Source: an uncultured Elusimicrobia bacterium
GTDB lineage: Bacteria > Elusimicrobiota > Elusimicrobia > Elusimicrobiales > Elusimicrobiaceae
Reading direction: 5' to 3'
Length of the DNA: 64,000 bases
NCBI GenBank assembly: GCA_947306425.1
Contig: CAMZGO010000005.1
Location: forward strand, 1-64,000
Notes under the pieces: generated by a model
Seen by the model: only the letters and a program-made list of their open reading frames with translations
Databases searched by the model: none
Told to the model about the DNA's origin: nothing
In this document: positions 1 to 64,000 of the stretch, one piece after another
How positions within the stretch are numbered: position 1 is the first letter of the stretch
Layout: each line of letters opens with the position of its first letter
Translations under genes and position numbers: made by a program

Positions 1-47
1 ACATTCCATCATTTTTGATACGGTATTAGCAACATTTTTGACCATTA

Positions 48-66
48 GGCCAAATTTTCTTTGGCC
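48..66. terminator. Hairpin, possible terminator of upstream gene
   Basis: GGCCAAA (48-54) and TTTGGCC (60-66) form a 7-bp stem with a 5-nt loop. There is no good T-run on either side, so termination is only possible. It may end a gene lying before the window. Confidence 0.35.
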
Positions 67-69
67 CCC

Positions 70-98
70 TTGAAGAAAATATACAAATTCAATATAAT
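70..98 (+). promoter_or_regulatory. Promoter candidate for first pilin
   Basis: TTGAAG (70-75), a 17-nt spacer and TATAAT (93-98) make a sigma70-type promoter. The resulting leader would run about 140 nt to the pilin start at 248. It contains the hairpin TAGTCT/AGACTA and an SD-like AAGGGAG followed by the start-stop pair ATGTAG (120-125). Confidence 0.5.
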
Positions 99-247
99 TT
101 AATAAGGGAGATTTTTATAATGTAGTCTAATAAAGACTAGATTTAATTTTATTTGTTCTTGAAACTGTACAAGTGTATAGAGCTTTTGAAAAATCAAAGG
201 CATTATCTAAGGTCGTGAATAGCCTGTTTAATATAAAGGAGAATATT

Positions 248-718
248 ATGAAAAAAGAGAAATTAGCTAAGAAGGGGTTTACCCTAATTGAATTATTAGT
301 AGTTGTGCTAATTATCGGTATACTTGCCAAAGTTGCATTACCGCAATACAAGTTTGCAGTATTAAAAAGTAAATACTCTACATTAAAAGGTATGGCACGT
401 GCAATATATAGTGCGGAACAAAGATATTACATGATATATAACACTTGTACTGCTGATATTAATGCTTTAGATGTAGAACAAAATACTGAAGTTTGTACAC
501 TTGAACCTGATTGTGATGTAACCTGTTCTCTTGTCAAGAACAAATCCATAAAGTCCCAATTCAAAATAAATAAGCAAGGTGCTATGTTGTGCTATGCTAG
601 TGAGGATTCGACTGATATTTATAATAGATTATGCCAGCATGAAACCGGGAAAAAAGAACCAACGACCTGCCGTACAGAAGATGAAGGATACTCAGGATAT
701 TGCATATATCAATATTAA
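248..718 (+). CDS. Type IV pilin-like protein (prepilin)
   Basis: This 156-aa protein begins with a short basic leader ending in KKG, followed by [17 protein letters not shown], the class III signal cleaved and N-methylated by prepilin peptidase. It has Glu at +5 of the mature protein and a long hydrophobic alpha-1 helix. The C-terminal domain is rich in cysteines, suggesting disulfide-closed loops. The ATG at 248 is chosen because AAAGGAG lies 6 nt upstream and the leader is then of normal length; an in-frame start at 173 would add 25 non-leader residues. It is one of six pilin-type genes plus one relic in the window. No pilus assembly gene (pilB, C or D) is present, so whether it is a major pilin, minor pilin or pseudopilin cannot be told. 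Confidence 0.85.
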   Translation: MKKEKLAKKGFTLIELLVVVLIIGILAKVALPQYKFAVLKSKYSTLKGMARAIYSAEQRYYMIYNTCTADINALDVEQNTEVCTLEPDCDVTCSLVKNKSIKSQFKINKQGAMLCYASEDSTDIYNRLCQHETGKKEPTTCRTEDEGYSGYCIYQY

Positions 719-751
719 TAACTCCCGCAAGTTTTAATTTGCGGGAGTTAT
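718..751. terminator. Bidirectional terminator-like hairpin
   Basis: A 13-bp perfect stem (718-730 with 739-751, core ACTCCCGCAA) and 8-nt loop lie between the convergent pilin and frr genes. The flanking T-run is poor, but position and stem strength fit a shared terminator. Confidence 0.6.
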
Positions 752-772
752 GTCGTGTCGTAAAAGAAACAA

Positions 773-1333
773 CTAAATTGTCATTATTTCTTTTTCTTTT
801 TCTTCTACTACTTTCACAATTAAAGAAATTGCTTCATCAGTAGATTTTTGAACATCAATTTCAAAGCGTTTCAAATCGTCTTCGGTAACTTCGCCTGATT
901 TTTGCGCTTTTTTAAGTTTTTCCAAAACGTCGCGGCGTTCATTACGAACGGCAACTTTATAGTCCTCGCTCATTTTTGCGACGGTTTTGCTTAAAGTTTT
1001 GCGCCTGTCTTCCGTCATAGGGGGGAAGATAATACGTATAACTTTGCCGGTTGTCGTGGGTGCTGCACCAAGGTCCGCTTGGCTTAAAGCTTTTTCAATA
1101 TCTTTTACGGCGCCTGCATCCCAAGGCTGAATTTCAAGTGTTCTTGCGTCAGAAACATTGATTACAGCCATTTGTTTTAACGGGGTAGGCACACCGTAAT
1201 AATCAACACGCACTTGCTCAATCATCTGCGGGTTTGCGCGCCCTGTTCTTAAGGAGCCAAGGTCACGTTTCAATTTTTGCGGGACTTCCGCCATTTCGTT
1301 TTTTGCATTTGTTATAAGTTCGTTTACTGTCAT
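773..1333 (-). CDS. frr: Ribosome recycling factor
   Basis: This 186-aa protein matches the usual RRF length of about 185 aa. It splits post-termination ribosomes together with EF-G. Family hallmarks are visible: LRTGRANP near residue 28, the YYGVPTPLKQMA segment, the ARTLEIQPWD segment, and an alpha-helical C-terminus with MTEDRRKTL and KVAVRNERRD. It lies 8 bp downstream of pyrH on the same strand, and pyrH-frr is a common bacterial pair. The upstream AAGAGG serves as a weak SD. Confidence 0.97.
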   Translation of the reverse strand: MTVNELITNAKNEMAEVPQKLKRDLGSLRTGRANPQMIEQVRVDYYGVPTPLKQMAVINVSDARTLEIQPWDAGAVKDIEKALSQADLGAAPTTTGKVIRIIFPPMTEDRRKTLSKTVAKMSEDYKVAVRNERRDVLEKLKKAQKSGEVTEDDLKRFEIDVQKSTDEAISLIVKVVEEKEKEIMTI

Positions 1334-1341
1334 AATACCTC

Positions 1342-2043
1342 TTAATATATTGTAGTTCCTATTTCTTTGCCGCTGATGGCAAGTTTGATATTTCCTTTTT
1401 TATGTAAATTAAAAACTTTTAACGGCAATTTATTTTCTAGGCACAAAGCCAAAGCGGCTGTATCCATAAATTCAAGACCTTTTTTAATTGCATCCGCGTA
1501 AGTAATTTTTTTGATTAATTTTGCTTTTGGATTTTTGCGCGGGTCACTATCGTAAACACCGTCTACTTGGGTTGCTTTAAGTAAAATGTCTGCTTTAATT
1601 TCCGAAGCACGCAAAGCAGCGCCGGTATCGGTTGTAAAGAACGGGCTGCCTGTTCCGCCTGCAAAGATTACTACACGGCCCTTTTCAAGATGGCGGATTG
1701 CTCTGCGCCTTATAAAAGGCTCAGCAAGTTTATCAATATTTATGGCGGTCATAACGCGTGTCGGGACATTTATTTCTTCTAAAGCGGACTGCAAGGCAAG
1801 TGCATTGATGATTGTCGCAAGCATGCCCATATTATCAGAATTGATACGGTCAATAATACCACCGCCGTCGCGCACACCGCGCCAAATATTGCCGCCGCCG
1901 ATAACTATGGCAAGTTGGCATTTTGTTGTAAGCGCTTTTTTGATTTCAAGGGCGATATTTTTTAAGCACACAGGGGTTAAACCGCGCGTTTTTTCCGCCG
2001 CGAGTGCTTCGCCCGAGAGTTTTAGCAAGATTCTTTTTGGCAT
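1342..2043 (-). CDS. pyrH: Uridylate (UMP) kinase
   Basis: This 233-aa amino-acid-kinase-fold enzyme phosphorylates UMP to UDP. It shows LLKLSGEAL at the N-terminus, the GGGNIWRG loop near residue 50, and the FAGGTGSPFFTTDTGAALRA region typical of bacterial PyrH; the length is near the usual 235-245. It starts at 2043 behind AAGGAG with a TATTAT/TATATA -10-like region upstream. It is probably co-transcribed with frr. In many bacteria rpsB-tsf precede pyrH-frr, but here rpsB-tsf lie separately at 20.7-22.4 kb. Confidence 0.97.
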   Translation of the reverse strand: MPKRILLKLSGEALAAEKTRGLTPVCLKNIALEIKKALTTKCQLAIVIGGGNIWRGVRDGGGIIDRINSDNMGMLATIINALALQSALEEINVPTRVMTAINIDKLAEPFIRRRAIRHLEKGRVVIFAGGTGSPFFTTDTGAALRASEIKADILLKATQVDGVYDSDPRKNPKAKLIKKITYADAIKKGLEFMDTAALALCLENKLPLKVFNLHKKGNIKLAISGKEIGTTIY

Positions 2044-2094
2044 ATAGTCTCCTTATCTTTTATATAATACAATATTTTGGCTATTGTTTGTAAA

Positions 2095-2799
2095 ATGTTA
2101 AAATATAGTATGTCCTTAATTGATTTTGATAAAGCACAAATTGCCGCGCAAAACAACGCACATGCGGCGCAAAATTGTTTGCTCGTCGGTATTGATGAAG
2201 CAGGCCGCGGGCCGCTTGCCGGGCCGGTAACCGCTTGCGCTTGTTATATTCCGCCGGAACTTTATACGCACCCGCTAATGTCAAAAATCAATGACAGTAA
2301 AAAATTAACACCGCAAAAAAGGGAAGAAATTTTTGAAGAACTTTTAACTTTACCCATTATTTATTGCACAGGTTATGCAAGCGCGGAAGAAATTGATAAA
2401 CTAAATATTTTGCAGGCAACATTTCTTGCCATGCGCCGCGCTCTGGCAAAATTTAAAAATAAAAATATTTCCGTATTAATTGACGGTAATAAAACTATTC
2501 CGAACCTAACCGCACCGCAAAAAGCAATAGTGAAAGGTGACGGTACTTCTTTATGTATCGCCGCGGCAAGCATTATTGCCAAAGTCAGCCGTGATAAATT
2601 TATGCTGCTTTGCGCGCAAAAATATCCGCAGTACAAATTTGAAGAACATAAAGGTTACGGTACGCAGTTGCATACAGACTTAATTGATAAGTACGGTCCT
2701 TGCCCCTTGCACCGAAAAACTTTTGAGCCGGTTTACAGTAAATTTTACGGTCTTTTTGCCGACTCTAATTTTGCAAAAGCGGGGGAAAATAATGTTTAG
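2095..2799 (+). CDS. rnhB: Ribonuclease HII
   Basis: RNase HII cuts the RNA strand of RNA-DNA hybrids, including single ribonucleotides in DNA. The signature GIDEAGRGPLAGPV carries the first catalytic Asp-Glu pair. Further acidic residues lie in VLIDGNK and AKVSRDKF, followed by the KGYGTQLH motif near the C-terminus. The start is uncertain: ATG 2095 or ATG 2110 (no good SD), or TTG 2077. A TATAAT at 2063-2068 would place transcription start near 2075, leaving almost no leader. The gene is divergent from pyrH and overlaps yraN at its end. Confidence 0.93.
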   Translation: MLKYSMSLIDFDKAQIAAQNNAHAAQNCLLVGIDEAGRGPLAGPVTACACYIPPELYTHPLMSKINDSKKLTPQKREEIFEELLTLPIIYCTGYASAEEIDKLNILQATFLAMRRALAKFKNKNISVLIDGNKTIPNLTAPQKAIVKGDGTSLCIAAASIIAKVSRDKFMLLCAQKYPQYKFEEHKGYGTQLHTDLIDKYGPCPLHRKTFEPVYSKFYGLFADSNFAKAGENNV

Positions 2800-3160
2800 T
2801 TTTTTGCGTCGCCAAGGTAATAAGGCCGAGGACCAAGCCGCTAAATATCTAAAAGAAAAGGGTTACAAAATTCTTGCCCGCAACTTTTCTTGTAAAATGG
2901 GTGAGATTGATATTATCGCTGAAGATAAACAAAAAACTTTAATTTTTGTTGAAGTAAAACAACGTAAAACAAATTTATTCGGCGGGGGGCTTGCGGCGGT
3001 AAACAAAGCCAAACAAAGGCGCATTGCTTTGACGGCTGCAGCATATATAAAAAAAACAAGAATTAACTATTTTGCCTTACGGTTTGATATAATAACTGTA
3101 ACAGCGGGGGTTATACAACATTACGAAAATGCCTTTACGGTAACAAACTTAATCTTATAG
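2792..3160 (+). CDS. yraN: YraN/UPF0102 family nuclease-like protein
   Basis: This 122-aa protein has the UPF0102 pattern: EDQAAKYLKEKGYKILARN, then MGEIDIIAED and LIFVEVKQRK. The family has the fold of Holliday-junction resolvase-type nucleases, with Asp, Glu and Lys in the GEIDII/EVK motifs as probable metal-site residues. Its role is uncertain. The ATG at 2792 overlaps the rnhB stop by 8 bp, has a G-rich SD-like stretch, and gives the normal family N-terminus. rnhB-yraN adjacency is common in bacteria. Confidence 0.9.
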   Translation: MFSFLRRQGNKAEDQAAKYLKEKGYKILARNFSCKMGEIDIIAEDKQKTLIFVEVKQRKTNLFGGGLAAVNKAKQRRIALTAAAYIKKTRINYFALRFDIITVTAGVIQHYENAFTVTNLIL

Positions 3161-3168
3161 GAGTTTTT

Positions 3169-3990
3169 ATGAATCAATTAACACAAGTAAAAGAAATCGT
3201 CAAATTTTTGAATAAAAAAACAAAGAATTTTAAGCCGGAAATTTTGCTTATTACCGGCAGCGGTATGGCCGGTTCTATACCGGAACTTGAAAATAAAATT
3301 ACCATACCTTATTCAACTATACCGTACTTTTTGAAAAGCACAATTCAAGGGCATCCTGGTGATTTAGTTTTCGGCACTTATAAAGGTAAAAAACTTGTTA
3401 TTTTGCATGGCAGATTTCACTTCTATGAAGGTTATGATATGAAGGATCTTGCCCTTTCAATAAGAACGGCTGCATTTTTAGGTGCAAAAACAATGTTGGT
3501 ATCTGCAGCAGTGGGTTCCTTGACTAACAAATTGCCCGTCGGTTCTTTATGCGTTTTGAAAGATCATGTAAACTTAATGATGCATAACCCTCTAATCGGT
3601 AATTATGACCCTGCCTTCGGCAAAAGATTTATTGATATGACAGATACTTATGATAAAAACTTGCGCAAAGCCGCTTTACAAATTGCAAATAAATTAAAAA
3701 TTAAAGCAGGCGAAGGTGTTTATGCCGCAGTTACGGGGCCCAACTTTGAAACACCATCTGAAATTCGTATGTTCAAAATTTTGAAAGCGGATGTTATAGG
3801 TATGTCCACTGTTCCGGAAGTAATTTGCGCAAGGCAACTTGGCATGAAGATTTGCGGGCTTACCTGGGTTGTAAATATGGGCTGTGGTATTTCTAAAAAA
3901 CCAATTACACACGAGGAAACCATTAAGGAAACCAAAAAAATCGAAGGCAGTTTTAAACGCGTTTTGGAGCATTTAATTCCGCTTTGCTAG
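3169..3990 (+). CDS. Purine nucleoside phosphorylase (trimeric type)
   Basis: The 273-aa protein belongs to the MTAP/PNP family that phosphorolyses purine nucleosides to base and pentose-1-phosphate. The phosphate loop appears as TGSGMAG (residues 29-35), then HGRFHFYEGY (80-89), VTGPNFETPSEIRM and GMSTVPEVICARQLG. The base-binding segment reads NMGCGIS where TNMAAG-like sequence is usual, so purine preference may differ. An AGGAG lies 8 nt upstream of the ATG. It follows yraN with a 9-bp gap, probably in one operon with rnhB-yraN. Confidence 0.92.
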   Translation: MNQLTQVKEIVKFLNKKTKNFKPEILLITGSGMAGSIPELENKITIPYSTIPYFLKSTIQGHPGDLVFGTYKGKKLVILHGRFHFYEGYDMKDLALSIRTAAFLGAKTMLVSAAVGSLTNKLPVGSLCVLKDHVNLMMHNPLIGNYDPAFGKRFIDMTDTYDKNLRKAALQIANKLKIKAGEGVYAAVTGPNFETPSEIRMFKILKADVIGMSTVPEVICARQLGMKICGLTWVVNMGCGISKKPITHEETIKETKKIEGSFKRVLEHLIPLC

Positions 3991-4012
3991 ACGGTTTTAA
4001 ACGGCAGAATTT

Positions 4013-5467
4013 ATGGTAAACAAAGTAAAACGGCTCGGGAAAGAAACACTTATTTACGGAACTTCCACCATTTTGGCTAGGATGTTAAATTTCTTCCTAG
4101 TGCCGTTTTACACTTATTACCTAATAACATCAGATTACGGCATAATTGCCACCGTTTTTGCTTTTATGGCTTTGTTCAACATCATTTACCAGTATGGTAT
4201 GGACCAAGCCTATCTGCGTTTTGCCGAGGATAATAAAACCAAAGATACTTTTTCCACACCATTTTTGGCAGTTTGCGGCACCTCAATTTTACTTTCGGTT
4301 TTGATTTATTTTTTAAGTCCTGTTTTGGCAGGGTTTTTGGGTATCGGAGCAAACAATGCTTACCTTATAAAATATTGCGTTTTGATTTTGGCTTTTGATG
4401 CCTTGAATATTGTACCTTTTGCAAAACTCCGTTTTGAACACCGGGCTTGGCATTTCGTGCTTGTAAGAAGTGCTTCAATAATTGTAAATGTCGGCGGAAA
4501 TATTTGCGCTTTGGCTTTCTTTAATTGGGGTGTTAAGGGTGTTTTCGCAGCGGGAATTTTGGCATCTTTGACATCTTTGGTTTTACTAATTCCTGTGATA
4601 AAAGAAAGTTTTATTTTCCGTTTTGATAAAAGTTTATTTAAGCAGATGTTTAAATTTTCCTGGCCTTTTATACCGGCCGGGCTTGCAAGCATTTTGGTAA
4701 ATGTAATTGATAAACCTTTGCTTTCGCATTTAACTTCTTTACATGATGTAGGCGTATATCAAGCCAATTTTAAAATCGGTATTTTTATGATGCTGATTGT
4801 TTCAATGTTTGATCAAGCATGGCGCCCGTTTTTTATTCAAGAAGCAAAAGAGCCGAACGCCAAACAAACTTTTGCGGAAATTTTTACTTGGTCTTTTGCC
4901 TTGCTCGGTTGGGTGTTTTTAGGGCTTGCTTTGCTTATGCCTTTAATAATTCAAACAAATATTTTCGGCTTAAATTTAATTAACCGCGCTTATTGGGGCG
5001 GGCTTAAGATTATACCGTTTGTCGTAGGCGGGTATTTCTTTTACGGCTGCTATATTAATTTTATGGTAGCACCTGTTTTGACTAAAAAAACAACGGTGCT
5101 GATGAAAATTACCTTACTAGGCGCAGCTACCAGCATTTTGGTAAATATTTTGCTTGTTCCGCATTTTGGAATTATCGGTGCCGGTTGGGCGATATTTACA
5201 AGTTATTTTGTTATGGCACTTTGTTTATTTGCGTTCGGTCAAAAAAAGTACAAAATTGATTATGAGTACAAAAAAATATTTTTGACGGCTTTGCTTATTT
5301 GCATATTGTTTTTTGCCGGTGATTATTTTGGATGTTTGCCAACGTACAGGAATTATCTAAGCAAAATTATTTTACTTTGTGTGTATCCGCTTGTTGTGTT
5401 TTTAATTTTACAAGGCCGTCGCCCTAAACTGCCTTTTAAAATATTCCGTAAGAACTTAAACAAGTAA
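4013..5467 (+). CDS. Oligosaccharide flippase (Wzx/MATE-like membrane protein)
   Basis: This 484-aa protein is hydrophobic throughout, with about 12-14 predicted membrane segments. The N-terminus (LGKETLIYGTSTILARMLNFFLVPFYTYYL) is typical of the polysaccharide-biosynthesis/RfbX branch of the MOP exporters, which flip undecaprenyl-linked oligosaccharides. A basic C-terminal tail faces the cytoplasm. It starts 22 bp after the PNP gene with no clear SD. The substrate cannot be told; the surface-sugar genes at 48.8-60.2 kb contain no Wzx, so this might serve them, but that is inference. Confidence 0.88.
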   Translation: MVNKVKRLGKETLIYGTSTILARMLNFFLVPFYTYYLITSDYGIIATVFAFMALFNIIYQYGMDQAYLRFAEDNKTKDTFSTPFLAVCGTSILLSVLIYFLSPVLAGFLGIGANNAYLIKYCVLILAFDALNIVPFAKLRFEHRAWHFVLVRSASIIVNVGGNICALAFFNWGVKGVFAAGILASLTSLVLLIPVIKESFIFRFDKSLFKQMFKFSWPFIPAGLASILVNVIDKPLLSHLTSLHDVGVYQANFKIGIFMMLIVSMFDQAWRPFFIQEAKEPNAKQTFAEIFTWSFALLGWVFLGLALLMPLIIQTNIFGLNLINRAYWGGLKIIPFVVGGYFFYGCYINFMVAPVLTKKTTVLMKITLLGAATSILVNILLVPHFGIIGAGWAIFTSYFVMALCLFAFGQKKYKIDYEYKKIFLTALLICILFFAGDYFGCLPTYRNYLSKIILLCVYPLVVFLILQGRRPKLPFKIFRKNLNK

Positions 5468-5558
5468 TAATTATAATTACATTTTTTCATCGTAAAATCT
5501 GCTTAATTTTTTTTTAAATATACCTATACTCAAATAAAAACGCTGTAAAAGCAAGTAT

Positions 5559-5705
5559 ATGAGATTTTATAAAAATAAAAAAGGTTTTACTTTAATTGAA
5601 CTTTTGGTGGTTGTTTTAATAATTGGTATCTTAGCGGCTGTTGCTTTACCGCAATATCAAAAGGCAGTAGCAAAAGCAAAACTTAAAGAGTTCATGGTCA
5701 ACTAA
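5559..5705 (+). pseudogene. Truncated pilin gene
   Basis: ATG at 5559 opens a 48-codon frame ending TAA at 5705. It encodes the complete prepilin leader and hydrophobic helix ([20 protein letters not shown], then [14 protein letters not shown]) but no globular C-terminal domain. Intact pilins here are 156-196 aa. No good SD precedes it. Immediately downstream lies a decayed gmk fragment, so the C-terminal half was probably lost in the same rearrangement. It could still be expressed as a short membrane peptide. Confidence 0.8.
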
Positions 5706-5741
5706 AAAGTATATACAATTTTCTCTTGTAAAGCGGACAGC

Positions 5742-5912
5742 AAATTTAATAAAATATATACATAGAAGAGTATCTTCCTATTATTTTGTCCGCCCCATCA
5801 GGTGCAGGCAAAATGATAGTAGCAAATGAACTATCACGGAAAAGCTCTTTGGAAAGCGTTCTCAAGAAAAGCAAGTGTTCTTTGCTTGTCATAGATGTAC
5901 AAGGGGCAAAAT
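5742..5912 (+). pseudogene. Decayed second copy of gmk 5' region
   Basis: This stretch matches the upstream region and start of the intact gmk (7930-8017), including AATTTAATAAAATATATA and the P-loop coding sequence TCAGGTGCAGGCAAAA. It then jumps to sequence matching about 8193-8265 (CTCTTTGGAAAG, then CATAGATGTACAAGG), so roughly 175 bp of gmk are missing. The ATG is altered and no frame is long. It is a clear relic of a partial gmk duplication on the other side of the LTA-synthase-like gene. Confidence 0.85.
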
Positions 5913-5972
5913 CCAAGCCCTCTTTCAAACTGTTTAGCAAAAAATAAAAAATGTGACCTAGAATAATATAAT

Positions 5973-7868
5973 ATGAAATCATTCCCCAAACCTCAAAACA
6001 CAATCCTAACTTTAAAGATAAAAACAATGATATTCTTCTATATTGTTTTTTTTCTGATTATGTTATTTGCCCGTATCGGAACATTACTTTGTGCTTCCAA
6101 TTATTTTGCCGGCTTAACAGGTAAACAAATTTTACTTTCATTTTTACACGGTGCACGTTTTGATTTACATATAATGGGCCTGATACTTATCCCTTTATTT
6201 ATCTTGTTTATGATTCCTTTTAGAAGTAAAAAAATTATTAAGATATTTGTTTATATTTTTATATTTTTATGTTTCGCTTTATCCCTTTTTATAGTATCTG
6301 ACATAATATTTTTTGCTATTTTCAATAATCATATTGGTATTGAAATTTTGACAAGTTTTACACATATCGGTTTATTTGTACAAATGGCATTTCAAACATA
6401 TTATTACATCACAATACCATTACTCATAGGGGCAATTTTGGTTTTTTATTTTTCTAATAGATATTTGGATAGAATATATAATCCGAATAAAGAACCTCAT
6501 TTCGTACGTAATTCAATTTTTGTTATCTTATTGTTAATCCCGTTGATGTTTTTTATGCTAAAAGGAAAAATGCAGATTCATGGCAGAAACGTAGGTCTTA
6601 TGGATGCACAAGTTTTGGGTACACCTAAAACCGTTGATTTAATTTTGAATGCTCCGTATACAACAATAAATGCAATTCATAAACGACAAAACAGAAAACT
6701 CTATTTTGATAATCCTGTTAAAGGTATAAGTATAGCTACGGAGCAAGAAGAGCTATTAAACCAAGATAATCCTTTTGAAAGAAAAAGAATTTCTTTTAAT
6801 AAACAAAATAAAGATTATAATTTTGTATTAGTTATACTTGAAAGTTTTGACCCTTTATTAATAGATAAATACCCCGATGTCATTCCAAATTTTATGAAGT
6901 TAAAAAATGAGGGCCTTTATTATAAAAATTTTTATTCTTCCGGCATGCGCTCTTTAATAGGGGTGACAGCAACTTTATTTTCCGTACCTTATGTTTGGGG
7001 TCTTCCCACTATGAAAACCGGTTTAGGTGGCAATGAGTTTAGCAGAATTGCCACTTATTTCGTAAACAAAAATTACTCCACATTAAATATTATAACAGAC
7101 CTGCCTTCAGCAGATAATGCGAATTTAATGGCCCAATATTTGGGTTTTGACTCTTTTTATTCAAAAAATGATATACCCGTAAAAAATGATTATCCGATTT
7201 TTCATAAGGGTTTTGATTATGAAGGTTTAGAATTTTTAATTGAAAAAATAAATAAACTCAATAATAAATTTTTCGCTTATTTCTATACTTCAAGTTTGCA
7301 TAACCCTTATAATATTTTACTTAGTGAAAAATATAAACTATATCCCATGGACACAGAAGAGCATCAATTTTTAAACAGGACTTATTATACAGATGTCGCT
7401 TTAGGAAACTTTTTAACTAAAGCGCGCAAAGAGCCTTGGTTTAAAAATACTATCTTCTTGTTTTTGCCTGACCACCGCGCCCCGCTTAGCAACAGGATGA
7501 CAGATGACATCACTGAAAGCAAATTTAAATCTTTTCTCTTGATATATGGGCCGGAAATAGAACCGCAAACAAGTAACATTTTTGTTACACAAGAAGATGT
7601 TTTACCCACTTTAATAGATTTGCTAAATACTTCACAAAGTTATTCTTCTTCCGGCCAAAGTTTATTTGATAAGGAACGTAATAAAGATAAATTTATCTAT
7701 GAAGAAAACAAAAATACTGTGCATATTATCGGCCCTAAAATAAGGGATGTTTTCAGTGAAGAAACTTTAGAAGATTTTTCTTCTCTTTCAGATGAACGTA
7801 AACAAGCGCTGCAATTTAATGAAGCGGTATTTACTCTTTTAAAGAATAATACTTGGAAAAAGAAATAA
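5973..7868 (+). CDS. LTA synthase/phosphoglycerol transferase-like membrane sulfatase-fold enzyme
   Basis: The 631-aa protein has about five N-terminal membrane segments (residues 15-205) and an extracytoplasmic alkaline-phosphatase/sulfatase-fold domain (about 285-590), the layout of LtaS, OpgB/MdoB and related transferases. Metal-site motifs visible are VILESFDP near 288, the nucleophile region GMRSLIGVTA near 323, and LPDHRAP near 498. At the nucleophile this protein has Ser (R-S) where MdoB-type relatives have Thr (R-T). It probably modifies a surface glycan or lipid with a phospho-headgroup. No SD is visible; AT-rich -10-like sequence abuts the ATG. Confidence 0.82.
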   Translation: MKSFPKPQNTILTLKIKTMIFFYIVFFLIMLFARIGTLLCASNYFAGLTGKQILLSFLHGARFDLHIMGLILIPLFILFMIPFRSKKIIKIFVYIFIFLCFALSLFIVSDIIFFAIFNNHIGIEILTSFTHIGLFVQMAFQTYYYITIPLLIGAILVFYFSNRYLDRIYNPNKEPHFVRNSIFVILLLIPLMFFMLKGKMQIHGRNVGLMDAQVLGTPKTVDLILNAPYTTINAIHKRQNRKLYFDNPVKGISIATEQEELLNQDNPFERKRISFNKQNKDYNFVLVILESFDPLLIDKYPDVIPNFMKLKNEGLYYKNFYSSGMRSLIGVTATLFSVPYVWGLPTMKTGLGGNEFSRIATYFVNKNYSTLNIITDLPSADNANLMAQYLGFDSFYSKNDIPVKNDYPIFHKGFDYEGLEFLIEKINKLNNKFFAYFYTSSLHNPYNILLSEKYKLYPMDTEEHQFLNRTYYTDVALGNFLTKARKEPWFKNTIFLFLPDHRAPLSNRMTDDITESKFKSFLLIYGPEIEPQTSNIFVTQEDVLPTLIDLLNTSQSYSSSGQSLFDKERNKDKFIYEENKNTVHIIGPKIRDVFSEETLEDFSSLSDERKQALQFNEAVFTLLKNNTWKKK

Positions 7869-7947
7869 AAAATTATCCCAAAGTACTTTTTACTCAGTAA
7901 TTGCGTATCTATTGTAAAACAAATATAAAATTTAATAAAATATATAT

Positions 7948-8553
7948 ATGGCAGAATGTTTTCCTATCATTTTGTCCGCCCCGTCAGGTGCAGGCAAAAC
8001 AACAGTAGCAAATGAACTTTTGAAAGGTAAAAAAATTGCCCGTGTCATAACAGCGACGACCCGTGCTCCTCGCCTTGGCGAAAAGCATGGTAAAGATTAC
8101 TTTTTTTGGTCCGTTTCTGACTTTGAAAAAGCAATCAAAACCAAACAAATGCTTGAATGGGCCAAAGTGCATGTAAACTATTACGGCATCCCAAAAAGTT
8201 CTTTGGAAAGTGTTCTCAAAAAAGGCAAGTGTCCTTTGCTCGTTATAGATGTGCAAGGTGCAAAAACCGTAAAAAAAATTTATAAAAATGCCGTAACTGT
8301 TTTTTTGACTGCACCAAGTATATCGGAACTTAAAAGGCGCATTTCAATACGAAGCGACGGTACAAAAAATATCAATGTACGTTTAAAAACGGCACTTAAA
8401 GAGTTAAAACAAATCAAAAATTATGACTATCTTGTTATTAATGATGATTTGAAAGAATGCGTTGCCGCTTGCCGTGCAATCGTTGAAGCCGAGAGCAAAA
8501 AAGTTATAAGGCAAAAAGATTTAGTTAAAAAGTTAAGTAAGTCAGGAGATTAA
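7948..8553 (+). CDS. gmk: Guanylate kinase
   Basis: The 201-aa enzyme converts GMP to GDP. The P-loop reads SAPSGAGKTT (residues 10-19). The GMP-binding region reads TTRAPRLGEKHGKDYFF followed by the MLEWAKVHVNYYGIP segment and LLVIDVQGAKTV. Length is standard. It is followed 1 nt later by an omega-like gene, a widespread gmk-rpoZ arrangement. A partial decayed copy lies at 5742-5912. No SD is evident; AATAAAATATATAT runs into the start codon. Confidence 0.97.
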   Translation: MAECFPIILSAPSGAGKTTVANELLKGKKIARVITATTRAPRLGEKHGKDYFFWSVSDFEKAIKTKQMLEWAKVHVNYYGIPKSSLESVLKKGKCPLLVIDVQGAKTVKKIYKNAVTVFLTAPSISELKRRISIRSDGTKNINVRLKTALKELKQIKNYDYLVINDDLKECVAACRAIVEAESKKVIRQKDLVKKLSKSGD

Positions 8554-8554
8554 A

Positions 8555-8851
8555 ATGGAAAATAAAAATGTTAACTTTGAAGAAGAAATCACTAATTATA
8601 CAGACGATAAATACAGTGCAGTAGTGCTTGCTTCTATTTGGGCAACGAAAGTTCTCAAACGCAAAGAAGAATTCAAACATAAACCTGATACGGAGCTTAT
8701 CAAAACTGCTTTAAATGATATCTTAAGCGGCCGTGTTACCGCAAAACAGGTTTTAAAAGAATCAAAGGCATCAATTGCAGCCCAAATGAAGGAAGAAGAA
8801 GAAGCCCGCAAAGAAGCCGAAAGAAAGGCTAAAGAACCTCTAAAATTATAA
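8555..8851 (+). CDS. rpoZ: RNA polymerase omega subunit-like protein
   Basis: The 98-aa protein has DDKYSAVVLASIWATKVL followed by HKPDTELIKTALNDILSGRV, which resembles the omega core (helix with clustered Ala/Arg, then KP..IAL.EI..G). The C-terminus is a charged coiled-coil-like tail rich in Glu and Lys. Gene position directly after gmk is the strongest argument. Omega stabilises the beta-prime subunit. The start has AGGAG 7 nt upstream, and the stop overlaps the next ATG (TAATG). Confidence 0.8.
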   Translation: MENKNVNFEEEITNYTDDKYSAVVLASIWATKVLKRKEEFKHKPDTELIKTALNDILSGRVTAKQVLKESKASIAAQMKEEEEARKEAERKAKEPLKL

Positions 8852-9657
8852 TGCAAAAAGCGCGCAATTTAGCCAAAGAATTAAAAAACTACCTCTTGAA
8901 CGAAGAAGAGGGGTTTTTTATAGCCAAAAAGCCTCTTAAAACAAAAAAAGCGGAGACAATTACTAAAAAAGATACCGCTCAAAAGATAGTTCCTAAAGTA
9001 AAAACCGTTGTTAAAGACAAAGCCGTCGCACTTTCGGAGCTTATCGAACAAATAAAAAAATGTACACGCTGTGAACTTGGTAAAACGCGCATTAAAGCTG
9101 TCCCCGGCGAGGGTAATATTAACACAAAACTAATGTTTATCGGCGAGGGCCCAGGGTTTGATGAAGATAGGCAGGGCAGGCCCTTTGTCGGCCGAGCGGG
9201 GCAACTTTTAGATAAAATAATTGTCGCCATGGGTTTTAAGCGTGAGGAAGTTTTTATCGCAAATATGGTAAAATGCCACCCGATGAAAGAGCCGAATAAT
9301 CCGGAAAAACACGGTAATGACCGCGCACCTAACCAAGAAGAAATTGCTTTATGCCGCAGATATATTGAGGAACAAATTGCCCTAATTTCACCTGACTTTA
9401 TTGTGGCGCTCGGTTCCGTTGCCGGAAGAAGTTTGATTAAAGACGTTCCCACATTTTCTGCTATCCGCGGCAAGATTTACGATTTAAATTTAACTTATGC
9501 AACCCCGGCAAAACCAATAAAAATTTTGGCAACATTTCACCCTGCTGCACTTCTAAGAAATCCCGCTTGGAAAAAGGATGCCTGGGCGGACCTTAAAGTA
9601 TTGCTTGCCGCTATGGGGCGCGAACATAAATCACAAACTAACGAAAAACAGGGGTAG
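8851..9657 (+). CDS. Family 4 (Fe-S) uracil-DNA glycosylase
   Basis: The 268-aa protein removes uracil from DNA. Four cysteines fit the 4Fe-4S cluster of this family: CTRC near residues 71-74, KCHP near 141 and LCRRY near 167. Other motifs are GEGPGFDEDRQGRPFVGRAG (catalytic loop), IALGSVAGRSL-type core and the FHPAALLR leucine loop. An N-terminal extension of about 65 residues, rich in Lys, precedes the domain. It is translationally coupled to the omega gene (TAATG) and precedes priA by 3 bp. Confidence 0.93.
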   Translation: MQKARNLAKELKNYLLNEEEGFFIAKKPLKTKKAETITKKDTAQKIVPKVKTVVKDKAVALSELIEQIKKCTRCELGKTRIKAVPGEGNINTKLMFIGEGPGFDEDRQGRPFVGRAGQLLDKIIVAMGFKREEVFIANMVKCHPMKEPNNPEKHGNDRAPNQEEIALCRRYIEEQIALISPDFIVALGSVAGRSLIKDVPTFSAIRGKIYDLNLTYATPAKPIKILATFHPAALLRNPAWKKDAWADLKVLLAAMGREHKSQTNEKQG

Positions 9658-9660
9658 TTT

Positions 9661-11586
9661 ATGTTAGTTTCCGTTTCGCTTATTAAAGTAAGCAAAAGTT
9701 TTGATTATATTTTGCCGGCCGCTTTGGAAGGTAAAGTTACCGTCGGCACAAAAGTCAAAGTTCCTTTTGGGAAAACCGAACAACTTGGTTTTATTTCTGC
9801 ACTGAACACCCAACCGAAATTAAGTTCAAAAATTAAATTAAAAGAGATTTCAGGCTTGGCAGATGAATTGCCTTTTCCGTCAACAATTTTACCTTTGGCG
9901 GAATTTTTGACCAGCACTTATGCAAACACATTGGGTGAAGCGTTAAATGCTTTAAAACCTGCAATTTTAACAAAAAAAATATTAGGCAAACCCAATGAAT
10001 CAAAGCCCGGAAATTTGCCTTTATTTTACGCTGATACTCAAAATAAAAAAATAAAAGAAGCGCTTGATTTTGCAAGCAAACAGGAAAAGACTTTATTTTA
10101 CGGTTCATCTTTTGCACCGCCGGAGGCTGCATTATTTGCCGCCCATAAAACACTTACGGCTGGCGGGCAGGTTTTGGTGCTTGTGCCGGATGTAGTTTCA
10201 AGTTCAAAATTGATTGCGGAAATTAAGCAAAAACTCGGCGCGCAAAATATTTTACTTTGGCACAGTAAGGTTTTATTAAGCGAGCGTAAAAAAACGATTT
10301 CGGAAATATATCAGGGCAAGCCTTGCGTTCTTGTCGGCACGCGTTCTGCTGTTTTACTGCCGTTTAAGAATTTAAAATTAAGTTTAATGTTTTACGAGGA
10401 AGATAAACTTTTTAAGCAAGAAGAAATGCGCCCTTATTACCATGCGCGAGAGGTTCTTTTTGAGCGCGCCAAACTTGAGGGGGGAAAAGTTATTTTAATT
10501 TCTTCCGCGCCGTCTTTGGAGGCTTTGCATAATACCGCCTTATTTAATTTTGAAGATAGTAAAGCCGTTTCAAAAATACAAATTTTGCCGCTAGAATATT
10601 CTGTTACAAACAATAAATTTATTTCCGCGCAACTTGCGTTGCTTTTAGAAGATAATTTTAATAAAGGTAAGCAGTCTTTATTATTAATTAACCGTCTTGG
10701 TTTTGCCGGCGCTTACAGTTGCGTGTTTTGCGGGAGTTTGGCAAAATGCAAAAAATGCGGCGGCGTTTTAAGCCATCAAAAAACCGCAAAAGGCGAAATT
10801 TTATTTTGCAAAAAATGCGGTGCAAAAGAGAGTGTAAATCAAATTTGCCCGCGCTGCCAAAACCAAATTTTTAGGGATACTTTAGGTGGCACCCAAGCGG
10901 TGGAAGAAGAATTAAAAAACTTGTTTAAAGAGGCAAAAATCTTGCGTCTTGACAGCCAAACTTTGGCAAAAATTGATTTAAATAAAATTGACTTTTCCGA
11001 TTATGATTTTATTGTGGGTACCGCTTTAAGTTTACGTGCCAATTTTAGTAATTGCCGAATTTCACTTGCTGCAATTTTAGACGGCGGTTCTGCTTTAAAA
11101 ACTGCTGATTTCCGTGCCGGCGAACACTTCGCGCAAACTTTATATACGTTAAAAACTTTGTTGTATAGCGAGGAAAATCCGCGCTTAATTGTACAAATCA
11201 GAAATAAAAAATTATTTGATTTCCCTGCTTTAGAAAAACATAATTATTTAACTTTTGCCAAAGAGGAACTTGAGTTTAGAAAGGAATTTAATTTTCCGCC
11301 TTATGCTAAACTTGTGCATCTGATTTTGACCGCCAAAAAGCAGGAAGATTTAAACACTTACGGTAAGGCTATGGAAGATGCTTTAAAGGGCGCATACGCT
11401 GATTTTATGGAAATTGAGGGCCCTGTTTCTTGCGGTGCGAAAACAAAAAATTTTGCACAATGTTATTATTTGATTAAGTCCAAGAACGACGGCATGCTTG
11501 CAAGTTTCTTGCACACTTTGCGCCAAAACCCACCGCCGAAGAAACTTGAAATTAAAATTTTGGCTGACCCATATAATTTTGTGTAA
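9661..11586 (+). CDS. priA: PriA-like primosomal protein with degenerate helicase motifs
   Basis: The 641-aa protein follows the PriA layout: an N-terminal DNA-binding domain (FDYILPAAL, GTKVKVPFG), a helicase-like core, the zinc module (CVFCGSLAKCKKCGG, FCKKCGAKE, CPRC; residues about 357-400) and a C-terminal domain (EFNFPPYAKLVHLILTA). The ATPase motifs are badly eroded: Walker A (usually GVTGSGKTE) reads YGSSFAPPEAA, DEEHD reads YEEDKLF, and the motif VI GRAGR region is lost. It probably marks replication restart sites without helicase activity. Actinobacterial PriA proteins are a known precedent for loss of helicase motifs. Confidence 0.9.
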   Translation: MLVSVSLIKVSKSFDYILPAALEGKVTVGTKVKVPFGKTEQLGFISALNTQPKLSSKIKLKEISGLADELPFPSTILPLAEFLTSTYANTLGEALNALKPAILTKKILGKPNESKPGNLPLFYADTQNKKIKEALDFASKQEKTLFYGSSFAPPEAALFAAHKTLTAGGQVLVLVPDVVSSSKLIAEIKQKLGAQNILLWHSKVLLSERKKTISEIYQGKPCVLVGTRSAVLLPFKNLKLSLMFYEEDKLFKQEEMRPYYHAREVLFERAKLEGGKVILISSAPSLEALHNTALFNFEDSKAVSKIQILPLEYSVTNNKFISAQLALLLEDNFNKGKQSLLLINRLGFAGAYSCVFCGSLAKCKKCGGVLSHQKTAKGEILFCKKCGAKESVNQICPRCQNQIFRDTLGGTQAVEEELKNLFKEAKILRLDSQTLAKIDLNKIDFSDYDFIVGTALSLRANFSNCRISLAAILDGGSALKTADFRAGEHFAQTLYTLKTLLYSEENPRLIVQIRNKKLFDFPALEKHNYLTFAKEELEFRKEFNFPPYAKLVHLILTAKKQEDLNTYGKAMEDALKGAYADFMEIEGPVSCGAKTKNFAQCYYLIKSKNDGMLASFLHTLRQNPPPKKLEIKILADPYNFV

Positions 11587-11600
11587 CTTTCGGTTAATTT

Positions 11601-11629
11601 TAGACAAGAAACACCTAATTTTGTATAAT
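11601..11629 (+). promoter_or_regulatory. Promoter of tRNA-Ser
   Basis: TAGACA (11601-11606), 17-nt spacer, TATAAT (11624-11629), with the tRNA starting 18 nt further on. This is the expected layout for a single-tRNA transcript. Confidence 0.7.
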
Positions 11630-11647
11630 TTATATTATAGTTAAGTT

Positions 11648-11735
11648 GGAGAGATGGCCGAGTGGTTGAAGGCGCAGTCCTGGAAAGACTGTATACTCCA
11701 AAAGGGTATCGAGGGTTCGAATCCCTCTCTCTCCG
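11648..11735 (+). tRNA. tRNA-Ser (anticodon GGA)
   Basis: The acceptor stem GGAGAGA (11648-11654) pairs with TCTCTCC (11728-11734). The anticodon loop contains GGA (in CAGTCCTGGAAAGACTG), which reads UCC/UCU serine codons. The long variable arm (TACTCCAAAAGGGTATC region) is typical of class II tRNAs, and the T arm is GAGGG-TTCGAAT-CCCTC. G11735 is the discriminator base. CCA is not encoded. Confidence 0.97.
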
Positions 11736-11760
11736 AATTTTTTATCTCATCTTTTTGGCT

Positions 11761-11846
11761 ATTTTTTGTTTTTTCTTCGGCTTCGGATACCTCCGCCCTA
11801 CGGGCGCGTTAACTCGGTATACCTCGCCTTGACAAAAACAAAAAAT
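11761..11846 (+). repeat. Nested hairpin element, copy 1
   Basis: An outer 13-bp AT stem (ATTTTTTGTTTTT 11761-11773 with its exact complement 11834-11846) encloses an inner ATACC/GGTAT stem. The tail reads CTCAAAAATACTCG. Two related elements occur near 22.7 and 26.1 kb with different outer-stem sequence but the same plan. This copy sits directly behind tRNA-Ser. The rest of 11736-11958 shows no gene. Confidence 0.65.
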
Positions 11847-11958
11847 ATCTCAAAAATACTCGTAAAAAAAATTTACAAATCTTTAAATATTCCAATATTT
11901 TCATAGCACTGCGAATGCAAGCATTCCACAAGAAGGGGAAAATAAGAGAGTATATTTT

Positions 11959-13149
11959 TTATTTTGCAAGCAGTTGTTTAACCATTTCAGGTACTTGTGC
12001 AAGCATTTCTTCTGTCGGATTCCATAAAGATTTAATGGATCTATCAACAACCGTAAAACCGGACTCTTTCAATTTTTCTTGAATCAGTTTTACAGATTCG
12101 CCGCTCCACCCGTAACAACCGAAAGCAGCTGCTTTTTTGTTTTTAAATTTAAGCGATTTCAAAAATGCCATCCAGCCGGCAACGCTTGAAAGCATATCAT
12201 TGCCTTCCGTCGGCGAACCTACCGCTATTGCTTTAGATTTAAAAACCTCTGTCATAATTTCGTTTTTATCATGCTTTGCGATACTGAACACTTTTACGAC
12301 GGTATCCGGGCTTTGTTTGTGTATTTCTTCTGCGATACGGTGTGCAATTTTTGTTGTGCCTTCCCACATCGTATCATACACAACCGTGATTTGATTTTCC
12401 TGATAAGCATTGGCCCACTTTTCGTATAAATCAACAATTTGCATCGGGTTATCACGCCACACAGCACCATGTGAGGGGGCAATAATATCTATCGGCAAAT
12501 TAAGGCTTTTTATTTCTTTGACTTTATTTGCAACGAGCATAGCAAAAGGGTTCAAAATATTTGTGAAATATTTTATTGCCTCATGGAAAAGTAAGCATTG
12601 GTTTGCTTTATCATTAAATAATTCTTCTACGGCAAAATGTTGGCCGAAGGCATCATTTGAAAATAAAATATTATCGCCGGTTAAATAGGTCGCCATAGAG
12701 TCCGGCCAATGTAACATTTTCATTTCAATAAAAATCAGTTTTTTCCCACTACCGATTTCTATGCTGTCACCTGTCTTAACAACTTTGAAATTCCAACCGC
12801 GTTTACCATACTGCCCTTCCAAACTTTTAACGCAGGCGGCAGTACAGTAAATGGGGGTGTTAGGAATTGCTTTAAGCAAAGGGATGAGCGCGCCGGAATG
12901 GTCGCATTCCCCATGGTTTACGACGATAAAATCAATATTTTTAAGGTCAATTTCTTTCTTTAAATTCTCAATGAAGTCAAAACGGTGCGGTGTCCAAATC
13001 GTATCGATTAAGACGGTTTTTTCTTCTTGAATCAAATATGCATTTTGGCTTGAGCCGTGCATAACAGAATAATCTTCCCCGTGAAATTTCTTGAGTTCCC
13101 AATCCAAAAACCCAACCCAATTTACATTGTTTTTAATATGTTTTTTCAT
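11959..13149 (-). CDS. Flavodiiron protein (A-type; oxygen/NO reductase)
   Basis: The 396-aa protein has a metallo-beta-lactamase-fold diiron domain with HGECDHSG (H79, E81, D83, H84), then a His in MLHWPDSM, an Asp in SNDAFGQH and a His in APSHGAVWRDNP. A C-terminal flavodoxin domain follows (VVYDTMWEGTTKIA, SPTEGNDML, FGCYGWSGE). It reduces O2 to water, or NO to N2O, in anaerobes using electrons from rubredoxin or similar donors. The ATG at 13149 is chosen for its AGGAGG; a longer in-frame opening runs into the leader repeat. A roughly 300-nt leader with its own promoter (13475-13503) lies upstream. Confidence 0.95.
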   Translation of the reverse strand: MKKHIKNNVNWVGFLDWELKKFHGEDYSVMHGSSQNAYLIQEEKTVLIDTIWTPHRFDFIENLKKEIDLKNIDFIVVNHGECDHSGALIPLLKAIPNTPIYCTAACVKSLEGQYGKRGWNFKVVKTGDSIEIGSGKKLIFIEMKMLHWPDSMATYLTGDNILFSNDAFGQHFAVEELFNDKANQCLLFHEAIKYFTNILNPFAMLVANKVKEIKSLNLPIDIIAPSHGAVWRDNPMQIVDLYEKWANAYQENQITVVYDTMWEGTTKIAHRIAEEIHKQSPDTVVKVFSIAKHDKNEIMTEVFKSKAIAVGSPTEGNDMLSSVAGWMAFLKSLKFKNKKAAAFGCYGWSGESVKLIQEKLKESGFTVVDRSIKSLWNPTEEMLAQVPEMVKQLLAK

Positions 13150-13449
13150 TTTACCCTCCTGTCGGCGTGTGCCGTTAATTAATTTTAACGGTTTTGGAGA
13201 AAGTGGGAAAATAGGCGCCGGGTTTTGATGCTCGGCGCCTAGTGTGCTTTGAGTGGCAGGCAATATATCGGTATTAACTGCAGTTTTATGGAGAGAATGA
13301 TTCTCTTTGTTACATATATGTTGGTGTGTCTGATATTATAGGAAGAAGCCTGAACTAAAGACACTTTAAAAAGTAGGGTTGTATAAAAAACTTCCTTACC
13401 GTAAATTGATTATACAACCCATCCCCCATTTCAGTTTACCCCAAACCTA

Positions 13450-13503
13450 GTAATCTAATTAGATTACATTATAAATAATAATATAAAAAGACTAGTTTGT
13501 CAA
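13450..13503 (-). promoter_or_regulatory. Promoter with palindromic operator, copy 1
   Basis: On the minus strand TTGACA (complement of 13498-13503), a 17-nt spacer and TATTAT (complement of 13475-13480) form a near-consensus promoter. The perfect 18-bp palindrome GTAATCTAATTAGATTAC (13450-13467) covers the expected start site, the position of a repressor operator. Confidence 0.7.
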
Positions 13504-13521
13504 GGGCGAATTTAAAGATAA

Positions 13522-13562
13522 AAAAGACCTCGTCGGAGATATAGGTCCAAATTAGGTCTTTT
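13522..13562. terminator. Bidirectional terminator
   Basis: AAAAGACCT (13522-13530) pairs with AGGTCTTTT (13554-13562), giving T-runs on both strands. It would end the pilin transcript arriving from 13668. Confidence 0.7.
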
Positions 13563-13667
13563 ATATTAGATGCAGATTTTACCTTTTGGTAGACTATGGA
13601 TATTTTATTTAAGACAGTATTACTGGGCGAGATTTTAATTAAGCCAAAAAGGTATTAGAAAAAAGTA

Positions 13668-14195
13668 CTAGAAATTTAGACCATATCCGACATAAGAACG
13701 ATAAGTGGAAGCGTCTGTATATATTCTACTGTTATATAAATGTTTTTTGCATAGAGTATCATTATATGGCTCATTAATATCATAATTGTAGCATACATAA
13801 TATCTGTCAAATAAATACACAAACATAATTTTTATACTGTTATCCCTGCAATATACATTTTGCGGGGCACCTTCCAAACCACAGGTTAAAGAATTGCCGG
13901 ATATTGATATTTGATATTTACTATTTGGAAAAACAGTTTCACTTGCAGGGAAATCTATATCCAAGTTTTTTCTGTCGTTTGTATAATTCCCGTTTACCAT
14001 GAAATAGCGCCTTTGTGCGTCAATTAGTGTATCTAAGCTTTGAACTAATTTTGAAAATTTTGTTTTCCTTACTGCTTTTCTATATTGCGGCAGGGCAATG
14101 CCTGCAAGTATGCCGATAATGAGCACCACTACCAGAAGTTCAATAAGCGTAAAACCCTTATTTATTTTTTTAGTTTTTTGTGTTTCTTTTTTCAT
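13668..14195 (-). CDS. Type IV pilin-like protein
   Basis: The 175-aa prepilin has leader MKKETQKTKKINKG followed by [17 protein letters not shown] and a Glu at +5. The globular domain contains several Cys, some likely paired. AAGGAA precedes the ATG. Upstream lies a roughly 300-nt leader containing structured element i (14261-14449), which ends in a predicted intrinsic terminator before the gene. The gene and its leader lie between two 356-bp direct repeats. Confidence 0.87.
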   Translation of the reverse strand: MKKETQKTKKINKGFTLIELLVVVLIIGILAGIALPQYRKAVRKTKFSKLVQSLDTLIDAQRRYFMVNGNYTNDRKNLDIDFPASETVFPNSKYQISISGNSLTCGLEGAPQNVYCRDNSIKIMFVYLFDRYYVCYNYDINEPYNDTLCKKHLYNSRIYTDASTYRSYVGYGLNF

Positions 14196-14260
14196 TTTAT
14201 TTTTTCCTTGTTTTATTGTTTTCGGGTAAGTATATAAAATGAATTTTTACGACGACGCCA

Positions 14261-14449
14261 AATAAAAACGACTGTTCATTTTATGGACACTTAAATACAT
14301 AAAACAAACAGCCGTAACTACTGCCCCGAAGGGCAGCAGCATTAAATATATTTTTACCCGTCGGTTACTCATATATTTGATTACGACTGTTTTTGGTTTA
14401 AGTGTCCTTTTGCTTTCGCAAAATACGGCTTTAAAGCCCCCAAAAACAA
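14261..14449 (-). promoter_or_regulatory. Structured pilin leader element i (attenuator-like)
   Basis: Minus-strand RNA. P1 is 11 bp (14285-14295 with 14397-14407). Inside it are hairpin 3 (14344-14378), hairpin 4 (14318-14339) and an ACGGCTG segment (complement of 14309-14315). ACGGCTG can pair upstream with CAGTCGT (complement of 14383-14389; about 12 bp with flanks and one G-U) or downstream with CAGTCGT (complement of 14268-14274), the latter making a 16-bp stem followed by TTTTTATTT. The 5' motif TTGTTTTTGG (complement of 14440-14449) pairs with CCAAAAACAG (complement of 14387-14396). Two small hairpins lie between (14408-14423 and 14427-14438). Confidence 0.8.
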
Positions 14450-14511
14450 ACAAATTTTTAAACCGCATTTTATTTGCGGTAACATTAAATGTTATTTTAA
14501 TGCTTAAATAA

Positions 14512-14517
14512 ATTATA
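14512..14517 (-). promoter_or_regulatory. Extended -10 promoter for pilin leader
   Basis: On the minus strand TGTTATAAT is an extended -10 (TGN plus TATAAT). It lies about 60 nt upstream of element i and would give a leader of about 300 nt for the pilin at 13668-14195. Confidence 0.55.
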
Positions 14518-14519
14518 AC

Positions 14520-16010
14520 AGTTTTTAAACTATTCGGGAGAATTTTTATTAAAATTTCCTTTAAATAACTACAGAAAAAATGGAAAGGGGGAAAATTTAT
14601 TTAAAAATTTTTAAATACACACGGTAAATTGCAGAGGTGGGGGGGGGAATGCCAGCGGTAAATTGTGGCAGTTGGGGAAAATATCGGCGTGTGATAAAAA
14701 AGTGGGGGGAAGTTTTAATTTTTACGAGTGAAAAAGGGGGAAATGAGTAATAAAAAGGGGAAAGTTAAAAAATAAAATGGTGGAAGTTTAGATAAGTTTT
14801 TCCCCTTTTCCGTCGTATATTTTGATCCCCCCTGTTTTGCGAAATTATGGCTTCTTCCAGGTTTATTTACCCCCTTTTAAATTCGTTTAATTCTTCGTTT
14901 AAAGCGTTTTTATTTTGTTTTACAAATACTTTTATATTTTCCGATATTTTTACACCGTAAAAAGTGATTTTAGGGCAATTTTTCTTTAAATTTAAATTTG
15001 ATTAGGTTTATTGTTCCCTTTTTATTTTTAAAGTTTTGGTTTGATTGTTTTTATGTAAATTTTATTTATTTAAAATCCGGAATCTGTTAAAAATCCTATT
15101 TTTTGATTTTTAGGACTTTTTGGGCACTTGCGTTATTTCGTTTTTGGGATATCTACCCTACCCCCAAAAACGAAATACGCGATTTGGTCTTTTTCCGATT
15201 TGGTTGTTTTTTGGGTTGACGGTTTTTGAAAAATTAAAATGGGGTAGGGGGCAAAAAAGTTAAAAATTTCTCAAAATTTTGCCAAAATTTATCTTACAAA
15301 TTTTTTATATATTTTAGCATAATAATTATTCTAATAAAATATTAAAATATGTAATATATAAAAATATATTTAAAATTATGTTTTTTAAATATAAAAATAT
15401 TTTTAAAAATGTAAAATAAAAAATTAAAAAATAGTATAAAAAATGTATTGCTATATTTAAAAATCTATAAAATATATAATAATTAATAAAAAAGTAACCA
15501 TATTATCATATATTTTAAAGTTTATGTAATAATTTTTATAGTTATATTTCATACATTGAAAACATATTATTTAATTAACATAATATAAATTATCACAACA
15601 TTTTAAAGAGGCAAGAAATATGTCATAAAACAAAAATAGGAGTAAAAATTTATCTAAAATTTTGTCCCCCCTTAAATTTACACTTTTATTATTTATTTTA
15701 GAATAATTTTTATGCTAATAATTTTATATAAATTGAAAATATATAAGTCAGTAAAATTTTTAAGAAAGGGGAAATTTAGAAAAAATTATGATAAATTTTT
15801 GGGTTTTGTTTACTTATTTTAGGTTTGGTTTTGAGGTGTTTAGGCAGTTATTATCTATTTTTATAAAGAGAATAAAAAGAGAATAAAGGGTAAAAGTAAG
15901 AAATTTACCCCCTCCCTTGCTATTTGTTAGCCCCATACTTCAAAAATAATCTGGTTATATATTACATTTCTCTGTTTATTTAAGCAAAAAATAGCATCCA
16001 TATAGAAAAT
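14520..16010. other. AT-rich gene desert of 1.5 kb
   Basis: No plausible ORF on either strand. The region is very AT-rich, with poly-G runs (14639-14647), G-rich stretches and long A/T tracts. One perfect-looking inverted repeat occurs: GCGTTATTTCGTTTTTGGG (15130-15148) with CCCAAAAACGAAATACGC (15163-15180), one bulged base. No transposase, tRNA or CRISPR pattern was seen. It could be heavily decayed DNA. Confidence 0.7.
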
Positions 16011-16366
16011 GCGCCGGGTTTTGATGCTCGGCGCCTAGTGTGCTTTGAGTGGCAGGCAATATATTGGTAATAACTGCAGTTTTATGGAGAGAATGATTCT
16101 CTTTGTTACATATATGTTGGTGTGGCTGATTATGCGGAAGAAGCCTGAACTAAAGACACTTTAAAAAGTAGGGTTGTATAAAAAACTTCCTTACCGTAAA
16201 TTGATTATACAACCCATCCCCCATTTCAGTTTACCCCAAACCTAGTAATCTAATTAGATTACATTATAAATAATAATATAAAAAGACTAGTTTGTCAAGG
16301 GCGAATTTAAAGATAAAAAAGACCTCGTCGGAGATATAGGTCCAAATTAGGTCTTTTATATTAGAT
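16011..16366. repeat. 356-bp direct repeat, copy 2 (orphan promoter/leader)
   Basis: Second copy of 13215-13571. It keeps the promoter (TTGACA complement of 16293-16298, 17-nt spacer, TATTAT complement of 16270-16275), the palindrome at 16245-16262, the long GGGTTGTATAA hairpin, the 7-1-7 repeat and the GCGCCG/CGGCGC hairpin. No gene follows it on the minus strand for 1.5 kb. Its strong conservation without a downstream gene argues for either a very recent duplication or a functional ncRNA. Confidence 0.88.
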
Positions 16367-16562
16367 AAAAAGGAAGGGATAGGTAAAAATTTTTTATTTT
16401 ATCCCCCCTAAGCTTCGCAAATGTAATTTAACCAGAAACTCCCGCCAGTGCGTATTCCCTTTGTCGCTATTAGACATTTCCCACCATTTTTCAAAATGGG
16501 AGTTGAAACAAGCGGAAATTTTACACACACGGGTGGCGGCAATAAAGAAGTTTATATTTCAA

Positions 16563-17315
16563 TTACAACAAAAAATGTTCGGCGGAGGTGTAGGCCTTGG
16601 CTGTACCGGTTTGAGATATCATATAGTCGCGCTTGCGTTTGCTGCCTTCAAAAAAGAGTGTTCCGGCCTTGATTTCCGACGTAAGTATGCGGTCTAAACG
16701 CTCCCCCCCTTTCAAATAGCCGGACATTTTTAAAGATTTGGAAAGTTCAAGCGCGCTCATCTTCGTTATTCCGGCGAGCATTTTTGCTGCCGCTAATGTT
16801 ATTAGTGCCGCAATTCCGGGTTTTAAATCTTTGATTTTCCTGCGCAAAATAAGGTTTGTTCCGTCAAGATATGCGATTTTAGACCATATTTTTTCGTCAA
16901 TCTGCCAAAATTGCTTTTCAGCAGGACCGGAAGTACGGGGCTTGGCTTGGACTTCTATTTTCCTTCTGCGTATTGCCGGAATATGTAAATTGTATTCAGC
17001 AGGAGTGACCTTTATCGGTTCCGGCAGCAGTTGCTCGCTTTCAGTGGTGTTTAAACTATTATTTTGCGGCGTTGAAAATACTTTTGGCGCGGTTTCCCTG
17101 TCTTGCTCCGGCTGTTGTGATAGCATGCCGGTTTTGTTTAAATACGGGGCATTTTTGCTTAAAAAATCTTCTTTTTGTGCCAAAACAAAGGGGAGAGAGC
17201 CTTCCGCTTCAAATTCTTCACCTGATTTTAAGCGCAAGCGCAGTTTGACTTTTTGGTTTTTTGCGTTTTCTTGATTAAAGTTTTGCTCGTTTTTGTTTTG
17301 AAAATAATCACTCAT
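16563..17315 (-). CDS. Hypothetical protein with possible winged-helix C-terminus
   Basis: The 250-aa protein is unrecognised. Residues 1-130 look disordered and polar, with KLRLRLKSGEEFEAEGS near the N-terminus. The last ~100 residues form a helical domain (SALELSKSLKMSGYLKGGERLDRIL, then AGTLFFEGSKRKRDYMISQTG) resembling a winged helix. ATG 17315 with GAGGG upstream is preferred over the TTG at 17330. A near-consensus promoter and repeated TGACATA motifs lie upstream, so tight, perhaps autogenous, regulation is plausible. Confidence 0.6.
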   Translation of the reverse strand: MSDYFQNKNEQNFNQENAKNQKVKLRLRLKSGEEFEAEGSLPFVLAQKEDFLSKNAPYLNKTGMLSQQPEQDRETAPKVFSTPQNNSLNTTESEQLLPEPIKVTPAEYNLHIPAIRRRKIEVQAKPRTSGPAEKQFWQIDEKIWSKIAYLDGTNLILRRKIKDLKPGIAALITLAAAKMLAGITKMSALELSKSLKMSGYLKGGERLDRILTSEIKAGTLFFEGSKRKRDYMISQTGTAKAYTSAEHFLL

Positions 17316-17370
17316 TTTAAATGCCCTCAAAATGTTTTTTAGCCTAAAATTTTTTTATATCAACAACCTT

Positions 17371-17440
17371 ATGACATATAATAGCAATATTTTTTCTTTA
17401 TGTCAAGATATGTCAAATTATGTTATTTATATGACAAACC
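17371..17440 (-). promoter_or_regulatory. Promoter with repeated TGACATA/TATGTCA motifs
   Basis: On the minus strand TTGACA (complement of 17401-17406), 17-nt spacer and TATTAT (complement of 17378-17383) drive the gene at 16563-17315. TGACAT-type hexamers recur at 17373, 17401, 17411 and 17432 in both orientations, with one more at 17508. Such clustering around a promoter suggests repressor sites. Confidence 0.6.
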
Positions 17441-18000
17441 TTGTTAAAAAGTATTATTTTCAGACGGTAAATTTTTTGGTATATACTTGTTTTGCTTTAT
17501 TGAGCGCTTGACATATAAATTTTTGTACGCAAAATTTACATTTTTTTTGATTTTCCCCCTTTCAAATTTTGGATTGATTTTGAAAGCGTGTTTTGGCTTA
17601 ATTTTTATACCTAATAATTTTATTAGCAGTTTTAGCATAATATTTATGCCAATATTTTAAGTAGTTTGAGGTTTAAGAAATTAACAATTTTATAAAGTTA
17701 AGACCAAATAATTAACAATTTGGAATATGTGGATGATTTTTGGGTTTTTGAAATTTAGATTTTTTTGATATTTTTTGTTTTTGGAGGTTAGATTTTTGGA
17801 AAAACCGGGAAATTTTTAAAAACCAAAAATTTTTACCACTCCCCCCATTTTTCCCCCAAAAAGGACTTTGGCACAATATTTATGTCAAAGATGTAAAAAA
17901 GTTCAAAATTGAAAAAAAACCTGAAGTGTTTTAGCCAAAGGGTTGGTTTAGGTTTCCCTGAAATGGCTAAACAACTTGCTTGGGTAATAAGTTTTTCTTA
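17441..18000. other. AT-rich intergenic stretch
   Basis: No supported gene. A 64-codon minus frame (17444-17638) lacks an SD and has biased composition. One hairpin is visible, TTTAGCCA (17930-17937) with TGGCTAAA (17964-17971). Confidence 0.6.
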
Positions 18001-18003
18001 TAG

Positions 18004-18030
18004 CAAAAAGCCACGGGCGGAAGCCCGTGG
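18004..18030 (-). terminator. Rho-independent terminator
   Basis: CCACGGGC and GCCCGTGG (18011-18030) form an 8-bp GC-rich stem with a TTCC loop. On the minus strand it is followed by CTTTTTG, ending the lipoprotein transcript. Confidence 0.85.
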
Positions 18031-18070
18031 TAGTTTACTTAAATTATCATTTCTTTCAAAAGTTTCAAAA

Positions 18071-18850
18071 CTATCTGTATCCTAACAATCGTGCGCATTT
18101 ATTTTGAAAATATAGTTCAAAAACTTGATACTTGCTACGGTCACTACTTCCCCAACGACACCCACTATTATTATAACTAAGATAAACATATGGACACCGT
18201 TTCCTTATTGATTCTATTCGTTCACAAAAACTTATAGCATTGTTATTGGTCTCCCATTCTTTTAAAATTTCAGAAGATTTATATAGGCAACTATCGTGCT
18301 CCTCTCTCCAATCTTTTTGTAATTTTTCTAATTTTTTGTTTTTTAAATTATTTATCCATTGCTGGCGTTTAGTTTTGGATGCCAATTTCACTTTAATAAA
18401 ATTTACAGAATAAACAGTATTTTTTAATCCAGATTGAGTTGTATAACTATAAGGTTTTGCCTCTTTTGATGATACACAAATATCCTCAGGGAATTTGTAA
18501 TAAGCATTAACTCCTAATTGTTGCACGGAATAGGGTAATTTAACGTGGTATATATATGAGGGATTACATCCAATGGGTCCGCACAAATAAGCTAAAAATT
18601 CCCGGGAATTAATCTGTTGTATAGGGCGCATTCCTTTTTGGTAGCTACCGCAGTCTTCATAATCATATTTTGCAACTCCTTCCGCAATTTCCTCCTCAGA
18701 CAGTGAAACATCAGTTGGCATTTCTTCAACATTGCCACAATCAAATACAGGCTTAGGCATTTCTTGTTCAAAGCGTTCCCTTCTTTGTTGCGGCGTTAAA
18801 CATGCTCCTAGAATCAAACATCCTATTAATATTATTAATAATTTCTTCAT
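18071..18850 (-). CDS. Hypothetical lipoprotein
   Basis: The 259-aa protein starts with MKKLLIILIGCLILGAC, a type II signal peptide with lipobox LGAC. The mature part has many Cys (for example FDCGN, YEDCGS, LCGPIGC, RCPYVYLS) and a Lys/Glu-rich helical stretch near residues 170-200. No family is recognised. ATG 18850 with AAAGGAG is chosen over longer in-frame starts because it gives the signal peptide. It likely shares a transcript with the zinc-ribbon gene upstream and therefore with leader element ii. Confidence 0.8.
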   Translation of the reverse strand: MKKLLIILIGCLILGACLTPQQRRERFEQEMPKPVFDCGNVEEMPTDVSLSEEEIAEGVAKYDYEDCGSYQKGMRPIQQINSREFLAYLCGPIGCNPSYIYHVKLPYSVQQLGVNAYYKFPEDICVSSKEAKPYSYTTQSGLKNTVYSVNFIKVKLASKTKRQQWINNLKNKKLEKLQKDWREEHDSCLYKSSEILKEWETNNNAISFCERIESIRKRCPYVYLSYNNSGCRWGSSDRSKYQVFELYFQNKCARLLGYR

Positions 18851-18968
18851 TTTTGTTCTCCTTTTGTATTCCATTAATATGTAAGAAAGAATTGAATTGT
18901 TCTTCTGGAATTTGCCAAGCTTTAACTGGCGAATGTTCATTAATTTTTATACATATAATTTGTTTCAT
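18768..18968 (-). CDS. Possible small ORF between TM2 gene and lipoprotein
   Basis: A 66-codon frame begins 14 bp after the zinc-ribbon/TM2 stop, with GAGAA upstream, and encodes MKQIICIKINEHSPVKAWQI and so on. It overlaps the lipoprotein start by 83 bp in another frame, which makes full-length translation doubtful. No family is recognised. Confidence 0.25.
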   Translation of the reverse strand: MKQIICIKINEHSPVKAWQIPEEQFNSFLHINGIQKENKNEEIINNINRMFDSRSMFNAATKKGTL

Positions 18969-18982
18969 ATTTTCTCATATAA

Positions 18983-19354
18983 TTACTTTTCAAGGCCATT
19001 ATATGTTTTGTCAAATTCTGCTTGGTCCATACTGGCTATGCGTATAAAATTTATAATTTCTATAATTGCTAGTGCAAAAAAGAAAATAGGTGCTAAGCCC
19101 ACAACCAATGAAATTGATCCTGCAATTAAGACCGCGATACCAAAGGCAAGATTGCCCGTATAGAAATGACCGCCCGCAACAAACCAAAGAAAAAATGTAA
19201 GCAATAATGCAACAGTTTTGCTTTTTCTTTCTTCTTTTGGTTTTAAGCCCATTGCTTTTTCTTTAGCTCTTGTCGGATTATACCCACAATTCGGGCATGC
19301 CTCTGCCATATCTGAAAATTCTTTACCACATTCTTTACATTTAATTAATGCCAT
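18983..19354 (-). CDS. Zinc-ribbon plus TM2-like membrane protein
   Basis: The 123-aa protein starts with a zinc ribbon, CKECGKEF and CPNCGYNP (four Cys as two CxxC pairs). A charged linker and two hydrophobic segments follow; the first is flanked by SKTVALLLTFFLW and GGHFYTGN, close to the TM2-domain signature (KS...A..L..FLG.lGaHrFYlG). AAAGGAG lies upstream of the ATG. The function is unknown; TM2 proteins are often tied to stress or envelope sensing. It is the one non-pilin gene downstream of a leader element of this family. Confidence 0.82.
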   Translation of the reverse strand: MALIKCKECGKEFSDMAEACPNCGYNPTRAKEKAMGLKPKEERKSKTVALLLTFFLWFVAGGHFYTGNLAFGIAVLIAGSISLVVGLAPIFFFALAIIEIINFIRIASMDQAEFDKTYNGLEK

Positions 19355-19435
19355 ATTATTTTCTCCTTTAATTTAATTCTTTACAACTTTTACTACAAAA
19401 TTTTTTTATTCTAAAATACCTCCTAAAATTTTCCC

Positions 19436-19632
19436 AATGAAAAACGGCTGGGTAATTCTGACCTAGTCTAATGCCAAAAATTATACAGCCGTAGTTATGT
19501 GCCTAAACACATAACATTAGCAAAACAATTTTAAGGGAGCTACCCTCAAAATCGTTTTGCCATGACAGCTGCTTTTGAACTAGACTAGGCCTTCTGTTAG
19601 AAAGCACTTCTTTTTAAGAAACTCAAAAACAG
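19436..19632 (-). promoter_or_regulatory. Structured leader element ii (attenuator-like)
   Basis: Minus-strand RNA. P1 is 9 bp (19462-19470 with 19581-19589). Hairpin 3 (19520-19560, arms GCAAAAC.ATTTT.AGGG) and hairpin 4 (19494-19515, GTTATGTG/CACATAAC) lie inside. ACGGCTG (complement of 19486-19492) can pair upstream with CAGCTGT (complement of 19565-19571, one G-U) or downstream with CAGCCGT (complement of 19444-19450) followed by TTTTTCATT. The 5' motif CTGTTTTTGA (complement of 19623-19632) pairs with TCAAAAGCAG (complement of 19569-19578). Small hairpins occupy 19589-19605 and 19608-19620. Confidence 0.8.
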
Positions 19633-19638
19633 ATCAAA

Positions 19639-19665
19639 TTATGTCGGGGGAAATCTTCCCCGCAT
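19639..19665 (-). other. Possible 8-codon leader peptide ORF
   Basis: ATG at 19665 opens MRGRFPPT and a TAA. AAGGAG lies 10 nt upstream (complement of 19676-19681). The ORF overlaps a CGGGGAA/TTCCCCCG-type hairpin just before element ii. The mapped -10 (TGCTATACT, complement of 19688-19696) would put the SD at the very 5' end of the RNA, so translation is uncertain. Confidence 0.25.
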
Positions 19666-19771
19666 TGTAAAAATTCTCCTTTTTAAAAGTATAGCATTTT
19701 TGAAAAATAAAAAGGAAAACTTTTTGATTAAAAAATTATAAAATATACTTATAAATAAAAGGAGGATGTAC

Positions 19772-20593
19772 ATGAAAAAGTTATTAATGTGTGTTGCATT
19801 AATTGCTACTTTAGGTATTGGTGCGGCAGCAGAATCCCCAATCAAATTATCTTTAATTGATAATATCGCTTGGCCTAACCCTAAGCATACAAATGTGGTT
19901 TTAGGGCTTCTTGATGCTAAAACCCCGGAAGTTTCCGGTGTGTCTTTAGTCGGTATTTCTTCAAGAGCTGATAAAGTTAACGGTTTATCCGCCTCTTATG
20001 CTTATACGGTATCAAAAGAATTAAACGGTGTGCAGTATGGTATATATAACGCAACCTATAAAGCAAAAGGTGTTACAGATGGTATAGTTAACTATAATAA
20101 AAATGCTTTTACAGGTTTGCAAATAGGTTTTGTAAATATTGCAAAAGAAAATATTAAAGGTGTACAAACAGGTCTCATAGTTGATTATGCAAAAAACTTG
20201 AAAGGTGCACAACTTGCCTTTTTTGTAAATGTTGCTAAAAAAGCAGAAGGTGCACAAATTACACTTCTTACTAACTATGTAAATAATTTAGACGGTGCAC
20301 AAATTGCATTATTAAATATTGCTGAAAATATGAGAGGTGCACAATTGGGTGCTATTAACATCGTATCTAAAGAAATGAAAGGTTTTCAACTTGCGAATTG
20401 GGTTAACTATGCCGGAAGTTTGGAAGGTATGCAACTTGCATTGTTAAATATTGCCGGGGATATGAAAGGTTTTCAACTTGGTTTTGTAAACTATGCACAC
20501 CGTATGGAAAAAGGTTTGCAAATCGGTTTATTTAACATTATTGAACATAACGGTTTGTTACCGGCTTTAGTACTAGTAAACGGAAGATTTTAG
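19772..20593 (+). CDS. Exported repeat protein (LA_2272-type surface repeats)
   Basis: The 273-aa protein has a signal peptide (MKKLLMCVALIATLGIGAAA) and then about ten repeats of roughly 18-20 residues with the pattern G.Q.G..N.A....(K/E)G, for example GLQIGFVNIA, GAQLAFFVNVA, GAQIALLNIA, GFQLGFVNYA. This resembles the LA_2272 family of surface repeat proteins; regular spacing suggests a beta-solenoid or barrel. ATG 19772 is chosen because AAAGGAGG overlaps the earlier ATG at 19766. AT-rich -10-like sequence (TATAAA) lies just upstream. Partner or ligand is unknown. Confidence 0.78.
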   Translation: MKKLLMCVALIATLGIGAAAESPIKLSLIDNIAWPNPKHTNVVLGLLDAKTPEVSGVSLVGISSRADKVNGLSASYAYTVSKELNGVQYGIYNATYKAKGVTDGIVNYNKNAFTGLQIGFVNIAKENIKGVQTGLIVDYAKNLKGAQLAFFVNVAKKAEGAQITLLTNYVNNLDGAQIALLNIAENMRGAQLGAINIVSKEMKGFQLANWVNYAGSLEGMQLALLNIAGDMKGFQLGFVNYAHRMEKGLQIGLFNIIEHNGLLPALVLVNGRF

Positions 20594-20621
20594 TTTTTAA
20601 GACTGACATTTTTCCTACATT

Positions 20622-20653
20622 AAAAAAGGGCTGCTTTTGGGCAGCCCTTTTTT
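20622..20653. terminator. Bidirectional rho-independent terminator
   Basis: AAAAAAGGGCTGC and GCAGCCCTTTTTT form a 13-bp stem with T-runs on both strands. It sits between the convergent repeat-protein and tsf genes. Confidence 0.95.
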
Positions 20654-20672
20654 GTAAGTGTCAAACTTTAAA

Positions 20673-21518
20673 TTAGAATCTGACAAAGCGGACAACTTTA
20701 ATTTCCGCACCGTTTTTCTTGCCGGTTTCGGCAATTAAATCACGTACTGAAATTTTGGAGTCCTTAAAATAAGGTTGGTCAAGCAAGCAGACATCCTTGT
20801 AGAACTTTTTAATTCTGCCTGGAATCATCTTCTCAATTGCTGCTTGAGGTTTGCCTTCGTTCTTTGCTTGTGTTAAGGCGATTTCCTTTTCCTTTTCAAT
20901 AACTTCGGCAGGAACATCGGCCTCGTCTAAATATTGGGCAACCATACCGACGGCTTGCATAGAAAGATCTTTTGCAAATTTCATCATTTCTTCTTTCTTT
21001 GCAGGGTCGCAGGCACCTTCATGTTTGCAGGCAAGTTCAACCAAAGCGGCTTTTTTGTTGTCGGAGTGCAAGTAGTAATTCATTAAGCAGCTGTCTTGGC
21101 CCAAAGTCCAGCAAATGGCTTTTGTAAAGGAAACATTTTCCCCAAATTTCGGGGCAAGTTCCTGAATCATTGCTTGGATGTTTGCGTCTTTAGTATAATC
21201 CGCAACAGTCGGGTTTGCCAACATATAATCTGCAATTTTATCAACTAAGGCAATAAAATCCGGGGTTTTGGCGACGAAGTCCGTTTCGCAACCAAGGTAT
21301 GCCATAGCAATGGTTTTGCCGTCGGCAGAGGTTTTGATTGAGATACGTCCCTCTTTAGTTTCGCGGCCTGCGCGTTTTGCCATATCGGCCAAACCTTTTT
21401 TGCGAAGGTAAGTGACTGCGGCTTCAACATCATTGTTATTTTGAGCCAAGGCTTCCTTGCAAGCACCGAGGCCTGCGCCGGTCTTTTCCCTTAAAATTTT
21501 GATTTGTTCAAGTGACAT
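20673..21518 (-). CDS. tsf: Translation elongation factor EF-Ts
   Basis: The 281-aa protein recharges EF-Tu with GTP. It has the N-terminal UBA-like domain (KILREKTGAGLGACKEAL, VEAAVTYLRKKG) and the core signature GCETDFVAKTPDF near residue 80, where Asp and Phe contact EF-Tu. The length is standard. It follows rpsB by 13 bp on the same strand. Confidence 0.97.
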   Translation of the reverse strand: MSLEQIKILREKTGAGLGACKEALAQNNNDVEAAVTYLRKKGLADMAKRAGRETKEGRISIKTSADGKTIAMAYLGCETDFVAKTPDFIALVDKIADYMLANPTVADYTKDANIQAMIQELAPKFGENVSFTKAICWTLGQDSCLMNYYLHSDNKKAALVELACKHEGACDPAKKEEMMKFAKDLSMQAVGMVAQYLDEADVPAEVIEKEKEIALTQAKNEGKPQAAIEKMIPGRIKKFYKDVCLLDQPYFKDSKISVRDLIAETGKKNGAEIKVVRFVRF

Positions 21519-21531
21519 TTTTTACTTCTCC

Positions 21532-22449
21532 TTATTTTTTGAGCTTAGAGGCAAGGGCTTCTTTTTTGGCCTTTTTTTCTTCGCGGCCGTGGGCCTTTAC
21601 TTCAGGCTCAAGTTCTTCTTCTTCCTCTAAGGTTTCTTCGGTAATATCTGAACCGATGGCCTTTTTAAATGCTTCTGCAAGAACAGGGTTTTCAACTTCT
21701 TTTTCTTCAACTTGTTCTTCTGCCGGTGCAGCGGCTTGTTCGCCTTCTGCGGTTACTATACCGTTTGCTTCGTTGCGGCCTTCAATAATTGAATCTGCAA
21801 TTGCGGCGCAGAATAATTTGATTGAGCGTGCTGCGTCGTCATTACCCGGTATTGGTACATCAATATTATCCGGGTCGCAGTTTGTATCACAAACACCGAC
21901 GACGGTTATACCTAAAGTTTTAGCTTCGCGGACTGCACCTTGTGTATCCATCGGGTCAATTACAAAAAGGATATTGGGTAAAGTGCGCATATCTCTAATA
22001 CCGCCCAAAAGTTTTTTAAGACGGTTCATTTCTTTAGTTAAGCGGGAAGATTCTTTTTTGGAAATTGCTTTTAAAACACCTTCTGCTTCCCATTTTTCAA
22101 GTTCGGCTAATCTTTCAACAGATTTGCGGACTGTTTGGAAATTGGTTAAAGTTCCGCCGAGCCACTTTTCGCTGATGCAAGGGCAGTTTGCTCTTTCGGC
22201 TTCAATTTTGATTACATCTTGTGCTTGTTTTTTCGTTCCTACGAATAAAAACTTTGCACCTTTTTTTGATTCTTCTTTGACAAAAGCACAAGCTTTTTTA
22301 AGTTCGCGTGCGGTTTTTTGCAAGTCAAGAATATGGACGCCGTTCCTTTCACCGAAAATATAGCGCCCCATTTTGGGATTCCAGCGTGAAGTTTGATGGC
22401 CGAAGTGGACACCCGCTTCAAGCATGGCTTTCATTGATACATTACTCAT
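21532..22449 (-). CDS. rpsB: Ribosomal protein S2
   Basis: The 305-aa protein contains the S2 signatures [19 protein letters not shown] near the N-terminus and [18 protein letters not shown] with [10 protein letters not shown] near residue 200. It is longer than the usual ~230-255 aa because of a ~70-residue acidic, Ala/Glu/Lys-rich C-terminal tail. The tail is probably disordered and varies between phyla. AAGGAG precedes the ATG, and tsf follows. Confidence 0.96.
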
Positions 22450-22455
22450 TTTTTC

Positions 22456-22581
22456 TCCTTGTAAGCAACGGCCTAAATTTGGGTAGAGGTTACCCAGAGC
22501 GGTCGTTTACTTTGGCAGTTTATCGGGGCATTTGATTTACGAACTTTTTTCGCCCCTTTAAATCTGCGTACTTATATTATA
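22456..22581 (-). promoter_or_regulatory. rpsB promoter and structured leader
   Basis: On the minus strand TGCTATAAT (complement of 22576-22584) is an extended -10. The leader then holds GGGGC/GCCCC and GGGTA/TACCC hairpins before the SD. S2 is autoregulated through its leader in several phyla, so feedback control is likely but not proven. Confidence 0.5.
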
Positions 22582-22667
22582 GCAAATTTAGAGGAAGTTT
22601 AATTTTACGTGTTAACGTTCCGCGTTATGCGCACAAACGCGCAGAACGTGCTTGCACATTTAAGTGC

Positions 22668-22754
22668 TTTTTGATTTTTCTGCTCCTAAAGTACCGAGAT
22701 GTCGCTACGCTCCCCATACTTCGCGGTACTCGTCGTCGCAGAGAAAATCAAAAA
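22668..22754 (+). repeat. Nested hairpin element, copy 2
   Basis: Outer arms TTTTTGATTTTTCTGC (22668-22683) and its complement (22738-22754, one extra base); inner AGTACCG/CGGTACT (22690-22696 with 22724-22730). It has the same plan as the elements at 11761 and 26085. Confidence 0.65.
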
Positions 22755-22760
22755 TCATCT

Positions 22761-23341
22761 TAAATTTGCTGCGCAGCGCGTGAACACGCACGCGCGCTAC
22801 TGTGCAGCGCGAAATTATGCTCGCACGCTACGGTTTATCTATAATAATTATAACTTGTTGATGACCAATGATGTTCTAACGGGACACCCCAGCCTGAATT
22901 TGTTTGATATTTCTCTCCGAAAGAAGCACATATTTTATTTGCTTTTTCATTATTTTCTTGTGCAAGGCATATTCCGCGTGAATCAGTTGCTTGACCGTAT
23001 GGGTCAGTTAATGACTCCATATAGTATATAGATAAATCTATATTTCCGCAATCAATCATAGACGGCCAAGCACTAATAGAAGAATTATATTGATTGTTTG
23101 ACATACAACAAAAAATTTTTCCATTATCAACGCATTTATACATATGGTTTCCTTTTTTGTTTGCTTTAAAATCACTGGATATCGTTATTGAAAGTTCTTC
23201 AAAATTTTGAGTACCTTCATTATGTACTAAGAGATAATCATTATAAGCTGTTCTAAGAGATGATACAATTGTTTGATATTTTTTGAATTCCGCTTTCCCA
23301 ACAACAATTTGATATTTTGGTATGGCAATTGCGGCAAGTAT
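22761..23341. repeat. Mosaic pilin repeat, copy A
   Basis: Pairs with 26216-26796. A 261-bp block (23081-23341) is identical to 26536-26796, and a 131-bp block differs at two bases. Two short patches in the coding C-terminus and the N-terminal coding sequence are diverged. The downstream GC-rich tail (GCAGCGCGTGAACACGCAC) is shared as well. Confidence 0.9.
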
Positions 23342-23416
23342 ACCAATAATTAATACGACGACTAAAAGTTCTATAAGAGTAAAACCTTTAGCGAATTTTT
23401 TATTTGTGTTTATCAT
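22835..23416 (-). CDS. Type IV pilin-like protein, mosaic copy A
   Basis: The 193-aa prepilin has leader MINTNKKFAKG and [27 protein letters not shown] 23416 with AAGGAG is preferred over the longer frame. Its central region is identical in DNA to the gene at 26290-26880. It differs in two patches: SISAWPSMID (versus SYSHWESRIA) and EKYQTNSGWGVPLEHHWS (versus NKYQTAPGWAIPVINNYQ). These patches lie near conserved Cys residues, so they are likely exposed disulfide-framed loops. Leader element iii lies upstream. Confidence 0.9.
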   Translation of the reverse strand: MINTNKKFAKGFTLIELLVVVLIIGILAAIAIPKYQIVVGKAEFKKYQTIVSSLRTAYNDYLLVHNEGTQNFEELSITISSDFKANKKGNHMYKCVDNGKIFCCMSNNQYNSSISAWPSMIDCGNIDLSIYYMESLTDPYGQATDSRGICLAQENNEKANKICASFGEKYQTNSGWGVPLEHHWSSTSYNYYR

Positions 23417-23439
23417 TTTATTCTCCTTACTATTTGGGG

Positions 23440-23625
23440 AAAAAAGACGGCCGCGTTTATTGCGAACAACCACACCCACAATAAAAACAGCCGTAGTTTA
23501 TCTGAAAACGATAAACACTAAGCACAAAATAGACGGGTAATTATTCCGTTTATTTTATGCCTTATGCCGTATTTGGGGTGGTTGTGCCTTAATAATAAGA
23601 CGGTGCCTTTTGGCGCCCAAAACAG
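23440..23625 (-). promoter_or_regulatory. Structured pilin leader element iii (attenuator-like)
   Basis: Minus-strand RNA. P1 pairs 23467-23477 with 23575-23584 (CAACCAC core, one bulge). Hairpin 3 is 23526-23556 and hairpin 4 is 23496-23516. The terminator is strongest here: ACGGCTG (complement of 23488-23494) plus TTTATTGTG pair with CGCAATAAA plus CGGCCGT (complement of 23447-23453), followed by CTTTTTT. Both non-Watson-Crick pairs are G-U on this strand. The upstream alternative strand reads TACGGCA, so the antiterminator pairing seen in the other copies is missing. The 5' motif (complement of 23616-23625) still pairs with 23567-23577. Confidence 0.75.
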
Positions 23626-23714
23626 ACTAAATCTTTAGAACAGTAAAAACTGCTTACTGTCCTAAATATTCTATTAAATTAGGTAAAAAAAATCAATAAA
23701 AATTATTGTACTAA

Positions 23715-23720
23715 AGTATA
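23715..23720 (-). promoter_or_regulatory. -10 candidate for pilin A leader
   Basis: TATACT on the minus strand, about 90 nt upstream of element iii and just past the end of the HTH gene at 23730. The -35 is weak. Confidence 0.35.
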
Positions 23721-23729
23721 GAAATGTTT

Positions 23730-24041
23730 TTAATTATGCAGATTTGTTATTGAAGAATTTTTTTCTGCAAAATCAAAAGTTATTCTAACACCGAAAACCG
23801 CCAAAATGCGTGAAAGATTATCAAAAGACGGGCTTACACCGTCTAAAGTGTCATAAATTTCAACGCGGTTTAATTTTGTCATTTTTACAAAATTTTCAAC
23901 CCCGGTCCATTTTACTGCTTGTAAAATAGCATGGAAGAAAGCAATTTTTTCACCGCCGTTATTAAATTCCTGTACGGCAGTTTTTACAGAGGAAAGAATT
24001 TCTTCTGCTGTATGTGTTGAATTATTTTCATTTGTATTCAT
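23730..24041 (-). CDS. HTH antidote-like protein (orphan HigA-type)
   Basis: The 103-aa protein matches the probable addiction-module antidote family: FVKMTKLNRVEIYDTLDGVSPSFDNLSRILAVFGVRITF corresponds to a Cro/C1-type helix-turn-helix (MTKLNR...PSFDNLSRIL). Such antidotes normally pair with a RelE/HigB-like toxin. Neither neighbour is a toxin (M29 peptidase upstream, pilin downstream), so it is an orphan regulator here. It follows the peptidase by 8 bp. Confidence 0.75.
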   Translation of the reverse strand: MNTNENNSTHTAEEILSSVKTAVQEFNNGGEKIAFFHAILQAVKWTGVENFVKMTKLNRVEIYDTLDGVSPSFDNLSRILAVFGVRITFDFAEKNSSITNLHN

Positions 24042-24049
24042 AAAGTCTC

Positions 24050-25237
24050 CTATATCAAAAATATACCGCTTTCATAAACAGTTATATGTTTACCGTTCTT
24101 TAAGGTGGCAGTTACAAGTTTGTCTTCGGTGTTAACAAGGTCCCAATGCAAAGCGGAATCATTAAAGCCGAGTTTTTGCTTTAATGTTTTGTTAAGTTTG
24201 GCCTGATTTCCGGTAAAAGTATCTGCAAAACTTGCACCCAGGGCAATATGGCTGTTGCCGAAATTTCCGCCGAAGTTTTCATCAAATAAAGTGTCAGCCA
24301 TAAATCTGTTTATACGCGAAAAGCGTTTGTCCGTTAAAGAAAATTCGCCGATTTGCGCGGCACCTTTATCAAGTGAAATCATTTTTTTGAGGAAGTCCCC
24401 CCCTGTTTCGGCCTGCGCTTTTATTATGCGCCCGTTCCTAAATTCAAGTGTTACACCTTTAACATAAGTACCGTTCCTAAAACTTGTTAAATCGCTGAAA
24501 TACACACCGCGCGTTCCGCGCCAGTCCGGCGAAGTAAAAATTTCAAAAGACGGAACATTACAACCGCGCGCTGCAATAAATTTGCGGTTTTCACCTAAAG
24601 AAATTTCAAGGTCTGAGTGTTTTGACTGCAAGCGCAAAGTTTTTATCGGCATTACACTTAAACGCTTGGCAATTTCCGCAATTTGATTTGACACCTCCAT
24701 AAACTTTTTTGCCGGGTTTTTTGCGTCTAAAAAACAGGCTTTTATAACTTGGTTTTCATACTCTTTTATCGTTAAACCGGCTTGGCGCGCCATGCCCTGT
24801 GTAGGCACATTTGCAAGTGTCCAACCAAACAGACCTTTTTGTTCACGTATGTCTAGAATTTCGCGGATTGGTTTCCTTGCAAGTGCGGCAAGCGCTATTT
24901 TTTTAGGGTCAACATCTTTTAAATTTTCTAAATTTTCCGGTGCGCGTAAGGCAATTAAACCATGCAGATTTTCATTTAAACATTTTTCCCAAGGTGCTTG
25001 GAAAGTAAGTTGTGATTTTTTTGCTGTGGTAAAGAAAGTGCGTGCCATATTCTCGCTTTGATAAGGGCGGACTACGACATTAAAATCCTCTTTCAGAAGT
25101 TTTGCATAGATTGTTTCTGCAAGTGCTAAAGCGGGTGCATCATAGGAAACTAAAATATTATCACCTTTTTTGAATTTGCCGGTTCTGGCATTTTTTAAAG
25201 CGGAAATTAAAACGTCTGCATAGTTATTTAAATTCAT
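24050..25237 (-). CDS. M29 family aminopeptidase
   Basis: The 395-aa cytoplasmic metallopeptidase shows the M29 (AmpS/PepS/aminopeptidase T) pattern: NVPSFEIFTSPDW, then GGDFLKKMI and IGEFSLTDKRFSRINRFMADTLFDENFGGN, HIALGASF and HWDLVN. The Glu, His and Asp residues in these segments form the two-metal site. It releases N-terminal residues from peptides, fitting the peptide-using genes elsewhere in the window. It lies downstream of the acyl-ACP thioesterase gene with an 18-bp gap. Confidence 0.92.
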   Translation of the reverse strand: MNLNNYADVLISALKNARTGKFKKGDNILVSYDAPALALAETIYAKLLKEDFNVVVRPYQSENMARTFFTTAKKSQLTFQAPWEKCLNENLHGLIALRAPENLENLKDVDPKKIALAALARKPIREILDIREQKGLFGWTLANVPTQGMARQAGLTIKEYENQVIKACFLDAKNPAKKFMEVSNQIAEIAKRLSVMPIKTLRLQSKHSDLEISLGENRKFIAARGCNVPSFEIFTSPDWRGTRGVYFSDLTSFRNGTYVKGVTLEFRNGRIIKAQAETGGDFLKKMISLDKGAAQIGEFSLTDKRFSRINRFMADTLFDENFGGNFGNSHIALGASFADTFTGNQAKLNKTLKQKLGFNDSALHWDLVNTEDKLVTATLKNGKHITVYESGIFLI

Positions 25238-25255
25238 AATTCACCTGTTTAAAAT

Positions 25256-25990
25256 TTATTTGAAGCGGGCAAAAACGGCGCTGACTTCTTTGCCCTCTTG
25301 ATTTATTAAAGTATACCAAAAGCAATTTTCTTCGTCGGACTTATAAGCGTTTGCGGTTATGGTGTCACCATAAGGAATTTCTTTTTTAAAGTATACCACA
25401 ATGTCGGTTAAAGTTTTATTTTCCAAAATTTCCTTTGGTGTTGCCTGCAAAGCCCAAGAAGTAAAATGCTGATTATTGACGTGATTATTAACATCAAGGT
25501 CCTCAAGCCTGGTTTGAATTGTACAAGAATTAACAGGTTCTTTACCGTCAAAGGACGGGGCTTTTAAAAAGTTTTGCTCCAACGCTTGTTCGGCAGAAGT
25601 TGACGGATGTCCGTCTAAAACAAACTGCGGGATGCGAATCAGCCTGCGGCTTAAAAGGTCAATTATCACCCATTCCGTTGTACCTTTGGCAATTTCGTTG
25701 CCGTCTTTATCATATATGATAAAATCACGCCTAGACGTAATTTTTGAGGCGCTGACAATCCAGGTTTTGACCTTTACTGTATCGCACCATTTTAGAGAAC
25801 GAACAAATTGCATTTGCAATTTTGTTAAGACCCACGCGATATTTTGCGGCGTTAAGGCCTTGAACCCGAAGCCGAGTTTATCTGCCTCCAAGCAGGCGGC
25901 TTCCTGGAAGAAATTTTGCAACCCCCACGGTGTTAATTCGTGTTTTGCATTATATTCATAATGTCTGACGTTAAAGATCATTTCTAACAT
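25256..25990 (-). CDS. Acyl-ACP thioesterase
   Basis: The 244-aa protein has two hot-dog domains, as in plant FatA/FatB and bacterial relatives. The N-terminus NVRHYEYNAKHELTPWGLQNFFQEAA and the catalytic-region motif DLDVNNHVNNQHF (Asn and His) are diagnostic. It frees fatty acids from acyl-ACP. TATAAT on the minus strand (complement of 25997-26002) places transcription start at or near the first ATG (25990), so the mRNA may be leaderless; ATG 25981 is an alternative. Confidence 0.92.
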   Translation of the reverse strand: MLEMIFNVRHYEYNAKHELTPWGLQNFFQEAACLEADKLGFGFKALTPQNIAWVLTKLQMQFVRSLKWCDTVKVKTWIVSASKITSRRDFIIYDKDGNEIAKGTTEWVIIDLLSRRLIRIPQFVLDGHPSTSAEQALEQNFLKAPSFDGKEPVNSCTIQTRLEDLDVNNHVNNQHFTSWALQATPKEILENKTLTDIVVYFKKEIPYGDTITANAYKSDEENCFWYTLINQEGKEVSAVFARFK

Positions 25991-26084
25991 AAATATATTA
26001 TATCATTTGTGTCGTCTTTTTGGATAATTTGATAAAAGGAAATTTGCAGTTTTTATTCTTTGCCGTCTAATTCTTTTTGGTAAA

Positions 26085-26168
26085 TTTTGATTTTTATTTT
26101 CCTAGAGTACCGCAAACTCACTTCGTTCGTTTTACTTCTTGGTACACTTCGTCAAATAAAAATCAAAA
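26085..26168 (+). repeat. Nested hairpin element, copy 3
   Basis: Outer arms TTTTGATTTTTATTT (26085-26099) and a perfect 15-bp complement (26154-26168); inner GTACC/GGTAC (26107-26111 with 26141-26145). The tail CTCAAAAATACTTG matches the copy at 11761. Confidence 0.7.
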
Positions 26169-26215
26169 TTTCCTCAAAAATACTTGTCTGGTGTGGGTGC
26201 ACGGTTTGGCTTTAT

Positions 26216-26796
26216 TAAATCTGCTACGCAGCGCGTGAACACGCACACGCGCTACTGCGCAGCGCGAAAACATTTTCGTTCTCTACGGCTTATCTATAAT
26301 AATTATAACTTGTTGATTGATAATTATTTATTACTGGGATAGCCCAGCCTGGCGCTGTTTGATATTTATTTCCGAAAGAAGCACATATTTTATTTGCTTT
26401 TTCATTATTTTCTTGCGCAAGGCATATTCCGCGTGAATCAGTTGCTTGACCGTATGAGTCAGTTAATGACTCCATATAGTATATAGATAAATCTATATTT
26501 CCGCAAGCAATACGGGACTCCCAATGACTATATGAAGAATTATATTGATTGTTTGACATACAACAAAAAATTTTTCCATTATCAACGCATTTATACATAT
26601 GGTTTCCTTTTTTGTTTGCTTTAAAATCACTGGATATCGTTATTGAAAGTTCTTCAAAATTTTGAGTACCTTCATTATGTACTAAGAGATAATCATTATA
26701 AGCTGTTCTAAGAGATGATACAATTGTTTGATATTTTTTGAATTCCGCTTTCCCAACAACAATTTGATATTTTGGTATGGCAATTGCGGCAAGTAT
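26216..26796. repeat. Mosaic pilin repeat, copy B
   Basis: Partner of 22761-23341; see that entry. The offset in the identical block is exactly 3455 bp, in the same orientation. Confidence 0.9.
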
Positions 26797-26880
26797 GCCG
26801 ATTATAAGTACAACAACTAAAAGTTCTAACAAAGTAAAACCTTTAATGAATTTTTTATTTTGTTTGTTTTGTATTTTCAT
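26290..26880 (-). CDS. Type IV pilin-like protein, mosaic copy B
   Basis: The 196-aa prepilin has leader MKIQNKQNKKFIKG followed by [17 protein letters not shown] (Leu for Ile at one position). AAGGAG precedes the ATG. The central 87 codons are identical in DNA to copy A, but the sequence for the N-terminal helix differs by mostly synonymous changes. This is the footprint of gene conversion rather than simple recent duplication. The two loop patches differ strongly. Leader element iv lies upstream. Confidence 0.9.
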   Translation of the reverse strand: MKIQNKQNKKFIKGFTLLELLVVVLIIGILAAIAIPKYQIVVGKAEFKKYQTIVSSLRTAYNDYLLVHNEGTQNFEELSITISSDFKANKKGNHMYKCVDNGKIFCCMSNNQYNSSYSHWESRIACGNIDLSIYYMESLTDSYGQATDSRGICLAQENNEKANKICASFGNKYQTAPGWAIPVINNYQSTSYNYYR

Positions 26881-27081
26881 TTTTTCTCCTTATTTTCCTT
26901 TTTTGTTTTTACAACAAAATTGTTTTTTAATTTAACTATTTCCTCTAATTCCTCTCCCCTTTTTAAGGTGGAGAGGTTAGGTGTGGGGTTATTAAATAAG
27001 ATTTACTTTATTTTACAACCCCACCCCCAGCCCCTCCGCCTTTGCAAGCAAAGGGGCGGGGAGTATAAAGAAAATTCAGCC

Positions 27082-27292
27082 AATAAAAAACGGCTGCCTA
27101 TATCGGACTCCACACACGTTGCCCAAATATAACAGCCGTAGTTTGCCAAGTATGTAAAACATACCGGCAAACATTCAATACAAAAAAACGGGTCTAGAAT
27201 CCGTTTTTCTTGTATTTATCGGCTGCTTTTGGCGTGTGTGGAAGTTGGTTTTCCAACTAACCCATATTCTAAAAATATGGTTCCAAAAACAG
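27082..27292 (-). promoter_or_regulatory. Structured pilin leader element iv (attenuator-like)
   Basis: Minus-strand RNA. P1 is 9 bp (27110-27118 with 27233-27241, CCACACACG/CGTGTGTGG). Hairpin 3 is 27178-27215 and hairpin 4 is 27141-27172. ACGGCTG (complement of 27133-27139) can pair upstream with CAGCCG (complement of 27220-27225) or downstream with CAGCCGT (complement of 27090-27096). The downstream stem extends through TATAT/ATATA and is followed by TTTTTTATT. The 5' motif CTGTTTTTGG (complement of 27283-27292) pairs with CCAAAAGCAG (complement of 27223-27232). Small hairpins lie at 27244-27257 and 27262-27280. Confidence 0.8.
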
Positions 27293-27368
27293 ATTAAATT
27301 TTTATTTCATTTCCCTTTATATAGGGTTTTGTAATTCTCCTTAATTCGATATAATTTATCAAAATCTA

Positions 27369-28508
27369 TTAACAAACTTTTGCAAAACCGGGGCAGTTAC
27401 ATTTTGGTGAATCTTCCGGGCAATAATCCCCGTGGCAACAGGCGCCTTTGTCATAGGAACCTGTGCAGGTCTTTTCCATATTGGCAATACATCTGCCGCC
27501 GTTTTTAACGGTTATTTCTTGACATGCACCAAGAGCATTAGCCTCACAAATACCGCCGAAAAGAACAGTTGCATTATTGCAAGATTGCAAGGTGTTGCCC
27601 ATGCAAATACCGCCATTGTTTATCAATGGTTTATGACAACCCAAATTCCCGCTACCGGAGGCTAAACAAGTGCCGCCCTTGTTAATTATTGTATTTTGAC
27701 AACCGTAAGAACCTAAATAATCTTCACTAACGATACAATATGCACCGCTGTGTATTTGAACAGAATGGCAGGCAGTATCAGTTTCCGCGATGCAGGTGCC
27801 GCCGCGTAAATCGCTTCCGACACAAGCAAATGAACCTTTGCCTTCACAAGTTGCACCACCGTAAACTACGGAATTTTGGCAGCCGCTTGGCATAGAACCG
27901 ATACAAGTTCCGCCTTGGTAAATTTCCATATTTTGTAAGTTAGTATAACCGCAAAAAATGTTCTCACTTTTTGTATCCCACGGCATAGAAAGAGCAAGGC
28001 ACATATCCTTTTCACGTGTATAGCAGTTATTGTTTTTTGTAGACCAAAGCATATTGGCTTCTTCGCATATTTCTTTGCTTATCGGTGCTATATTTTTGCA
28101 AATATGGTGTTCGCTGGGGGCGCAGTGGAAAGAAGAATTTCTGTAATCATAATATACAAAGTAGTCCCTCTTATTATGAACTCCGAAAAGGCCTTTTGTA
28201 CCCATATTTACAATAAAATTTCCAAGACGTGCTTCTTCGCCTGACAGATACTGATCGTTATTATCTTTAATTTTGAGGTCCAAATTTCTAAAGTCATCTG
28301 TAAATGTGCTATGACCTATTTCGTAGTTTATCTGCGCCGTAGCAATTTTTTGCATTTTATTATAGAGCGAGGATAAACGCATTCTTTCAATTACTTTCCC
28401 AAAAACAGGATACAACAGAAACAAAGCAGCAATAACCACTACGGTTGTAATGAATTGTTTTTTTATAAAAAAACTCAACAATGATACTTCAGAATTCTGT
28501 TCTCTCAT
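27369..28508 (-). CDS. Pilin-like N-terminus fused to cysteine-rich repeats
   Basis: The 379-aa protein has one membrane segment (about residues 17-37) followed by RMRLSSLYNKMQKIATAQINYEIGHSTFTDDFRNLDL, which resembles the post-helix region of the local pilins. However, the GFTLIE prepilin cleavage site is absent. Residues about 195-350 hold eight units of the form G-G-x-C, 7-11 residues, C, spaced 20-25 residues apart (GGTCIGSMPSGC, GGTCIAETDTAC, GGICEANALGAC). There are 28 Cys in total, with a CC-rich C-terminus. It is probably an extracytoplasmic disulfide-laddered solenoid. No family is recognised. trxB lies directly upstream. Confidence 0.8.
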   Translation of the reverse strand: MREQNSEVSLLSFFIKKQFITTVVVIAALFLLYPVFGKVIERMRLSSLYNKMQKIATAQINYEIGHSTFTDDFRNLDLKIKDNNDQYLSGEEARLGNFIVNMGTKGLFGVHNKRDYFVYYDYRNSSFHCAPSEHHICKNIAPISKEICEEANMLWSTKNNNCYTREKDMCLALSMPWDTKSENIFCGYTNLQNMEIYQGGTCIGSMPSGCQNSVVYGGATCEGKGSFACVGSDLRGGTCIAETDTACHSVQIHSGAYCIVSEDYLGSYGCQNTIINKGGTCLASGSGNLGCHKPLINNGGICMGNTLQSCNNATVLFGGICEANALGACQEITVKNGGRCIANMEKTCTGSYDKGACCHGDYCPEDSPKCNCPGFAKVC

Positions 28509-28620
28509 AATTGCCCCTAATTACCCACTAAACAGATTGATGCCCAACCATATTATATAAAATTATTCCCGAAATGGTCAAAAAATTAAAATGACTATAC
28601 AAAAAGCTAGCGGTAATAAA

Positions 28621-29550
28621 CTATTTCACTTGGTTTATATAATTTATAATTTCTATGGCTGCTTTAGCACCGCTGCCTGCCGCTACTATTGCCTGGCGGT
28701 AGATAGCATCTTGACAATCACCGGCGGCAAAAAGGCCTTCAATATTTGTTCTTTGTTTTTCATCTACAATAATATGACCGCTTTCCGCTAATTTGACCCC
28801 GCTTTCCGCTAAAAATTTTGTTTGAGGTATAGACCCTATTGCGACAAAAATACCTTGCAGTTGCAATGTCTTTATTTCTTTAGTTTCAGGGTTTTGAAGT
28901 TCTATTCCGGTTACTGCCTTATCATCACCCAGAATTTTTGTTGTAACGGCAGGTATAACAAATTCAATTTTTGGGTTGTTTTGTGCTTTTTTTATTGTTG
29001 TTTCATCAGCCCTAAAACCGGCCCGGCGATGTATCAAATATACTTTTTGACAGAAATTAGTTAAGAACAAAGCGTCTTCAAAAGCGGTGTTACCGCCACC
29101 GATAATAGCAACTGTTTTGCCTTTATAAAAAAAACCGTCGCATGTCGCACAAGCAGATAGACCGTGGTTTTTATATTTATTTTCCCCGTCAATACCCAGC
29201 CACCTTGCCGTTGCACCTGTTGCTGCAAGGACGGCGTAAGAAGATATAATTTCCCCCCCTTCTATTTCTGTAAGCATTTTTTTACCGTCTTTTTTAACGG
29301 AAACAGCCGTCTTTTGTAAGATTTCCGCGCCAAGACGTTGGCACTGTTTGTGCATTTTATTCATTAATTCAAAACCGTTGATAGGGTCAATAAAACCGGC
29401 ATAATTTTCAACTTCATTTGTTTGTACAAGTTGCCCGCCGAAATTTTTACCTCCGAGCAAAACCGTTTTAAATCCTGCACGAACGGTATATAAAGCGGCA
29501 CTGCATGCCGCCGGACCTGAGCCTATAATCAAAACATCTGTTTCTATCAT
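28621..29550 (-). CDS. trxB: Thioredoxin reductase
   Basis: The 309-aa flavoprotein transfers electrons from NADPH to thioredoxin. It has the FAD loop GSGPAACSAAL (residues 10-20), the redox pair CATC (134-137), the NADPH loop GGGNTAFEDA and the C-terminal FAD motif FAAGDCQD. The length is typical. It overlaps the maf start by 4 bp downstream of that gene. Confidence 0.96.
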   Translation of the reverse strand: MIETDVLIIGSGPAACSAALYTVRAGFKTVLLGGKNFGGQLVQTNEVENYAGFIDPINGFELMNKMHKQCQRLGAEILQKTAVSVKKDGKKMLTEIEGGEIISSYAVLAATGATARWLGIDGENKYKNHGLSACATCDGFFYKGKTVAIIGGGNTAFEDALFLTNFCQKVYLIHRRAGFRADETTIKKAQNNPKIEFVIPAVTTKILGDDKAVTGIELQNPETKEIKTLQLQGIFVAIGSIPQTKFLAESGVKLAESGHIIVDEKQRTNIEGLFAAGDCQDAIYRQAIVAAGSGAKAAIEIINYINQVK

Positions 29551-30098
29551 AAAAACTCCTTTATCATATTCTTAAATAATTCCGAGGGAAACCCTACCAC
29601 ATTGTCATAACTGCCTTTTATATATTCAATAAATCTGTCATTTTTATCTTGCATTGCATAAGCACCGGCTTTGTCTAAATTTTTGTTTGCAAGTTGTTTT
29701 AAATCTTTATTACTTAAATTCCTGGCTTTGCAAAGTGTTTTATCATAACCGAGCAGTATTTTATTTTTATTTTTACATACTAAAGCAAGCCCGCTGTAAA
29801 CAGTTTGCCAAGAATTATTTTCTATTTCCAAAAGTTTAAGAGCATCCTTCTCGTCTTTGGGTTTACCGAGTATTTTACCTTTACAATACACCAAAGTATC
29901 CCCGCCTATTACAAGAGCATCAGGGTACAAAACCGCCACAGAAAATGCCTTTTTTAAAGCAAGTTCCTGTACAATTTTATGCGGTAATTTTTTTGAAGTT
30001 ACTTCTTTTACATTAGGGTAAATAACATCAAACTTGTAACCTAATTTCTTCAAAATTTTTTGCCTGCGTGGCGAGCCTGACGCTAAGATTATTTGCAT
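29547..30098 (-). CDS. maf: Maf-family nucleoside triphosphate pyrophosphatase
   Basis: The 183-aa protein starts with ILASGSPRRQKILKKLG, the Maf signature, followed by ALVIGGDTLVYCKGKILGKP containing the catalytic Asp. The family hydrolyses non-canonical NTPs (such as dTTP, UTP and modified forms) and is linked to septum inhibition in Bacillus. The C-terminus carries the PSELF motif. It sits 1 bp from the small membrane-protein gene. Confidence 0.92.
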   Translation of the reverse strand: MQIILASGSPRRQKILKKLGYKFDVIYPNVKEVTSKKLPHKIVQELALKKAFSVAVLYPDALVIGGDTLVYCKGKILGKPKDEKDALKLLEIENNSWQTVYSGLALVCKNKNKILLGYDKTLCKARNLSNKDLKQLANKNLDKAGAYAMQDKNDRFIEYIKGSYDNVVGFPSELFKNMIKEFL

Positions 30099-30099
30099 A

Positions 30100-30321
30100 T
30101 CATTTTCTGAAAATAAACTTCATCAACATATAAGCCAATACAAGGCCGGTTATTCCGCAAATGCTTAAATTAAAACTTAAAGGCCTGATACCAAATGTAA
30201 AGGGTTTCACTAAAACGCTGGAGGCATTTTGCGGCAAAAAATTAACACATAAGGCATCAAAGCCGTAAGCAATAGCACCTGCAACTATTAAAAGTAAAAT
30301 AACGTATACTAAATCTCTCAT
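30100..30321 (-). CDS. Small membrane protein of unknown function
   Basis: The 73-aa protein (start MRDLVYV, preceded by GAGG) has two hydrophobic segments, about residues 3-22 and 48-68. It resembles no family I can name. It sits between the GT9 gene and maf. A longer start at 30336 would overlap the GT9 gene. Confidence 0.6.
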   Translation of the reverse strand: MRDLVYVILLLIVAGAIAYGFDALCVNFLPQNASSVLVKPFTFGIRPLSFNLSICGITGLVLAYMLMKFIFRK

Positions 30322-30329
30322 TTTTACCT

Positions 30330-31859
30330 CTAACAATGAATATTCAACATTTCTTTTACATTATTAAAAACTTCATCAACTGAAATATCTTTCATACATT
30401 TAAAGTGTCCTAAAGGACATTTCTTTCCCCCGTGCAAAGCACAAGGACGGCAAGGCAAATCCTTTACTTCTATAACCCTATGTCCTTCCCCGTAAGGAAA
30501 GAAACCAAGTTCTTTTGTCGTCGGCCCGAAAATTGCTAAAGTAGGAACACCAAAGGCAGTTGCAATATGCATTGGTCCGGAATCATTTGTAATAAACAGT
30601 TTTAGGTGTTTCATTAAAGCCATGAGTTCGGTTAAAGATGTCTTTGTTGCAAGATTTATCGGATGACCGTCGGACAGTCGTGCTACTTGTTCGCTTAATT
30701 CCAAATCTTTCGGCCCGCCTACTATGATAGTTGTTAAACCAAGTTCTTTTTCCATGCGGGTTATAAGTTTTGCATAGTTTTCTTCCGGCCAACGCTTTGT
30801 AGGCCAAATAGAACTTGGATGTACCCCTACTAAAATTTTATCTTCTACACCGGAATCTTTCAATATTTTTTCTATCGTTGCCTCAGCATCTACATCTGCT
30901 TTATCCAAGTTAAGTTCCACTTTGAAATTATCTTGTACTATACCTTGGAGCAAATATAAATTGCGTTCTGCATCATGAATCATCCAAGAAAACGGTACAG
31001 TTTTTGTATAGAAAAACCGCCCTTCACTATTTGTGAAACCGATGCGTACCTTAACACCGCTCAACCATGCAATTAAAGCACTTCTGAAACTGCGGTGCGG
31101 AACAAGCAATACATCAACTTTTGCACGGGCAATACGGCGTGCTGTTCTTAGAATACCGAAAATTTGGTTTAAACCGCGTTTATTGTCAATGATGATTTTG
31201 TTTACTTCTTCCAAGTGTCTGAAAATATCAACTGTTTGGGGGCGGGTTACTACGGTAATTTTCGCTTTCGGGAACATATTTGCCGTTTTTTTAATTAGTG
31301 GTGTAGTTAAAACGGAGTCACCCAAAAAAGAAGTCTGGAAAATACAAATATTTTTAATTTCCTTTTTTAAATCAAGGGCTTTAAATTTCCAATCGCTTAA
31401 ATTCGGGGTGCGGTATTTTATTGGAATATTCCAATCATTTAATACTGCCAAATACTTTTCCAAAGTATGTTTTTCAAGTACCGGGCTTGCAAATTTAAAC
31501 TTGACATATATGCGCCTTGCCAAGAAGTTTTTATTGTAACGTTTTTTATTGGCAATACCGCTGAAAGTACTCAACAAAATAGTACGTAAAGTTGCGTGCA
31601 TATCAAGCAGGTGTGTGAAATGTTGGGCCCTAATATCCCTAAGAGTACTAAAAAAGCCTTTGAATACCATTATTTCGTCTATATCAGGATGCCCGCTGAG
31701 TGCTTGGGCAAATTGCTCTTTAACAAGGAGCGTTATTTTCGCTTTCGGCCAATGTTCTTTGATATTCTTGAACACGGGTGAAAGTAAAACAATATCGCCA
31801 AGCGACGATAAACGCATTACCAAGATATTTTGCTCTTTTTGATTATTATTTTTGTTCAT
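30330..31859 (-). CDS. GT9 heptosyltransferase-like protein with duplicated N-domain
   Basis: The 509-aa protein is about 150 residues longer than usual GT9 enzymes. Residues 10-165 form one N-terminal Rossmann-like half (ILVMRLSSLGDIVLLSP, PKAKITLLV). A complete GT9 enzyme follows, beginning with CIFQTSFLGDSVLTTPLI near 180 and ending with the nucleotide-sugar part GVHPSSIWPTKRWP, NDSGPMHIA, LAIFGPT and a Cys-rich end (LPCRPCALHGGKKCPLG). It probably adds heptose or a similar sugar to the LPS core. waaA starts the same transcript. Confidence 0.87.
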   Translation of the reverse strand: MNKNNNQKEQNILVMRLSSLGDIVLLSPVFKNIKEHWPKAKITLLVKEQFAQALSGHPDIDEIMVFKGFFSTLRDIRAQHFTHLLDMHATLRTILLSTFSGIANKKRYNKNFLARRIYVKFKFASPVLEKHTLEKYLAVLNDWNIPIKYRTPNLSDWKFKALDLKKEIKNICIFQTSFLGDSVLTTPLIKKTANMFPKAKITVVTRPQTVDIFRHLEEVNKIIIDNKRGLNQIFGILRTARRIARAKVDVLLVPHRSFRSALIAWLSGVKVRIGFTNSEGRFFYTKTVPFSWMIHDAERNLYLLQGIVQDNFKVELNLDKADVDAEATIEKILKDSGVEDKILVGVHPSSIWPTKRWPEENYAKLITRMEKELGLTTIIVGGPKDLELSEQVARLSDGHPINLATKTSLTELMALMKHLKLFITNDSGPMHIATAFGVPTLAIFGPTTKELGFFPYGEGHRVIEVKDLPCRPCALHGGKKCPLGHFKCMKDISVDEVFNNVKEMLNIHC

Positions 31860-33111
31860 ATTCTATAACCTCTAATGACTTCTTAGTGGCACCTTTAAAT
31901 GATTGGGCCGTTTCCAATGCTGCTTGGGCTGTTTTGTTCAGCAATAATTCGTCATTTAAATATTTGCTTATTTCCGTGCTAAAATTTGTTTTGCCTACTA
32001 ACACACCACCGCTTGATTTTAAGAGTTGTGCAGCAACTTCGGGTGCATTATAATAATATTTACCGAAAAACACCGGTTTTTTAAGTATAGCGGCTTCTAA
32101 AAAATTATGACCTCCCTTTTTAACTATTGAACCCCCTACAAAAGTTAAAGTTCCTACTTTGTACAAAGCACCTAAAAGCCCCATAGTGTCTGCTACCAGA
32201 ATTTGGGAATTTTTTGGTGCTTTATCCAATTCACTCAAAAAAGAAAATTTAAGTTTTGTTTTAGTTAAATTTTCTTTTATTTGTTTTGCCCTTTCCAAGT
32301 GGCGCGGGGCTACAATAAATTTTACATTTTTAAGAGCACGTGCGGAAGTAAATATTATTTCTTCCTCTAAAGGGTGAGTGCTGCCGCATACCACAATTTT
32401 TTCCTTTTGCCATGAAAGTTTTTTTATAATATCCTCGGCTTCTTTTAAGCGGGAGGGCATCTCGGTTAAAGAATCATATTTGATATTGCCAAAAGCAAAT
32501 ACCTTTGTTTTTGGTGCACCTAGAGAAATATAGCGTCTTTTTATAACTTCGCTTTGGGCACAAATAAAAGAGAGGTTAGGTATAAGCAAATTGACCAGCG
32601 GTTTTAAAAATTTGTATCTGGCGGCACTTCTCTTGGATAAACGGCCGTTTATTATGCCCGTTTTTACTCCTGCTCTTGTTGCGGTGTATATCATATTGGG
32701 CCACAAATCCGCTTCCACAATAATTAACATTTGCGGCCTGTAAAATTTTAAGAACCGTTTTACGGAAAAATAAAAGTCCACCGGTGCAAGTAATGCATAA
32801 TCAAAAGCTTCAATTTTTTGGGCGGCCTTTTGTCCTGATTTTGTAAGAGTAGTAACGAGTATAGGTAATTTGTAATGGTGTTTTAATTCTTGGGCTATGC
32901 CTGTAACGCTTTTTATTTCCCCTACGCTTGCGGCATGTAACCAAATACAAGGGCCGCGAAAGGGCCGTTTTTTGATTACAAACCTTTCATTTAATTCGGT
33001 AAATAGTGTTTTTAGTACACCCCGTCTTGAAGAAATCAAAAAGCATAACACTATTATAATTGCAACAACAGGGCAGATGATATTAAGTAGAATTAAAATT
33101 ATTATTCCCAT
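31846..33111 (-). CDS. waaA: Kdo (3-deoxy-D-manno-octulosonate) transferase
   Basis: The 421-aa protein has an N-terminal membrane anchor, WLHAASVGEIKSVTGIAQEL, LIIVEADLWPN and CGSTHPLEEEIIF, all diagnostic of WaaA/KdtA. It moves Kdo from CMP-Kdo to lipid A precursor at the inner face of the inner membrane. It overlaps its neighbours on both sides (GT9 by 14 bp, DUF374 by 1 bp), indicating an operon. Confidence 0.95.
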   Translation of the reverse strand: MGIIILILLNIICPVVAIIIVLCFLISSRRGVLKTLFTELNERFVIKKRPFRGPCIWLHAASVGEIKSVTGIAQELKHHYKLPILVTTLTKSGQKAAQKIEAFDYALLAPVDFYFSVKRFLKFYRPQMLIIVEADLWPNMIYTATRAGVKTGIINGRLSKRSAARYKFLKPLVNLLIPNLSFICAQSEVIKRRYISLGAPKTKVFAFGNIKYDSLTEMPSRLKEAEDIIKKLSWQKEKIVVCGSTHPLEEEIIFTSARALKNVKFIVAPRHLERAKQIKENLTKTKLKFSFLSELDKAPKNSQILVADTMGLLGALYKVGTLTFVGGSIVKKGGHNFLEAAILKKPVFFGKYYYNAPEVAAQLLKSSGGVLVGKTNFSTEISKYLNDELLLNKTAQAALETAQSFKGATKKSLEVIEYEQK

Positions 33112-33770
33112 TATTTAACCCCGCACAATTTTGCGGCTTTTGAAGTTGCATCTTGTATACGCAAAGTCAAATCCTTTGTGAGTTCCTTTAGATTATCGCC
33201 TTTTTCAACTTTAAGTTCCGGCCCTAGAACTATTCCGCATTTACCGAAAGGAAGCATTACTTGGAATTTGTCCCAAGAATTTACGGAAAATTTATGGGTT
33301 GCATATACACCGACCGGAACAACCGGAAAACCCGTTTTACGGGCCAAGGCCAAAACACCTTGGCTTGCGTGATATACCGGCCCTCTCGGCCCGTCAGGGG
33401 TCAAGGCAAGAGAAAAGCCCTCCCTTGCTTTTGCAAGTAAACCGCGGAAGGCGGAAGCCCCGCCTCGTGTTGTAGAACCGCGAATTGCAGTCATATTAAA
33501 TTTGGGCAAAGCACGGGCAATATATTCCCCGTCTTTGCTTAAACTTACTAAAACGGATAATTTTTTGTGTTTTCTGTACGGGAAAAGTAAAAAACCCTGC
33601 CTGTTATGCCAAAAAGCAAAGATTACCGGTGTTTTTGATGCTTTTTCTATGGGGGATTTCAATCCCTCTATACTATATTTTGTAAACAAACCGCAAAAAC
33701 GGAGATAACCGCTTATTAAATGAGCCGCTAAATTATATTTAATATTTTCAAAACCTTTTGTGTAAGCCAT
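33111..33770 (-). CDS. DUF374 lysophospholipid-acyltransferase-like protein
   Basis: The 219-aa protein carries FAFWHNRQG, GSTTRGGASAFR and LTPDGPRGPVYHASQG, the pattern of the DUF374 acyltransferase branch. It may transfer a secondary acyl chain to lipid A, and its place next to waaA supports an LPS role. Start and stop overlap both neighbours by 1 bp. Confidence 0.88.
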   Translation of the reverse strand: MAYTKGFENIKYNLAAHLISGYLRFCGLFTKYSIEGLKSPIEKASKTPVIFAFWHNRQGFLLFPYRKHKKLSVLVSLSKDGEYIARALPKFNMTAIRGSTTRGGASAFRGLLAKAREGFSLALTPDGPRGPVYHASQGVLALARKTGFPVVPVGVYATHKFSVNSWDKFQVMLPFGKCGIVLGPELKVEKGDNLKELTKDLTLRIQDATSKAAKLCGVK

Positions 33771-34396
33771 TATTTTTTACCTTTCTTTTTAAGCCAAGGA
33801 ATAACAAATGCCACTGTTGCTTTAGGGTTTAAAGCATTATTTTCAAAACTGACATTAATTTTTTGTGCTTCAACGCGCTTTAATAAATCCGGTAAGGCCT
33901 TTTTTACCAAAGCAATATCAAAACGTTTTGCTTCTCTTAAAAATTTTGGCTCTGTTCCATAGGAAAATACCGGTGCGCTTAATAATTCAAAATTTTGTGT
34001 AATTAAATTCTCTTTTTGTCCTTCTTCTTTTAATAATTCTACTACAAAGTTTAAAGCCGTTCTTAAAAATTCATATACCGCAATATTTGCTACGGTTATT
34101 TGACTTATATTTGTAAGGCAGGCAATTTGATTTTCAATTTCCTTACCCAAAGTTATCACACATAAACTAAAGGGGCCTTGATGTTCAAATCCAGCTGAGA
34201 CCAACTCTAAACAAGAGCCCTCACTAAACTCATAAACTACGCCTGTATCTGCGGCCTGATGTAAAGAAGATATAAATACCGCTAAAGCACTCTCAGAGGT
34301 AAACCCCGCCGCATTTAAATCCACTTCTGCGGATTTTAAGCGGCGGAGTATCTCTTTATAGTGTAAGGATATTTTAAACTTCCTTATTTTCCTCAT
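33770..34396 (-). CDS. Uncharacterised protein, possibly MetH-activation-like
   Basis: The 208-aa soluble protein is not firmly recognised. A segment CVITLGKEIENQIACLTNISQITVANIAVYEFLRTALNFVVE resembles the vitamin B12-dependent methionine synthase activation fold (TLG.E...I... followed by an Ala-rich helix). It sits in one tightly packed string between secF and DUF374, overlapping both by 1 bp. Confidence 0.5.
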   Translation of the reverse strand: MRKIRKFKISLHYKEILRRLKSAEVDLNAAGFTSESALAVFISSLHQAADTGVVYEFSEGSCLELVSAGFEHQGPFSLCVITLGKEIENQIACLTNISQITVANIAVYEFLRTALNFVVELLKEEGQKENLITQNFELLSAPVFSYGTEPKFLREAKRFDIALVKKALPDLLKRVEAQKINVSFENNALNPKATVAFVIPWLKKKGKK

Positions 34397-35364
34397 TAGT
34401 TTTGATAACGCCTTTTGTTATGTTTTTTCTTGTTAGGCGTTTCGCTTGCGGCAACAGCAGTCGCCATAGCGTCAAAATTACCGCCTTTAGACCATTGATA
34501 TACCAAACCGGGTACCAACATTACTGTTGAATAAGTACCCGAAGTTAAACCAATAAGTAAAGCGAGAGAAAAATTCCGTAAAACATCGCCACCCATTACA
34601 TACAAAATTGCCGTTGCAACTATAACCGTTAAAGAAGTTATAACCGTTCTTGACAAAGTATCGTTTACACTGACATTGAGCAAAGTTGCTAAATCATATT
34701 TTGGGTTTAAGCGCAGATTTTCGCGTGCTCTGTCAAAGATAACAATAGTGTCGTTTACTGAGAAACCTGCTATCGTCAACAAAGCGGCAACTATAACCAA
34801 GTCCACTTCAATATAAAAGAAGGAAAACACACCTACAGTCAGCAAAATATCGTGGAACAATGCCACAACTGCCATTGCACCCCAAATGATATTTTGGAAG
34901 CGAAACGCCACATAAATAATCATTGCACCTAATGCAAGAACAAAGGCCAAAAAGGCTTTTTTAGCCAAATCATGCCCGACGGTAGGGCCGATAAAAGAGG
35001 TTTGCTCAATTTCAAAGCCGGTGCCTATTGTTTTTAAAGCGCTTTCAATTTGTTTAGCAACTTCATTGACATTTTCTTGTCTGCCTTTAACTTTTATTGC
35101 AAAAGCATTTTTACCTACGTATGTCTGAATATCGGCACCGATATTTGCTTTTTGTAAAGCATTTCTTAAAGTGCCGATAGAAGTATCACCTGTGAATTGA
35201 ACCTGAACCATAGTTCCGCCGGTAAAATCAATACCGAGGTTTAATCCCTTTGTGCATAAAGAGATTATACAGGCAAGCATTATGATACCGGAGATAACAA
35301 AAAATGTTTTTCTCGCCCCGATAAAATTAAAATGCGTTTTGGGTAAAAGTTGAAAATATTTCAT
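34396..35364 (-). CDS. secF: Protein translocase subunit SecF
   Basis: The 322-aa membrane protein has six membrane segments with a periplasmic domain after the first (LNLGIDFTGGTMVQVQF). IVIFDRARENLR in the cytoplasmic loop is a SecF hallmark. With SecD it uses the proton motive force to pull exported proteins through SecYEG. It overlaps secD by 4 bp. Confidence 0.97.
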   Translation of the reverse strand: MKYFQLLPKTHFNFIGARKTFFVISGIIMLACIISLCTKGLNLGIDFTGGTMVQVQFTGDTSIGTLRNALQKANIGADIQTYVGKNAFAIKVKGRQENVNEVAKQIESALKTIGTGFEIEQTSFIGPTVGHDLAKKAFLAFVLALGAMIIYVAFRFQNIIWGAMAVVALFHDILLTVGVFSFFYIEVDLVIVAALLTIAGFSVNDTIVIFDRARENLRLNPKYDLATLLNVSVNDTLSRTVITSLTVIVATAILYVMGGDVLRNFSLALLIGLTSGTYSTVMLVPGLVYQWSKGGNFDAMATAVAASETPNKKKHNKRRYQN

Positions 35365-36767
35365 AGACTAATATCCTTTGGGTTTGAAGTGAGTAAAAAC
35401 TCATAAATGGCGCGTGTTACAAATACTGAAGTGAACACACCCACAAATAAGCCCAAAGTCAAGGTTAAAGCAAAACCTTTGACGGGGCCCGTTCCGAATT
35501 GGAATAATAAGATAGAGGCAATCCAGGTTGTTAAGTTGGAGTCGAAAATCGCGCTCCAAGCCTTTTCATAACCTTCTTTTATAACTGCAGGTAAAGGCTG
35601 GCCTTTGTCTTTTTCTTCACGCATACGTTCCAAGATAAGGACGTTTGCATCTACCGCCATTGCAAGTGAAAGTATTATACCTGCGATGCCCGGTAAAGTA
35701 AGCGTTGCGGAAAAGTATGCCATTAAAGCAACTAAGAAAATTAAGTTTAAAAGCAAAGCAATACTTGCAATAAAACCGCCGGCACGATAGTAGATTGTCA
35801 TAAAAAGTACGATAAAAATAAAACCGATTGCGGAAGCAGTTAAACCGCTTTTAATGGAGTCCTCACCAAGACCGGGGCCGATAACACGCTTTTCAATAAT
35901 TGAAACCGGTGCCGGTAAAGCACCTGCCCTTAAAACAATGGCAAGCTGTCTTGCTTCTTCCATTCTGAATTGCCCGGTGATTTGCCCTTGCGAGGAAATA
36001 CGGCTGTTAATGCGCGGTGCTGATTGAACCGTGTTATCAAGTACTATAGCAAGTTGTTTGCCGATATTTGCACCTGTTAAATTACCAAATTTCTTTGCAC
36101 CGTTGTTGTTAAACTGAAAAGATACTGCAGGGTAACCATATTCCCCGGCGGTAACGCGGGCATCTTCAAGGTCCGCGCCGGAAACTGTAACAGTATCAGT
36201 TAAGGGTAAATAGCCGCCTTCTTTGCTTTTCATAACGGTTGTACCGGACGGTAGAAGTTTTTTTGCTTCTTCTGTTAAAGTGCCGTCATTATTAAAAGGC
36301 TCATCAAGTTCATAAATTTTTGAAGCGGCTTCTTGTGAAGCGGTATCGGTTTTAACCAAACGGAATTCAAGCATCGCGGTTTTACCGATTAAGGCTTCTG
36401 CTTGTTCGGGATTAGCAATACCCGGGAGTTGTACGGAAATCCATTTTTCCCCTTGCCTTGTTATTGGTATTTCGCCGACGCCGTATTGGTCAATTCTGTT
36501 TCTTACGATTTCAATTGCGCGTTGCATGGATTCTGTTAATGTTTCTTTACCGGAAAGTTTGGTTACGTCAAGTTCCAAAAGTAAAGAAGAACCGCCGCGC
36601 AAGTCAAGCCCTAAATTTAAAATACGTTTTGGGCGTGAACCCGAGGCCTCCAATTTTTCCCTTTCCTGAGGGGTTTTGGAGTACCACTCATAACTTGGGT
36701 ACAATAAAGAAACGGAGCCGACTAAAATCAGAAGTATCACGCCCCATTTAAAAGCAAGTTTATTCAT
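35361..36767 (-). CDS. secD: Protein translocase subunit SecD
   Basis: The 468-aa protein has LNLGLDLRGGSSLLLELDV in the first periplasmic part, the QLPGI motif, and the six-segment RND-like C-terminus with AMAVDANVLILERMREE. It forms the SecDF-YajC complex with its two neighbours. It directly abuts yajC (1-bp overlap). Confidence 0.97.
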   Translation of the reverse strand: MNKLAFKWGVILLILVGSVSLLYPSYEWYSKTPQEREKLEASGSRPKRILNLGLDLRGGSSLLLELDVTKLSGKETLTESMQRAIEIVRNRIDQYGVGEIPITRQGEKWISVQLPGIANPEQAEALIGKTAMLEFRLVKTDTASQEAASKIYELDEPFNNDGTLTEEAKKLLPSGTTVMKSKEGGYLPLTDTVTVSGADLEDARVTAGEYGYPAVSFQFNNNGAKKFGNLTGANIGKQLAIVLDNTVQSAPRINSRISSQGQITGQFRMEEARQLAIVLRAGALPAPVSIIEKRVIGPGLGEDSIKSGLTASAIGFIFIVLFMTIYYRAGGFIASIALLLNLIFLVALMAYFSATLTLPGIAGIILSLAMAVDANVLILERMREEKDKGQPLPAVIKEGYEKAWSAIFDSNLTTWIASILLFQFGTGPVKGFALTLTLGLFVGVFTSVFVTRAIYEFLLTSNPKDISL

Positions 36768-37105
36768 TATTTCTTATCTCCTTGTTGCAAAGTGTTTCCT
36801 TTAAGTACGGTAACTATACCAGAAGGTAAAACTGAAAGTTTCGTATTTTCGGAAACTTTAACTTCCAAAATTTCTTGATTGAACCCCGCAACGGTACCGA
36901 TTATACCGCCAAGCAGGACAACCCTGTCACCTTTTTGTAAGGCATTTATTTGTTTTTTATGTTCGGCATCTCTTTTCTTTTGGCTTCTGTTTGACATCAT
37001 AATCATAACGATAAAAAATACCATTATTGCAAGCATAAAACCGGTAGAAGACATCCCGCCGCTACTGGCAGCTGTTGTTGCAGCTGCTGCTGTTGTTGGT
37101 TCCAT
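36767..37105 (-). CDS. yajC: Preprotein translocase subunit YajC
   Basis: The 112-aa protein has one membrane segment (STGFMLAIMVFFIVMIMM) followed by a cytoplasmic domain (INALQKGDRVVLLGGIIGTVAG) typical of YajC. AGGAGG precedes the ATG. It is the first gene of yajC-secD-secF. Confidence 0.95.
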   Translation of the reverse strand: MEPTTAAAATTAASSGGMSSTGFMLAIMVFFIVMIMMSNRSQKKRDAEHKKQINALQKGDRVVLLGGIIGTVAGFNQEILEVKVSENTKLSVLPSGIVTVLKGNTLQQGDKK

Positions 37106-37198
37106 AAACCCTCCTTATAATACGTCTTATATGTATATTTTATCATATTTAGGGGTAAAATATTTACAAAGGCCTAACTTATTTAATAAAATTTATGT

Positions 37199-38398
37199 AT
37201 GAAGAATTTTGTTTATAAATATCGTTTTTTGACAGTTGTCTATGAGACATCGCGTTTAGTATCTGCAAAGGTACGCTCTTTTTTGGGTATAAAAGAAAAT
37301 TGCCCTGTTTGGTATTCCTTTAATGGAACACCAAAGAAAACAAAAAAAGAAAATTTACCGATTGACAAAAATTGGTTTTCAATTTTCCGCCCGCTTTATA
37401 TACACGAGCACGTTTATTATAATTTATCAAATGCTTTAGCGGTAAACCCAAAAATAAAAGGTTTTGCTTTGGTGTTTTTTATGGGGCTTGGCGATTATTT
37501 GTATACAACCCCTTTAATTGAAGAACTTGCAAAAAAATATCCTAAAACCGAACTTTGGGCTTATGTGCCTGATAAATTTGACAGGAATAATTCCCCCCTT
37601 GTTGCCGGACTTTTAAAAACAAATCCTCATATCAAAAAAGTCCAGACCTTTAAAGGTTTAAGGAATCCTTTTCTTTGGAAGAATTATGATTACAGTGAAG
37701 TAGTTAAAAAAGTACCACAGGATTTTTTGGTACTCCCGGTTTATTACGAATATAAAACAGATACTTTGCACAGAACAGCAAGTTTATTTGAGACATTTGG
37801 CATGCCTTTTAGGGCTAAAAAACAATTCCCTAAACCTATATTTTATTTTCCACAGGAGATACCCGTTGAAATACAAAAGAATTTAGAACAAATAAAGAAA
37901 AATGCAAAGGGAACAAAAGGTATAATATTTTTACAGCTTGATTCCCGCGCATCTTTTTATGCTTACCCCAAGATTGATGATTTGGTCCGCAAATTACTTT
38001 GGGAAAATTATTTTGTTTTAACCGTAACGAAATGTAAGGTGTTAGACCCGCATTTTAAAATGCTTGATATTAAAAAATTCTCGTTTAATGAAAATTGCTT
38101 TTTGCTAAGTTTATTAAAAGAAAAATTTCCGCTTTATATTATTGCTTTAAATTCCGTTTTTTGGGCGGCTTCAGCAGGGCTTGATATACCGAATTTAGGC
38201 CTTCAGCATTGGCAAGACCCAAAAGTTCATAATTTGTATTACCCCAATACTTTAATGCTGACGGAAATTAAATATTCCAAAGTTCCGTCTAATAAACAAA
38301 TAGTTGTGCGTGAGGGTATAGATTTTACACGCCACAATAAGAAAATTATTGATTTTAAAATAAAAACAATTTTAAAATATTTACCGCGTTTGATGTAG
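37199..38398 (+). CDS. GT9-like glycosyltransferase
   Basis: The 399-aa protein has FFMGLGDYLYTTPLIEELAKKYPKTELW near residue 96, the N-terminal Rossmann segment of ADP-heptose:LPS heptosyltransferases. The C-terminal half is less typical (GIIFLQLDSRASFYAY, NSVFWAASAGLDIPNLGLQH). It may act on LPS core, but the substrate is unknown. There is no SD; AATAAAATT runs up to the start. It is divergent from yajC. Confidence 0.72.
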   Translation: MKNFVYKYRFLTVVYETSRLVSAKVRSFLGIKENCPVWYSFNGTPKKTKKENLPIDKNWFSIFRPLYIHEHVYYNLSNALAVNPKIKGFALVFFMGLGDYLYTTPLIEELAKKYPKTELWAYVPDKFDRNNSPLVAGLLKTNPHIKKVQTFKGLRNPFLWKNYDYSEVVKKVPQDFLVLPVYYEYKTDTLHRTASLFETFGMPFRAKKQFPKPIFYFPQEIPVEIQKNLEQIKKNAKGTKGIIFLQLDSRASFYAYPKIDDLVRKLLWENYFVLTVTKCKVLDPHFKMLDIKKFSFNENCFLLSLLKEKFPLYIIALNSVFWAASAGLDIPNLGLQHWQDPKVHNLYYPNTLMLTEIKYSKVPSNKQIVVREGIDFTRHNKKIIDFKIKTILKYLPRLM

Positions 38399-38449
38399 AG
38401 ATTTTTTAACCTATCATTTATAGTCAAATTTCCCTTTTAAAACTTGTTG

Positions 38450-38476
38450 TTGACATTTTTTTTTTTTTTCTACAAT
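38450..38476 (+). promoter_or_regulatory. Promoter of pilin at 38526
   Basis: TTGACA (38450-38455), a 15-nt nearly pure T spacer and TACAAT (38471-38476). A small hairpin (TACGG/CCGTA) lies in the short leader. No element of the i-iv family is present here. Confidence 0.55.
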
Positions 38477-38525
38477 TTATTTATACGGAAATAAAAACAC
38501 CGTATAAAATAAATTAGGAGAATTT

Positions 38526-39080
38526 ATGAAAAAAATAAAAAATGTAACAAAAGGTTTTACTTTGATAGAACTTTTGGTAGTAGTCTTAATTATCAGCATA
38601 CTTGCCGCTATTGCTGTTCCGCAATATAAAATTGTGTTAGCAAAAGCGAAAGTCGCGAGTATACTTCCGTTAATGAGACGCTGGAAGGACGCAATGCATG
38701 AATGGCAAATTATATATGGAGACTATTGTAAAAATGGAAGAAATAGTGAAAATAATTGTAATAGTTTCCCAAATGGTGACGAATTAGGTGTAAATTGGCC
38801 TAACGATTGGAAAAATGCTTATGATGACACTTGCGGAAATTCTGTAGATTGTTATAATGAAAATTGGCATTGCAGTGTTGATAAAGCCGGTACAATATAT
38901 TGCCGATATAAAGATAACAGTTTCCATTTGAGGTTTTACCAATACGATTTTTCTTGGTCCATATTTCGTGGGAAGTTAATATGTTATGGTGTAGGTGACA
39001 ACGGTAAAACACTTTGTCAGAGAATAGGTGGAAAATTCCTTTATCAAGAGTCATCTGTTGCTACATACTATTCCCTGTAA
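38526..39080 (+). CDS. Type IV pilin-like protein
   Basis: The 184-aa prepilin has leader MKKIKNVTKG and [24 protein letters not shown], with one Gly-to-Ser change relative to the other copies. AGGAG lies upstream. The globular domain is rich in Asn, Trp and Cys (DYCKNGRNSENNCNSF, CGNSVDCYNENWHC). It is unrelated to copies A/B outside the N-terminus and has an ordinary short leader. Confidence 0.87.
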   Translation: MKKIKNVTKGFTLIELLVVVLIISILAAIAVPQYKIVLAKAKVASILPLMRRWKDAMHEWQIIYGDYCKNGRNSENNCNSFPNGDELGVNWPNDWKNAYDDTCGNSVDCYNENWHCSVDKAGTIYCRYKDNSFHLRFYQYDFSWSIFRGKLICYGVGDNGKTLCQRIGGKFLYQESSVATYYSL

Positions 39081-39086
39081 AAATAA

Positions 39087-39113
39087 CCCCCGCACTTGTG
39101 TGTTGTGCGGGGG
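39087..39113 (+). terminator. GC-rich terminator hairpin after pilin
   Basis: CCCCCGCAC (39087-39095) pairs with GTGCGGGGG (39105-39113), a 9-bp stem. A second long-range stem, CCTGCTCTT (39115-39123) with AAGAGCAGG (39165-39173), follows and encloses GGTC/GACC. Together they separate the convergent genes. Confidence 0.75.
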
Positions 39114-39218
39114 TCCTGCTCTTAAACAGCTAGGTAAATTTTTTGCGGTCAAAAGACCAAATTAAAGAGCAGGTATAAAACGAAAAATTAATACCGAAAT
39201 ATTTCATCAATTTTTGTT

Positions 39219-39926
39219 TTATTTGGTACCTTTTGCTTTTGCATTAACTTTTTTAGCCGTTGTCTTTTTTGGTTCTGCCTTAGGTGCCGGCGTAAGTTTA
39301 GCATTGGCAATAGCAGCATAATATGTTTGAGGATAATCTTCCTCTATTGCTTTATACTCTTTCTTTGCATCTTCCGTATTACCGGAAAGTTCAAGCCCAA
39401 AAGCTTTATAAAGTTTGACTTGCGGTATTGAAAAGTGTGTGGGGTTGTTATTCATAAAGTCATCAGCCAAAGTTACTGCCCTTTCAAAATCGCCGAGTTC
39501 AAGCGTGTTTGCAATTAAAGCATTGGTTATCATTGCGGCAAATTCATCATTAGCATTTTCCAAAGCTTGTTTATAAAAGATTTCTGCCTTTAAATATTCA
39601 CCTTGTTGAGTTAAGGCCGTGCCTAAGACAAAAGAAGCATAAACGCCTGCCGGTTTTGTTTTATATTTATTTGCAAAATCTTCAAGCGGTGCATAGGAAG
39701 TTTCATCTCCCCCATTAGCTACAGCCATTTCCGCCATAAACAAATTGCTCCATTGGTTTTGATAGGCTTTATCCCTTAAATTATCAACGATTGTAAAAAT
39801 CCCTCCGATAATGACAACCGTAACGGCTACTGCCGTAACTATTTTTTTGTTTTCTTTAAGCCATTTGGCAAGATTATCAATAATCCCATTTTGTTCTGGT
39901 TCTTGGTTTTGTGTGTTATTTTTCAT
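39219..39926 (-). CDS. Membrane-anchored TPR protein (YfgM-like)
   Basis: The 235-aa protein has a cytoplasmic N-terminus, one membrane segment (residues 30-47) and an extracytoplasmic TPR-like region (VLGTALTQQGEYLKAEIFYKQAL, ANTLELGDFERAVTLADDF). It ends with a Lys/Ala-rich tail. YfgM-type proteins assist folding near the Sec translocon. It overlaps the dCMP deaminase gene by 11 bp. Confidence 0.8.
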   Translation of the reverse strand: MKNNTQNQEPEQNGIIDNLAKWLKENKKIVTAVAVTVVIIGGIFTIVDNLRDKAYQNQWSNLFMAEMAVANGGDETSYAPLEDFANKYKTKPAGVYASFVLGTALTQQGEYLKAEIFYKQALENANDEFAAMITNALIANTLELGDFERAVTLADDFMNNNPTHFSIPQVKLYKAFGLELSGNTEDAKKEYKAIEEDYPQTYYAAIANAKLTPAPKAEPKKTTAKKVNAKAKGTK

Positions 39927-40425
39927 TTAATACCTCATCTATTTTGCGGCAGTTTATGCCGATTTTATTTAGGAAATTTACACCTTCGGTGGAACGGTCA
40001 TAAAGTTCCTTAAAAATTACTTCTTTTATGCCGGAAGCGGCAATAATTTTTGCACAATGTATACAGGGCGATAAAGTTATGTATAAAGTTGTACCTTCGG
40101 TGGTAATACCGCTTTTCGCCGCAAACAAAAGGGCATTTTGTTCGGCGTGTAATTCATTATCATTTGAGAATTTGCCGTGCATATCATAAAATTCTTTAGT
40201 TTTAATAAATTCTTCAAAACTTTTATATTGCGCGGCATAATTTTTTAAATATATTTCTCTAAAATAGTCTTCACAATGTTTTTGGCCGGAAGCAACCCCG
40301 TTGTAACCGATACTTACAATGCGTTTATTTTTTACCAAGACAGCACCAACTTGTAAGCGGGTACAGGTAGATTGCCCTGCTACCAAAGTTGCAATATCGG
40401 TAAAAAGTTTATGATGGTTTTTCAT
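39916..40425 (-). CDS. dCMP deaminase / ComEB-like cytidine deaminase
   Basis: The 169-aa zinc enzyme has HAEQNAL (His zinc ligand and catalytic Glu) and SPCIHCAK (two Cys ligands), as in dCMP and ComEB deaminases. It makes dUMP for dTMP synthesis. The N-terminus STCTRLQVGAVLVKNKRIVSIGYNG is typical. Confidence 0.93.
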   Translation of the reverse strand: MKNHHKLFTDIATLVAGQSTCTRLQVGAVLVKNKRIVSIGYNGVASGQKHCEDYFREIYLKNYAAQYKSFEEFIKTKEFYDMHGKFSNDNELHAEQNALLFAAKSGITTEGTTLYITLSPCIHCAKIIAASGIKEVIFKELYDRSTEGVNFLNKIGINCRKIDEVLNEK

Positions 40426-40440
40426 AATTTTTACACTCTC

Positions 40441-41712
40441 TTAAAAGGATGAATTTGCTGCACTTTCCAAAAAATCATAGGTATCCATATTTCCCATTTC
40501 CACCGCTGCTATGGCAGGGGTACGGCCGTTTTTATCTGTTATTTTTGCACTGGCCCCTTTTTGTAACAGTACCGGAACCATTTCAGGATGATTTTGGGCA
40601 GCTGTAAACAAGGGGGTTTCCCCTTGATTATTCCTTGTATTCATATCGTGTTTATATGTGTTTACCAAAAGGTCAATTAAGGGCATATCATTGCTTGTAA
40701 CAGCATAAAACATAATATCTTCCCCTGAGAAATCTTTTGCAGTTCTGTCTGCTCCTTTATCTAGGAAATGTTTTACCGTTTCTGTTATTTGCGTTTCTTT
40801 ACCTAACGGGTAATTGCCTTCAATTTGTGCGATGTATACTTCTTGTAAATATGCTAAAAGAGGGGTACGGTAATTTTGGTCCCTTAATTCCAAATCTGCA
40901 CCGCTTGCTATTAATGCATCCATAAGTTTAAAGTTATTTGTAAATGCTGCCTGAACTAAAGGTAAAACACCAAAATTGTTAGGAGTATTTAATACATCAG
41001 GCGGTGTTAAAGGGGCAACTGCTATTGCAATTTCGGTTTGATTATCCATCAAAGCTTCGGCAAAATAATTTGCCGGCAAAGTGAAAGGAATATTCTTTGC
41101 TTTTACATAATTTGAAAGAGAAGCAAGTGCATTATATTTGCCTGATGATAAAGCATTCATAATAATATTATTCCCTTCTTCAAGATTAAGTTCTGCGCCG
41201 GAGGAAAGTAATTCCGCCACCTTTTCCCCTCTATTTGAGGAAATGGCAATTTTTAAAGGAGGAAACCCCGCAAAGGCCTGTAAATTAGGGTCTGCACCCT
41301 GTTTTAACAAAGTATTAAAAGCATTATTAAAGTTATTCAAAGGTGCAAGTAGAGAAAGCAAAGTCAAATTATTTGTCTGGTAATTTAAACGAGAGTAAAC
41401 ATCAATATCGTTTACGTATAACTGTTTAAAAGCATTGACATCAGGCAGCACAGATAAGTTTATTCTGCTGTCGGGTGCAATTTTAGTTATTAAAGTATTT
41501 AGTGCTTTTTCATTATTATTTAGTATAGATTGCAAAATTTCCTTTTGTTGTTCTTCCGTAGCAGGTTGCTTTTCAGGAGTATAGCAAGTGCAGTCTTCTT
41601 TTTGTACTTGGCCTTCGGGACAAGTATTGTTGCAAGTTTTTGAACCGTTGAAATTGCAAGCAGTCATAACAAGCAGAATCAAAGCAGATGCGACATAGCG
41701 ATTGTAGTTCAT
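40441..41712 (-). CDS. Ankyrin-repeat lipoprotein
   Basis: The 423-aa protein has a lipoprotein signal (LILLVMTAC) and a short Cys-rich segment (CNNTCPEGQVQKEDCTC). At least six ankyrin-like repeats follow (LLKQGADPNLQ, LLSSGAELNL, LIASGADLELRDQNYRTPLLA, FLDKGADRTAKD, NNQGETPLFTAAQNH, LLQKGASAKITDKNGRTP). It is a periplasmic or surface interaction scaffold. A second ankyrin protein lies beyond the divergent M15 peptidase pair. Confidence 0.87.
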   Translation of the reverse strand: MNYNRYVASALILLVMTACNFNGSKTCNNTCPEGQVQKEDCTCYTPEKQPATEEQQKEILQSILNNNEKALNTLITKIAPDSRINLSVLPDVNAFKQLYVNDIDVYSRLNYQTNNLTLLSLLAPLNNFNNAFNTLLKQGADPNLQAFAGFPPLKIAISSNRGEKVAELLSSGAELNLEEGNNIIMNALSSGKYNALASLSNYVKAKNIPFTLPANYFAEALMDNQTEIAIAVAPLTPPDVLNTPNNFGVLPLVQAAFTNNFKLMDALIASGADLELRDQNYRTPLLAYLQEVYIAQIEGNYPLGKETQITETVKHFLDKGADRTAKDFSGEDIMFYAVTSNDMPLIDLLVNTYKHDMNTRNNQGETPLFTAAQNHPEMVPVLLQKGASAKITDKNGRTPAIAAVEMGNMDTYDFLESAANSSF

Positions 41713-41867
41713 ATGTGTGATATCCTCTCTTCTTTATTAAAGTTGTATACTTATTGTCCAACAAAAATATTTTATCAAAAATTTAGGGGGAATTGCGAAA
41801 TTATTTGTATTTTTGCCCTAAATTATATATGATTCTTGCGGGGCCGTCTAATTACCGGAGGCCCTAT

Positions 41868-42332
41868 ATGCTACCAAACAAACAGATACTAAACAGAATA
41901 TCTTTTCCGAGGGAATTATCCCCCCATTTTACCTTTGAGGAACTGACAAAAACCTCTATAACTTCTTATAAGTTGTTAAATTCATTATTAGCCAAAGATT
42001 ATGTCTATAATCTAGTTTTACTTGCCAATTATTTACTTGAACCTGTAAGAATAATCTTAAATACTCCTTTAATTATTACGAGCGGATATCGTTGTGCTTC
42101 TCTTAATAAACAAATAGGAGGGAGTGAAACTTCACAACATTTAAATGCAACGGCTGCAGATTTCAAAATTGATAATAAAGTTTTATCATTGGAAGATGCT
42201 TTCTTAAAATTAAAACAAAACCGTATTATTCATTACGGACAACTGATACTTGAAAGGGGATGGATTCATATTTCACTAGGGATGCCTTTTAGACCTTTGA
42301 ACAAATGCAGGGAGAGTTTTAAAATTATATGA
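41868..42332 (+). CDS. M15 family peptidase (D-Ala-D-Ala carboxypeptidase / endolysin-like)
   Basis: The 154-aa protein has the M15_3 pattern: SPHFTFEELT, TSGYRCASLNKQIGG, SQHLNATAADFKI (zinc His and Asp) and WIHISL (His). There is no signal peptide. Such small M15 proteins cut peptidoglycan cross-links and often come from phage lysis modules. ATG 41868 with CGGAGG 6 nt upstream is preferred over an in-frame start at 41793. Confidence 0.85.
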   Translation: MLPNKQILNRISFPRELSPHFTFEELTKTSITSYKLLNSLLAKDYVYNLVLLANYLLEPVRIILNTPLIITSGYRCASLNKQIGGSETSQHLNATAADFKIDNKVLSLEDAFLKLKQNRIIHYGQLILERGWIHISLGMPFRPLNKCRESFKII

Positions 42333-42835
42333 AAAAATATCTTTTCATCCTTTCCCTTTTATTATTGTTGGTTTTAATATGTAAACATAAAAGTAAAATA
42401 GAACAAAATACACCGGTTTCAGTACTTAGTGAAGGAGTGCGGACACAAGTTATAATTGAAAATGGGTCTTTATCCCATATTACGAAATCCCGAACTAATA
42501 AGACGGAAAGTAAAAAATATCTTTTACCTAAAGAATCAAAAGTAACAATAATCCAAAAAACTAATAATCAAATTGAAGTTAAAGTCAAAAATAAAGGACT
42601 TGCTTTTACACCAGCCATGTCCGTTTTAATGTTAAATAAAAAACCGGTACCTGCCCTTTATTTACGTTTGATTTATTATGAGAATTTGGCCTTTGGTCCA
42701 AGTATGACTTTTCATGGAAATATTGGCCTTGCAGTAGAAAAAAGATTTTTAGAAAGCAAAATACTAGGAAATACTTCCGTTTTATTTTTTATTTCCAAAA
42801 ACAGTGCGGGTTTAGGTTTTGCTGTTTCGTTATGA
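42329..42835 (+). CDS. Hypothetical single-span membrane protein
   Basis: The 168-aa protein has an N-terminal membrane segment (YLFILSLLLLLVLIC) and a basic soluble domain. Its ATG overlaps the M15 stop (ATGA), so the two are co-translated. The coupling suggests a helper for the peptidase, perhaps a spanin- or holin-like partner, but no sequence signature supports that. Confidence 0.6.
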   Translation: MKKYLFILSLLLLLVLICKHKSKIEQNTPVSVLSEGVRTQVIIENGSLSHITKSRTNKTESKKYLLPKESKVTIIQKTNNQIEVKVKNKGLAFTPAMSVLMLNKKPVPALYLRLIYYENLAFGPSMTFHGNIGLAVEKRFLESKILGNTSVLFFISKNSAGLGFAVSL

Positions 42836-43939
42836 ACCAATAATCATATTAGGTTCATCACTTTCTTCTTTTAAAGGTAAAATTTGCGGCATTTCTTTAT
42901 AAACCGGCAAATTTATAGCACTGCCGTTACCTTGAATTAGTATTGAATTTGGGTCCCTTTTTAACTGTGTTTTTTTAGGTGTAGGTTTTTTAACAGGAGT
43001 GTAAGGTAGCCATGCTGAATCCGGGGCCGTAAAAGTACTTGCGAAATTAGATATCGGGGTAGTTTCGTTTTCTTTTTCCTTTTGTTCAATCAAGTAAATG
43101 CAAGTATGGCAAGCATTAGATAAAGAAATATCCCTAATATCCCTTTTCTCTTTATCTTTTATAAAGACATTAGCCCCATTATCTAAAAGATATGCAAATG
43201 CTTTCTTGTTATCTAAAAGGACTGACATCATTAAAGGAGTTTGCTTTGAAACATTATCCTGACGGTTAATTTCCCTTGGATTTGAAGCAAGTAATAAATC
43301 AAAAATTGCCTTTGTTTGATAAACGTTTAATCGTGCGGAAGAATTTTCTACTACCCAATGGATTGGAAATTTACCATTATCATCCGGGGTATTAAGTTTA
43401 GCTCCTTTTTGCAGTAAAAGTTTTACCATATCAACATTACCGTTTGCAATAGCCCAAAATATAGGAGCATAAGAAGTATTCCCATCCGGTGAATTTAAAC
43501 GAGCACCACGGGAAATCATTGTTTTTGCTCTATCAATATCATTATCTGCTATTGCCTGCATGAGTGCTACGTAAAGGCCGTTAGTATCCAAGTTTTCTAC
43601 TTTTTCTATTCTTATTCTATCCTCATAACTGTTATAATTTATTTTTTTGGGAGGATTTTTCTTTAAAGATTTTTCGTCAACTTCCGTTATAGGTGCTGTG
43701 TAGTTGAATGCTTCAATATCAGGGGCGTGGTAAGAGTCGGAATCATCTTCCTGTTGTTGAAGTAATAGATTTTCATCTTCTGCAGTTATTAAGTTTTCTT
43801 CTAAACTTTTTAGTCTTGCATGACTATAACCGGGATAAGACATTATCGTTTTAACCGTGGTATAAAAATATTCCGTTGTAAAAACAAATATTGCAAATAT
43901 GGCGGCAATAAAAGTGGTAATTTTTAATTTTTTTTGCAT
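42830..43939 (-). CDS. Ankyrin-repeat membrane-anchored protein
   Basis: The 369-aa protein (start MQKKLKITTFIAAIFAIFVF) has one N-terminal membrane segment. A polar linker and about four ankyrin repeats follow (AIADNDIDRAKTMISRGARLN, AIANGNVDMVKLLLQKGAKLN, LLDNKKAFAYLLDNGANVFI). The C-terminus is Pro/Lys-rich. It is similar in plan to the protein at 40441-41712. The start is uncertain; a longer frame to 43993 exists and the SD is weak. Confidence 0.78.
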   Translation of the reverse strand: MQKKLKITTFIAAIFAIFVFTTEYFYTTVKTIMSYPGYSHARLKSLEENLITAEDENLLLQQQEDDSDSYHAPDIEAFNYTAPITEVDEKSLKKNPPKKINYNSYEDRIRIEKVENLDTNGLYVALMQAIADNDIDRAKTMISRGARLNSPDGNTSYAPIFWAIANGNVDMVKLLLQKGAKLNTPDDNGKFPIHWVVENSSARLNVYQTKAIFDLLLASNPREINRQDNVSKQTPLMMSVLLDNKKAFAYLLDNGANVFIKDKEKRDIRDISLSNACHTCIYLIEQKEKENETTPISNFASTFTAPDSAWLPYTPVKKPTPKKTQLKRDPNSILIQGNGSAINLPVYKEMPQILPLKEESDEPNMIIGS

Positions 43940-44025
43940 AAGGCCCCTGTAAGTATATACTTTAATTTTAGAAATTGTAAAGTAAATTTTCAAGTATAAT
44001 TTTATTTTCTATGTAAAACTTACTG

Positions 44026-45459
44026 CTAAATTTTTTGATTAAGCAGACTTTTTAATATATAAAAAGTCAAATCAAATTGTTCTTTAAAAGAATCTTCTTC
44101 TATAAATTCATCAGCTTGATGCGGCCCCCCTTTTTGTAAATCTTTTTCATCTTTTGTTGGTGTAAATAAACGGGGGCCTATACCATAGGTTAAAATACCG
44201 TATCTTCTTAATATATCGCTTTCACTTGAAGCGGGACTTATTCCAAATAATAATTCCGTATTTTCTCCATAAACCTCTTTTGCACTTTTTTCCAAAGCGG
44301 TATAAAGTTCATCATCAAAATTTTCTTTTGGCTGCGGAAATGGCAATTGCGGTTGTTCTTTAATTGTAAGGAAAATATCTTCATCGTCCTTAAATAAATC
44401 GGATAGTTTATTAAAGAAAATTTCCGGATCTGTAGAAGGAAGCAGACGGCAATTTAATAAGGCGGCGGCCTCCGGTAAAACAGTATTTGCTTCTTCCGAT
44501 GAGGTTAAAATAGTTGGTGTTATGGTATCTTGGATTTGGGCTTGAAAGAATGGATCTTCACTTATAATTTTTGCTGCCTGCTTAAAATATTTTGCTTCCG
44601 CAGGATTTAAGAGCATATTTAAAGTGGTTTGTGCATCTTGGTCCTGTGTTTTGGAAATATCTTTAAAGAATTTTCTTGTGAACGGGGTTAAGGTGTACGG
44701 CAATTCATAGTCTTTTAATTTGCTCAATGCTTGTGAAAGTTTATAAATTGCATTATCTTTTGCACCTTGTGTTGAAGTGCCGCCGCTTGCCCGTGCGGTA
44801 AGTAGAATATCAAAATACATTTTACCTGCTGCTTCAACAAAAAGTAAATTTCCGGAAGTGTTTGTAATGACACCCCCTCCCTCATTTAAAGCAAAGGAAA
44901 TACCGTCAAAAATCTCTGGTGCTTTTTCATAAAGATATTTTAATCCCATACCGCTTCCGGCTTCTTCATCTGCAGTGAAAAGGAAAAGTAAATCCCTGTT
45001 TAATAATTCTTTATTTTTTGCGAAATACGTAAGTAATGTCAAATTTATGGCAGCATAATTTTTGGCATCCTTTGAACCAAGACCATAAATTCTGCCGTCC
45101 TTTATAGTTGCTTTGACAGGGGTAACGGTCCAATCTCCTTGAATTGCAGCAGTATCTAAATGTGAAATTAAAAGCAGTGCGGGTTTTTTCTCCTTTTCCG
45201 GTAAAGGTGATTTTAACTTTACGGCTAAATTCGCACGGTTCTTTTGGGGACGGTAAATTTTCCAATCAATATTATTTTTATTTAAGACTGTGTATATGTA
45301 GCGTGCCGCGTGTACTTCTTCCGGATTTGGCTGTGATGTATCAAAGGAAATTAAATTTATCAAATGTTTTTTCGCTTCTTCTTGTAAACTTTCCGTTTGG
45401 TTTGCAAAAAGAGGAATAGACAAAAAGCAGAAAATAAAAATTAGGTTTAAGGGTTTCAT
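44026..45459 (-). CDS. Exported M20 metallopeptidase
   Basis: The 477-aa protein has a signal peptide (MKPLNLIFIFCFLSIPLFA). M20 zinc-site motifs are LLISHLDTAA (His, Asp), YGLGSKDAKNY (Asp) and TADEEAGSG (catalytic Glu and Glu ligand), with a lid domain between. Family members remove C- or N-terminal residues from peptides or N-acyl amino acids. It overlaps the DUF192 gene by 4 bp and follows the opp ATPase and peptidase genes. Confidence 0.9.
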   Translation of the reverse strand: MKPLNLIFIFCFLSIPLFANQTESLQEEAKKHLINLISFDTSQPNPEEVHAARYIYTVLNKNNIDWKIYRPQKNRANLAVKLKSPLPEKEKKPALLLISHLDTAAIQGDWTVTPVKATIKDGRIYGLGSKDAKNYAAINLTLLTYFAKNKELLNRDLLFLFTADEEAGSGMGLKYLYEKAPEIFDGISFALNEGGGVITNTSGNLLFVEAAGKMYFDILLTARASGGTSTQGAKDNAIYKLSQALSKLKDYELPYTLTPFTRKFFKDISKTQDQDAQTTLNMLLNPAEAKYFKQAAKIISEDPFFQAQIQDTITPTILTSSEEANTVLPEAAALLNCRLLPSTDPEIFFNKLSDLFKDDEDIFLTIKEQPQLPFPQPKENFDDELYTALEKSAKEVYGENTELLFGISPASSESDILRRYGILTYGIGPRLFTPTKDEKDLQKGGPHQADEFIEEDSFKEQFDLTFYILKSLLNQKI

Positions 45460-45944
45460 TTTCCTACCAAAGAATAATCTATATCACTTTCTTTAAAAAT
45501 TATTTTTGAGCCGGTTTGTACATTATGTTTTTTTATACTTCCTGCCGGCAGTTCAAGTACATATTTAGCTAATCCGCCGCGGATTGCTACTTGGTTATCC
45601 GGCGTATAAGTATAGCTTTTAGGCACATTTTCCCATGCTTGATTTACGGTTTTATTTTCCCCTATAAAAAGCATGTCAAGATTAATTAGGGTATTCTTCA
45701 TCCAGAAATAATGTATATCTTCTTTGTTAAAAACAAAAAGCATTCCCCTGTCTTGAGGAAGATTTTTGCGGTGCATTAAACCGCGCTCAGTTTCCTCTTT
45801 AGTCAAAGCAAGTTCTGCCGAAACTGTAAAACCGTCAGGCAAAGTAACCGGTACGGTTTTGGTGTTACTGCATGCAGCAACACCAAAACACGAAATCAAG
45901 ATTGCAAGGTATGGAATTGTTTTAAACACTGTTGAAGCTAGCAT
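45456..45944 (-). CDS. DUF192 lipoprotein
   Basis: The 162-aa protein has a lipobox (CFGVAACS). The DUF192 core reads LALTKEETERGLMHRKNLPQDRGMLFVF, FWMKNTLINLDMLFIG and AKYVLELPAG. The family's function is unsettled. It overlaps both neighbouring peptidase genes by a few bases. Confidence 0.9.
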   Translation of the reverse strand: MLASTVFKTIPYLAILISCFGVAACSNTKTVPVTLPDGFTVSAELALTKEETERGLMHRKNLPQDRGMLFVFNKEDIHYFWMKNTLINLDMLFIGENKTVNQAWENVPKSYTYTPDNQVAIRGGLAKYVLELPAGSIKKHNVQTGSKIIFKESDIDYSLVGK

Positions 45945-47092
45945 TATTGTTTCCGGTAATTTTTTACTATATCAAGAGTTAAATCAGCAGTCTTGTTAAA
46001 TTCCTTAATATCAAGCCATTCTTTAACAGTATGGTTGTCATAATATCCTATGCCTATAATTGGCATTATCAAACCTTTAGAAGCCAAAACATTTGAGTCA
46101 AACCCGCCGCCGCAAGATTTTGTTTCCATATCTATTTTATGTGCTTTTGCACGAGATAAAATATACTTTATGAGAGGAAGTTTGGGCGAGATATTAAGCA
46201 ACGGATATTTTAGTTCTTGCCTAAATTCAATTTTAGGTTTAATGGTTTTGCCGTCAACCTTTTTTGTGAACAATTTTTCTGCTTTCTTAAAACATTCTTT
46301 CATGTGTTTTACTTGCTTTTCCAAAGCAGGCAGATTGCGGCTTCTGGCTTCACCTTCCAATACTAATTCCGGCATGACAATATTTGTACCTGTTCCTCCT
46401 TTAATTATGCCAAGGTTGGCAACGGTTAATTTGTCAATTCTGCCTAGTTTCATCATAGAAATTGCTTTTGCGGCGACTTCCAAAGCGGATATACCTTTCT
46501 CCGGTGATACGCCTGCGTGGGAAGCTTTACCTGTTATTTTTATTTCAAAAATATATGCTTTCGGGGCATTTACTATAAGTTCTTTTGGGGTTTGGTCATC
46601 TAAAATAATGCCTTCTTTGCCCTGCAAAAAGGATGCATCAAAGAATTTTGCGCCGTACATTCCGCCTTCTTCGCATAAGGTACAGGCAACTTCTATAGGG
46701 GGATAATCTTCTTTTGATTCTTTTAAAGTACGTATGACTTCCAAAATTATTGCCAGCCCTGCTCTGTCATCAGCGCCCAAAACGGTAGTGCCGTCGGTAA
46801 CCACTTTGCCGTTTTTTATGCTTGCTTTTACATTTTTACATGGAGCAACTGTATCAAGGTGTGCACCTAAAATAAAGGGTTTGCTTTTTACAGTGCCGGG
46901 GAAACGGGCCATAACATTACCCTTGGCGGTTGTTTTAAATTTTTTACCGGCATCGTCTACATACACTTTGCCACCGAGCTTTTTTAGTTCCTTTTCCATA
47001 TATTGCTGCATTGGTAATTCTTCGTATGAGGTGGCGTCAATTTTAGTCATTTCAATAAACTGTTTCATCATTCTGTCGTAATTTATTTTCAT
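45944..47092 (-). CDS. M20 family tripeptidase (PepT-like)
   Basis: The 382-aa cytoplasmic peptidase shows LGAHLDTVAP (His, Asp), VLGADDRAGLAII (Asp), CEEGGMYGAK (Glu pair), and SKSHAG-type ITGKASHAGVSPEKG. It probably completes hydrolysis of peptides imported by the Opp transporter. Its start overlaps the oppF stop by 4 bp. Confidence 0.9.
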   Translation of the reverse strand: MKINYDRMMKQFIEMTKIDATSYEELPMQQYMEKELKKLGGKVYVDDAGKKFKTTAKGNVMARFPGTVKSKPFILGAHLDTVAPCKNVKASIKNGKVVTDGTTVLGADDRAGLAIILEVIRTLKESKEDYPPIEVACTLCEEGGMYGAKFFDASFLQGKEGIILDDQTPKELIVNAPKAYIFEIKITGKASHAGVSPEKGISALEVAAKAISMMKLGRIDKLTVANLGIIKGGTGTNIVMPELVLEGEARSRNLPALEKQVKHMKECFKKAEKLFTKKVDGKTIKPKIEFRQELKYPLLNISPKLPLIKYILSRAKAHKIDMETKSCGGGFDSNVLASKGLIMPIIGIGYYDNHTVKEWLDIKEFNKTADLTLDIVKNYRKQ

Positions 47093-47805
47093 AACTCATC
47101 TCCTGATATTTTATTTAGCATTCCATTTTGCACCGACACTATATTTTGACATAAATATTTGCATAATGCAATACTGTGCGAAATAAAGAGCAGTGCAAAA
47201 TGATACTTATTTTGCATTCTAGTAAGTAAATTTATTATTTGTGCTTGTACCGAAACATCCAAAGCGCTTGTGGGTTCATCGGCGATAATTAACCTCGGTT
47301 TTAAAATTAAAGCACGGGCAATATTTATTCTTTGCCTTTGCCCCCCGGAAAATTGATGCGGGTATTTTTCAAGGTCTTGTTCGTTTAAAGATACTTCCCT
47401 TAAGGCCTGCTCCAAGGTTTGTTTCGTAAAATGTTTTTTATGTATTACGAAAGGTTCGCTTAATATATCTTTCACTGTTTGGCGGGGGTCAAGTGAACTA
47501 TATGGGTCTTGGAAGATTACACCTATTTTTGATAAAATATTTTTTTTGGTAATTTTATTCATTTCAGAAGTGTTTTTTCCGAGTATCATCACTTTTCCTT
47601 TATCTTGCTTTTCAATGCCTAGAATAATTTTAAGCAAAGTTGTTTTCCCGCAGCCTGACGGACCCATTAAGGCAACAGATTCCCCTTGTTTTATAGTTAA
47701 ATTTACTCCTTTTAAGACCTCATTTTTTACCTGTTTAAGCAAGGTCGTTTTTGTATAGGCTTTAGTTATACCTTGTAATTCTAAAACCGGCGTTTTAAAG
47801 TTCAT
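47089..47805 (-). CDS. oppF: Oligopeptide ABC transporter ATPase (OppF-type)
   Basis: The 238-aa ATPase has Walker A GPSGCGKTT, signature FSGGQRQRI and Walker B RLIIADEPTSALD. The phrase DPYSSLDPRQTV is typical of Opp/Dpp ATPases. It lacks the C-terminal oligopeptide extension seen in many OppF proteins. It overlaps oppD by 11 bp. Confidence 0.92.
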   Translation of the reverse strand: MNFKTPVLELQGITKAYTKTTLLKQVKNEVLKGVNLTIKQGESVALMGPSGCGKTTLLKIILGIEKQDKGKVMILGKNTSEMNKITKKNILSKIGVIFQDPYSSLDPRQTVKDILSEPFVIHKKHFTKQTLEQALREVSLNEQDLEKYPHQFSGGQRQRINIARALILKPRLIIADEPTSALDVSVQAQIINLLTRMQNKYHFALLFISHSIALCKYLCQNIVSVQNGMLNKISGDEL

Positions 47806-48781
47806 TTTGCCTCCTTTGCGAGTTTACGCTTTTTGCCCAAAAGCAAGCGGCAAAATGTTTGGGGCGTAACTCCTCTAAAGAGGGTTGAAATTTAATGCAA
47901 ACTTTTGTGGTTTTTTTGCATCTATTCTGGAAAGGACAGCCGTAAAAACGCGTACCGTTTTTTGCGGGCATTCCTTGAATTTCAAAAAGCGGTTTACCTT
48001 TAACGGTCTCTTCCGTAATTATTGACCTGATTAAACAGTAAGTATATGGGTGCAAAGGATTAGCAAAAATATCATTAGATGCGCCTTCTTCAAGTTTAAT
48101 ACCGGAATATAATACACATATTTTATCTGCAATTTCCTTTGCAAGCATTAAATCATGGGTAATAAAAATTACAGACATTTTGCGTTTCTTTTGCAGTTTT
48201 TTTATAAGCGCTAAAATTTGTTTTTGTGTGTCTTCATCAAGGGCGGTTGTTGGTTCATCGGCAATTAAAACCTTCGGGTTCAAGATAAGTGCCAAGGCAA
48301 TCATTATACGTTGTCTTTGCCCACCTGAAAGTTGATGAGGGTAAGAATCCAAAACTCTCTCCGGCAATTCCACCTGTTGCAAAATTTTTGATATTTCTTC
48401 TTCTGCTTCGTCTAAATATAATTTTGTTCTGTCTGCAAAAACCTCAAGCAAATGTTCACGTATAGTCATAACCGGATTTAAAGAAGTTAAAGCATCTTGG
48501 AAAACCAAGGCAATATCTTTGCCGTTTATTTTGCGCCTTTCCTTGGGCGGCAGTAATAAGATATTTTTATTTTCAAGTAAAATTTCCCCTTGGCTGATTT
48601 TAATATTGGGAGGTAATAATCCCATTATTGCAAGGGCGTGTATGGTTTTACCGCAGCCGGATTCCCCAACAATTGCAACGGTTTGCCCCGCTTCTAATTT
48701 ATAAGACAAATTCTTTACAAGCGTGTAGGTTTTATTTGCTTTACTTTTTAGGCAAACAGATAAATTTTTTATTTCCAGCAT
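47795..48781 (-). CDS. oppD: Oligopeptide ABC transporter ATPase (OppD-type)
   Basis: The 328-aa ATPase has Walker A GESGCGKT, signature LSGGQRQRIM, Walker B VLIADEPTTALD and the C-terminal Cys-rich oligo_HPY segment (GCPFQNRCKKTTKVC) that can hold an Fe-S cluster. The matching permeases oppB and oppC lie 11.4 kb away on the same strand, across the sugar locus. Confidence 0.93.
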   Translation of the reverse strand: MLEIKNLSVCLKSKANKTYTLVKNLSYKLEAGQTVAIVGESGCGKTIHALAIMGLLPPNIKISQGEILLENKNILLLPPKERRKINGKDIALVFQDALTSLNPVMTIREHLLEVFADRTKLYLDEAEEEISKILQQVELPERVLDSYPHQLSGGQRQRIMIALALILNPKVLIADEPTTALDEDTQKQILALIKKLQKKRKMSVIFITHDLMLAKEIADKICVLYSGIKLEEGASNDIFANPLHPYTYCLIRSIITEETVKGKPLFEIQGMPAKNGTRFYGCPFQNRCKKTTKVCIKFQPSLEELRPKHFAACFWAKSVNSQRRQNEL

Positions 48782-48785
48782 AAAT

Positions 48786-50141
48786 TTACTTTACATTTTC
48801 CTTAACGAAATTTTGTATTATCTCACATATTTTTTTCAAGTCATTTTCTTCCAAACCTTGGAAAGTTCCTATCCAAAAAGTATTGTTCATTATAAAGTCG
48901 GTATTTGGGAGTTTTTTATAATCTTCCTCATTTAGTGTATTTGAGTATTGTATATTTCCCTTTCCTATACGCAAAGGTATTTCATTTTCCGTAAAAGCCG
49001 GTTGCCTTAGTAAATTACCGGCAAAAAGCTGGCGGGTGCCTATACCTTTATTTTCCAAATATTCAACAAGTTGTTGTTTTGAAAAGGGGGCACTTGGTTT
49101 AACCGAAATTAAAAAACCGAACCAAGAAGGTTCAACCTGTGTTGATACAGTCGGTAAAACTAAATACTCTTCCAAATTTCTTAAATGTTCTAACAGGTAA
49201 GCAGCATTTTGTTTACGGCGCTCCAAAAAAACCGGTAATTTTTTTAATTGGCTTAAACCTAGTGCGGCCTGCCAATCCGTAATTTTCAAATTAAAACCGA
49301 TATGGGAATAAGTATATTTATGGTCATAACCAAAAGGTAAATTACCTAGTTGCATTTTAAAACGGTTTTTACAGGTATTGTCTACTCCCGGTTTACACCA
49401 ACAGTCGCGCCCCCAATCACGTAAAGATAAGATTATTCGGTATAACTGCGGGTCATTTGTTACCACTGCCCCGCCTTCCCCCATAGTCATATGGTGGGCG
49501 GGATAAAAACTATATGTACCGATATGCCCGATAGTTCCGGCTTTTTTACCTTTCCATACTGCACCCAAAGCATCACATGAATCTTCTATAAGCCATAAAT
49601 TATATTTTTGGCATATTTTTAAAATATGTTCCATATCAAACATATTTCCAAGTGTATGTGCGACAAAAATTGCTCTGGTTTTTGGGGTTATTGCTTCTTC
49701 AATTTTACCGACATCAATATTATAGGTTTTCAGTTCACTGTCCACAAAGACAGGTATAAGCCCTTGCTGAATTATTGGGTTTACCGTTGTTGGGAAACCT
49801 GCCGCAACAGTTATAACTTCATCCCCTCTTTTAAGGCGTTTTTCCCCAAGTTTGTGGGAAGTTAAGGCAGATAAGGCCAATAAATTTGCTGATGAACCTG
49901 AATTTGTTGATAGTGCATATTTTACACCAAGCCAGGCGGAAAACTGCCTTTCAAATTCTTCATTAAAACGGCCTGCCGTCAGCCACATATCAAGGGTGGC
50001 ATCAATCATATTCATCAAGTCATCTGCATCCAAAACCTTACCTGAAACAGGTATATATTTACGTGGTTTTTTTGTTCCAAAGATCTCATTATAATAATTT
50101 TTTGCTGCCGCTTTTACCTTATTTCTTAATTCCTGTTCCAT
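48786..50141 (-). CDS. rfbH: CDP-4-dehydro-6-deoxyglucose 3-dehydratase (E1)
   Basis: The 451-aa PMP enzyme removes the C3 hydroxyl of CDP-4-keto-6-deoxyglucose. It has the aminotransferase fold, but in SFYPAHHMTMGEGGAV a His replaces the usual PLP-binding Lys, the hallmark of E1. Cysteines in RDWGRDCWCKPGVDNTCKNRF bind the 2Fe-2S cluster. It overlaps rfbG by 16 bp. The E3 reductase partner is not in the window. Confidence 0.95.
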   Translation of the reverse strand: MEQELRNKVKAAAKNYYNEIFGTKKPRKYIPVSGKVLDADDLMNMIDATLDMWLTAGRFNEEFERQFSAWLGVKYALSTNSGSSANLLALSALTSHKLGEKRLKRGDEVITVAAGFPTTVNPIIQQGLIPVFVDSELKTYNIDVGKIEEAITPKTRAIFVAHTLGNMFDMEHILKICQKYNLWLIEDSCDALGAVWKGKKAGTIGHIGTYSFYPAHHMTMGEGGAVVTNDPQLYRIILSLRDWGRDCWCKPGVDNTCKNRFKMQLGNLPFGYDHKYTYSHIGFNLKITDWQAALGLSQLKKLPVFLERRKQNAAYLLEHLRNLEEYLVLPTVSTQVEPSWFGFLISVKPSAPFSKQQLVEYLENKGIGTRQLFAGNLLRQPAFTENEIPLRIGKGNIQYSNTLNEEDYKKLPNTDFIMNNTFWIGTFQGLEENDLKKICEIIQNFVKENVK

Positions 50142-51211
50142 AACAGATTTGCCTCATATTCCTTTATTTGTGATAGGGAAAAGTCCCTCATATCTTTTTT
50201 ACCGTCGTAAAAATTTTTGTACCAAGCAACAGTTTTAATAATTGCCTCTTTCGCGGTTAGACTTGGTATCCAATGCAAAACCTCGCGTGCTTTTGTTATA
50301 TCTAATGTTAGAAGATTAGCTTCGTGTAAATTATCTTTTTTATGAACCTTTATATTACCTTTACCATAGGCCGAAACTACTTGTTTTGCAACTTCGGCAA
50401 CGGTTAAGATACTTTCCGTACTAGGGCCGAAATTAAAACCCTCAGCATATTTTTCCCCCTCTGTTAAAAGTAAATGCCCTAAAAGTAAATAGCCGGATAA
50501 GGGTTCTAAAACATATTGCCAAGGCCGTGTAGCGTACGGGTTTCTGATTTCAATTATTTTATTTTGTTCTATTGAACGTATACAGTCCGGAACAAGACGG
50601 TCAAGCGCCCAATCCCCCCCGCCTATAACATTACCTGCGCGTGCAGTTGCCAAAGCAAAGCCGTTTTCCTGTAAGAAGGAACGACGATAGGATGATGATA
50701 AAATTTCCGAACATCCTTTTGAGGAAGAATACATATCGTAACCGCCAAAAGGGTCATCTTCTTTATAAGGGCGTGTTACTTCTTTATTCTCGTAACATTT
50801 GTCGGTTGTTATATTAACAAAAGCGCGTACGCTTTTTGTTTTACGTGCAGCTTCAAGAACTTTTAAGGTACCTATAACATTCGTTTCATAGGTTTTAACC
50901 GGTTCACTATATGATAAGCGAACTAGAGGTTGTGCCGCTAAATGAAATACAATTTCCGGTTTGAAATCTTTAAATACTTTATCTAATGTGTTTTGGTCTA
51001 AAATATTTCCTACCACACTTTTTATGCTTTTTGAAATATTTGTTGCCGTAAATAAATTAGGGTTGGTATTAGGCTCAAGAGCATAGCCGCAAATTTCGGC
51101 CCCTAAATGTTTAAGCAATAAGACAAGCCATCCCCCTTTAAAACCGGTATGGCCGGTTACTAAAACACGTTTACCTTTATAGGTGTTTTGTAAATTTTGT
51201 AAATTAGCCAT
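50126..51211 (-). CDS. rfbG: CDP-glucose 4,6-dehydratase
   Basis: The 361-aa SDR enzyme has the NAD loop VTGHTGFKGGWL (TGxxGxxG), HLAAQPLV, TDKCYEN and the active-site YDMYSSSKG (YxxxK). It makes CDP-4-keto-6-deoxyglucose from CDP-glucose. It sits between rfbF and rfbH. Confidence 0.95.
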   Translation of the reverse strand: MANLQNLQNTYKGKRVLVTGHTGFKGGWLVLLLKHLGAEICGYALEPNTNPNLFTATNISKSIKSVVGNILDQNTLDKVFKDFKPEIVFHLAAQPLVRLSYSEPVKTYETNVIGTLKVLEAARKTKSVRAFVNITTDKCYENKEVTRPYKEDDPFGGYDMYSSSKGCSEILSSSYRRSFLQENGFALATARAGNVIGGGDWALDRLVPDCIRSIEQNKIIEIRNPYATRPWQYVLEPLSGYLLLGHLLLTEGEKYAEGFNFGPSTESILTVAEVAKQVVSAYGKGNIKVHKKDNLHEANLLTLDITKAREVLHWIPSLTAKEAIIKTVAWYKNFYDGKKDMRDFSLSQIKEYEANLLWNRN

Positions 51212-51212
51212 A

Positions 51213-51995
51213 CTATTTGTTTTTCCAAATTTTCCAAGGGGCTTGGTTTTTATTCCACATATCGTTAAGGTCTAACTTATCTTTTAAAGTGTCCATAGGA
51301 CGCCAAAAACCATAATGTTTATAGGCATTAAGCTGCCCGTCACTTGCAAGATTTCTTAAAGGTACCTGCTCCCAAAAGACATCTTTTCCTTCAGGAATAT
51401 AATCAAGAGCTTTCGGTTCGCAGACGAAAAAGCCGCCGTTTACCCAAGCACCGTCACCGGCCGGTTTTTCTTGGAAACTGGTAATCTTGCCGTTATTTTC
51501 GATTTCAAGTGCGCCGAAACGGCCCGTAGGTTGTACGGCAGTCAAAGTAACAAGTTTTTTGCTTTTCTTATGGCAGGCAATTAACTCATTTATATCAATA
51601 TTTGCAACGCCGTCACCGTAAGTAAGCATAAAGGGTTCATTATTTAAGTAAGGTGTCGCTTGTTTGATACGGGAACCTGTCATATTATTCCTTCCTGTAA
51701 ACAGCAGTGTTACTTTCCATGGTTCACAATGGTTACGGTGTATTTGAATATCGTTGTTTTCAAAATTTATAGTAATATCGGAGTTATTTGTGTAGTAATT
51801 TAAAAAATATTCTTTTATAAATTCGCTTTTGTAACCGCAAAGGACAACAAAATCGGTAAAGTTGAAATGGGTATAAATTTTCATTATATGCCAAAGTATC
51901 GGATAACCGCCGATTTCAACCATCGGTTTTGGGCGTAAAATTGTTTCTTCCCCAAGGCGTGAGCCAAGCCCGCCTGCTAAAATTAATACCTTCAT
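51213..51995 (-). CDS. rfbF: Glucose-1-phosphate cytidylyltransferase
   Basis: The 260-aa nucleotidyltransferase has LAGGLGSRLGEETILRPKPMVEIGG, the signature of this family, followed by TYGDGVANI. It makes CDP-glucose, the first step of CDP-3,6-dideoxyhexose synthesis. It is the first gene of rfbF-rfbG-rfbH with an extended -10 promoter upstream. Confidence 0.96.
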   Translation of the reverse strand: MKVLILAGGLGSRLGEETILRPKPMVEIGGYPILWHIMKIYTHFNFTDFVVLCGYKSEFIKEYFLNYYTNNSDITINFENNDIQIHRNHCEPWKVTLLFTGRNNMTGSRIKQATPYLNNEPFMLTYGDGVANIDINELIACHKKSKKLVTLTAVQPTGRFGALEIENNGKITSFQEKPAGDGAWVNGGFFVCEPKALDYIPEGKDVFWEQVPLRNLASDGQLNAYKHYGFWRPMDTLKDKLDLNDMWNKNQAPWKIWKNK

Positions 51996-52032
51996 GATAC
52001 CTCCTCATAACCGGTTTTTCGTTTATGAATAT

Positions 52033-52063
52033 ATTATAGCACATATTTAATTTATGCTATAAT
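52033..52063. promoter_or_regulatory. Divergent extended -10 promoters
   Basis: TGCTATAAT occurs on the plus strand (52055-52063) towards the MsbA-like gene and on the minus strand (complement of 52033-52041) towards rfbF. The two starts are about 25 bp apart, so both halves of the sugar locus may be co-controlled. Confidence 0.7.
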
Positions 52064-52092
52064 AAATATGTTGAGCATATCAGCGTACGATT

Positions 52093-53865
52093 ATGGGTAA
52101 GAAAAGACAAAAACTGAAAAGAGCATTTAATGCTAATTTGATTATCTTGAATTTTAAGAGAATGTGGCCCTTTATTAAACCTTTTTGGGTGAGGGCTTTG
52201 ATAGGTGTGTTATTAACTATCCCCGTAGGCGGTCTTGATGCAGTAGTTGCAATGTTTTTAAAGCCTTTTATGGATCAAGTGATGGTGGATAAGCAGCAGG
52301 CATTTTCTGCTATGATACCTTATCTGATTGTGGGTTTTACTTTAGTCCAAGGGGTGCTTTTGTATGCCTCTGATTATCTTAATACTTGGGTTGCTCAAAA
52401 GATAACTATAGGTCTTAAAAGAAAACTTTATGAGAAATTGCTTTCCATGGATACCGCCTATTTTGACAGTCATAATTCCGGTGAAATACTTTTTAGATAT
52501 TCTACTGATGCTGAAACCGCTTCAACCGGCCTTATAAACAGCATAAAGCAATTTTTAAGCAGGACATTTTCTTCAATCGCTTTGGTTTTTGTGTTAATAT
52601 ATAACTCCTGGCAAATGGCTGCTATTGCTGTTGCCGTGCTTGGTCTTTTTATATATCCTATGTATATTGTGCGCAAAAAGATGAAAGCGATTTTAGCAAA
52701 AACTGTGGTGAATCTCTCTTCCATAATGACCGCTTATAATGAAACATTTGCCGGAAACCGTACCATACGTTCCTTTACTTTGGAAGAAGAATTTAAAAGA
52801 CGTTTTTACAAAATTACCGATGTAACATTTGCTTTGGCAATGAAAATGGTTAAAAGCACCAATTGGCTTTCCCCGTTAATGCATATAATAATGTCTATCG
52901 GAGTGGCATTTGTTATCGGTTTTGGCAGTTACTTAATTGTTACCGGCAGGATTACGAGCGGTAATTTCGTCGCTTTCACTGCGGCATTGATAATGTTATA
53001 TAAACCTTTAAAGTCGGTAGGTAATTACTATATTTCCATACAAAATTCTTTTATTGCCATTGACCGTATTTTTGAAATTTTGGATTTGCAGCCTCAACTT
53101 AAAGATAGAGAAAATCCAGCTACTTTGACGGAAATACGTAAAGGCATAACTTTTGATAATGTGTGTTTTGCCTACGTTCCGGGGCGCGAAGTATTGCATA
53201 ATATTACCCTTGAAATACCGCGCGGAACAACTTTGGCTTTGGTTGGTAATTCCGGAGGAGGTAAGACCACAATTTCTACCTTAATTCCGCGCTTATATGA
53301 TATTACCGGCGGGGAAATCAAAATTGACGGCGTTAATGTAAAGGACATAAGCCAGGATTCTTTAAGGAAACAAATTGCAATGGTTTTTCAGGATAATTTT
53401 TTATTTACGGGAACTATCAGGGAAAATGTTTTGCTTGGTAATCCAAATGTTACCGATGCGGAAATTTGGGCCGCGTTAGAAAATGCGTGTTTGGCTGATT
53501 TTGTTAAAGGATTGGAACTTGGGCTTGATACAGAAATCGGTGAACGCGGTACCTTACTTTCCGGCGGACAAAAACAACGCCTTGCTATCGCACGGGCCTT
53601 TGTTAAAAATGCACCTATTGTGATTTTAGACGAAGCAACAAGCGCCTTGGATACGAAATCAGAGCGGGTTGTACAAGAAGCATTGGATAATTTGATGAAG
53701 AACAGAACTGTTATCGTTATAGCACACCGTTTGAGTACGGTGCAAAATGCCGATAATATTATAGTGGTAAACGACGGGCAAATTGTTGAAAGCGGAAACC
53801 ATGAAACCTTACTTGCCCAAGACGGTGCTTATGCTGCTTTATACAAGATGCAGTTTAAAAAGTGA
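52093..53865 (+). CDS. MsbA-like ABC exporter
   Basis: The 590-aa half-transporter has six membrane segments (residues about 30-320) and an ATPase with GNSGGGKTT, LLSGGQKQRLAIARA and VILDEATSALD. The substrate is probably lipid A or a lipid-linked glycan, judging by family and by the surface-sugar context. It has no clear SD. Confidence 0.9.
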   Translation: MGKKRQKLKRAFNANLIILNFKRMWPFIKPFWVRALIGVLLTIPVGGLDAVVAMFLKPFMDQVMVDKQQAFSAMIPYLIVGFTLVQGVLLYASDYLNTWVAQKITIGLKRKLYEKLLSMDTAYFDSHNSGEILFRYSTDAETASTGLINSIKQFLSRTFSSIALVFVLIYNSWQMAAIAVAVLGLFIYPMYIVRKKMKAILAKTVVNLSSIMTAYNETFAGNRTIRSFTLEEEFKRRFYKITDVTFALAMKMVKSTNWLSPLMHIIMSIGVAFVIGFGSYLIVTGRITSGNFVAFTAALIMLYKPLKSVGNYYISIQNSFIAIDRIFEILDLQPQLKDRENPATLTEIRKGITFDNVCFAYVPGREVLHNITLEIPRGTTLALVGNSGGGKTTISTLIPRLYDITGGEIKIDGVNVKDISQDSLRKQIAMVFQDNFLFTGTIRENVLLGNPNVTDAEIWAALENACLADFVKGLELGLDTEIGERGTLLSGGQKQRLAIARAFVKNAPIVILDEATSALDTKSERVVQEALDNLMKNRTVIVIAHRLSTVQNADNIIVVNDGQIVESGNHETLLAQDGAYAALYKMQFKK

Positions 53866-53873
53866 GGGTATTT

Positions 53874-55391
53874 ATGAATAGCAATATTTTTGATAAATTG
53901 TTTGTTTTGGAAATGGCAAATAATCATGATGGCAGTGTAGAGCATGGTTTAAAAATTATCAGACAGATGGCTAATGTTTGCAAAAAGTATCCTATGTTTA
54001 AATTTGCATTTAAGTTCCAATTTAGAGATTTAGATACTTTTATTCACCCGGAATATCAAAGTAGGAAAGACATAAAATATATCAAACGTTTCACAGATTC
54101 CCGTATAAGCAAAGCAGATTATCAAACTTTATTTGATGAAGCTAAAAAACAGGGTTTTATTACGATGTGTACTCCTTTTGATGAGCCTTCGGTAGATTTG
54201 GTTGTTAAAATGGGTTTTGATATAGTAAAAGTAGCAAGTGCTTCTTTCCAAGATTGGCCTTTGCTTACAAAAATAGTTGAATGTGATAAACCTATAGTTT
54301 TATCTTGTGCAACAGCATCTTTGGAAGAAATAGATAATGTAGTTAATTTCTTTAAAAACAGGAATAAAACTTTTGCCTTAATGCATTGTGTTGCAGACTA
54401 TCCCACTAAAACAGAAAAATTACAATTAAACCAAATTGACGTGCTTAAAAAACTTTATCCGGAAATACCTATAGGTTTTTCAACACATGAAGACCCTGAT
54501 GCAACAGACATTATTCCTTTAGCAGTTGCTAAAGGTGCTAAAATATTTGAAAAGCATGTTAATATCAAGGAAGCGGGTTTTACTATTAACGGTTATTCTT
54601 CTACGGATGAACAGGTAGATAAATGGCTTGCATCAGCACAACATGCGTTTGAAATTTGCGGTTCTGAAGAAGGAACGCGCTACAAGCCATCTGAAACAGA
54701 AAGTGCAAGTATTAAAAATTTAAGCCGCGGTGTTTGGGCAAAAGAAATAATTAAAAAAGGAGATAAAATAACACTTGATAAAATATTCCTTGCCATGCCG
54801 ACTTTTGAAGGACAGTTGACAGCAAGAGATTTATCAAAATATTCAATTTATACCGCTAAAGAAGATATTAAACCGCAGGAACCTGTTTATAAAGAAAAAT
54901 TAGATTATAAAAACATTCATAAACAAGTTGCGGAAATAGTTACAAAAATTCAGGATTTGATAGAAAAAGCAAATATTGTTGTTCCAAATCACACTTATTT
55001 TGAGTTATCACATCATTACGGAATTGATAAGTTTTACGAAGTAGGTGCGACAATTATTGATTGTATTAATAGGGAATATTGCAAGAAATTATTGATACTT
55101 TTGCCTAATCAAAAACATCCTTGCCATTATCATCAAAAAAAGGAAGAAACTTTTTTGGTCGTTTACGGAGATTTAACCCTTGAACTTGACGGAGAAACAA
55201 AACATTATAAAAAAGGTGATATGGTGCTTGTAAAAAGAGGTCAAAAACATAGTTTTGCGACAAATAATGGGTTGATTTTTGAGGAAATATCAACTACCCA
55301 TTACAAAAATGATTCTTTTTATGATGATGTAAGTATCATGGAAAATAAAAACCGCAAAACGGCAATGATTCTTAATTGTAAGGTAAAATAA
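53874..55391 (+). CDS. NeuB-type synthase fused to a cupin domain
   Basis: The 505-aa protein begins with a NeuB TIM-barrel (EMANNHDGSVEHGLKI, MCTPFDEPSVD, VKVASASFQDW, IGFSTHE, FEKHV). It continues with a SAF/antifreeze-like segment (SRGVWAKEIIKKGDKITLD), then a C-terminal cupin (PCHYHQKKEETFLVVYGDLTLELDG, GQKHSF) with metal-binding His residues. NeuB-like enzymes condense PEP with an amino-sugar to make nonulosonic acids; the cupin may isomerise a sugar. ATG 53874 is preferred over GTG 53862, which overlaps the previous stop. Confidence 0.85.
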   Translation: MNSNIFDKLFVLEMANNHDGSVEHGLKIIRQMANVCKKYPMFKFAFKFQFRDLDTFIHPEYQSRKDIKYIKRFTDSRISKADYQTLFDEAKKQGFITMCTPFDEPSVDLVVKMGFDIVKVASASFQDWPLLTKIVECDKPIVLSCATASLEEIDNVVNFFKNRNKTFALMHCVADYPTKTEKLQLNQIDVLKKLYPEIPIGFSTHEDPDATDIIPLAVAKGAKIFEKHVNIKEAGFTINGYSSTDEQVDKWLASAQHAFEICGSEEGTRYKPSETESASIKNLSRGVWAKEIIKKGDKITLDKIFLAMPTFEGQLTARDLSKYSIYTAKEDIKPQEPVYKEKLDYKNIHKQVAEIVTKIQDLIEKANIVVPNHTYFELSHHYGIDKFYEVGATIIDCINREYCKKLLILLPNQKHPCHYHQKKEETFLVVYGDLTLELDGETKHYKKGDMVLVKRGQKHSFATNNGLIFEEISTTHYKNDSFYDDVSIMENKNRKTAMILNCKVK

Positions 55392-55406
55392 TGATAAGGT
55401 AAAATA

Positions 55407-57179
55407 ATGATTAAGTTGTCAAATTATATCATCAAGTTTTTAGAAGATAAAAGTGTAAGGGAAGTTTTTATGCTCCCCGGCGGCGGATGGATGCATTTGC
55501 TTGATTCTTTAGGGAGGGCAAGAAAATTAAATTATACTTGTATGCTTCATGAGCAGGCGGCTTCAATTGCTGCTGAGGCGTGTGCACAATATAATAGAAA
55601 TTTAGGTGTTGTTATGGTAACAACCGGCCCGGGTGGTACAAATGCGATAACAGGTGTAGCTGCTGCTTGGGTAGATTCTACACCTATGTTGGTTTTATCT
55701 GGCCAAGTTAAGACGGCAGATTTAATCGGTAAAAGCCATTTGCGTCAAAAAGGTGCGCAGGAAATTAATATTATAGACTTGGTAAAACCTATAACGAAAT
55801 ATTCAGTTATGATTACAAAAGCGGAAGATATTAAATATCATCTTGAACGTGCTGTTTATGAAGCAACACATGGTAAAAAGGGGCCTGTTTGGCTTGATAT
55901 TCCGTTAGATATTCAGGCTGCTATGATTGATGAAAATAAATTAAAAGGTTTTACCCCCCCTATTGTTAAAAAAGACAAAACTTTGCCTTCTAAAATCTCA
56001 AAAGTTATAGAACTTTTAAATAAAGCCAAACAACCCTTGGTTTTAGCCGGTAACGGTATAAATTTAGCAGGTGCAAGGGAAGAATTTTTAAAACTCATTA
56101 ATACTTTGCAAGTACCTGTTATGACAACATGGAAAACTATTGATTTACTTCCCAATAATTCCCCTTTATATGCGGGCCGCCCCGGCTCTATTGCAACTAG
56201 AGGTGCAAATTTTAATTTACAAAAATCTGATTTCCTTTTGTGTTTGGGGGCACGTTTAGATTTACCGCAGACGGCATTTAATTTTAAAAATTTCGGTAAA
56301 AATGCAAATAAATTTATTGTTGATATTGATGGCGCCGAACTCAAAAAATTTAATACTTCTGCCTCATATATAAGAGCAGATGCCAAAGATTTTATTGAAG
56401 AATTTTTAAAACAAGTCAAAAAAGTAACTTATAACAATAAATCTTGGTTGAAAAGTTGTAAAGAAATGTTAGCAAAATATCCTTTGGTTTTACCGGAATA
56501 TAGGAAGCAAAAAAAATATGTAAATCCTTATATTTTGCTTGAAGAATTATCAAAAAATACAACTAAAAATGATTTAATTGTCCCAGGTAGTTCGGGTGCC
56601 TGCAGTGAAATTACCTGTCAGGCTTTTGAAGTAAAAAGCGGACAAAGATTTTTAAATAATCAGGGCTTTGGCTCTATGGGTTTTGGCTTACCGGCTGCTA
56701 TTGGCGCTGCTATAGAAAGTAAAAAGCGCACAATTTGTATAAACGGTGATGGAGGACTGCAATTAAATATACAGGAACTGCAAACACTTAAACGCCTTGG
56801 TTTGCCTATTAAATTGTTTGTATTAAATAATCAAGGATACGGTTCCATAAGAAATATGCAAAATAATCATTTTGCGGGCAATTTAGTAGCAAGCGACGGC
56901 ATAAAAAATATGACTTTACCGGATATTATTAAAATTGCCAAAGCATATGGTATAAAATGTGAAAGAATAGTAAATCAAAATAATCTATCAAGTAAAATAA
57001 AAAGAATTTTAAATGGTAAGGGGCCTTTTATTTGTGATGTTTTAGTTGACCCCAAACAACAAACAATGCCAAGGGTATCGTCACAAAAATTACCTAATGG
57101 CAAGATGGTTTCAAAACCAATAGAGGATATGTATCCGTTTTTAAGCCGTAAAGAAATGGAGGAAAATTTAAAATTATGA
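55407..57179 (+). CDS. TPP-dependent acetolactate synthase-like enzyme
   Basis: The 590-aa protein has the catalytic Glu in LHEQAASIAAE, TGPGGTNAITGVAAAW, and the TPP-binding motif NGDGGLQLNIQELQTLKRL ending in NNQGYGS. It lies amid sugar genes rather than ilv genes. In CDP-yersiniose synthesis a related enzyme (YerE) adds a two-carbon unit to CDP-3,6-dideoxy-4-keto-hexose, the product line of rfbFGH. A similar role here is inference. The FAD-site status could not be judged. Confidence 0.82.
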   Translation: MIKLSNYIIKFLEDKSVREVFMLPGGGWMHLLDSLGRARKLNYTCMLHEQAASIAAEACAQYNRNLGVVMVTTGPGGTNAITGVAAAWVDSTPMLVLSGQVKTADLIGKSHLRQKGAQEINIIDLVKPITKYSVMITKAEDIKYHLERAVYEATHGKKGPVWLDIPLDIQAAMIDENKLKGFTPPIVKKDKTLPSKISKVIELLNKAKQPLVLAGNGINLAGAREEFLKLINTLQVPVMTTWKTIDLLPNNSPLYAGRPGSIATRGANFNLQKSDFLLCLGARLDLPQTAFNFKNFGKNANKFIVDIDGAELKKFNTSASYIRADAKDFIEEFLKQVKKVTYNNKSWLKSCKEMLAKYPLVLPEYRKQKKYVNPYILLEELSKNTTKNDLIVPGSSGACSEITCQAFEVKSGQRFLNNQGFGSMGFGLPAAIGAAIESKKRTICINGDGGLQLNIQELQTLKRLGLPIKLFVLNNQGYGSIRNMQNNHFAGNLVASDGIKNMTLPDIIKIAKAYGIKCERIVNQNNLSSKIKRILNGKGPFICDVLVDPKQQTMPRVSSQKLPNGKMVSKPIEDMYPFLSRKEMEENLKL

Positions 57180-58117
57180 AAAAGAAAATTTCAATCATTT
57201 CAAGTGCTTTTAATGAAGAAGAAAATGTGCAAGTTCTTTATGAAAAAGTTAAAGAACAAATGTCTAAATTAGCGGACAAATATGACTATGAACATATTAT
57301 TTTAGATAATGCGTCTACAGACGGTACAGCAAAAAAATTGCGTGAAATTGCGGCTAAAGACAAAAATTTTAAGGTCATTTTAAATGCACGTAACTTCGGG
57401 CATATACGTTCCCCCTATTATGGTATGCTGCAGGCAAAAGGGGATGCCGTAATAAGTATGGTTTCTGATTTGCAGGACCCGCCTGAACTTATACCAGATT
57501 TTATTAAGAAATGGGAAGAAGGTAATAAAATAGTTGTAGGTCAAAAAAATCAGGCGGAAGAAAGTTCCCTGTTTTTTATGGTACGTAAATTTTATTATTG
57601 GCTGCTTAACAAGGCAAATGATACGGGGGCAGAATTAATCTCTAATTTTACCGGCTTTGGCATATACGATAAAGAGGTAATAGAAGAGCTTCGTAAAATT
57701 AATGACCCTTATCCTTATTTACGCGGGCTTGTTTCTGAACTTGGTTATCAGCGTGATATTATTACCTACAAACAACCGTTAAGGAAGCGCGGAATAACAA
57801 AGAATAATTTTTATACATTATATGATATGGCAATGATTGGGTTTACTAATCACAGCAAAGTACCTTTACGTTTAGCGGCATTCTGCGGGTTTGCTTTATC
57901 GGCATTAAGTTTACTTTTGGCTTTTATTTATTTGGTTTTGAAACTTTTGTATTGGGAACGTTTCCCTATGGGTACGGCCCCGATATTGATTGCGGTATTT
58001 TTCTTTTCGTCAATGCAATTATTTTTTATAGGTGTTATTGGGGAATATTTGGGTGCTGTTTTAACGCAAGTTTTACACCGCCCTTTGGTAATTGAAAAGG
58101 AAAGAATAAATTTCTAG
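57176..58117 (+). CDS. GT2 polyprenyl-phosphate glycosyltransferase (GtrB/DPM-like)
   Basis: The 313-aa protein has ISSAFNEEENVQVLYEKV, DNASTDGT and the metal-binding QDPPELIPDF region. Two C-terminal membrane segments follow (about residues 230-290). It likely loads a sugar onto undecaprenyl phosphate. It overlaps the TPP enzyme by 4 bp. Confidence 0.9.
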   Translation: MKKKISIISSAFNEEENVQVLYEKVKEQMSKLADKYDYEHIILDNASTDGTAKKLREIAAKDKNFKVILNARNFGHIRSPYYGMLQAKGDAVISMVSDLQDPPELIPDFIKKWEEGNKIVVGQKNQAEESSLFFMVRKFYYWLLNKANDTGAELISNFTGFGIYDKEVIEELRKINDPYPYLRGLVSELGYQRDIITYKQPLRKRGITKNNFYTLYDMAMIGFTNHSKVPLRLAAFCGFALSALSLLLAFIYLVLKLLYWERFPMGTAPILIAVFFFSSMQLFFIGVIGEYLGAVLTQVLHRPLVIEKERINF

Positions 58118-58127
58118 GGGTTGGGTT

Positions 58128-59243
58128 ATGAATTTTTGTAAATTGTGTAATAGCCGTCTGTTGCAAAAACCGGACTTTTCTTTGCCTAATATACCAAGTG
58201 CTCAGGGTTTTACTACAAGTAAAATCGGGAATACGGGTAACTTGGAACTTTTTACTTGTCCTTGCTGCGGTTTAGTACAACTTACGTCCGAACCAGTAAG
58301 TTATTATAAAGAAGTTATTAGGGCTACTGCTGTTTCAAAAGAAATGAGGGCTTTGAGGTTAAAACAATTTAAAAAATTTTTTGAAAAATATAAATGTAAA
58401 AAGACCATTGAAATCGGTTCCGGTACCGGTGATTACTTGGAAATTTTAACAAAAGTAAATAAAAATTCTTTTGGGTTAGAGGCAGGTAAAAACGGTATTG
58501 ATGCCTGTAAAGACAGAGGTTTAAAAGTTTTTAAAGGTTATTTAGATAGGGAAAATAAGAAAATTCCTAATGCCCCGTATGACAGTTTTATAATGATGAA
58601 TTTTTTGGAACATTTCCCATATCCCTTAGTTGCTTTACGTTCTATTTGGAATAATTTAACTGATAACTCCTTTGGTTTTGTTGAGGTTCCTAATTTTGAA
58701 GAAACTATTGATGAGCATAATTTCCTTGATTTTGTTCCTGACCACTTGCTTTATTTTACAAAGGATACATTATCTTTAATGTTGAATTTAGCCGGCTTTG
58801 AAGTAATTAAAATTGAAAGTGTTTTCCATAATTACATATTACAGGCGGAAGTTAAAAAACGTATTCTTCCTTCTTATGCTAACTTCAAAACAGAGGTAGT
58901 AAGACTCAAAAAACAAATTGAACATTTGCTTAAAAAATTCCCTAATAGAAGTTTGGCAATTTGGGGGGCAGGCCACCATTCCTTATCTTTGATGAGTATT
59001 TGCGGATTGAATGATAAGAAAATAAAGTATATTGTTGATAATGCTCCGTTTAAACAAAATAAATTAACCCCGGCCACTTTTATACCTGTTGTAAATCCTG
59101 ATTATTTTGTTAAAAACAGTCCTAAAGCAATTTTGGTTATCGCAGGTGGTTATAACGACGAAATAGTTAAACAAATAAATGCATTTAATTTAAATATAAA
59201 GGTTTTTAGTTTTGATAAAGGAATATTAAAAAATGAAAAATAA
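58128..59243 (+). CDS. SAM-dependent C-methyltransferase-like protein
   Basis: The 371-aa protein has an N-terminal zinc segment (CKLCNSRLL, CPCCGLVQL), a class I methyltransferase core (TIEIGSGTGDYLEIL) and a C-terminal Rossmann-like domain (LAIWGAGHHSLSLMS). These three parts match the sugar C-methyltransferase (TylCIII/NovU) layout. A C-methylated surface sugar is plausible. It overlaps the next gene by 11 bp. Confidence 0.85.
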   Translation: MNFCKLCNSRLLQKPDFSLPNIPSAQGFTTSKIGNTGNLELFTCPCCGLVQLTSEPVSYYKEVIRATAVSKEMRALRLKQFKKFFEKYKCKKTIEIGSGTGDYLEILTKVNKNSFGLEAGKNGIDACKDRGLKVFKGYLDRENKKIPNAPYDSFIMMNFLEHFPYPLVALRSIWNNLTDNSFGFVEVPNFEETIDEHNFLDFVPDHLLYFTKDTLSLMLNLAGFEVIKIESVFHNYILQAEVKKRILPSYANFKTEVVRLKKQIEHLLKKFPNRSLAIWGAGHHSLSLMSICGLNDKKIKYIVDNAPFKQNKLTPATFIPVVNPDYFVKNSPKAILVIAGGYNDEIVKQINAFNLNIKVFSFDKGILKNEK

Positions 59244-60183
59244 GGTTAAGGTAATTATTTTAGGCGCTAATTCCCATATAGCAAAAGGACTTATTTTTAA
59301 TTTTGCAGGGAATAATGATTATCTTCTTTATCTTTATACAACAGACAAGAATAAAACAAAAAAATTTATTAGAACCTTAGATGTAAAAAACAAGATTTTT
59401 ATTAAAGATTATAATATTCCTTTTCCGAAAAATGCTGATTTGTTAATTAATTGTATAGGCCCCGGAACACCGAAATCAATGCAAGGACGTTATGAAAAGT
59501 GGTTCTTTTTACTTGAGAAATTTGATAATTTATGCCTTTCATATTTGGCAGACAACAAAAAAACACTTTATGTCCATTTTAGCAGCGGTGCAGTTTACGG
59601 TACTTTAAAAGATGCTGCTACAAAAGATACGACTAATGATTTCCCGGTTAATGACTTAAAGTGGCAGCGTTTTTACGGTTTGTCAAAATTATATACAGAA
59701 GGGAAACATAGATCTTTGCCCGATTATAATATAGTGGATTTGCGTGTTTTTGCTTATTTCAGCCGTTTCGTTAATATTGATGAAGATTATTTTTTGCCTA
59801 ATATTTTGACGGCAATAAAAAATAATACTGTTTTGGAAATAACCCCTAACGATATGGTTAGGGATTTTATTTCCCCTCAAGATTTATTCAAACTCATTTT
59901 AACTTGCCTTAAATATTGCCAAAAACAAACATTAAATTTGCCGATTGATATAAGAAGTAAAAAACCCATCACTAAAAAGCAAATACTTAACTTTTTTGCT
60001 AAAAATTATGGGTTAAGATATAAAGTATCAAAAACATTAAAAATGATGAATTCGGGCGGTATTAAAAACAGTTACTTTTCCAAATATAAAGAACCTTTTA
60101 AAAAAATCGGTTTTAAACCGTCGCAAACATCTTTTGATACGCTTAAAACAGAAGCATCATGTTTGTTGTTAAAAAGCAACTAA
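59233..60183 (+). CDS. NAD(P)-dependent sugar epimerase/reductase
   Basis: The 316-aa extended SDR has IILGANSHIAKGL at the NAD loop (weak GxxxxxA form), HFSSGAVYG and the active-site YGLSK. It probably reduces or epimerises the sugar made in this locus, such as the keto group left after the TPP-dependent step. It is the last plus-strand gene of the locus and runs 4 bp into the oppC end. Confidence 0.83.
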   Translation: MKNKVKVIILGANSHIAKGLIFNFAGNNDYLLYLYTTDKNKTKKFIRTLDVKNKIFIKDYNIPFPKNADLLINCIGPGTPKSMQGRYEKWFFLLEKFDNLCLSYLADNKKTLYVHFSSGAVYGTLKDAATKDTTNDFPVNDLKWQRFYGLSKLYTEGKHRSLPDYNIVDLRVFAYFSRFVNIDEDYFLPNILTAIKNNTVLEITPNDMVRDFISPQDLFKLILTCLKYCQKQTLNLPIDIRSKKPITKKQILNFFAKNYGLRYKVSKTLKMMNSGGIKNSYFSKYKEPFKKIGFKPSQTSFDTLKTEASCLLLKSN

Positions 60184-61052
60184 CGGAGATGGGTTTTAGG
60201 GTCTAAAATATCGCGCAGTCCGTCGCCAAGTAAATTCCAAGATAATACAAATAAAACCAGCGCCCCGCCAGGGAAAATAAGCGTATACCAATATTCAAAT
60301 GGATTGCCGTAAGTGCCAAGTATCCAATTCCTTGAAAGTGCAACAAGCTGCCCCCAATCTGCCGTTCCCGCAGGTACGCCTAAACCGAGGAAACTCAAAG
60401 AAGATGCCGTCAAAACAATATAGCCCATATCCAGCCCGGCCATAACAATTAACGGGTTTAAAGTGTTTGGTAAAATGTGTTTAAAAAATATGTGCAAACC
60501 GCCGCCCCCCATCGCACGTGAAGAAGCTACAAAATCAAGTTCCTTAATTTTAAGCACTTCCCCCCTTATCAGCCTTGCATAAGATGGCCATGCCACCACT
60601 GTTAAAGCAAGTAACATATTAAGCATACCTCGCCCAAGTAAAGTAGCAATAACCATAGCAAGCACCATAGAGGGAACTGCAAAAATAATATCCGTAAAGC
60701 GCATTAGTATTTCATCAATAATTCCGCCTTTATATCCTGCTAAACCGCCTATTAAAATACCTATTATTACGGCAAAAAATACTACTGTTATTGATACTTT
60801 AAAAGCAAGACGCGTACCCCAAATTAAACCATAATAAAGGTCATATTGATTCTCTGTAGTACCAAATAAATGAGTTTGGCTTGGGGGCATCGGTTCAATT
60901 TCGTAACTTGCTTGAGGCATTTTGTAACTATCCTGCTTATTTTGCGGTTTTGCAACAACAGGGGCAAGTAAAGCCGTTAAGGCAAACAGAAGTATAAATA
61001 TAAACCCCGTAAGCGATGTTTTATTTTGCAGTAATTGTTTTAAAATATTCAT
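60180..61052 (-). CDS. oppC: Oligopeptide ABC transporter permease OppC
   Basis: The 290-aa permease has six membrane segments and the EAA-like loop ASSRAMGGGGLHIFFKHILPN that docks on the ATPases. The N-terminal ALLAPVVA segment and LFGTTENQYD are typical of OppC/DppC. Its start overlaps oppB by 4 bp. oppD and oppF are 11.4 kb away. Confidence 0.94.
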   Translation of the reverse strand: MNILKQLLQNKTSLTGFIFILLFALTALLAPVVAKPQNKQDSYKMPQASYEIEPMPPSQTHLFGTTENQYDLYYGLIWGTRLAFKVSITVVFFAVIIGILIGGLAGYKGGIIDEILMRFTDIIFAVPSMVLAMVIATLLGRGMLNMLLALTVVAWPSYARLIRGEVLKIKELDFVASSRAMGGGGLHIFFKHILPNTLNPLIVMAGLDMGYIVLTASSLSFLGLGVPAGTADWGQLVALSRNWILGTYGNPFEYWYTLIFPGGALVLFVLSWNLLGDGLRDILDPKTHLR

Positions 61053-62074
61053 TTTAACCTTATTCTCGGGTCACAGACCCTATATAAAATATCGGCTGCT
61101 AAATTGCCGAGTACAAATAAAAATGCAACAACTAAAGAAAAGCCTAAAATACCTGCAATATCAAGTTGTCTTGCACATTCTACCCCAAAGCGGCCAAGGC
61201 CGTTATAATCAAAGACTGTTTCTACTATAACCGTTCCGCCAAGCAGACGTATAAATTGTATGCTTGCCAAAGTTAAAGCGGGTATTAAAGCATTTCTGAG
61301 GGCATGATTTAATATTACGCGTACTTCGCTTAAACCGCGAGCCCGGGCTGCGGTTATGTAATCTTTAGACAGTTCCTCAATTAAACTTGAGCGCATAACC
61401 TGCATTTGCAAAGCAAAAGAGCCGAAACACAAAGTAAGTGCAGGCAAAATCAAGTGGTTCAAAACATCAAAAAAGACATAAAAATTAAGGTTTAGTAAAG
61501 CATCGATTAAGGAAAAGCCGGTATAATTTTTGAAACCGGGGCCGTGTATAATAAGGTCCGCTGATAATGAATATTCCCCCGGCGCGAATAAATGATATTT
61601 GCCATAAAAAACCATCAGCAGCAAAAGCCCTAAAACAAATAAAGGCAAAGAAAAGCCCGAAAGAGATATAAGACGCAATAATTTATCTAAAAACCGTCCT
61701 TTATAAATAGCGGAAAATATGCCAAAAGTTAAGCCGAAAAAGAGAACTAAAAATATTGTCAAGACAGCAAGTTGTGCAGTCGCAGGGAAATAACTTTTTA
61801 TTGCCTCGGTTACGGGCATACCTGCACTTTCTGAATAGCCCAGATCACCCTTGATAATTTTTCCAAGCCAACGTGAATATTGAATTAAAACAGGCGCATT
61901 TAAGTCGTACTTATCTATAACTTCGTTAAGGGAAGATAATTGTTTTGCATCTTTAACGTACAAAGCGGCCCGTGTTTCGGGCGGTAAATTTGAAGCAAGC
62001 AAAAACAAAAAGAAACTAACCCCGAGCAACACCAAGGGTAAAGCAAGAATTCTGCGGGCAATAAACTTAAGCAT
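61049..62074 (-). CDS. oppB: Oligopeptide ABC transporter permease OppB
   Basis: The 341-aa permease has the N-terminal FIARRILALPLVLLGVSFFLF and the EAA loop AARARGLSEVRVILNHALRN. The order oppB-oppC is standard. No substrate-binding protein (OppA) gene is in the window; the gene upstream of oppB is on the other strand. Confidence 0.95.
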   Translation of the reverse strand: MLKFIARRILALPLVLLGVSFFLFLLASNLPPETRAALYVKDAKQLSSLNEVIDKYDLNAPVLIQYSRWLGKIIKGDLGYSESAGMPVTEAIKSYFPATAQLAVLTIFLVLFFGLTFGIFSAIYKGRFLDKLLRLISLSGFSLPLFVLGLLLLMVFYGKYHLFAPGEYSLSADLIIHGPGFKNYTGFSLIDALLNLNFYVFFDVLNHLILPALTLCFGSFALQMQVMRSSLIEELSKDYITAARARGLSEVRVILNHALRNALIPALTLASIQFIRLLGGTVIVETVFDYNGLGRFGVECARQLDIAGILGFSLVVAFLFVLGNLAADILYRVCDPRIRLK

Positions 62075-62136
62075 AGTATATATTATAATATTTGTACCTG
62101 CTTAACAATATCAGGCCTTTTATGGGACCAAAGGAC

Positions 62137-62157
62137 CTATATCCAAATAGGTCCAAA
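62137..62157. other. Hairpin in oppB/large-protein intergenic region
   Basis: AGGACCTAT and ATAGGTCC form an 8-bp stem near 62137-62157. It shares the words GGACCTATAT and ATAGGTCCAAATT with the terminator region of the 356-bp repeats. The meaning is unclear. Confidence 0.35.
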
Positions 62158-62230
62158 TTCCCTTGAACAACACCTTGATAAGTGTTAAAATTTAAGTAAG
62201 ATAAAAATTAAAGTTAAAGGGAGCAAAAAA

Positions 62231-64000
62231 ATGTATTTTAAAAAATACAGGTTTTTTAAGAAAATAATTTGTTTAGGGCTTAGTGCCGCTTTAACCCTAA
62301 ATACCGCTGTTCCTGCCTCTGCGCAGGAATTTTTTTACAATAATCAAATTGTTGATAGGGATATACTTAAGAAGAGTGTGGCAAATATTTCAGAGGACAT
62401 AAAAGAAGATCTTTATATGCCCAGTAACATGAGAGAAGATAAAAAGGCTAAAGAAGACGAAGTTTATGCCCGTGCATTACAAATAAAGCGCAGTATTTTG
62501 GGGGATCCTAATAAAGATGCTCAACAAGCTTTTAGAGAAATAGCTAAAGAGAACGGGCGCGTTTACCCCGAACTTGAACGTTCCGGCTTCCAAAAACAAT
62601 TGGTTAAAGAATTAGAAGCAGAAGCTCAAAAAATAAAGAATGAAATTATATCTGATGCTAAAAAGGCCATAACCGGCATTACGCCAAATGAAGGCGGTTG
62701 GATTAACTATTTAAAAAATACTGAAGATATTCAAAATTCTTATGAAGAAGCAATTGCACGCTTAGATGAATATCTGAAACAAGAGATAGAAAAAATAGAC
62801 AGCTATCATCAAGAATTGTTGGATGAAGTGTATGCTTCTGATAAGGACCCGGATGCTTTTTTTAACTTTGTCAAGCCTTTATTTGCCGAACTGATAAGTC
62901 TTTATAAAAATTCACCTGATTTAGTTAAAGAGCATATATTGGAATTAACCCCGCTCACTGTTAGTTTGACGAATCAAAACGGCGAACGTGTTTACGAAAA
63001 AGCACATCAAAAAGTTTTACTAAAACTATACCGCGAAGTAATAGACGAAGAAAACAATAAATTAAGTACAGATAAGAAAAAGAAAGGCCTTATAAACAAT
63101 ACTTGTGAAATAACCGGCTATTGCCCTGCATTAACCAGCGCGATACTTGGGCTTTCTGTTTTAAGCCCGGAAGCAGAAAATAACTCCGACGGCGAGTTAA
63201 TTCTTAATGCCGTTAATAATTATCATGATACGGCGGCAAATGTCGCAATAGTGTCAAGCGGCATATCAGCTTTAACAGTAATGAAGCAATATGATTTGGT
63301 TGATCAATTTTTGGATTTTCGTACCAAAAAAGAAGGTAAAATAGATTTTTGGGATTATTTGAATTTTGCTTCCATACCACAGCATATTGCAAATGTAAAC
63401 GGTAAATATTTGGGTACTTCTTCTTCAAAGGGACAATATTATGACGAGGAAGGAAATGCCCAAAATGTGTATTTTGAAATAGCCCAAATTTTGGCTGAGG
63501 ATAATTCAAAAGAATCCTTAAATATTTTGCGCAAATACGGGGCAGAAAAATGTTTAGTAAAAACCACTTCAGGTGTTGAAAAAGGGACATTGGCAAAATA
63601 TTCTGTTTCCTGCAGCGGCATAATGCCTTTTTTGGTCGGTGCTTTAGTGAGCGGTAAAAGCGGTGCCGGTGAATATAATTTGCCAATCATCAGAATTAAT
63701 GACAGCAGCGAAGTAAAAGCTGTCAACGCCGCTAATTCTGCCTATAAAAATTTGGTAAAAGATGTTTTTAACGGCGACGCAGAAGCCATGCTCGCTTTGC
63801 ATGTAATGACTGAGGGAATGGGTGATTTGGATACTGATGGCGAGTATACATTAGACACAATGCTAAATGATATTTTCGGCAAGCGTATACCCAAAAATAT
63901 GATGTCATCAAAACGAATAATTATTGACGAGGAACGAAGTAATAAAAAGCAAACCCGCCAATATATAAAAGCCGGTGCTATAACGCTTGGATTTACCGGT
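62231..64000 (+). CDS. Large exported protein, partial (runs off window)
   Basis: An open frame of 590 codons continues past the window end. AAAGGGAG precedes the ATG. The N-terminus has a basic stretch and hydrophobic core ending ASAQE, a signal peptide (residues 1-32). The rest is mostly helical, rich in Glu and Lys (EIAKENGRVYPELERSGF, AKKAITGITPNEGGW), and contains two Cys-bearing patches (NNTCEITGYCPALTS, KYSVSCSGIMPF). No family is recognised; the size and signal suggest a surface or periplasmic protein. Confidence 0.75.
   Translation, partial: MYFKKYRFFKKIICLGLSAALTLNTAVPASAQEFFYNNQIVDRDILKKSVANISEDIKEDLYMPSNMREDKKAKEDEVYARALQIKRSILGDPNKDAQQAFREIAKENGRVYPELERSGFQKQLVKELEAEAQKIKNEIISDAKKAITGITPNEGGWINYLKNTEDIQNSYEEAIARLDEYLKQEIEKIDSYHQELLDEVYASDKDPDAFFNFVKPLFAELISLYKNSPDLVKEHILELTPLTVSLTNQNGERVYEKAHQKVLLKLYREVIDEENNKLSTDKKKKGLINNTCEITGYCPALTSAILGLSVLSPEAENNSDGELILNAVNNYHDTAANVAIVSSGISALTVMKQYDLVDQFLDFRTKKEGKIDFWDYLNFASIPQHIANVNGKYLGTSSSKGQYYDEEGNAQNVYFEIAQILAEDNSKESLNILRKYGAEKCLVKTTSGVEKGTLAKYSVSCSGIMPFLVGALVSGKSGAGEYNLPIIRINDSSEVKAVNAANSAYKNLVKDVFNGDAEAMLALHVMTEGMGDLDTDGEYTLDTMLNDIFGKRIPKNMMSSKRIIIDEERSNKKQTRQYIKAGAITLGFTG

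What the first reader, a model, noticed from the sequence alone, without database searches (positions are those of the whole stretch)
27082..27292. Mutually exclusive terminator and antiterminator pairings in the leader family
In copies i, ii and iv the ACGGCTG segment can pair with an upstream CAGYYG strand (antiterminator, enclosing hairpins 3 and 4) or with a downstream CAGCCGT/CAGTCGT strand followed by a T-run. The downstream stem is long: 16 bp in i, 16 bp in iii, extended by TATAT/ATATA in iv. The P1 3' strand lies in the terminator loop, so P1 and the terminator cannot easily coexist. This is the logic of an attenuator that switches transcription of the next gene.
Basis: partly seen in the sequence, partly recalled or inferred. 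Interest (0 to 1): 0.85.

Follow-up and report, generated by a model that had tools for sequence, protein, structure and literature searches.

The report
Pilin-gene RNA switch with self-pairing loops
A gut bacterium of the phylum Elusimicrobiota carries 46 copies of an undescribed RNA on/off switch in front of pilin and other genes; each copy can fold to stop or allow transcription, and most end one arm in a self-complementary loop of the kind that makes RNAs pair up with each other.

Summary
Copies i-iv are minus-strand leaders belonging to one large RNA family: 46 copies in this 1.44 Mb genome, 43 and 126 in two relatives. It was found only in gut Elusimicrobiota (Elusimicrobiaceae, Endomicrobium) and has no Rfam match.

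The switch has four strands, not three. Segment 2 also pairs with segment 3 (ACGGCUGUUAUAUUUGGG), helped by an adjacent 10-bp copy-specific stem, P1. Segment 3 also pairs with segment 4 (CUCAAAUAUAACAGCCGU plus U-run, the terminator). Hence 1:2 + 3:4 = OFF and P1 + 2:3 = ON. Covariation supports every helix except the near-invariant 2:3. Calculated energies favour OFF by about 9 kcal/mol, so ON probably needs help.

New finding: hairpin 3 ends in interchangeable self-complementary loops. All 82 nine-base loops have a palindromic core in the layout of the HIV-1 dimerisation loop; others have 7-, 10- or 11-base versions or a GACG tetraloop. Nine of 12 core tetramers are palindromic, pointing to leader-leader kissing. 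Downstream genes are mainly type IV pilin-like. The signal is unknown; nothing was tested in the laboratory.

The parts
27283..27292 (-). copy iv segment 1 (CTGTTTTTGG), anti-antiterminator strand
   Evidence: pairs with segment 2; compensatory changes across leaders, coordinates
27262..27280 (-). copy iv hairpin A
   Evidence: two hairpins in 108 of 111 leaders; coordinates
27244..27257 (-). copy iv hairpin B
27233..27242 (-). copy iv P1 5' strand (TCCACACACG)
   Evidence: own-vs-swapped 117/118; covariation; coordinates
27220..27232 (-). copy iv segment 2 (CCAAAAGCAGCCG), antiterminator strand
27178..27215 (-). copy iv hairpin 3
   Evidence: 16 of 16 pairs with double changes; coordinates
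27192..27200 (-). copy iv hairpin-3 loop AUUCUAGAC with 6-nt palindrome UCUAGA (2+6+1)
27141..27172 (-). copy iv hairpin 4
27121..27139 (-). copy iv segment 3 (ACGGCTGTTATATTTGGGC), shared switch strand
27109..27118 (-). copy iv P1 3' strand, inside the terminator loop
27090..27108 (-). copy iv segment 4, terminator 3' strand
27085..27090 (-). copy iv T-run of the terminator
26290..26880 (-). gene after copy iv: type IV pilin-like protein, 196 aa
   Evidence: Pfam N_methyl
23447..23625 (-). copy iii: segment 1 to terminator 3' strand; hairpin-3 loop AAUAAUUAC at 23537-23545
19444..19632 (-). copy ii: segment 1 to terminator 3' strand; hairpin-3 loop GUAGCUC at 19537-19543
14268..14449 (-). copy i: segment 1 to terminator 3' strand; type B hairpin 3 with GACG loop at 14359-14362

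Best explanation
Each copy is a cis-acting transcription attenuator in the 5' leader of the next gene, with four competing strands. In the default OFF state segment 1 (CUGUUUUUGGA) pairs with segment 2 (UCCAAAAACAGYYGU) around hairpins A and B, which leaves segment 3 free to pair with segment 4 and form an intrinsic terminator. In the ON state segment 2 pairs with segment 3, closed by the copy-specific 10-bp P1 and enclosing hairpins 3 and 4, so the terminator cannot form and the gene is transcribed. Something must tip the balance to ON: a ligand, a protein, folding kinetics, or contact with another leader RNA through the self-complementary hairpin-3 loop. Shown by sequence comparison: the helices, their mutual exclusivity, the U-run, the position before genes and the self-complementarity of the loops. 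Inferred: real termination, default OFF, loop-loop dimerisation and its effect. Unknown: the signal.
For: 46 copies in the genome, E 5.5e-32 to 1.3e-5. ON fold 96.6% paired vs 30-47% slid, 34/43 pairs with double changes. Terminator fold 90.2% vs 33-56% slid; own terminator partner better in 115/118, P1 in 117/118. 1:2 better with own partner in 86/111, with explicit compensations. Calculated OFF more stable by 9.2 +/- 3.5 kcal/mol; without segment 1 the folds are balanced, 1.8 +/- 4.0. Leader end lies a median 38.5 nt before a start codon. Hairpin-3 loops palindromic in 150/153 leaders, 82/82 nine-base loops; a later-fetched genome gives 38/40.
Against: No expression, Term-seq or in vitro data. 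The covariance-model alignments lean towards the ON structure. 2:3 is nearly invariant, so covariation cannot test it. A few copies lack hairpin 3 or have a poor terminator end, so hairpin 3 is not essential everywhere. Hairpin 3 is present in both folds, so how dimerisation would switch is not obvious.
Confidence: 0.82

Rival explanations
1. Leader-leader dimerisation is itself the signal: palindromic hairpin-3 loops let two leader RNAs kiss (same locus, or loci sharing a loop class), changing the balance between ON and OFF.
For: Nine different palindromic cores kept at a fixed place in the loop, repeated in a later-fetched genome; no intramolecular partner (10 found, 9.0 expected); GACG loops in type B are a known homodimer loop and HIV-1 DIS a known six-base one (PMC7357161).
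Against: No dimer measured. Palindromes may only stabilise or localise the RNA. Nascent leaders are scarce. Six of 46 copies in this genome lack a clear self-complementary loop.
Confidence: 0.3
2. A conventional ligand riboswitch: a small molecule such as c-di-GMP binds the ON fold or the 1:2 junction and sets pilin expression.
For: Riboswitch-like layout and one regulon of surface-type genes; two GGDEF domains in the genome.
Against: No Rfam riboswitch match; hairpin A/B loops are variable, so no obvious invariant pocket outside the switch strands.
Confidence: 0.3
3. A protein-dependent attenuator: an RNA-binding protein stabilises the antiterminator or the 1:2 helix.
For: Many leaders with conserved paired strands suit one trans factor.
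Against: Only one NusG-domain protein, so no LoaP/RfaH paralogue of that family; the ANTAR search found nothing but its controls were silent. No candidate protein identified.
Confidence: 0.25
4. Ribosome-mediated attenuation through the AGGAG...AUG-stop sequence at the 5' end.
For: SD-like motif, typically 40-60 nt before segment 1, in 57/111 leaders vs 15 expected; AUG followed at once by a stop in 12 of 34 own-genome leaders.
Against: AUG is found in only 15 of 111 leaders and in 1 of 77 from relatives, with no conserved leader peptide. The motif may be only a 5' stabiliser.
Confidence: 0.1
5. The leader is a repeated mobile element or a hitchhiker of duplicating pilin cassettes, with no regulatory role.
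For: Copy number swings from 0 to 126 among relatives; in the 126-copy genome 39 of 40 sampled copies precede pilin genes.
Against: Copies are deeply diverged yet every variable helix is kept by compensatory change. They also precede TPR, nuclease, LicD, glycosyltransferase and protease genes in the same orientation. No match in viral contigs.
Confidence: 0.05

Closest known systems
Four-segment transcription attenuators (trp-operon type; anti-antiterminator leaders such as B. subtilis rplJL, PMC4538822, or vmlR, PMC9226507; titles and abstracts only read)
   Same: Strands 1:2 + 3:4 against 2:3, intrinsic terminator, gene directly downstream
   Different: 46-126 diverged copies per genome, an extra copy-specific P1 clamp, no leader peptide or known binding protein, self-complementary hairpin-3 loops
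c-di-GMP riboswitches (GEMM-I / GEMM-II), from general knowledge
   Same: Leader switches that control pilin genes in other bacteria
   Different: No Rfam match, different architecture
HIV-1 DIS kissing loop (PMC7357161; the nine-base 2+6+1 layout is from my own knowledge)
   Same: Loop with a six-base palindrome, two bases 5' and one base 3'
   Different: Bacterial mRNA leader; mostly A/U palindromes of several sequences; dimerisation not shown
Moloney virus SL1/SL2 GACG kissing loop (PMC7357161)
   Same: GACG tetraloop in type B hairpin 3
   Different: Different stem with an asymmetric internal loop; dimerisation not shown
Guanidine-II riboswitch
   Same: Palindromic loop contacts (two-base CG) in a bacterial leader (PMC7357161)
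   Different: There short hairpins carry a two-base palindrome; here one hairpin with 4-6-base palindromes and no guanidine-gene theme

Membership tests
Transcription attenuator | Mutually exclusive terminator and antiterminator helices sharing a strand | tested here: met
Transcription attenuator | Terminator hairpin followed by a U-run, upstream of the gene | tested here: met
   133 of 138 leaders end in G-CG plus T-run; gene a median 38.5 nt downstream
Transcription attenuator | Termination and signal-dependent read-through | not testable with these tools
   needs in vitro transcription or Term-seq
Any Rfam 15 family, including T-box and c-di-GMP riboswitches | Score above the gathering cut-off | tested here: not met
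trp-type ribosome-mediated attenuator | Translated leader peptide rich in a regulatory codon | tested here: not met
   AUG after the SD-like motif in 15 of 111 leaders, mostly followed at once by a stop
DIS-type homodimer kissing loop | Palindromic loop core at a fixed offset | tested here: met
   82/82 nine-base loops at one dyad, 0 at the two neighbouring dyads; 38/40 in a later-fetched genome
DIS-type homodimer kissing loop | RNA dimer in solution that depends on the palindrome | not testable with these tools
   needs native gel or ultracentrifugation
LoaP/RfaH-controlled leader | A second NusG-domain paralogue in the genome | tested here: not met
   one NusG-domain match only
ANTAR two-hairpin target | ANTAR protein in the genome | tested here: inconclusive
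   no match, but the control genomes were silent too

The most novel reading that the evidence does not exclude
A regulon-wide attenuator family in which leader RNAs recognise each other through interchangeable palindromic kissing loops (a class code) while P1 is unique to each copy; terminated or nascent leaders would control read-through of their own or sister pilin genes by RNA-RNA dimerisation.
Probability: 0.3. Interest if true: 0.93.

Novelty: new variant of a known kind. Interest (0 to 1): 0.78.

Why it matters
It is an apparently undescribed structured-RNA family used at unusual density (46 copies in 1.44 Mb here, 126 in a relative) in gut Elusimicrobiota, whose genomes can hold very many pilin-like genes (108 N_methyl matches here). 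It offers a concrete explanation of how many pilin paralogues could be switched. Nine different core sequences kept self-complementary in one loop is strong evolutionary evidence for RNA-RNA homotypic contact in bacterial leaders; functional RNA oligomers have rarely been observed in nature (PMC7357161). Every part can be tested with short transcripts in vitro.

Tried and rejected
Known riboswitch or leader family: no Rfam match. The UUGGAACC resemblance to a T-box sequence looks accidental: it sits in the 5' strand, is paired, and ACC is not conserved. Third alternative hairpin (CAGCC...GGCUG after the U-run, suggested): 13/34 in the own genome vs 6.2 expected, 17/77 in relatives vs 15.2; not conserved, dropped. 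Conserved GNRA or pentaloop contact in hairpins A/B: too variable. Intramolecular partner of the palindromic loop: 10 found, 9.0 expected. LoaP/RfaH-type antiterminator: only one NusG-domain protein. Phage origin: no exact pattern hit in viral contigs. Literature searches found no description of this family or of bacterial palindromic-loop attenuators; the library lacks most subscription journals.

Full report
What was checked. The finding lies on the minus strand, in the leader of the pilin-like gene 26290-26880. The described strands are present. ACGGCTG can pair upstream with CAGCCG or downstream with CAGCCGT plus a T-run, and the 3' strand of P1 lies in the terminator loop. The whole leader folds at -88.1 kcal/mol, 8.6 SD below shuffles.

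Size of the family. A DNA search of the same genome with the leader gave dozens of partial matches. A covariance model built from eight copies finds 46 copies with E from 5.5e-32 to 1.3e-5, followed by a clear gap to E about 0.1. In 199 genomes sampled from the phylum, 58 have matches, all in two families. Fuller counts in selected relatives are 126, 43, 22, 17, 14, 10, 6, 3, 2, 2 and 1, and 0 in two other genera of the family. One of those two (G032) is a single 1.6 Mb contig and may be Elusimicrobium minutum; that identification is my inference. A degenerate DNA pattern scanned over 84,980 species genomes gave 38 stretches: 36 are titled as Elusimicrobiota (Elusimicrobiaceae/Elusimicrobiales, Avelusimicrobium, Endomicrobium) and two only as 'uncultured bacterium'. 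Those two (L144, L155) have exactly the same model scores as leaders drawn from the Elusimicrobiota sample (L069, L067). Viral contigs gave none. Rfam has no match.

Architecture, 5' to 3'. A promoter-like -10 box is often visible. AGGAG follows in about half, with AUG and an immediate stop in a minority, then a small hairpin. Next come segment 1 CUGUUUUUGGA, hairpin A, hairpin B, the P1 5' strand, segment 2 UCCAAAAACAGYYGU, hairpin 3, a short linker, hairpin 4, segment 3 ACGGCUGUUAUAUUUGGG, the P1 3' strand, segment 4 CUCAAAUAUAACAGCCGU and the U-run. The next start codon lies a median 38.5 nt further on.

Evidence for each helix. On a 40-sequence alignment the ON fold (P1, 2:3, hairpins 3 and 4) pairs in 96.6% of cells against 30-47% in slid controls, and 34 of 43 pairs show changes on both sides. 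P1 uses all four Watson-Crick pairs at most positions. The terminator pairs 3:4 in 90.2% of cells against 33-56% slid, with seven pairs changed on both sides. Duplex energies with the leader's own partner beat swapped partners for P1 in 117 of 118 and for 3:4 in 115 of 118; for 2:3, which is nearly invariant, in only 77 of 118. The new pairing 1:2 beats swapped partners in 86 of 111 and shows clear compensations: CUAUUUUUGGA/UCCAAAAAUAG, CUAUAUUUGA/UCAAAUAUAG, CUGUUUUUGAG/UUCAAAAGCAG and CUGUUUUUAAA/UUUAAAAACAG.

Switch logic. Segment 2 can pair with 1 or 3, and segment 3 with 2 or 4. This is four-segment attenuator logic, with P1 as an extra clamp of the ON state. Leaving segment 1 out, the two folds are nearly balanced (difference 1.8 +/- 4.0 kcal/mol of about 60). 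Including it favours OFF by 9.2 +/- 3.5. The simplest reading is default termination and signal-dependent read-through. This is calculated equilibrium energy only; co-transcriptional folding could differ.

Self-complementary loops. The apical loop of hairpin 3 takes a limited set of forms. Nine-base loops are mostly NN[6]N with UAAUUA, UUAUAA, UUGCAA or UCUAGA; five have only a four-base GAUC core. Ten-base loops are mostly NNN[UCAUGA]N. Eleven-base loops are NNN[6]NN with UUAUAA, UUCGAA or CACGUG. Seven-base loops are mostly NN[GAUC]N. GGGUAGCUCCC contains AGCU. With the dyad position fixed by loop length, 150 of 153 leaders have a palindromic core; 9 of 12 distinct core tetramers are palindromic (binomial P about 3e-9, but the dyad rule was set after seeing part of the data). 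For nine-base loops the dyad after base 5 is palindromic in 82 of 82, and the two neighbouring dyads in none. Hairpin-4 loops show no such excess of six-base palindromes. Forty leaders from one relative, fetched after the idea was formed, gave palindromes of at least four bases in 38 and added CUCGAG. The core does not recur in the same leader beyond chance, so an intramolecular partner is unlikely. Type B hairpins carry a GACG tetraloop (7 copies). A review describes the HIV-1 DIS palindrome and the GACG loops of Moloney viruses as homodimer kissing loops (PMC7357161). Keeping a loop self-complementary through nine different core sequences is best explained by contact between two copies of the loop. 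Whether the leaders really dimerise, and whether this moves the switch, is not shown; hairpin 3 is present in both folds.

Regulon. By reading the first downstream ORF in this genome, the 46 leaders precede about 24 type IV pilin-like genes, 11 short TPR proteins, 4 SNase-type nucleases, and single genes for a LicD, a glycosyltransferase, a subtilase, a helicase with a PLD-like domain, an MptE-like and a zinc-ribbon protein; one has no ORF. The genome has 108 N_methyl pilin-like matches. In the 126-copy relative 39 of 40 sampled leaders precede pilin genes. All 46 P1 arms in this genome are different, so P1 could act as a copy-specific lock while segments 1-4 are shared; neutral drift would give the same picture.

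Signal. Unknown. Two GGDEF domains exist, so c-di-GMP is possible, but no known class matches. Only one NusG-domain protein was found. Protein, ligand and leader-leader control all remain open.

Literature. Searches of an open-access library found no description of this RNA or of a comparable bacterial attenuator with palindromic loops. The library is incomplete.

Noticed in passing
26940-27076: A long G+C-rich inverted repeat (about 135 bp) sits between leader iv and its pilin gene, giving that leader an unusual 205-nt gap to its gene; it attracts only chance microRNA matches in Rfam.
   Followed up: partly
22760-23059 and 26215-26514: The pilin genes after copies iii and iv are recent paralogues (88% over 300 bp), yet their leaders carry different hairpin-3 palindromes (UAAUUA and UCUAGA) and different P1 arms.
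   Followed up: partly
19676-19693 (copy ii); other leaders: An SD-like AGGAG lies typically 40-60 nt before segment 1 in 57 of 111 leaders (15 expected), in 12 of 34 own-genome cases followed by AUG and an immediate stop; it could be a 5' stabiliser or a ribosome-parking site.
   Followed up: partly
13210-13571 and 16006-16366: Two nearly identical direct repeats of about 360 bp (96-100% identity) lie 2.8 kb apart.
   Followed up: no
whole genome G000: 108 N_methyl (type IV pilin-like) matches in a 1.44 Mb genome; most of these genes do not have this leader.
   Followed up: no
20113-20542: The ORF 19766-20593 (+) contains tandem repeats of about 45 bp.
   Followed up: no

What the first reader, a model, noticed from the sequence alone, without database searches (positions are those of the whole stretch)
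27369..28508. Pilin-like stalk with eight cysteine-framed repeats
A single-span protein with a pilin-like post-helix segment but no prepilin cleavage site carries eight GG-x-C...C units at 20-25-residue spacing and 28 Cys in total. The regular spacing suggests a disulfide-laddered solenoid outside the membrane. No known family comes to mind. trxB, a thiol-redox gene, lies next to it, perhaps by chance.
Basis: partly seen in the sequence, partly recalled or inferred. Interest (0 to 1): 0.7.

Follow-up and report, generated by a model that had tools for sequence, protein, structure and literature searches.

The report
Disulfide-laddered pilin-like stalk in Elusimicrobia
A gut bacterium of the Elusimicrobia makes a pilin-like membrane protein that carries a rigid, probably disulfide-stapled beta-solenoid; its close relatives are true pili subunits with the same kind of stalk, a combination that matters because these bacteria lack the usual disulfide-making enzymes.

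Summary
In detail: window 27369-28508 (-) encodes a 379-aa, single-span protein with 28 Cys and eight GG/GA-x-C coils (period 19, spacing 18-23). It is not an orphan. It belongs to a lineage-restricted family in Elusimicrobiaceae (14 of 340 phylum genomes) whose other members are mostly genuine prepilins with the same C-terminal module; one genome has at least 23 paralogs with a conserved pilin half and a divergent solenoid half. Structure prediction of the window protein and of one true prepilin relative gives a right-handed beta-solenoid closest to TibA/Ag43 (self-associating autotransporters), without detectable sequence homology. Extracellular Cys counts are even in 38 of 38 Cys-rich pilins (cytoplasmic control 14 of 27), so the ladder is probably disulfide-bonded, yet DsbB and VKOR were found in 0 of 30 genomes. 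The window protein is the odd member: in all four orthologs Gly-1 is lost, Glu5 is Lys/Arg, length is exactly 379 and all 28 Cys are invariant. I read it as an unprocessed, membrane-anchored, capping-type modular pilin (ComZ-like in kind); role inferred. trxB adjacency (4 of 4) looks positional. In passing: an apparently undescribed leader RNA upstream of many pilin genes.

The parts
27369..28508 (-). gene of the pilin-like Cys-solenoid protein, 379 aa
   Evidence: orthologs 53-59% identical in three genomes of the genus, all 379 aa, dN/dS about 0.1-0.2 where computable
28458..28475 (-). degenerate prepilin site, residues 12-17 (S F F I K K): Gly-1 lost, Glu5 replaced by Lys
   Evidence: gapless MAFFT alignment with true prepilin relatives; -1 S/V/V/V, +5 K/K/R/K in four orthologs
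28398..28454 (-). single transmembrane span, residues 19-37
   Evidence: hydropathy; helix 2-45 in the model, low pLDDT
28140..28472 (-). pilin-like N-terminal region, residues 13-123
   Evidence: aligns to canonical prepilins; sub-threshold PF16734; the equivalent part of relative L071 matches PAK pilin 1oqw, Z 8.3; this part of the window model is poorly predicted
27945..28124 (-). six-Cys linker module, residues 129-188 (C..C..C..W..CY..C..CGY)
   Evidence: invariant Cys/Trp/Tyr/Gly across six relatives of two genera
27459..27914 (-). eight-coil beta-solenoid, residues 199-350
   Evidence: period 19, Cys 8/11; model; TibA Z 17.1, Ag43 Z 14.5-16.4
27372..27446 (-). C-terminal Cys cap, residues 355-379 (GACCxGxYCxxxxPxC...)
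   Evidence: CC-x-G-x-YC and P-x-C conserved
28552..28557 (-). promoter-like TATAAT between trxB and the gene
   Evidence: read by eye in the sequence; a TATAAT also lies in the trxB-gene spacer of L068, L069, L070; not tested
28621..29550 (-). trxB, directly upstream, same strand
   Evidence: PF07992 3.4e-49; adjacent in 4 of 4 orthologous loci

Best explanation
The protein is an unprocessed member of a family of modular type IV pilins found so far only in Elusimicrobiaceae. SHOWN by sequence: a pilin-like N-terminal helix and domain, a conserved six-Cys linker, eight 19-residue coils each framed by two Cys, and a Cys-rich cap; four orthologs of identical length with all 28 Cys invariant; Gly-1 lost and Glu5 replaced by Lys/Arg in all four. 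SHOWN by prediction: the coils form a right-handed beta-solenoid like the passenger of TibA/Ag43. INFERRED: the two Cys of each coil pair up, so the solenoid is stapled rung by rung; the prepilin peptidase does not cut the protein, so it stays anchored in the inner membrane with the rigid solenoid on the outer side; lacking Glu5, it acts as a capping or priming minor pilin (the place of GspK/PilK and of the beta-solenoid pilin ComZ) that offers the solenoid as a binding surface, while its true-prepilin relatives carry variable versions of the same solenoid on pili, most likely for adhesion or self-association. Partial confidences: family and architecture 0.85; beta-solenoid 0.85; disulfides 0.8; unprocessed and anchored 0.75; capping/priming role 0.35.
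For: Family: A2 profile finds 14 of 90 family genomes and 14 of 340 phylum genomes at E<=1e-6; true prepilins with the same C-terminal module; in genome G034 23 full-length paralogs with a prepilin site, median pairwise identity 0.75 in the pilin half and 0.36 in the solenoid half. Fold: pLDDT mostly 77-93 over the coils; TibA Z 17.1, Ag43 Z 14.5-16.4, next row 10.6; for the prepilin relative L071 TibA Z 18.7 (212 aligned, rmsd 3.2), Ag43 15.9-17.2, next 10.4, and PAK pilin Z 8.3 for its N-terminal part. Disulfides: 28 of 28 Cys invariant in four orthologs while other residues vary widely; extracellular Cys even in 38 of 38 Cys-rich pilins and 31 of 33 other Cys-containing pilins against 14 of 27 cytoplasmic proteins. 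Unprocessed: -1 S/V/V/V, +5 K/K/R/K although the genome has a prepilin peptidase (PF01478). Constraint: identical length, dN/dS about 0.1-0.2 where computable. Precedents read: tip complexes are capped by a subunit lacking Glu5 (PMC10191384, passages); ComZ has Gly5, was not recognised by PilFind, and carries a large beta-solenoid, proposed at the tip (PMC6561018, sections 6 and 12 part 1).
Against: Foldseek itself found nothing at E<=0.001 (best TibA 8e-3; query TM-scores of the listed rows 0.27 or less); no sequence homology to Ag43 (hhalign probability 0.1%) and only E=0.24 to TibA. The pilin part of the window model has pLDDT under 50 for residues 34-90. The alignment was shallow (8 sequences), and Gly/Cys-rich repeats may be modelled as solenoids too readily. 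S-S distances could not be measured because coordinates are not returned. Parity counts come from related sequences and are not independent. GspK-type caps keep Gly-1 as far as I recall; this protein does not. 13 of 18 genomes of the genus, some incomplete, have no match to the module at E<=1e-6, so it is not a core pilus component; G011 has an empty slot.
Confidence: 0.45

Rival explanations
1. It is displayed on the cell surface or on pili like its prepilin relatives and works directly as an Ag43-like self-associating or host/food-binding adhesin; the missing Gly-1/Glu5 only means non-standard processing.
For: Closest folds are self-associating adhesins; relatives are prepilins with variable solenoids; ComZ is also not predicted to be a peptidase substrate yet is proposed at the tip (PMC6561018).
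Against: Gly-1 and Glu5 are lost in all four orthologs and +5 is basic in all; length and coils are fixed in the orthologs whereas the prepilin relatives vary.
Confidence: 0.28
2. Cys-rich redox or metal-binding protein working with the neighbouring trxB.
For: trxB is directly upstream in 4 of 4 orthologous loci; 28 Cys.
Against: TrxB is cytoplasmic (established knowledge) and the Cys are predicted outside; a promoter-like TATAAT lies between the two genes (read by eye); trxB is present in 18 of 18 genus genomes with other neighbours in distant members and an empty slot in G011; the 8/11 Cys spacing in a solenoid frame resembles no metal-cluster motif that I know.
Confidence: 0.07
3. A decaying pilin: a relic that lost its processing site.
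For: Only the processing site is degenerate; the gene seems to have been lost in G011.
Against: Four orthologs with identical length, 28 of 28 Cys invariant, dN/dS about 0.1-0.2 where computable.
Confidence: 0.04
4. The span is a cleaved Sec signal and the protein is secreted.
For: A V-x-G tripeptide follows the span in the window protein (read by eye).
Against: I saw no such site in the three orthologs (alignment); the post-span helix continues the pilin register.
Confidence: 0.07

Closest known systems
Modular type IV pilins (PilB/PilC of Streptococcus sanguinis; PMC8179133, passages read)
   Same: Small pilin module with a bulky extra module at its C-terminal side; the family's true prepilins fit this.
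   Different: The extra module is a Cys-framed solenoid without a Pfam/NCBIfam model; the window protein lacks the class III signal peptide that defines pilins there.
ComZ of Thermus thermophilus (PMC6561018; abstract, passages, section 6 and section 12 part 1 read)
   Same: Pilin-like domain plus large beta-solenoid; no Glu5; not recognised as a prepilin; proposed tip subunit.
   Different: ComZ's solenoid is inserted between the last two strands of the pilin fold and resembles an ice-binding protein; the word 'disulfide' does not occur in the paper's main text; here the solenoid follows the pilin part, has regular 19-residue coils and two Cys per coil.
Self-associating autotransporters TibA and Ag43 (PDB 4q1q, 4kh3, 7kob, 7koh, 7ko9; PMC8993888, passages)
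   Same: Right-handed beta-helix; best structural matches by a wide margin.
   Different: No detectable sequence homology; pilin anchor instead of a C-terminal barrel; Cys pairs in each coil.

Membership tests
Type IV prepilin (class III signal peptide) | Gly-1, Phe/Met+1, Glu5 | tested here: not met
   -1 S/V/V/V, +1 F in all, +5 K/K/R/K in four orthologs; PF07963 not hit by the window protein nor by its three orthologs
Type IV prepilin (class III signal peptide) | pilin fold after the hydrophobic helix | tested here: inconclusive
   window model poor at 34-90; relative L071 matches PAK pilin Z 8.3
Type IV prepilin (class III signal peptide) | prepilin motif in the family's other members | tested here: met
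   PF07963 above its cut-off in 8 of 9 relatives tested; the ninth is cut by a contig end
Modular pilin | pilin module plus additional functional module | tested here: inconclusive
   architecture met by sequence and model; prepilin signal not met by the window protein, met by relatives; function of the module untested
Self-associating autotransporter (Ag43/TibA/AIDA) | right-handed beta-helix passenger | tested here: met
   Z 14.5-17.1, next row 10.6; predicted model only
Self-associating autotransporter (Ag43/TibA/AIDA) | sequence homology of the repeats | tested here: not met
   hhalign vs Ag43 K-12 probability 0.1%; profile vs TibA E 0.24, not significant
Self-associating autotransporter (Ag43/TibA/AIDA) | C-terminal outer-membrane beta-barrel translocator | tested here: not met
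   protein ends in a Cys cap at residue 379 right after the coils; no Pfam match there
Self-associating autotransporter (Ag43/TibA/AIDA) | self-association | not testable with these tools
   needs protein
ComZ-type beta-solenoid tip pilin | lack of Glu5 and of a recognised prepilin motif, with a large beta-solenoid | tested here: met
   ComZ features from PMC6561018
ComZ-type beta-solenoid tip pilin | solenoid inserted between the last two pilin strands | tested here: inconclusive
   solenoid follows the pilin part in both models; no final pilin strand could be assigned after it
ComZ-type beta-solenoid tip pilin | tip location and DNA binding | not testable with these tools
   needs cells and protein

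The most novel reading that the evidence does not exclude
A permanently uncleaved pilin replaces the usual docking chemistry of type IV filaments: with no free N-terminal amine at position 1 and a Lys/Arg where Glu5 should be, it supplies the positive charge that the Glu5 of the next subunit needs, and so primes or caps a filament while staying anchored. Its solenoid, and the variable solenoids on the lineage's pili, are stapled by one disulfide per coil, formed by a pathway without DsbB or VKOR (candidate: the exported DsbA-like protein with CPYG and a C-terminal Cys).
Probability: 0.18. Interest if true: 0.85.

Novelty: new variant of a known kind. Interest (0 to 1): 0.66.

Why it matters
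It adds an Ag43-like, apparently disulfide-stapled solenoid to the modules that bacteria graft onto pilins, with a variable repertoire in some genomes and one fixed, unprocessed member. It also poses a testable puzzle: a recent paper on clostridial disulfide enzymes states that obligate anaerobes tend to exclude Cys from exported proteins (PMC12453122, passages), yet this gut lineage (I recall its cultured relative as a strict anaerobe) has pilins with up to 64 extracellular Cys, almost always in even number, without detectable DsbB or VKOR.

Tried and rejected
Known family for the coils: Pfam and NCBIfam gave none for the window protein; Pfam gave none for the C-terminal regions of nine relatives, and NCBIfam hits of the two solenoid relatives tested lay in the pilin part, apart from one sub-threshold chance-level row that also lay there; PDB by single sequence gave only chance hits. 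Homology to Ag43: rejected at sequence level. Viral origin: BFVD no match at E<=0.001, viral contigs none; plasmids none. Silent-cassette antigenic variation in G034: not supported; the 23 full genes each have their own start and RBS-like sequence, and no pair exceeds 0.88 DNA identity in the pilin half. Functional link with trxB: not supported. Loss versus gain at the G011 slot: a small tree of trxB, an aminopeptidase and rpsB groups G011 with G003 (FastTree support 0.995 protein, 1.000 DNA; IQ-TREE protein 82), which suggests loss, but the IQ-TREE DNA tree was unstable (outgroup has trxB only). 'Loop variable, frame constant': of 243 coil pairs in 60 proteins, C1-C2 is 8 in 127 and C2-next C1 is 11 in 168, but the standard deviations (2.4 and 3.4) do not support a constant frame, so I do not claim it. 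Print searches: searches found no description of this family or of the leader RNA in the listings of the held open-access library; one paper I wanted was not held.

Dropped rows: one of 28 control genes was dropped for a wrong frame, and proteins with withheld letters were left out of the parity count; in the leader alignment one of 20 motif hits (inside a coding region) was dropped. The parity set of 38 contains three large Cys-rich pilins (L017, L029, L145) that are not clear solenoid family members.

Full report
WHAT IS THERE. The reported ORF is real: window 27369-28508, minus strand, 379 aa, 28 Cys. Residues 199-350 hold eight coils that begin with GG-x-C (six) or GA-x-C (two), spaced 18-23 residues with mode 19; the two Cys of a coil are mostly 8 apart and the last Cys of a coil lies mostly 11 before the first of the next. 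Six strict GG-x-C motifs turned up in 1 of 100,000 shuffles of residues 191-379. The first 45 residues hold the only hydrophobic span.

A FAMILY, NOT AN ORPHAN. The own genome has no second copy of the solenoid; its eight other matches cover only the pilin-like N-terminus. Four other genomes of the same genus carry relatives: three orthologs at 53-59% identity and a more distant protein (35%) with a textbook prepilin site, KKGFTLMELL. A profile of the C-terminal part finds 14 of 90 genomes of the family and the same 14 of 340 genomes of the phylum at E<=1e-6, in two genera: 5 of 18 genomes in the window's genus and 9 of 66 in genus g6. A scan of named species genomes with one derived peptide pattern returned six loci, all titled Elusimicrobium, Elusimicrobia or Elusimicrobiaceae, three of them from assemblies whose titles point to rumen (RUG13237 and Tb.RUG.145 by name, RGIG8113 by the words water buffalo rumen). 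Viral contigs and plasmids gave nothing.

A REPERTOIRE IN ONE GENOME. Genome G034 has 23 full-length paralogs with a prepilin site, plus six partial ones, five of them at contig ends. Column conservation in 20-column blocks is 0.56-0.95 up to the six-Cys module and 0.09-0.42 after it. Median pairwise protein identity over 253 pairs is 0.75 in the pilin half and 0.36 in the solenoid half; all 23 have their own start codon and an RBS-like sequence. They are old, complete genes, not silent cassettes.

FOLD. AlphaFold2 on an 8-sequence alignment gives mean pLDDT 73.9; the coil region is mostly 77-93, residues 34-90 are below 50. Foldseek against PDB finds nothing at E<=0.001; the best are TibA (8e-3) and Ag43 (from 1.6e-2). 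VIA-align on Foldseek's candidates gives TibA Z 17.1 (193 aligned, rmsd 3.5) and four Ag43 entries at 14.5-16.4, the next row being 10.6. The prepilin relative L071, modelled from the same eight sequences in another order, gives TibA 18.7 (212 aligned, rmsd 3.2, 20% identity), Ag43 15.9-17.2, next 10.4, and its residues 5-135 match full-length PAK pilin at Z 8.3. By sequence the tie to these adhesins is not significant (TibA E 0.24; Ag43 probability 0.1%), so I say 'like', not 'is'.

DISULFIDES. In four orthologs of exactly 379 aa, 28 of 28 Cys are invariant; for comparison Gly 20 of 39, Asn 10 of 31, Val 2 of 17. Among deduplicated canonical pilins in the loci at hand, the extracellular part has an even number of Cys in 38 of 38 with 14 or more Cys and in 31 of 33 with fewer; 27 cytoplasmic proteins of the window gave 14 even. 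More even than odd Cys counts in exported proteins are an accepted sign of oxidative folding (PMC12453122, passages). Yet PF02600 (DsbB) and PF07884 (VKOR) have no match in 30 of 30 genomes, while controls ring; PF02683 (DsbD/CcdA) has none in 12 of 12 genus genomes and a match in 7 of 7 of a sister family; PF01323 (DsbA) is not found in the own genome. A DsbA-like exported protein with CPYG and a Cys as its last residue occurs in the genus: homologs in 17 of 18 genomes, own genome included; in the ten distinct ones read, the last residue is Cys. It is the best candidate for the missing activity; that is inference.

THE WINDOW PROTEIN IS SPECIAL. Against canonical relatives the alignment is gapless over the site: Gly-1 becomes S/V/V/V, Phe+1 and Pro22 stay, Glu5 becomes K/K/R/K. 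The genome has a prepilin peptidase, so the loss is meaningful. dN/dS is about 0.1-0.2 in the comparisons where synonymous sites were not fully saturated, so this is no relic. In type IV filaments Glu5 pairs with the N-terminal amine of the neighbouring subunit, and the tip complex is capped by a subunit lacking Glu5 (PMC10191384, passages). ComZ, with Gly5 and a large beta-solenoid, is argued to be such a tip subunit (PMC6561018). By analogy I propose a capping or priming role, with the caveat that losing Gly-1 as well should keep the protein in the inner membrane. Thirteen of 18 genus genomes show no match to the module, so the role must be accessory.

NEIGHBOURHOOD. trxB is directly upstream on the same strand in all four orthologous loci. 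In G011, whose trxB is 90% identical, trxB is followed directly by the thioesterase and the slot is empty. Of seven more distant genus members whose flanks I took, one contig ended, and none of the other six has the thioesterase or a Cys-solenoid gene next to trxB; two have an ordinary pilin there, facing it. A small tree suggests loss in G011. The adjacency is best read as shared position. In three of the four loci the gene is followed by a leader RNA and a canonical pilin.

IN PASSING: A LEADER RNA. Canonical pilin genes here are often preceded by a ~113-nt three-way-junction RNA whose closing stem (CAGYCG/CGGCUG) competes with a terminator (CGGCUGUU...AACAGCCGUUUUU). On 19 sequences the three stems show 96.4% paired cells, 19 of 28 pairs with changes on both sides, covariation 0.489 against 0.234 (sd 0.015) in shuffles and 0.09-0.14 when slid. 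Of 37 examined copies, which include training sequences, 35 have a T-run within 70 bases and 19 a pilin gene directly downstream; among the 30 loci returned by the genome search the latter is 13 of 30. Rfam gives no match to these places at gathering scores, and at E<=1 around one copy only hits far below their families' gathering scores. The window protein's own gene lacks the motif.

VERDICT. Observation confirmed; interpretation partly supported. New variant of a known kind: modular pilins with a beta-solenoid. The striking points are the probable disulfide ladder without the usual oxidases, the divergent repertoire, and the fixed uncleaved member with a reversed charge at position 5.

Noticed in passing
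window 27119-27232 (-), 23474-23576 (-), 14295-14396 (-), 19472-19578 (-): Apparently undescribed structured leader RNA (three-way junction switching with a terminator) upstream of pilin genes and, at 19472, of a zinc-ribbon gene; covariation strong, 38 copies in the own genome, 79 of 90 family genomes; no Rfam match at gathering score. Candidate riboswitch or attenuator.
   Followed up: yes
own genome C3:11081-12010 (L157): Exported DsbA-like protein with CPYG (one active-site Cys) and a Cys as last residue, homologs in 17 of 18 genus genomes; candidate disulfide oxidant in a lineage without DsbB/VKOR.
   Followed up: partly
L145:1992-4403 (+) and 4482-6650 (-), own genome contig C11: Two giant Cys-rich pilins (803 aa with 64 extracellular Cys, and 722 aa), convergent, near the prepilin peptidase gene.
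   Followed up: partly
window 22835-23479 and 26290-26880: Two pilin genes 90.7% identical in DNA (536 of 591) with differences clustered in short patches, suggesting recent duplication or conversion with local diversification.
   Followed up: partly
   Followed up: no
L063, second half of the protein at 1165-2349 (-): Relative with very short coils (GGxCxGxC, Cys 4 apart), showing how far the coil can shrink.
   Followed up: no
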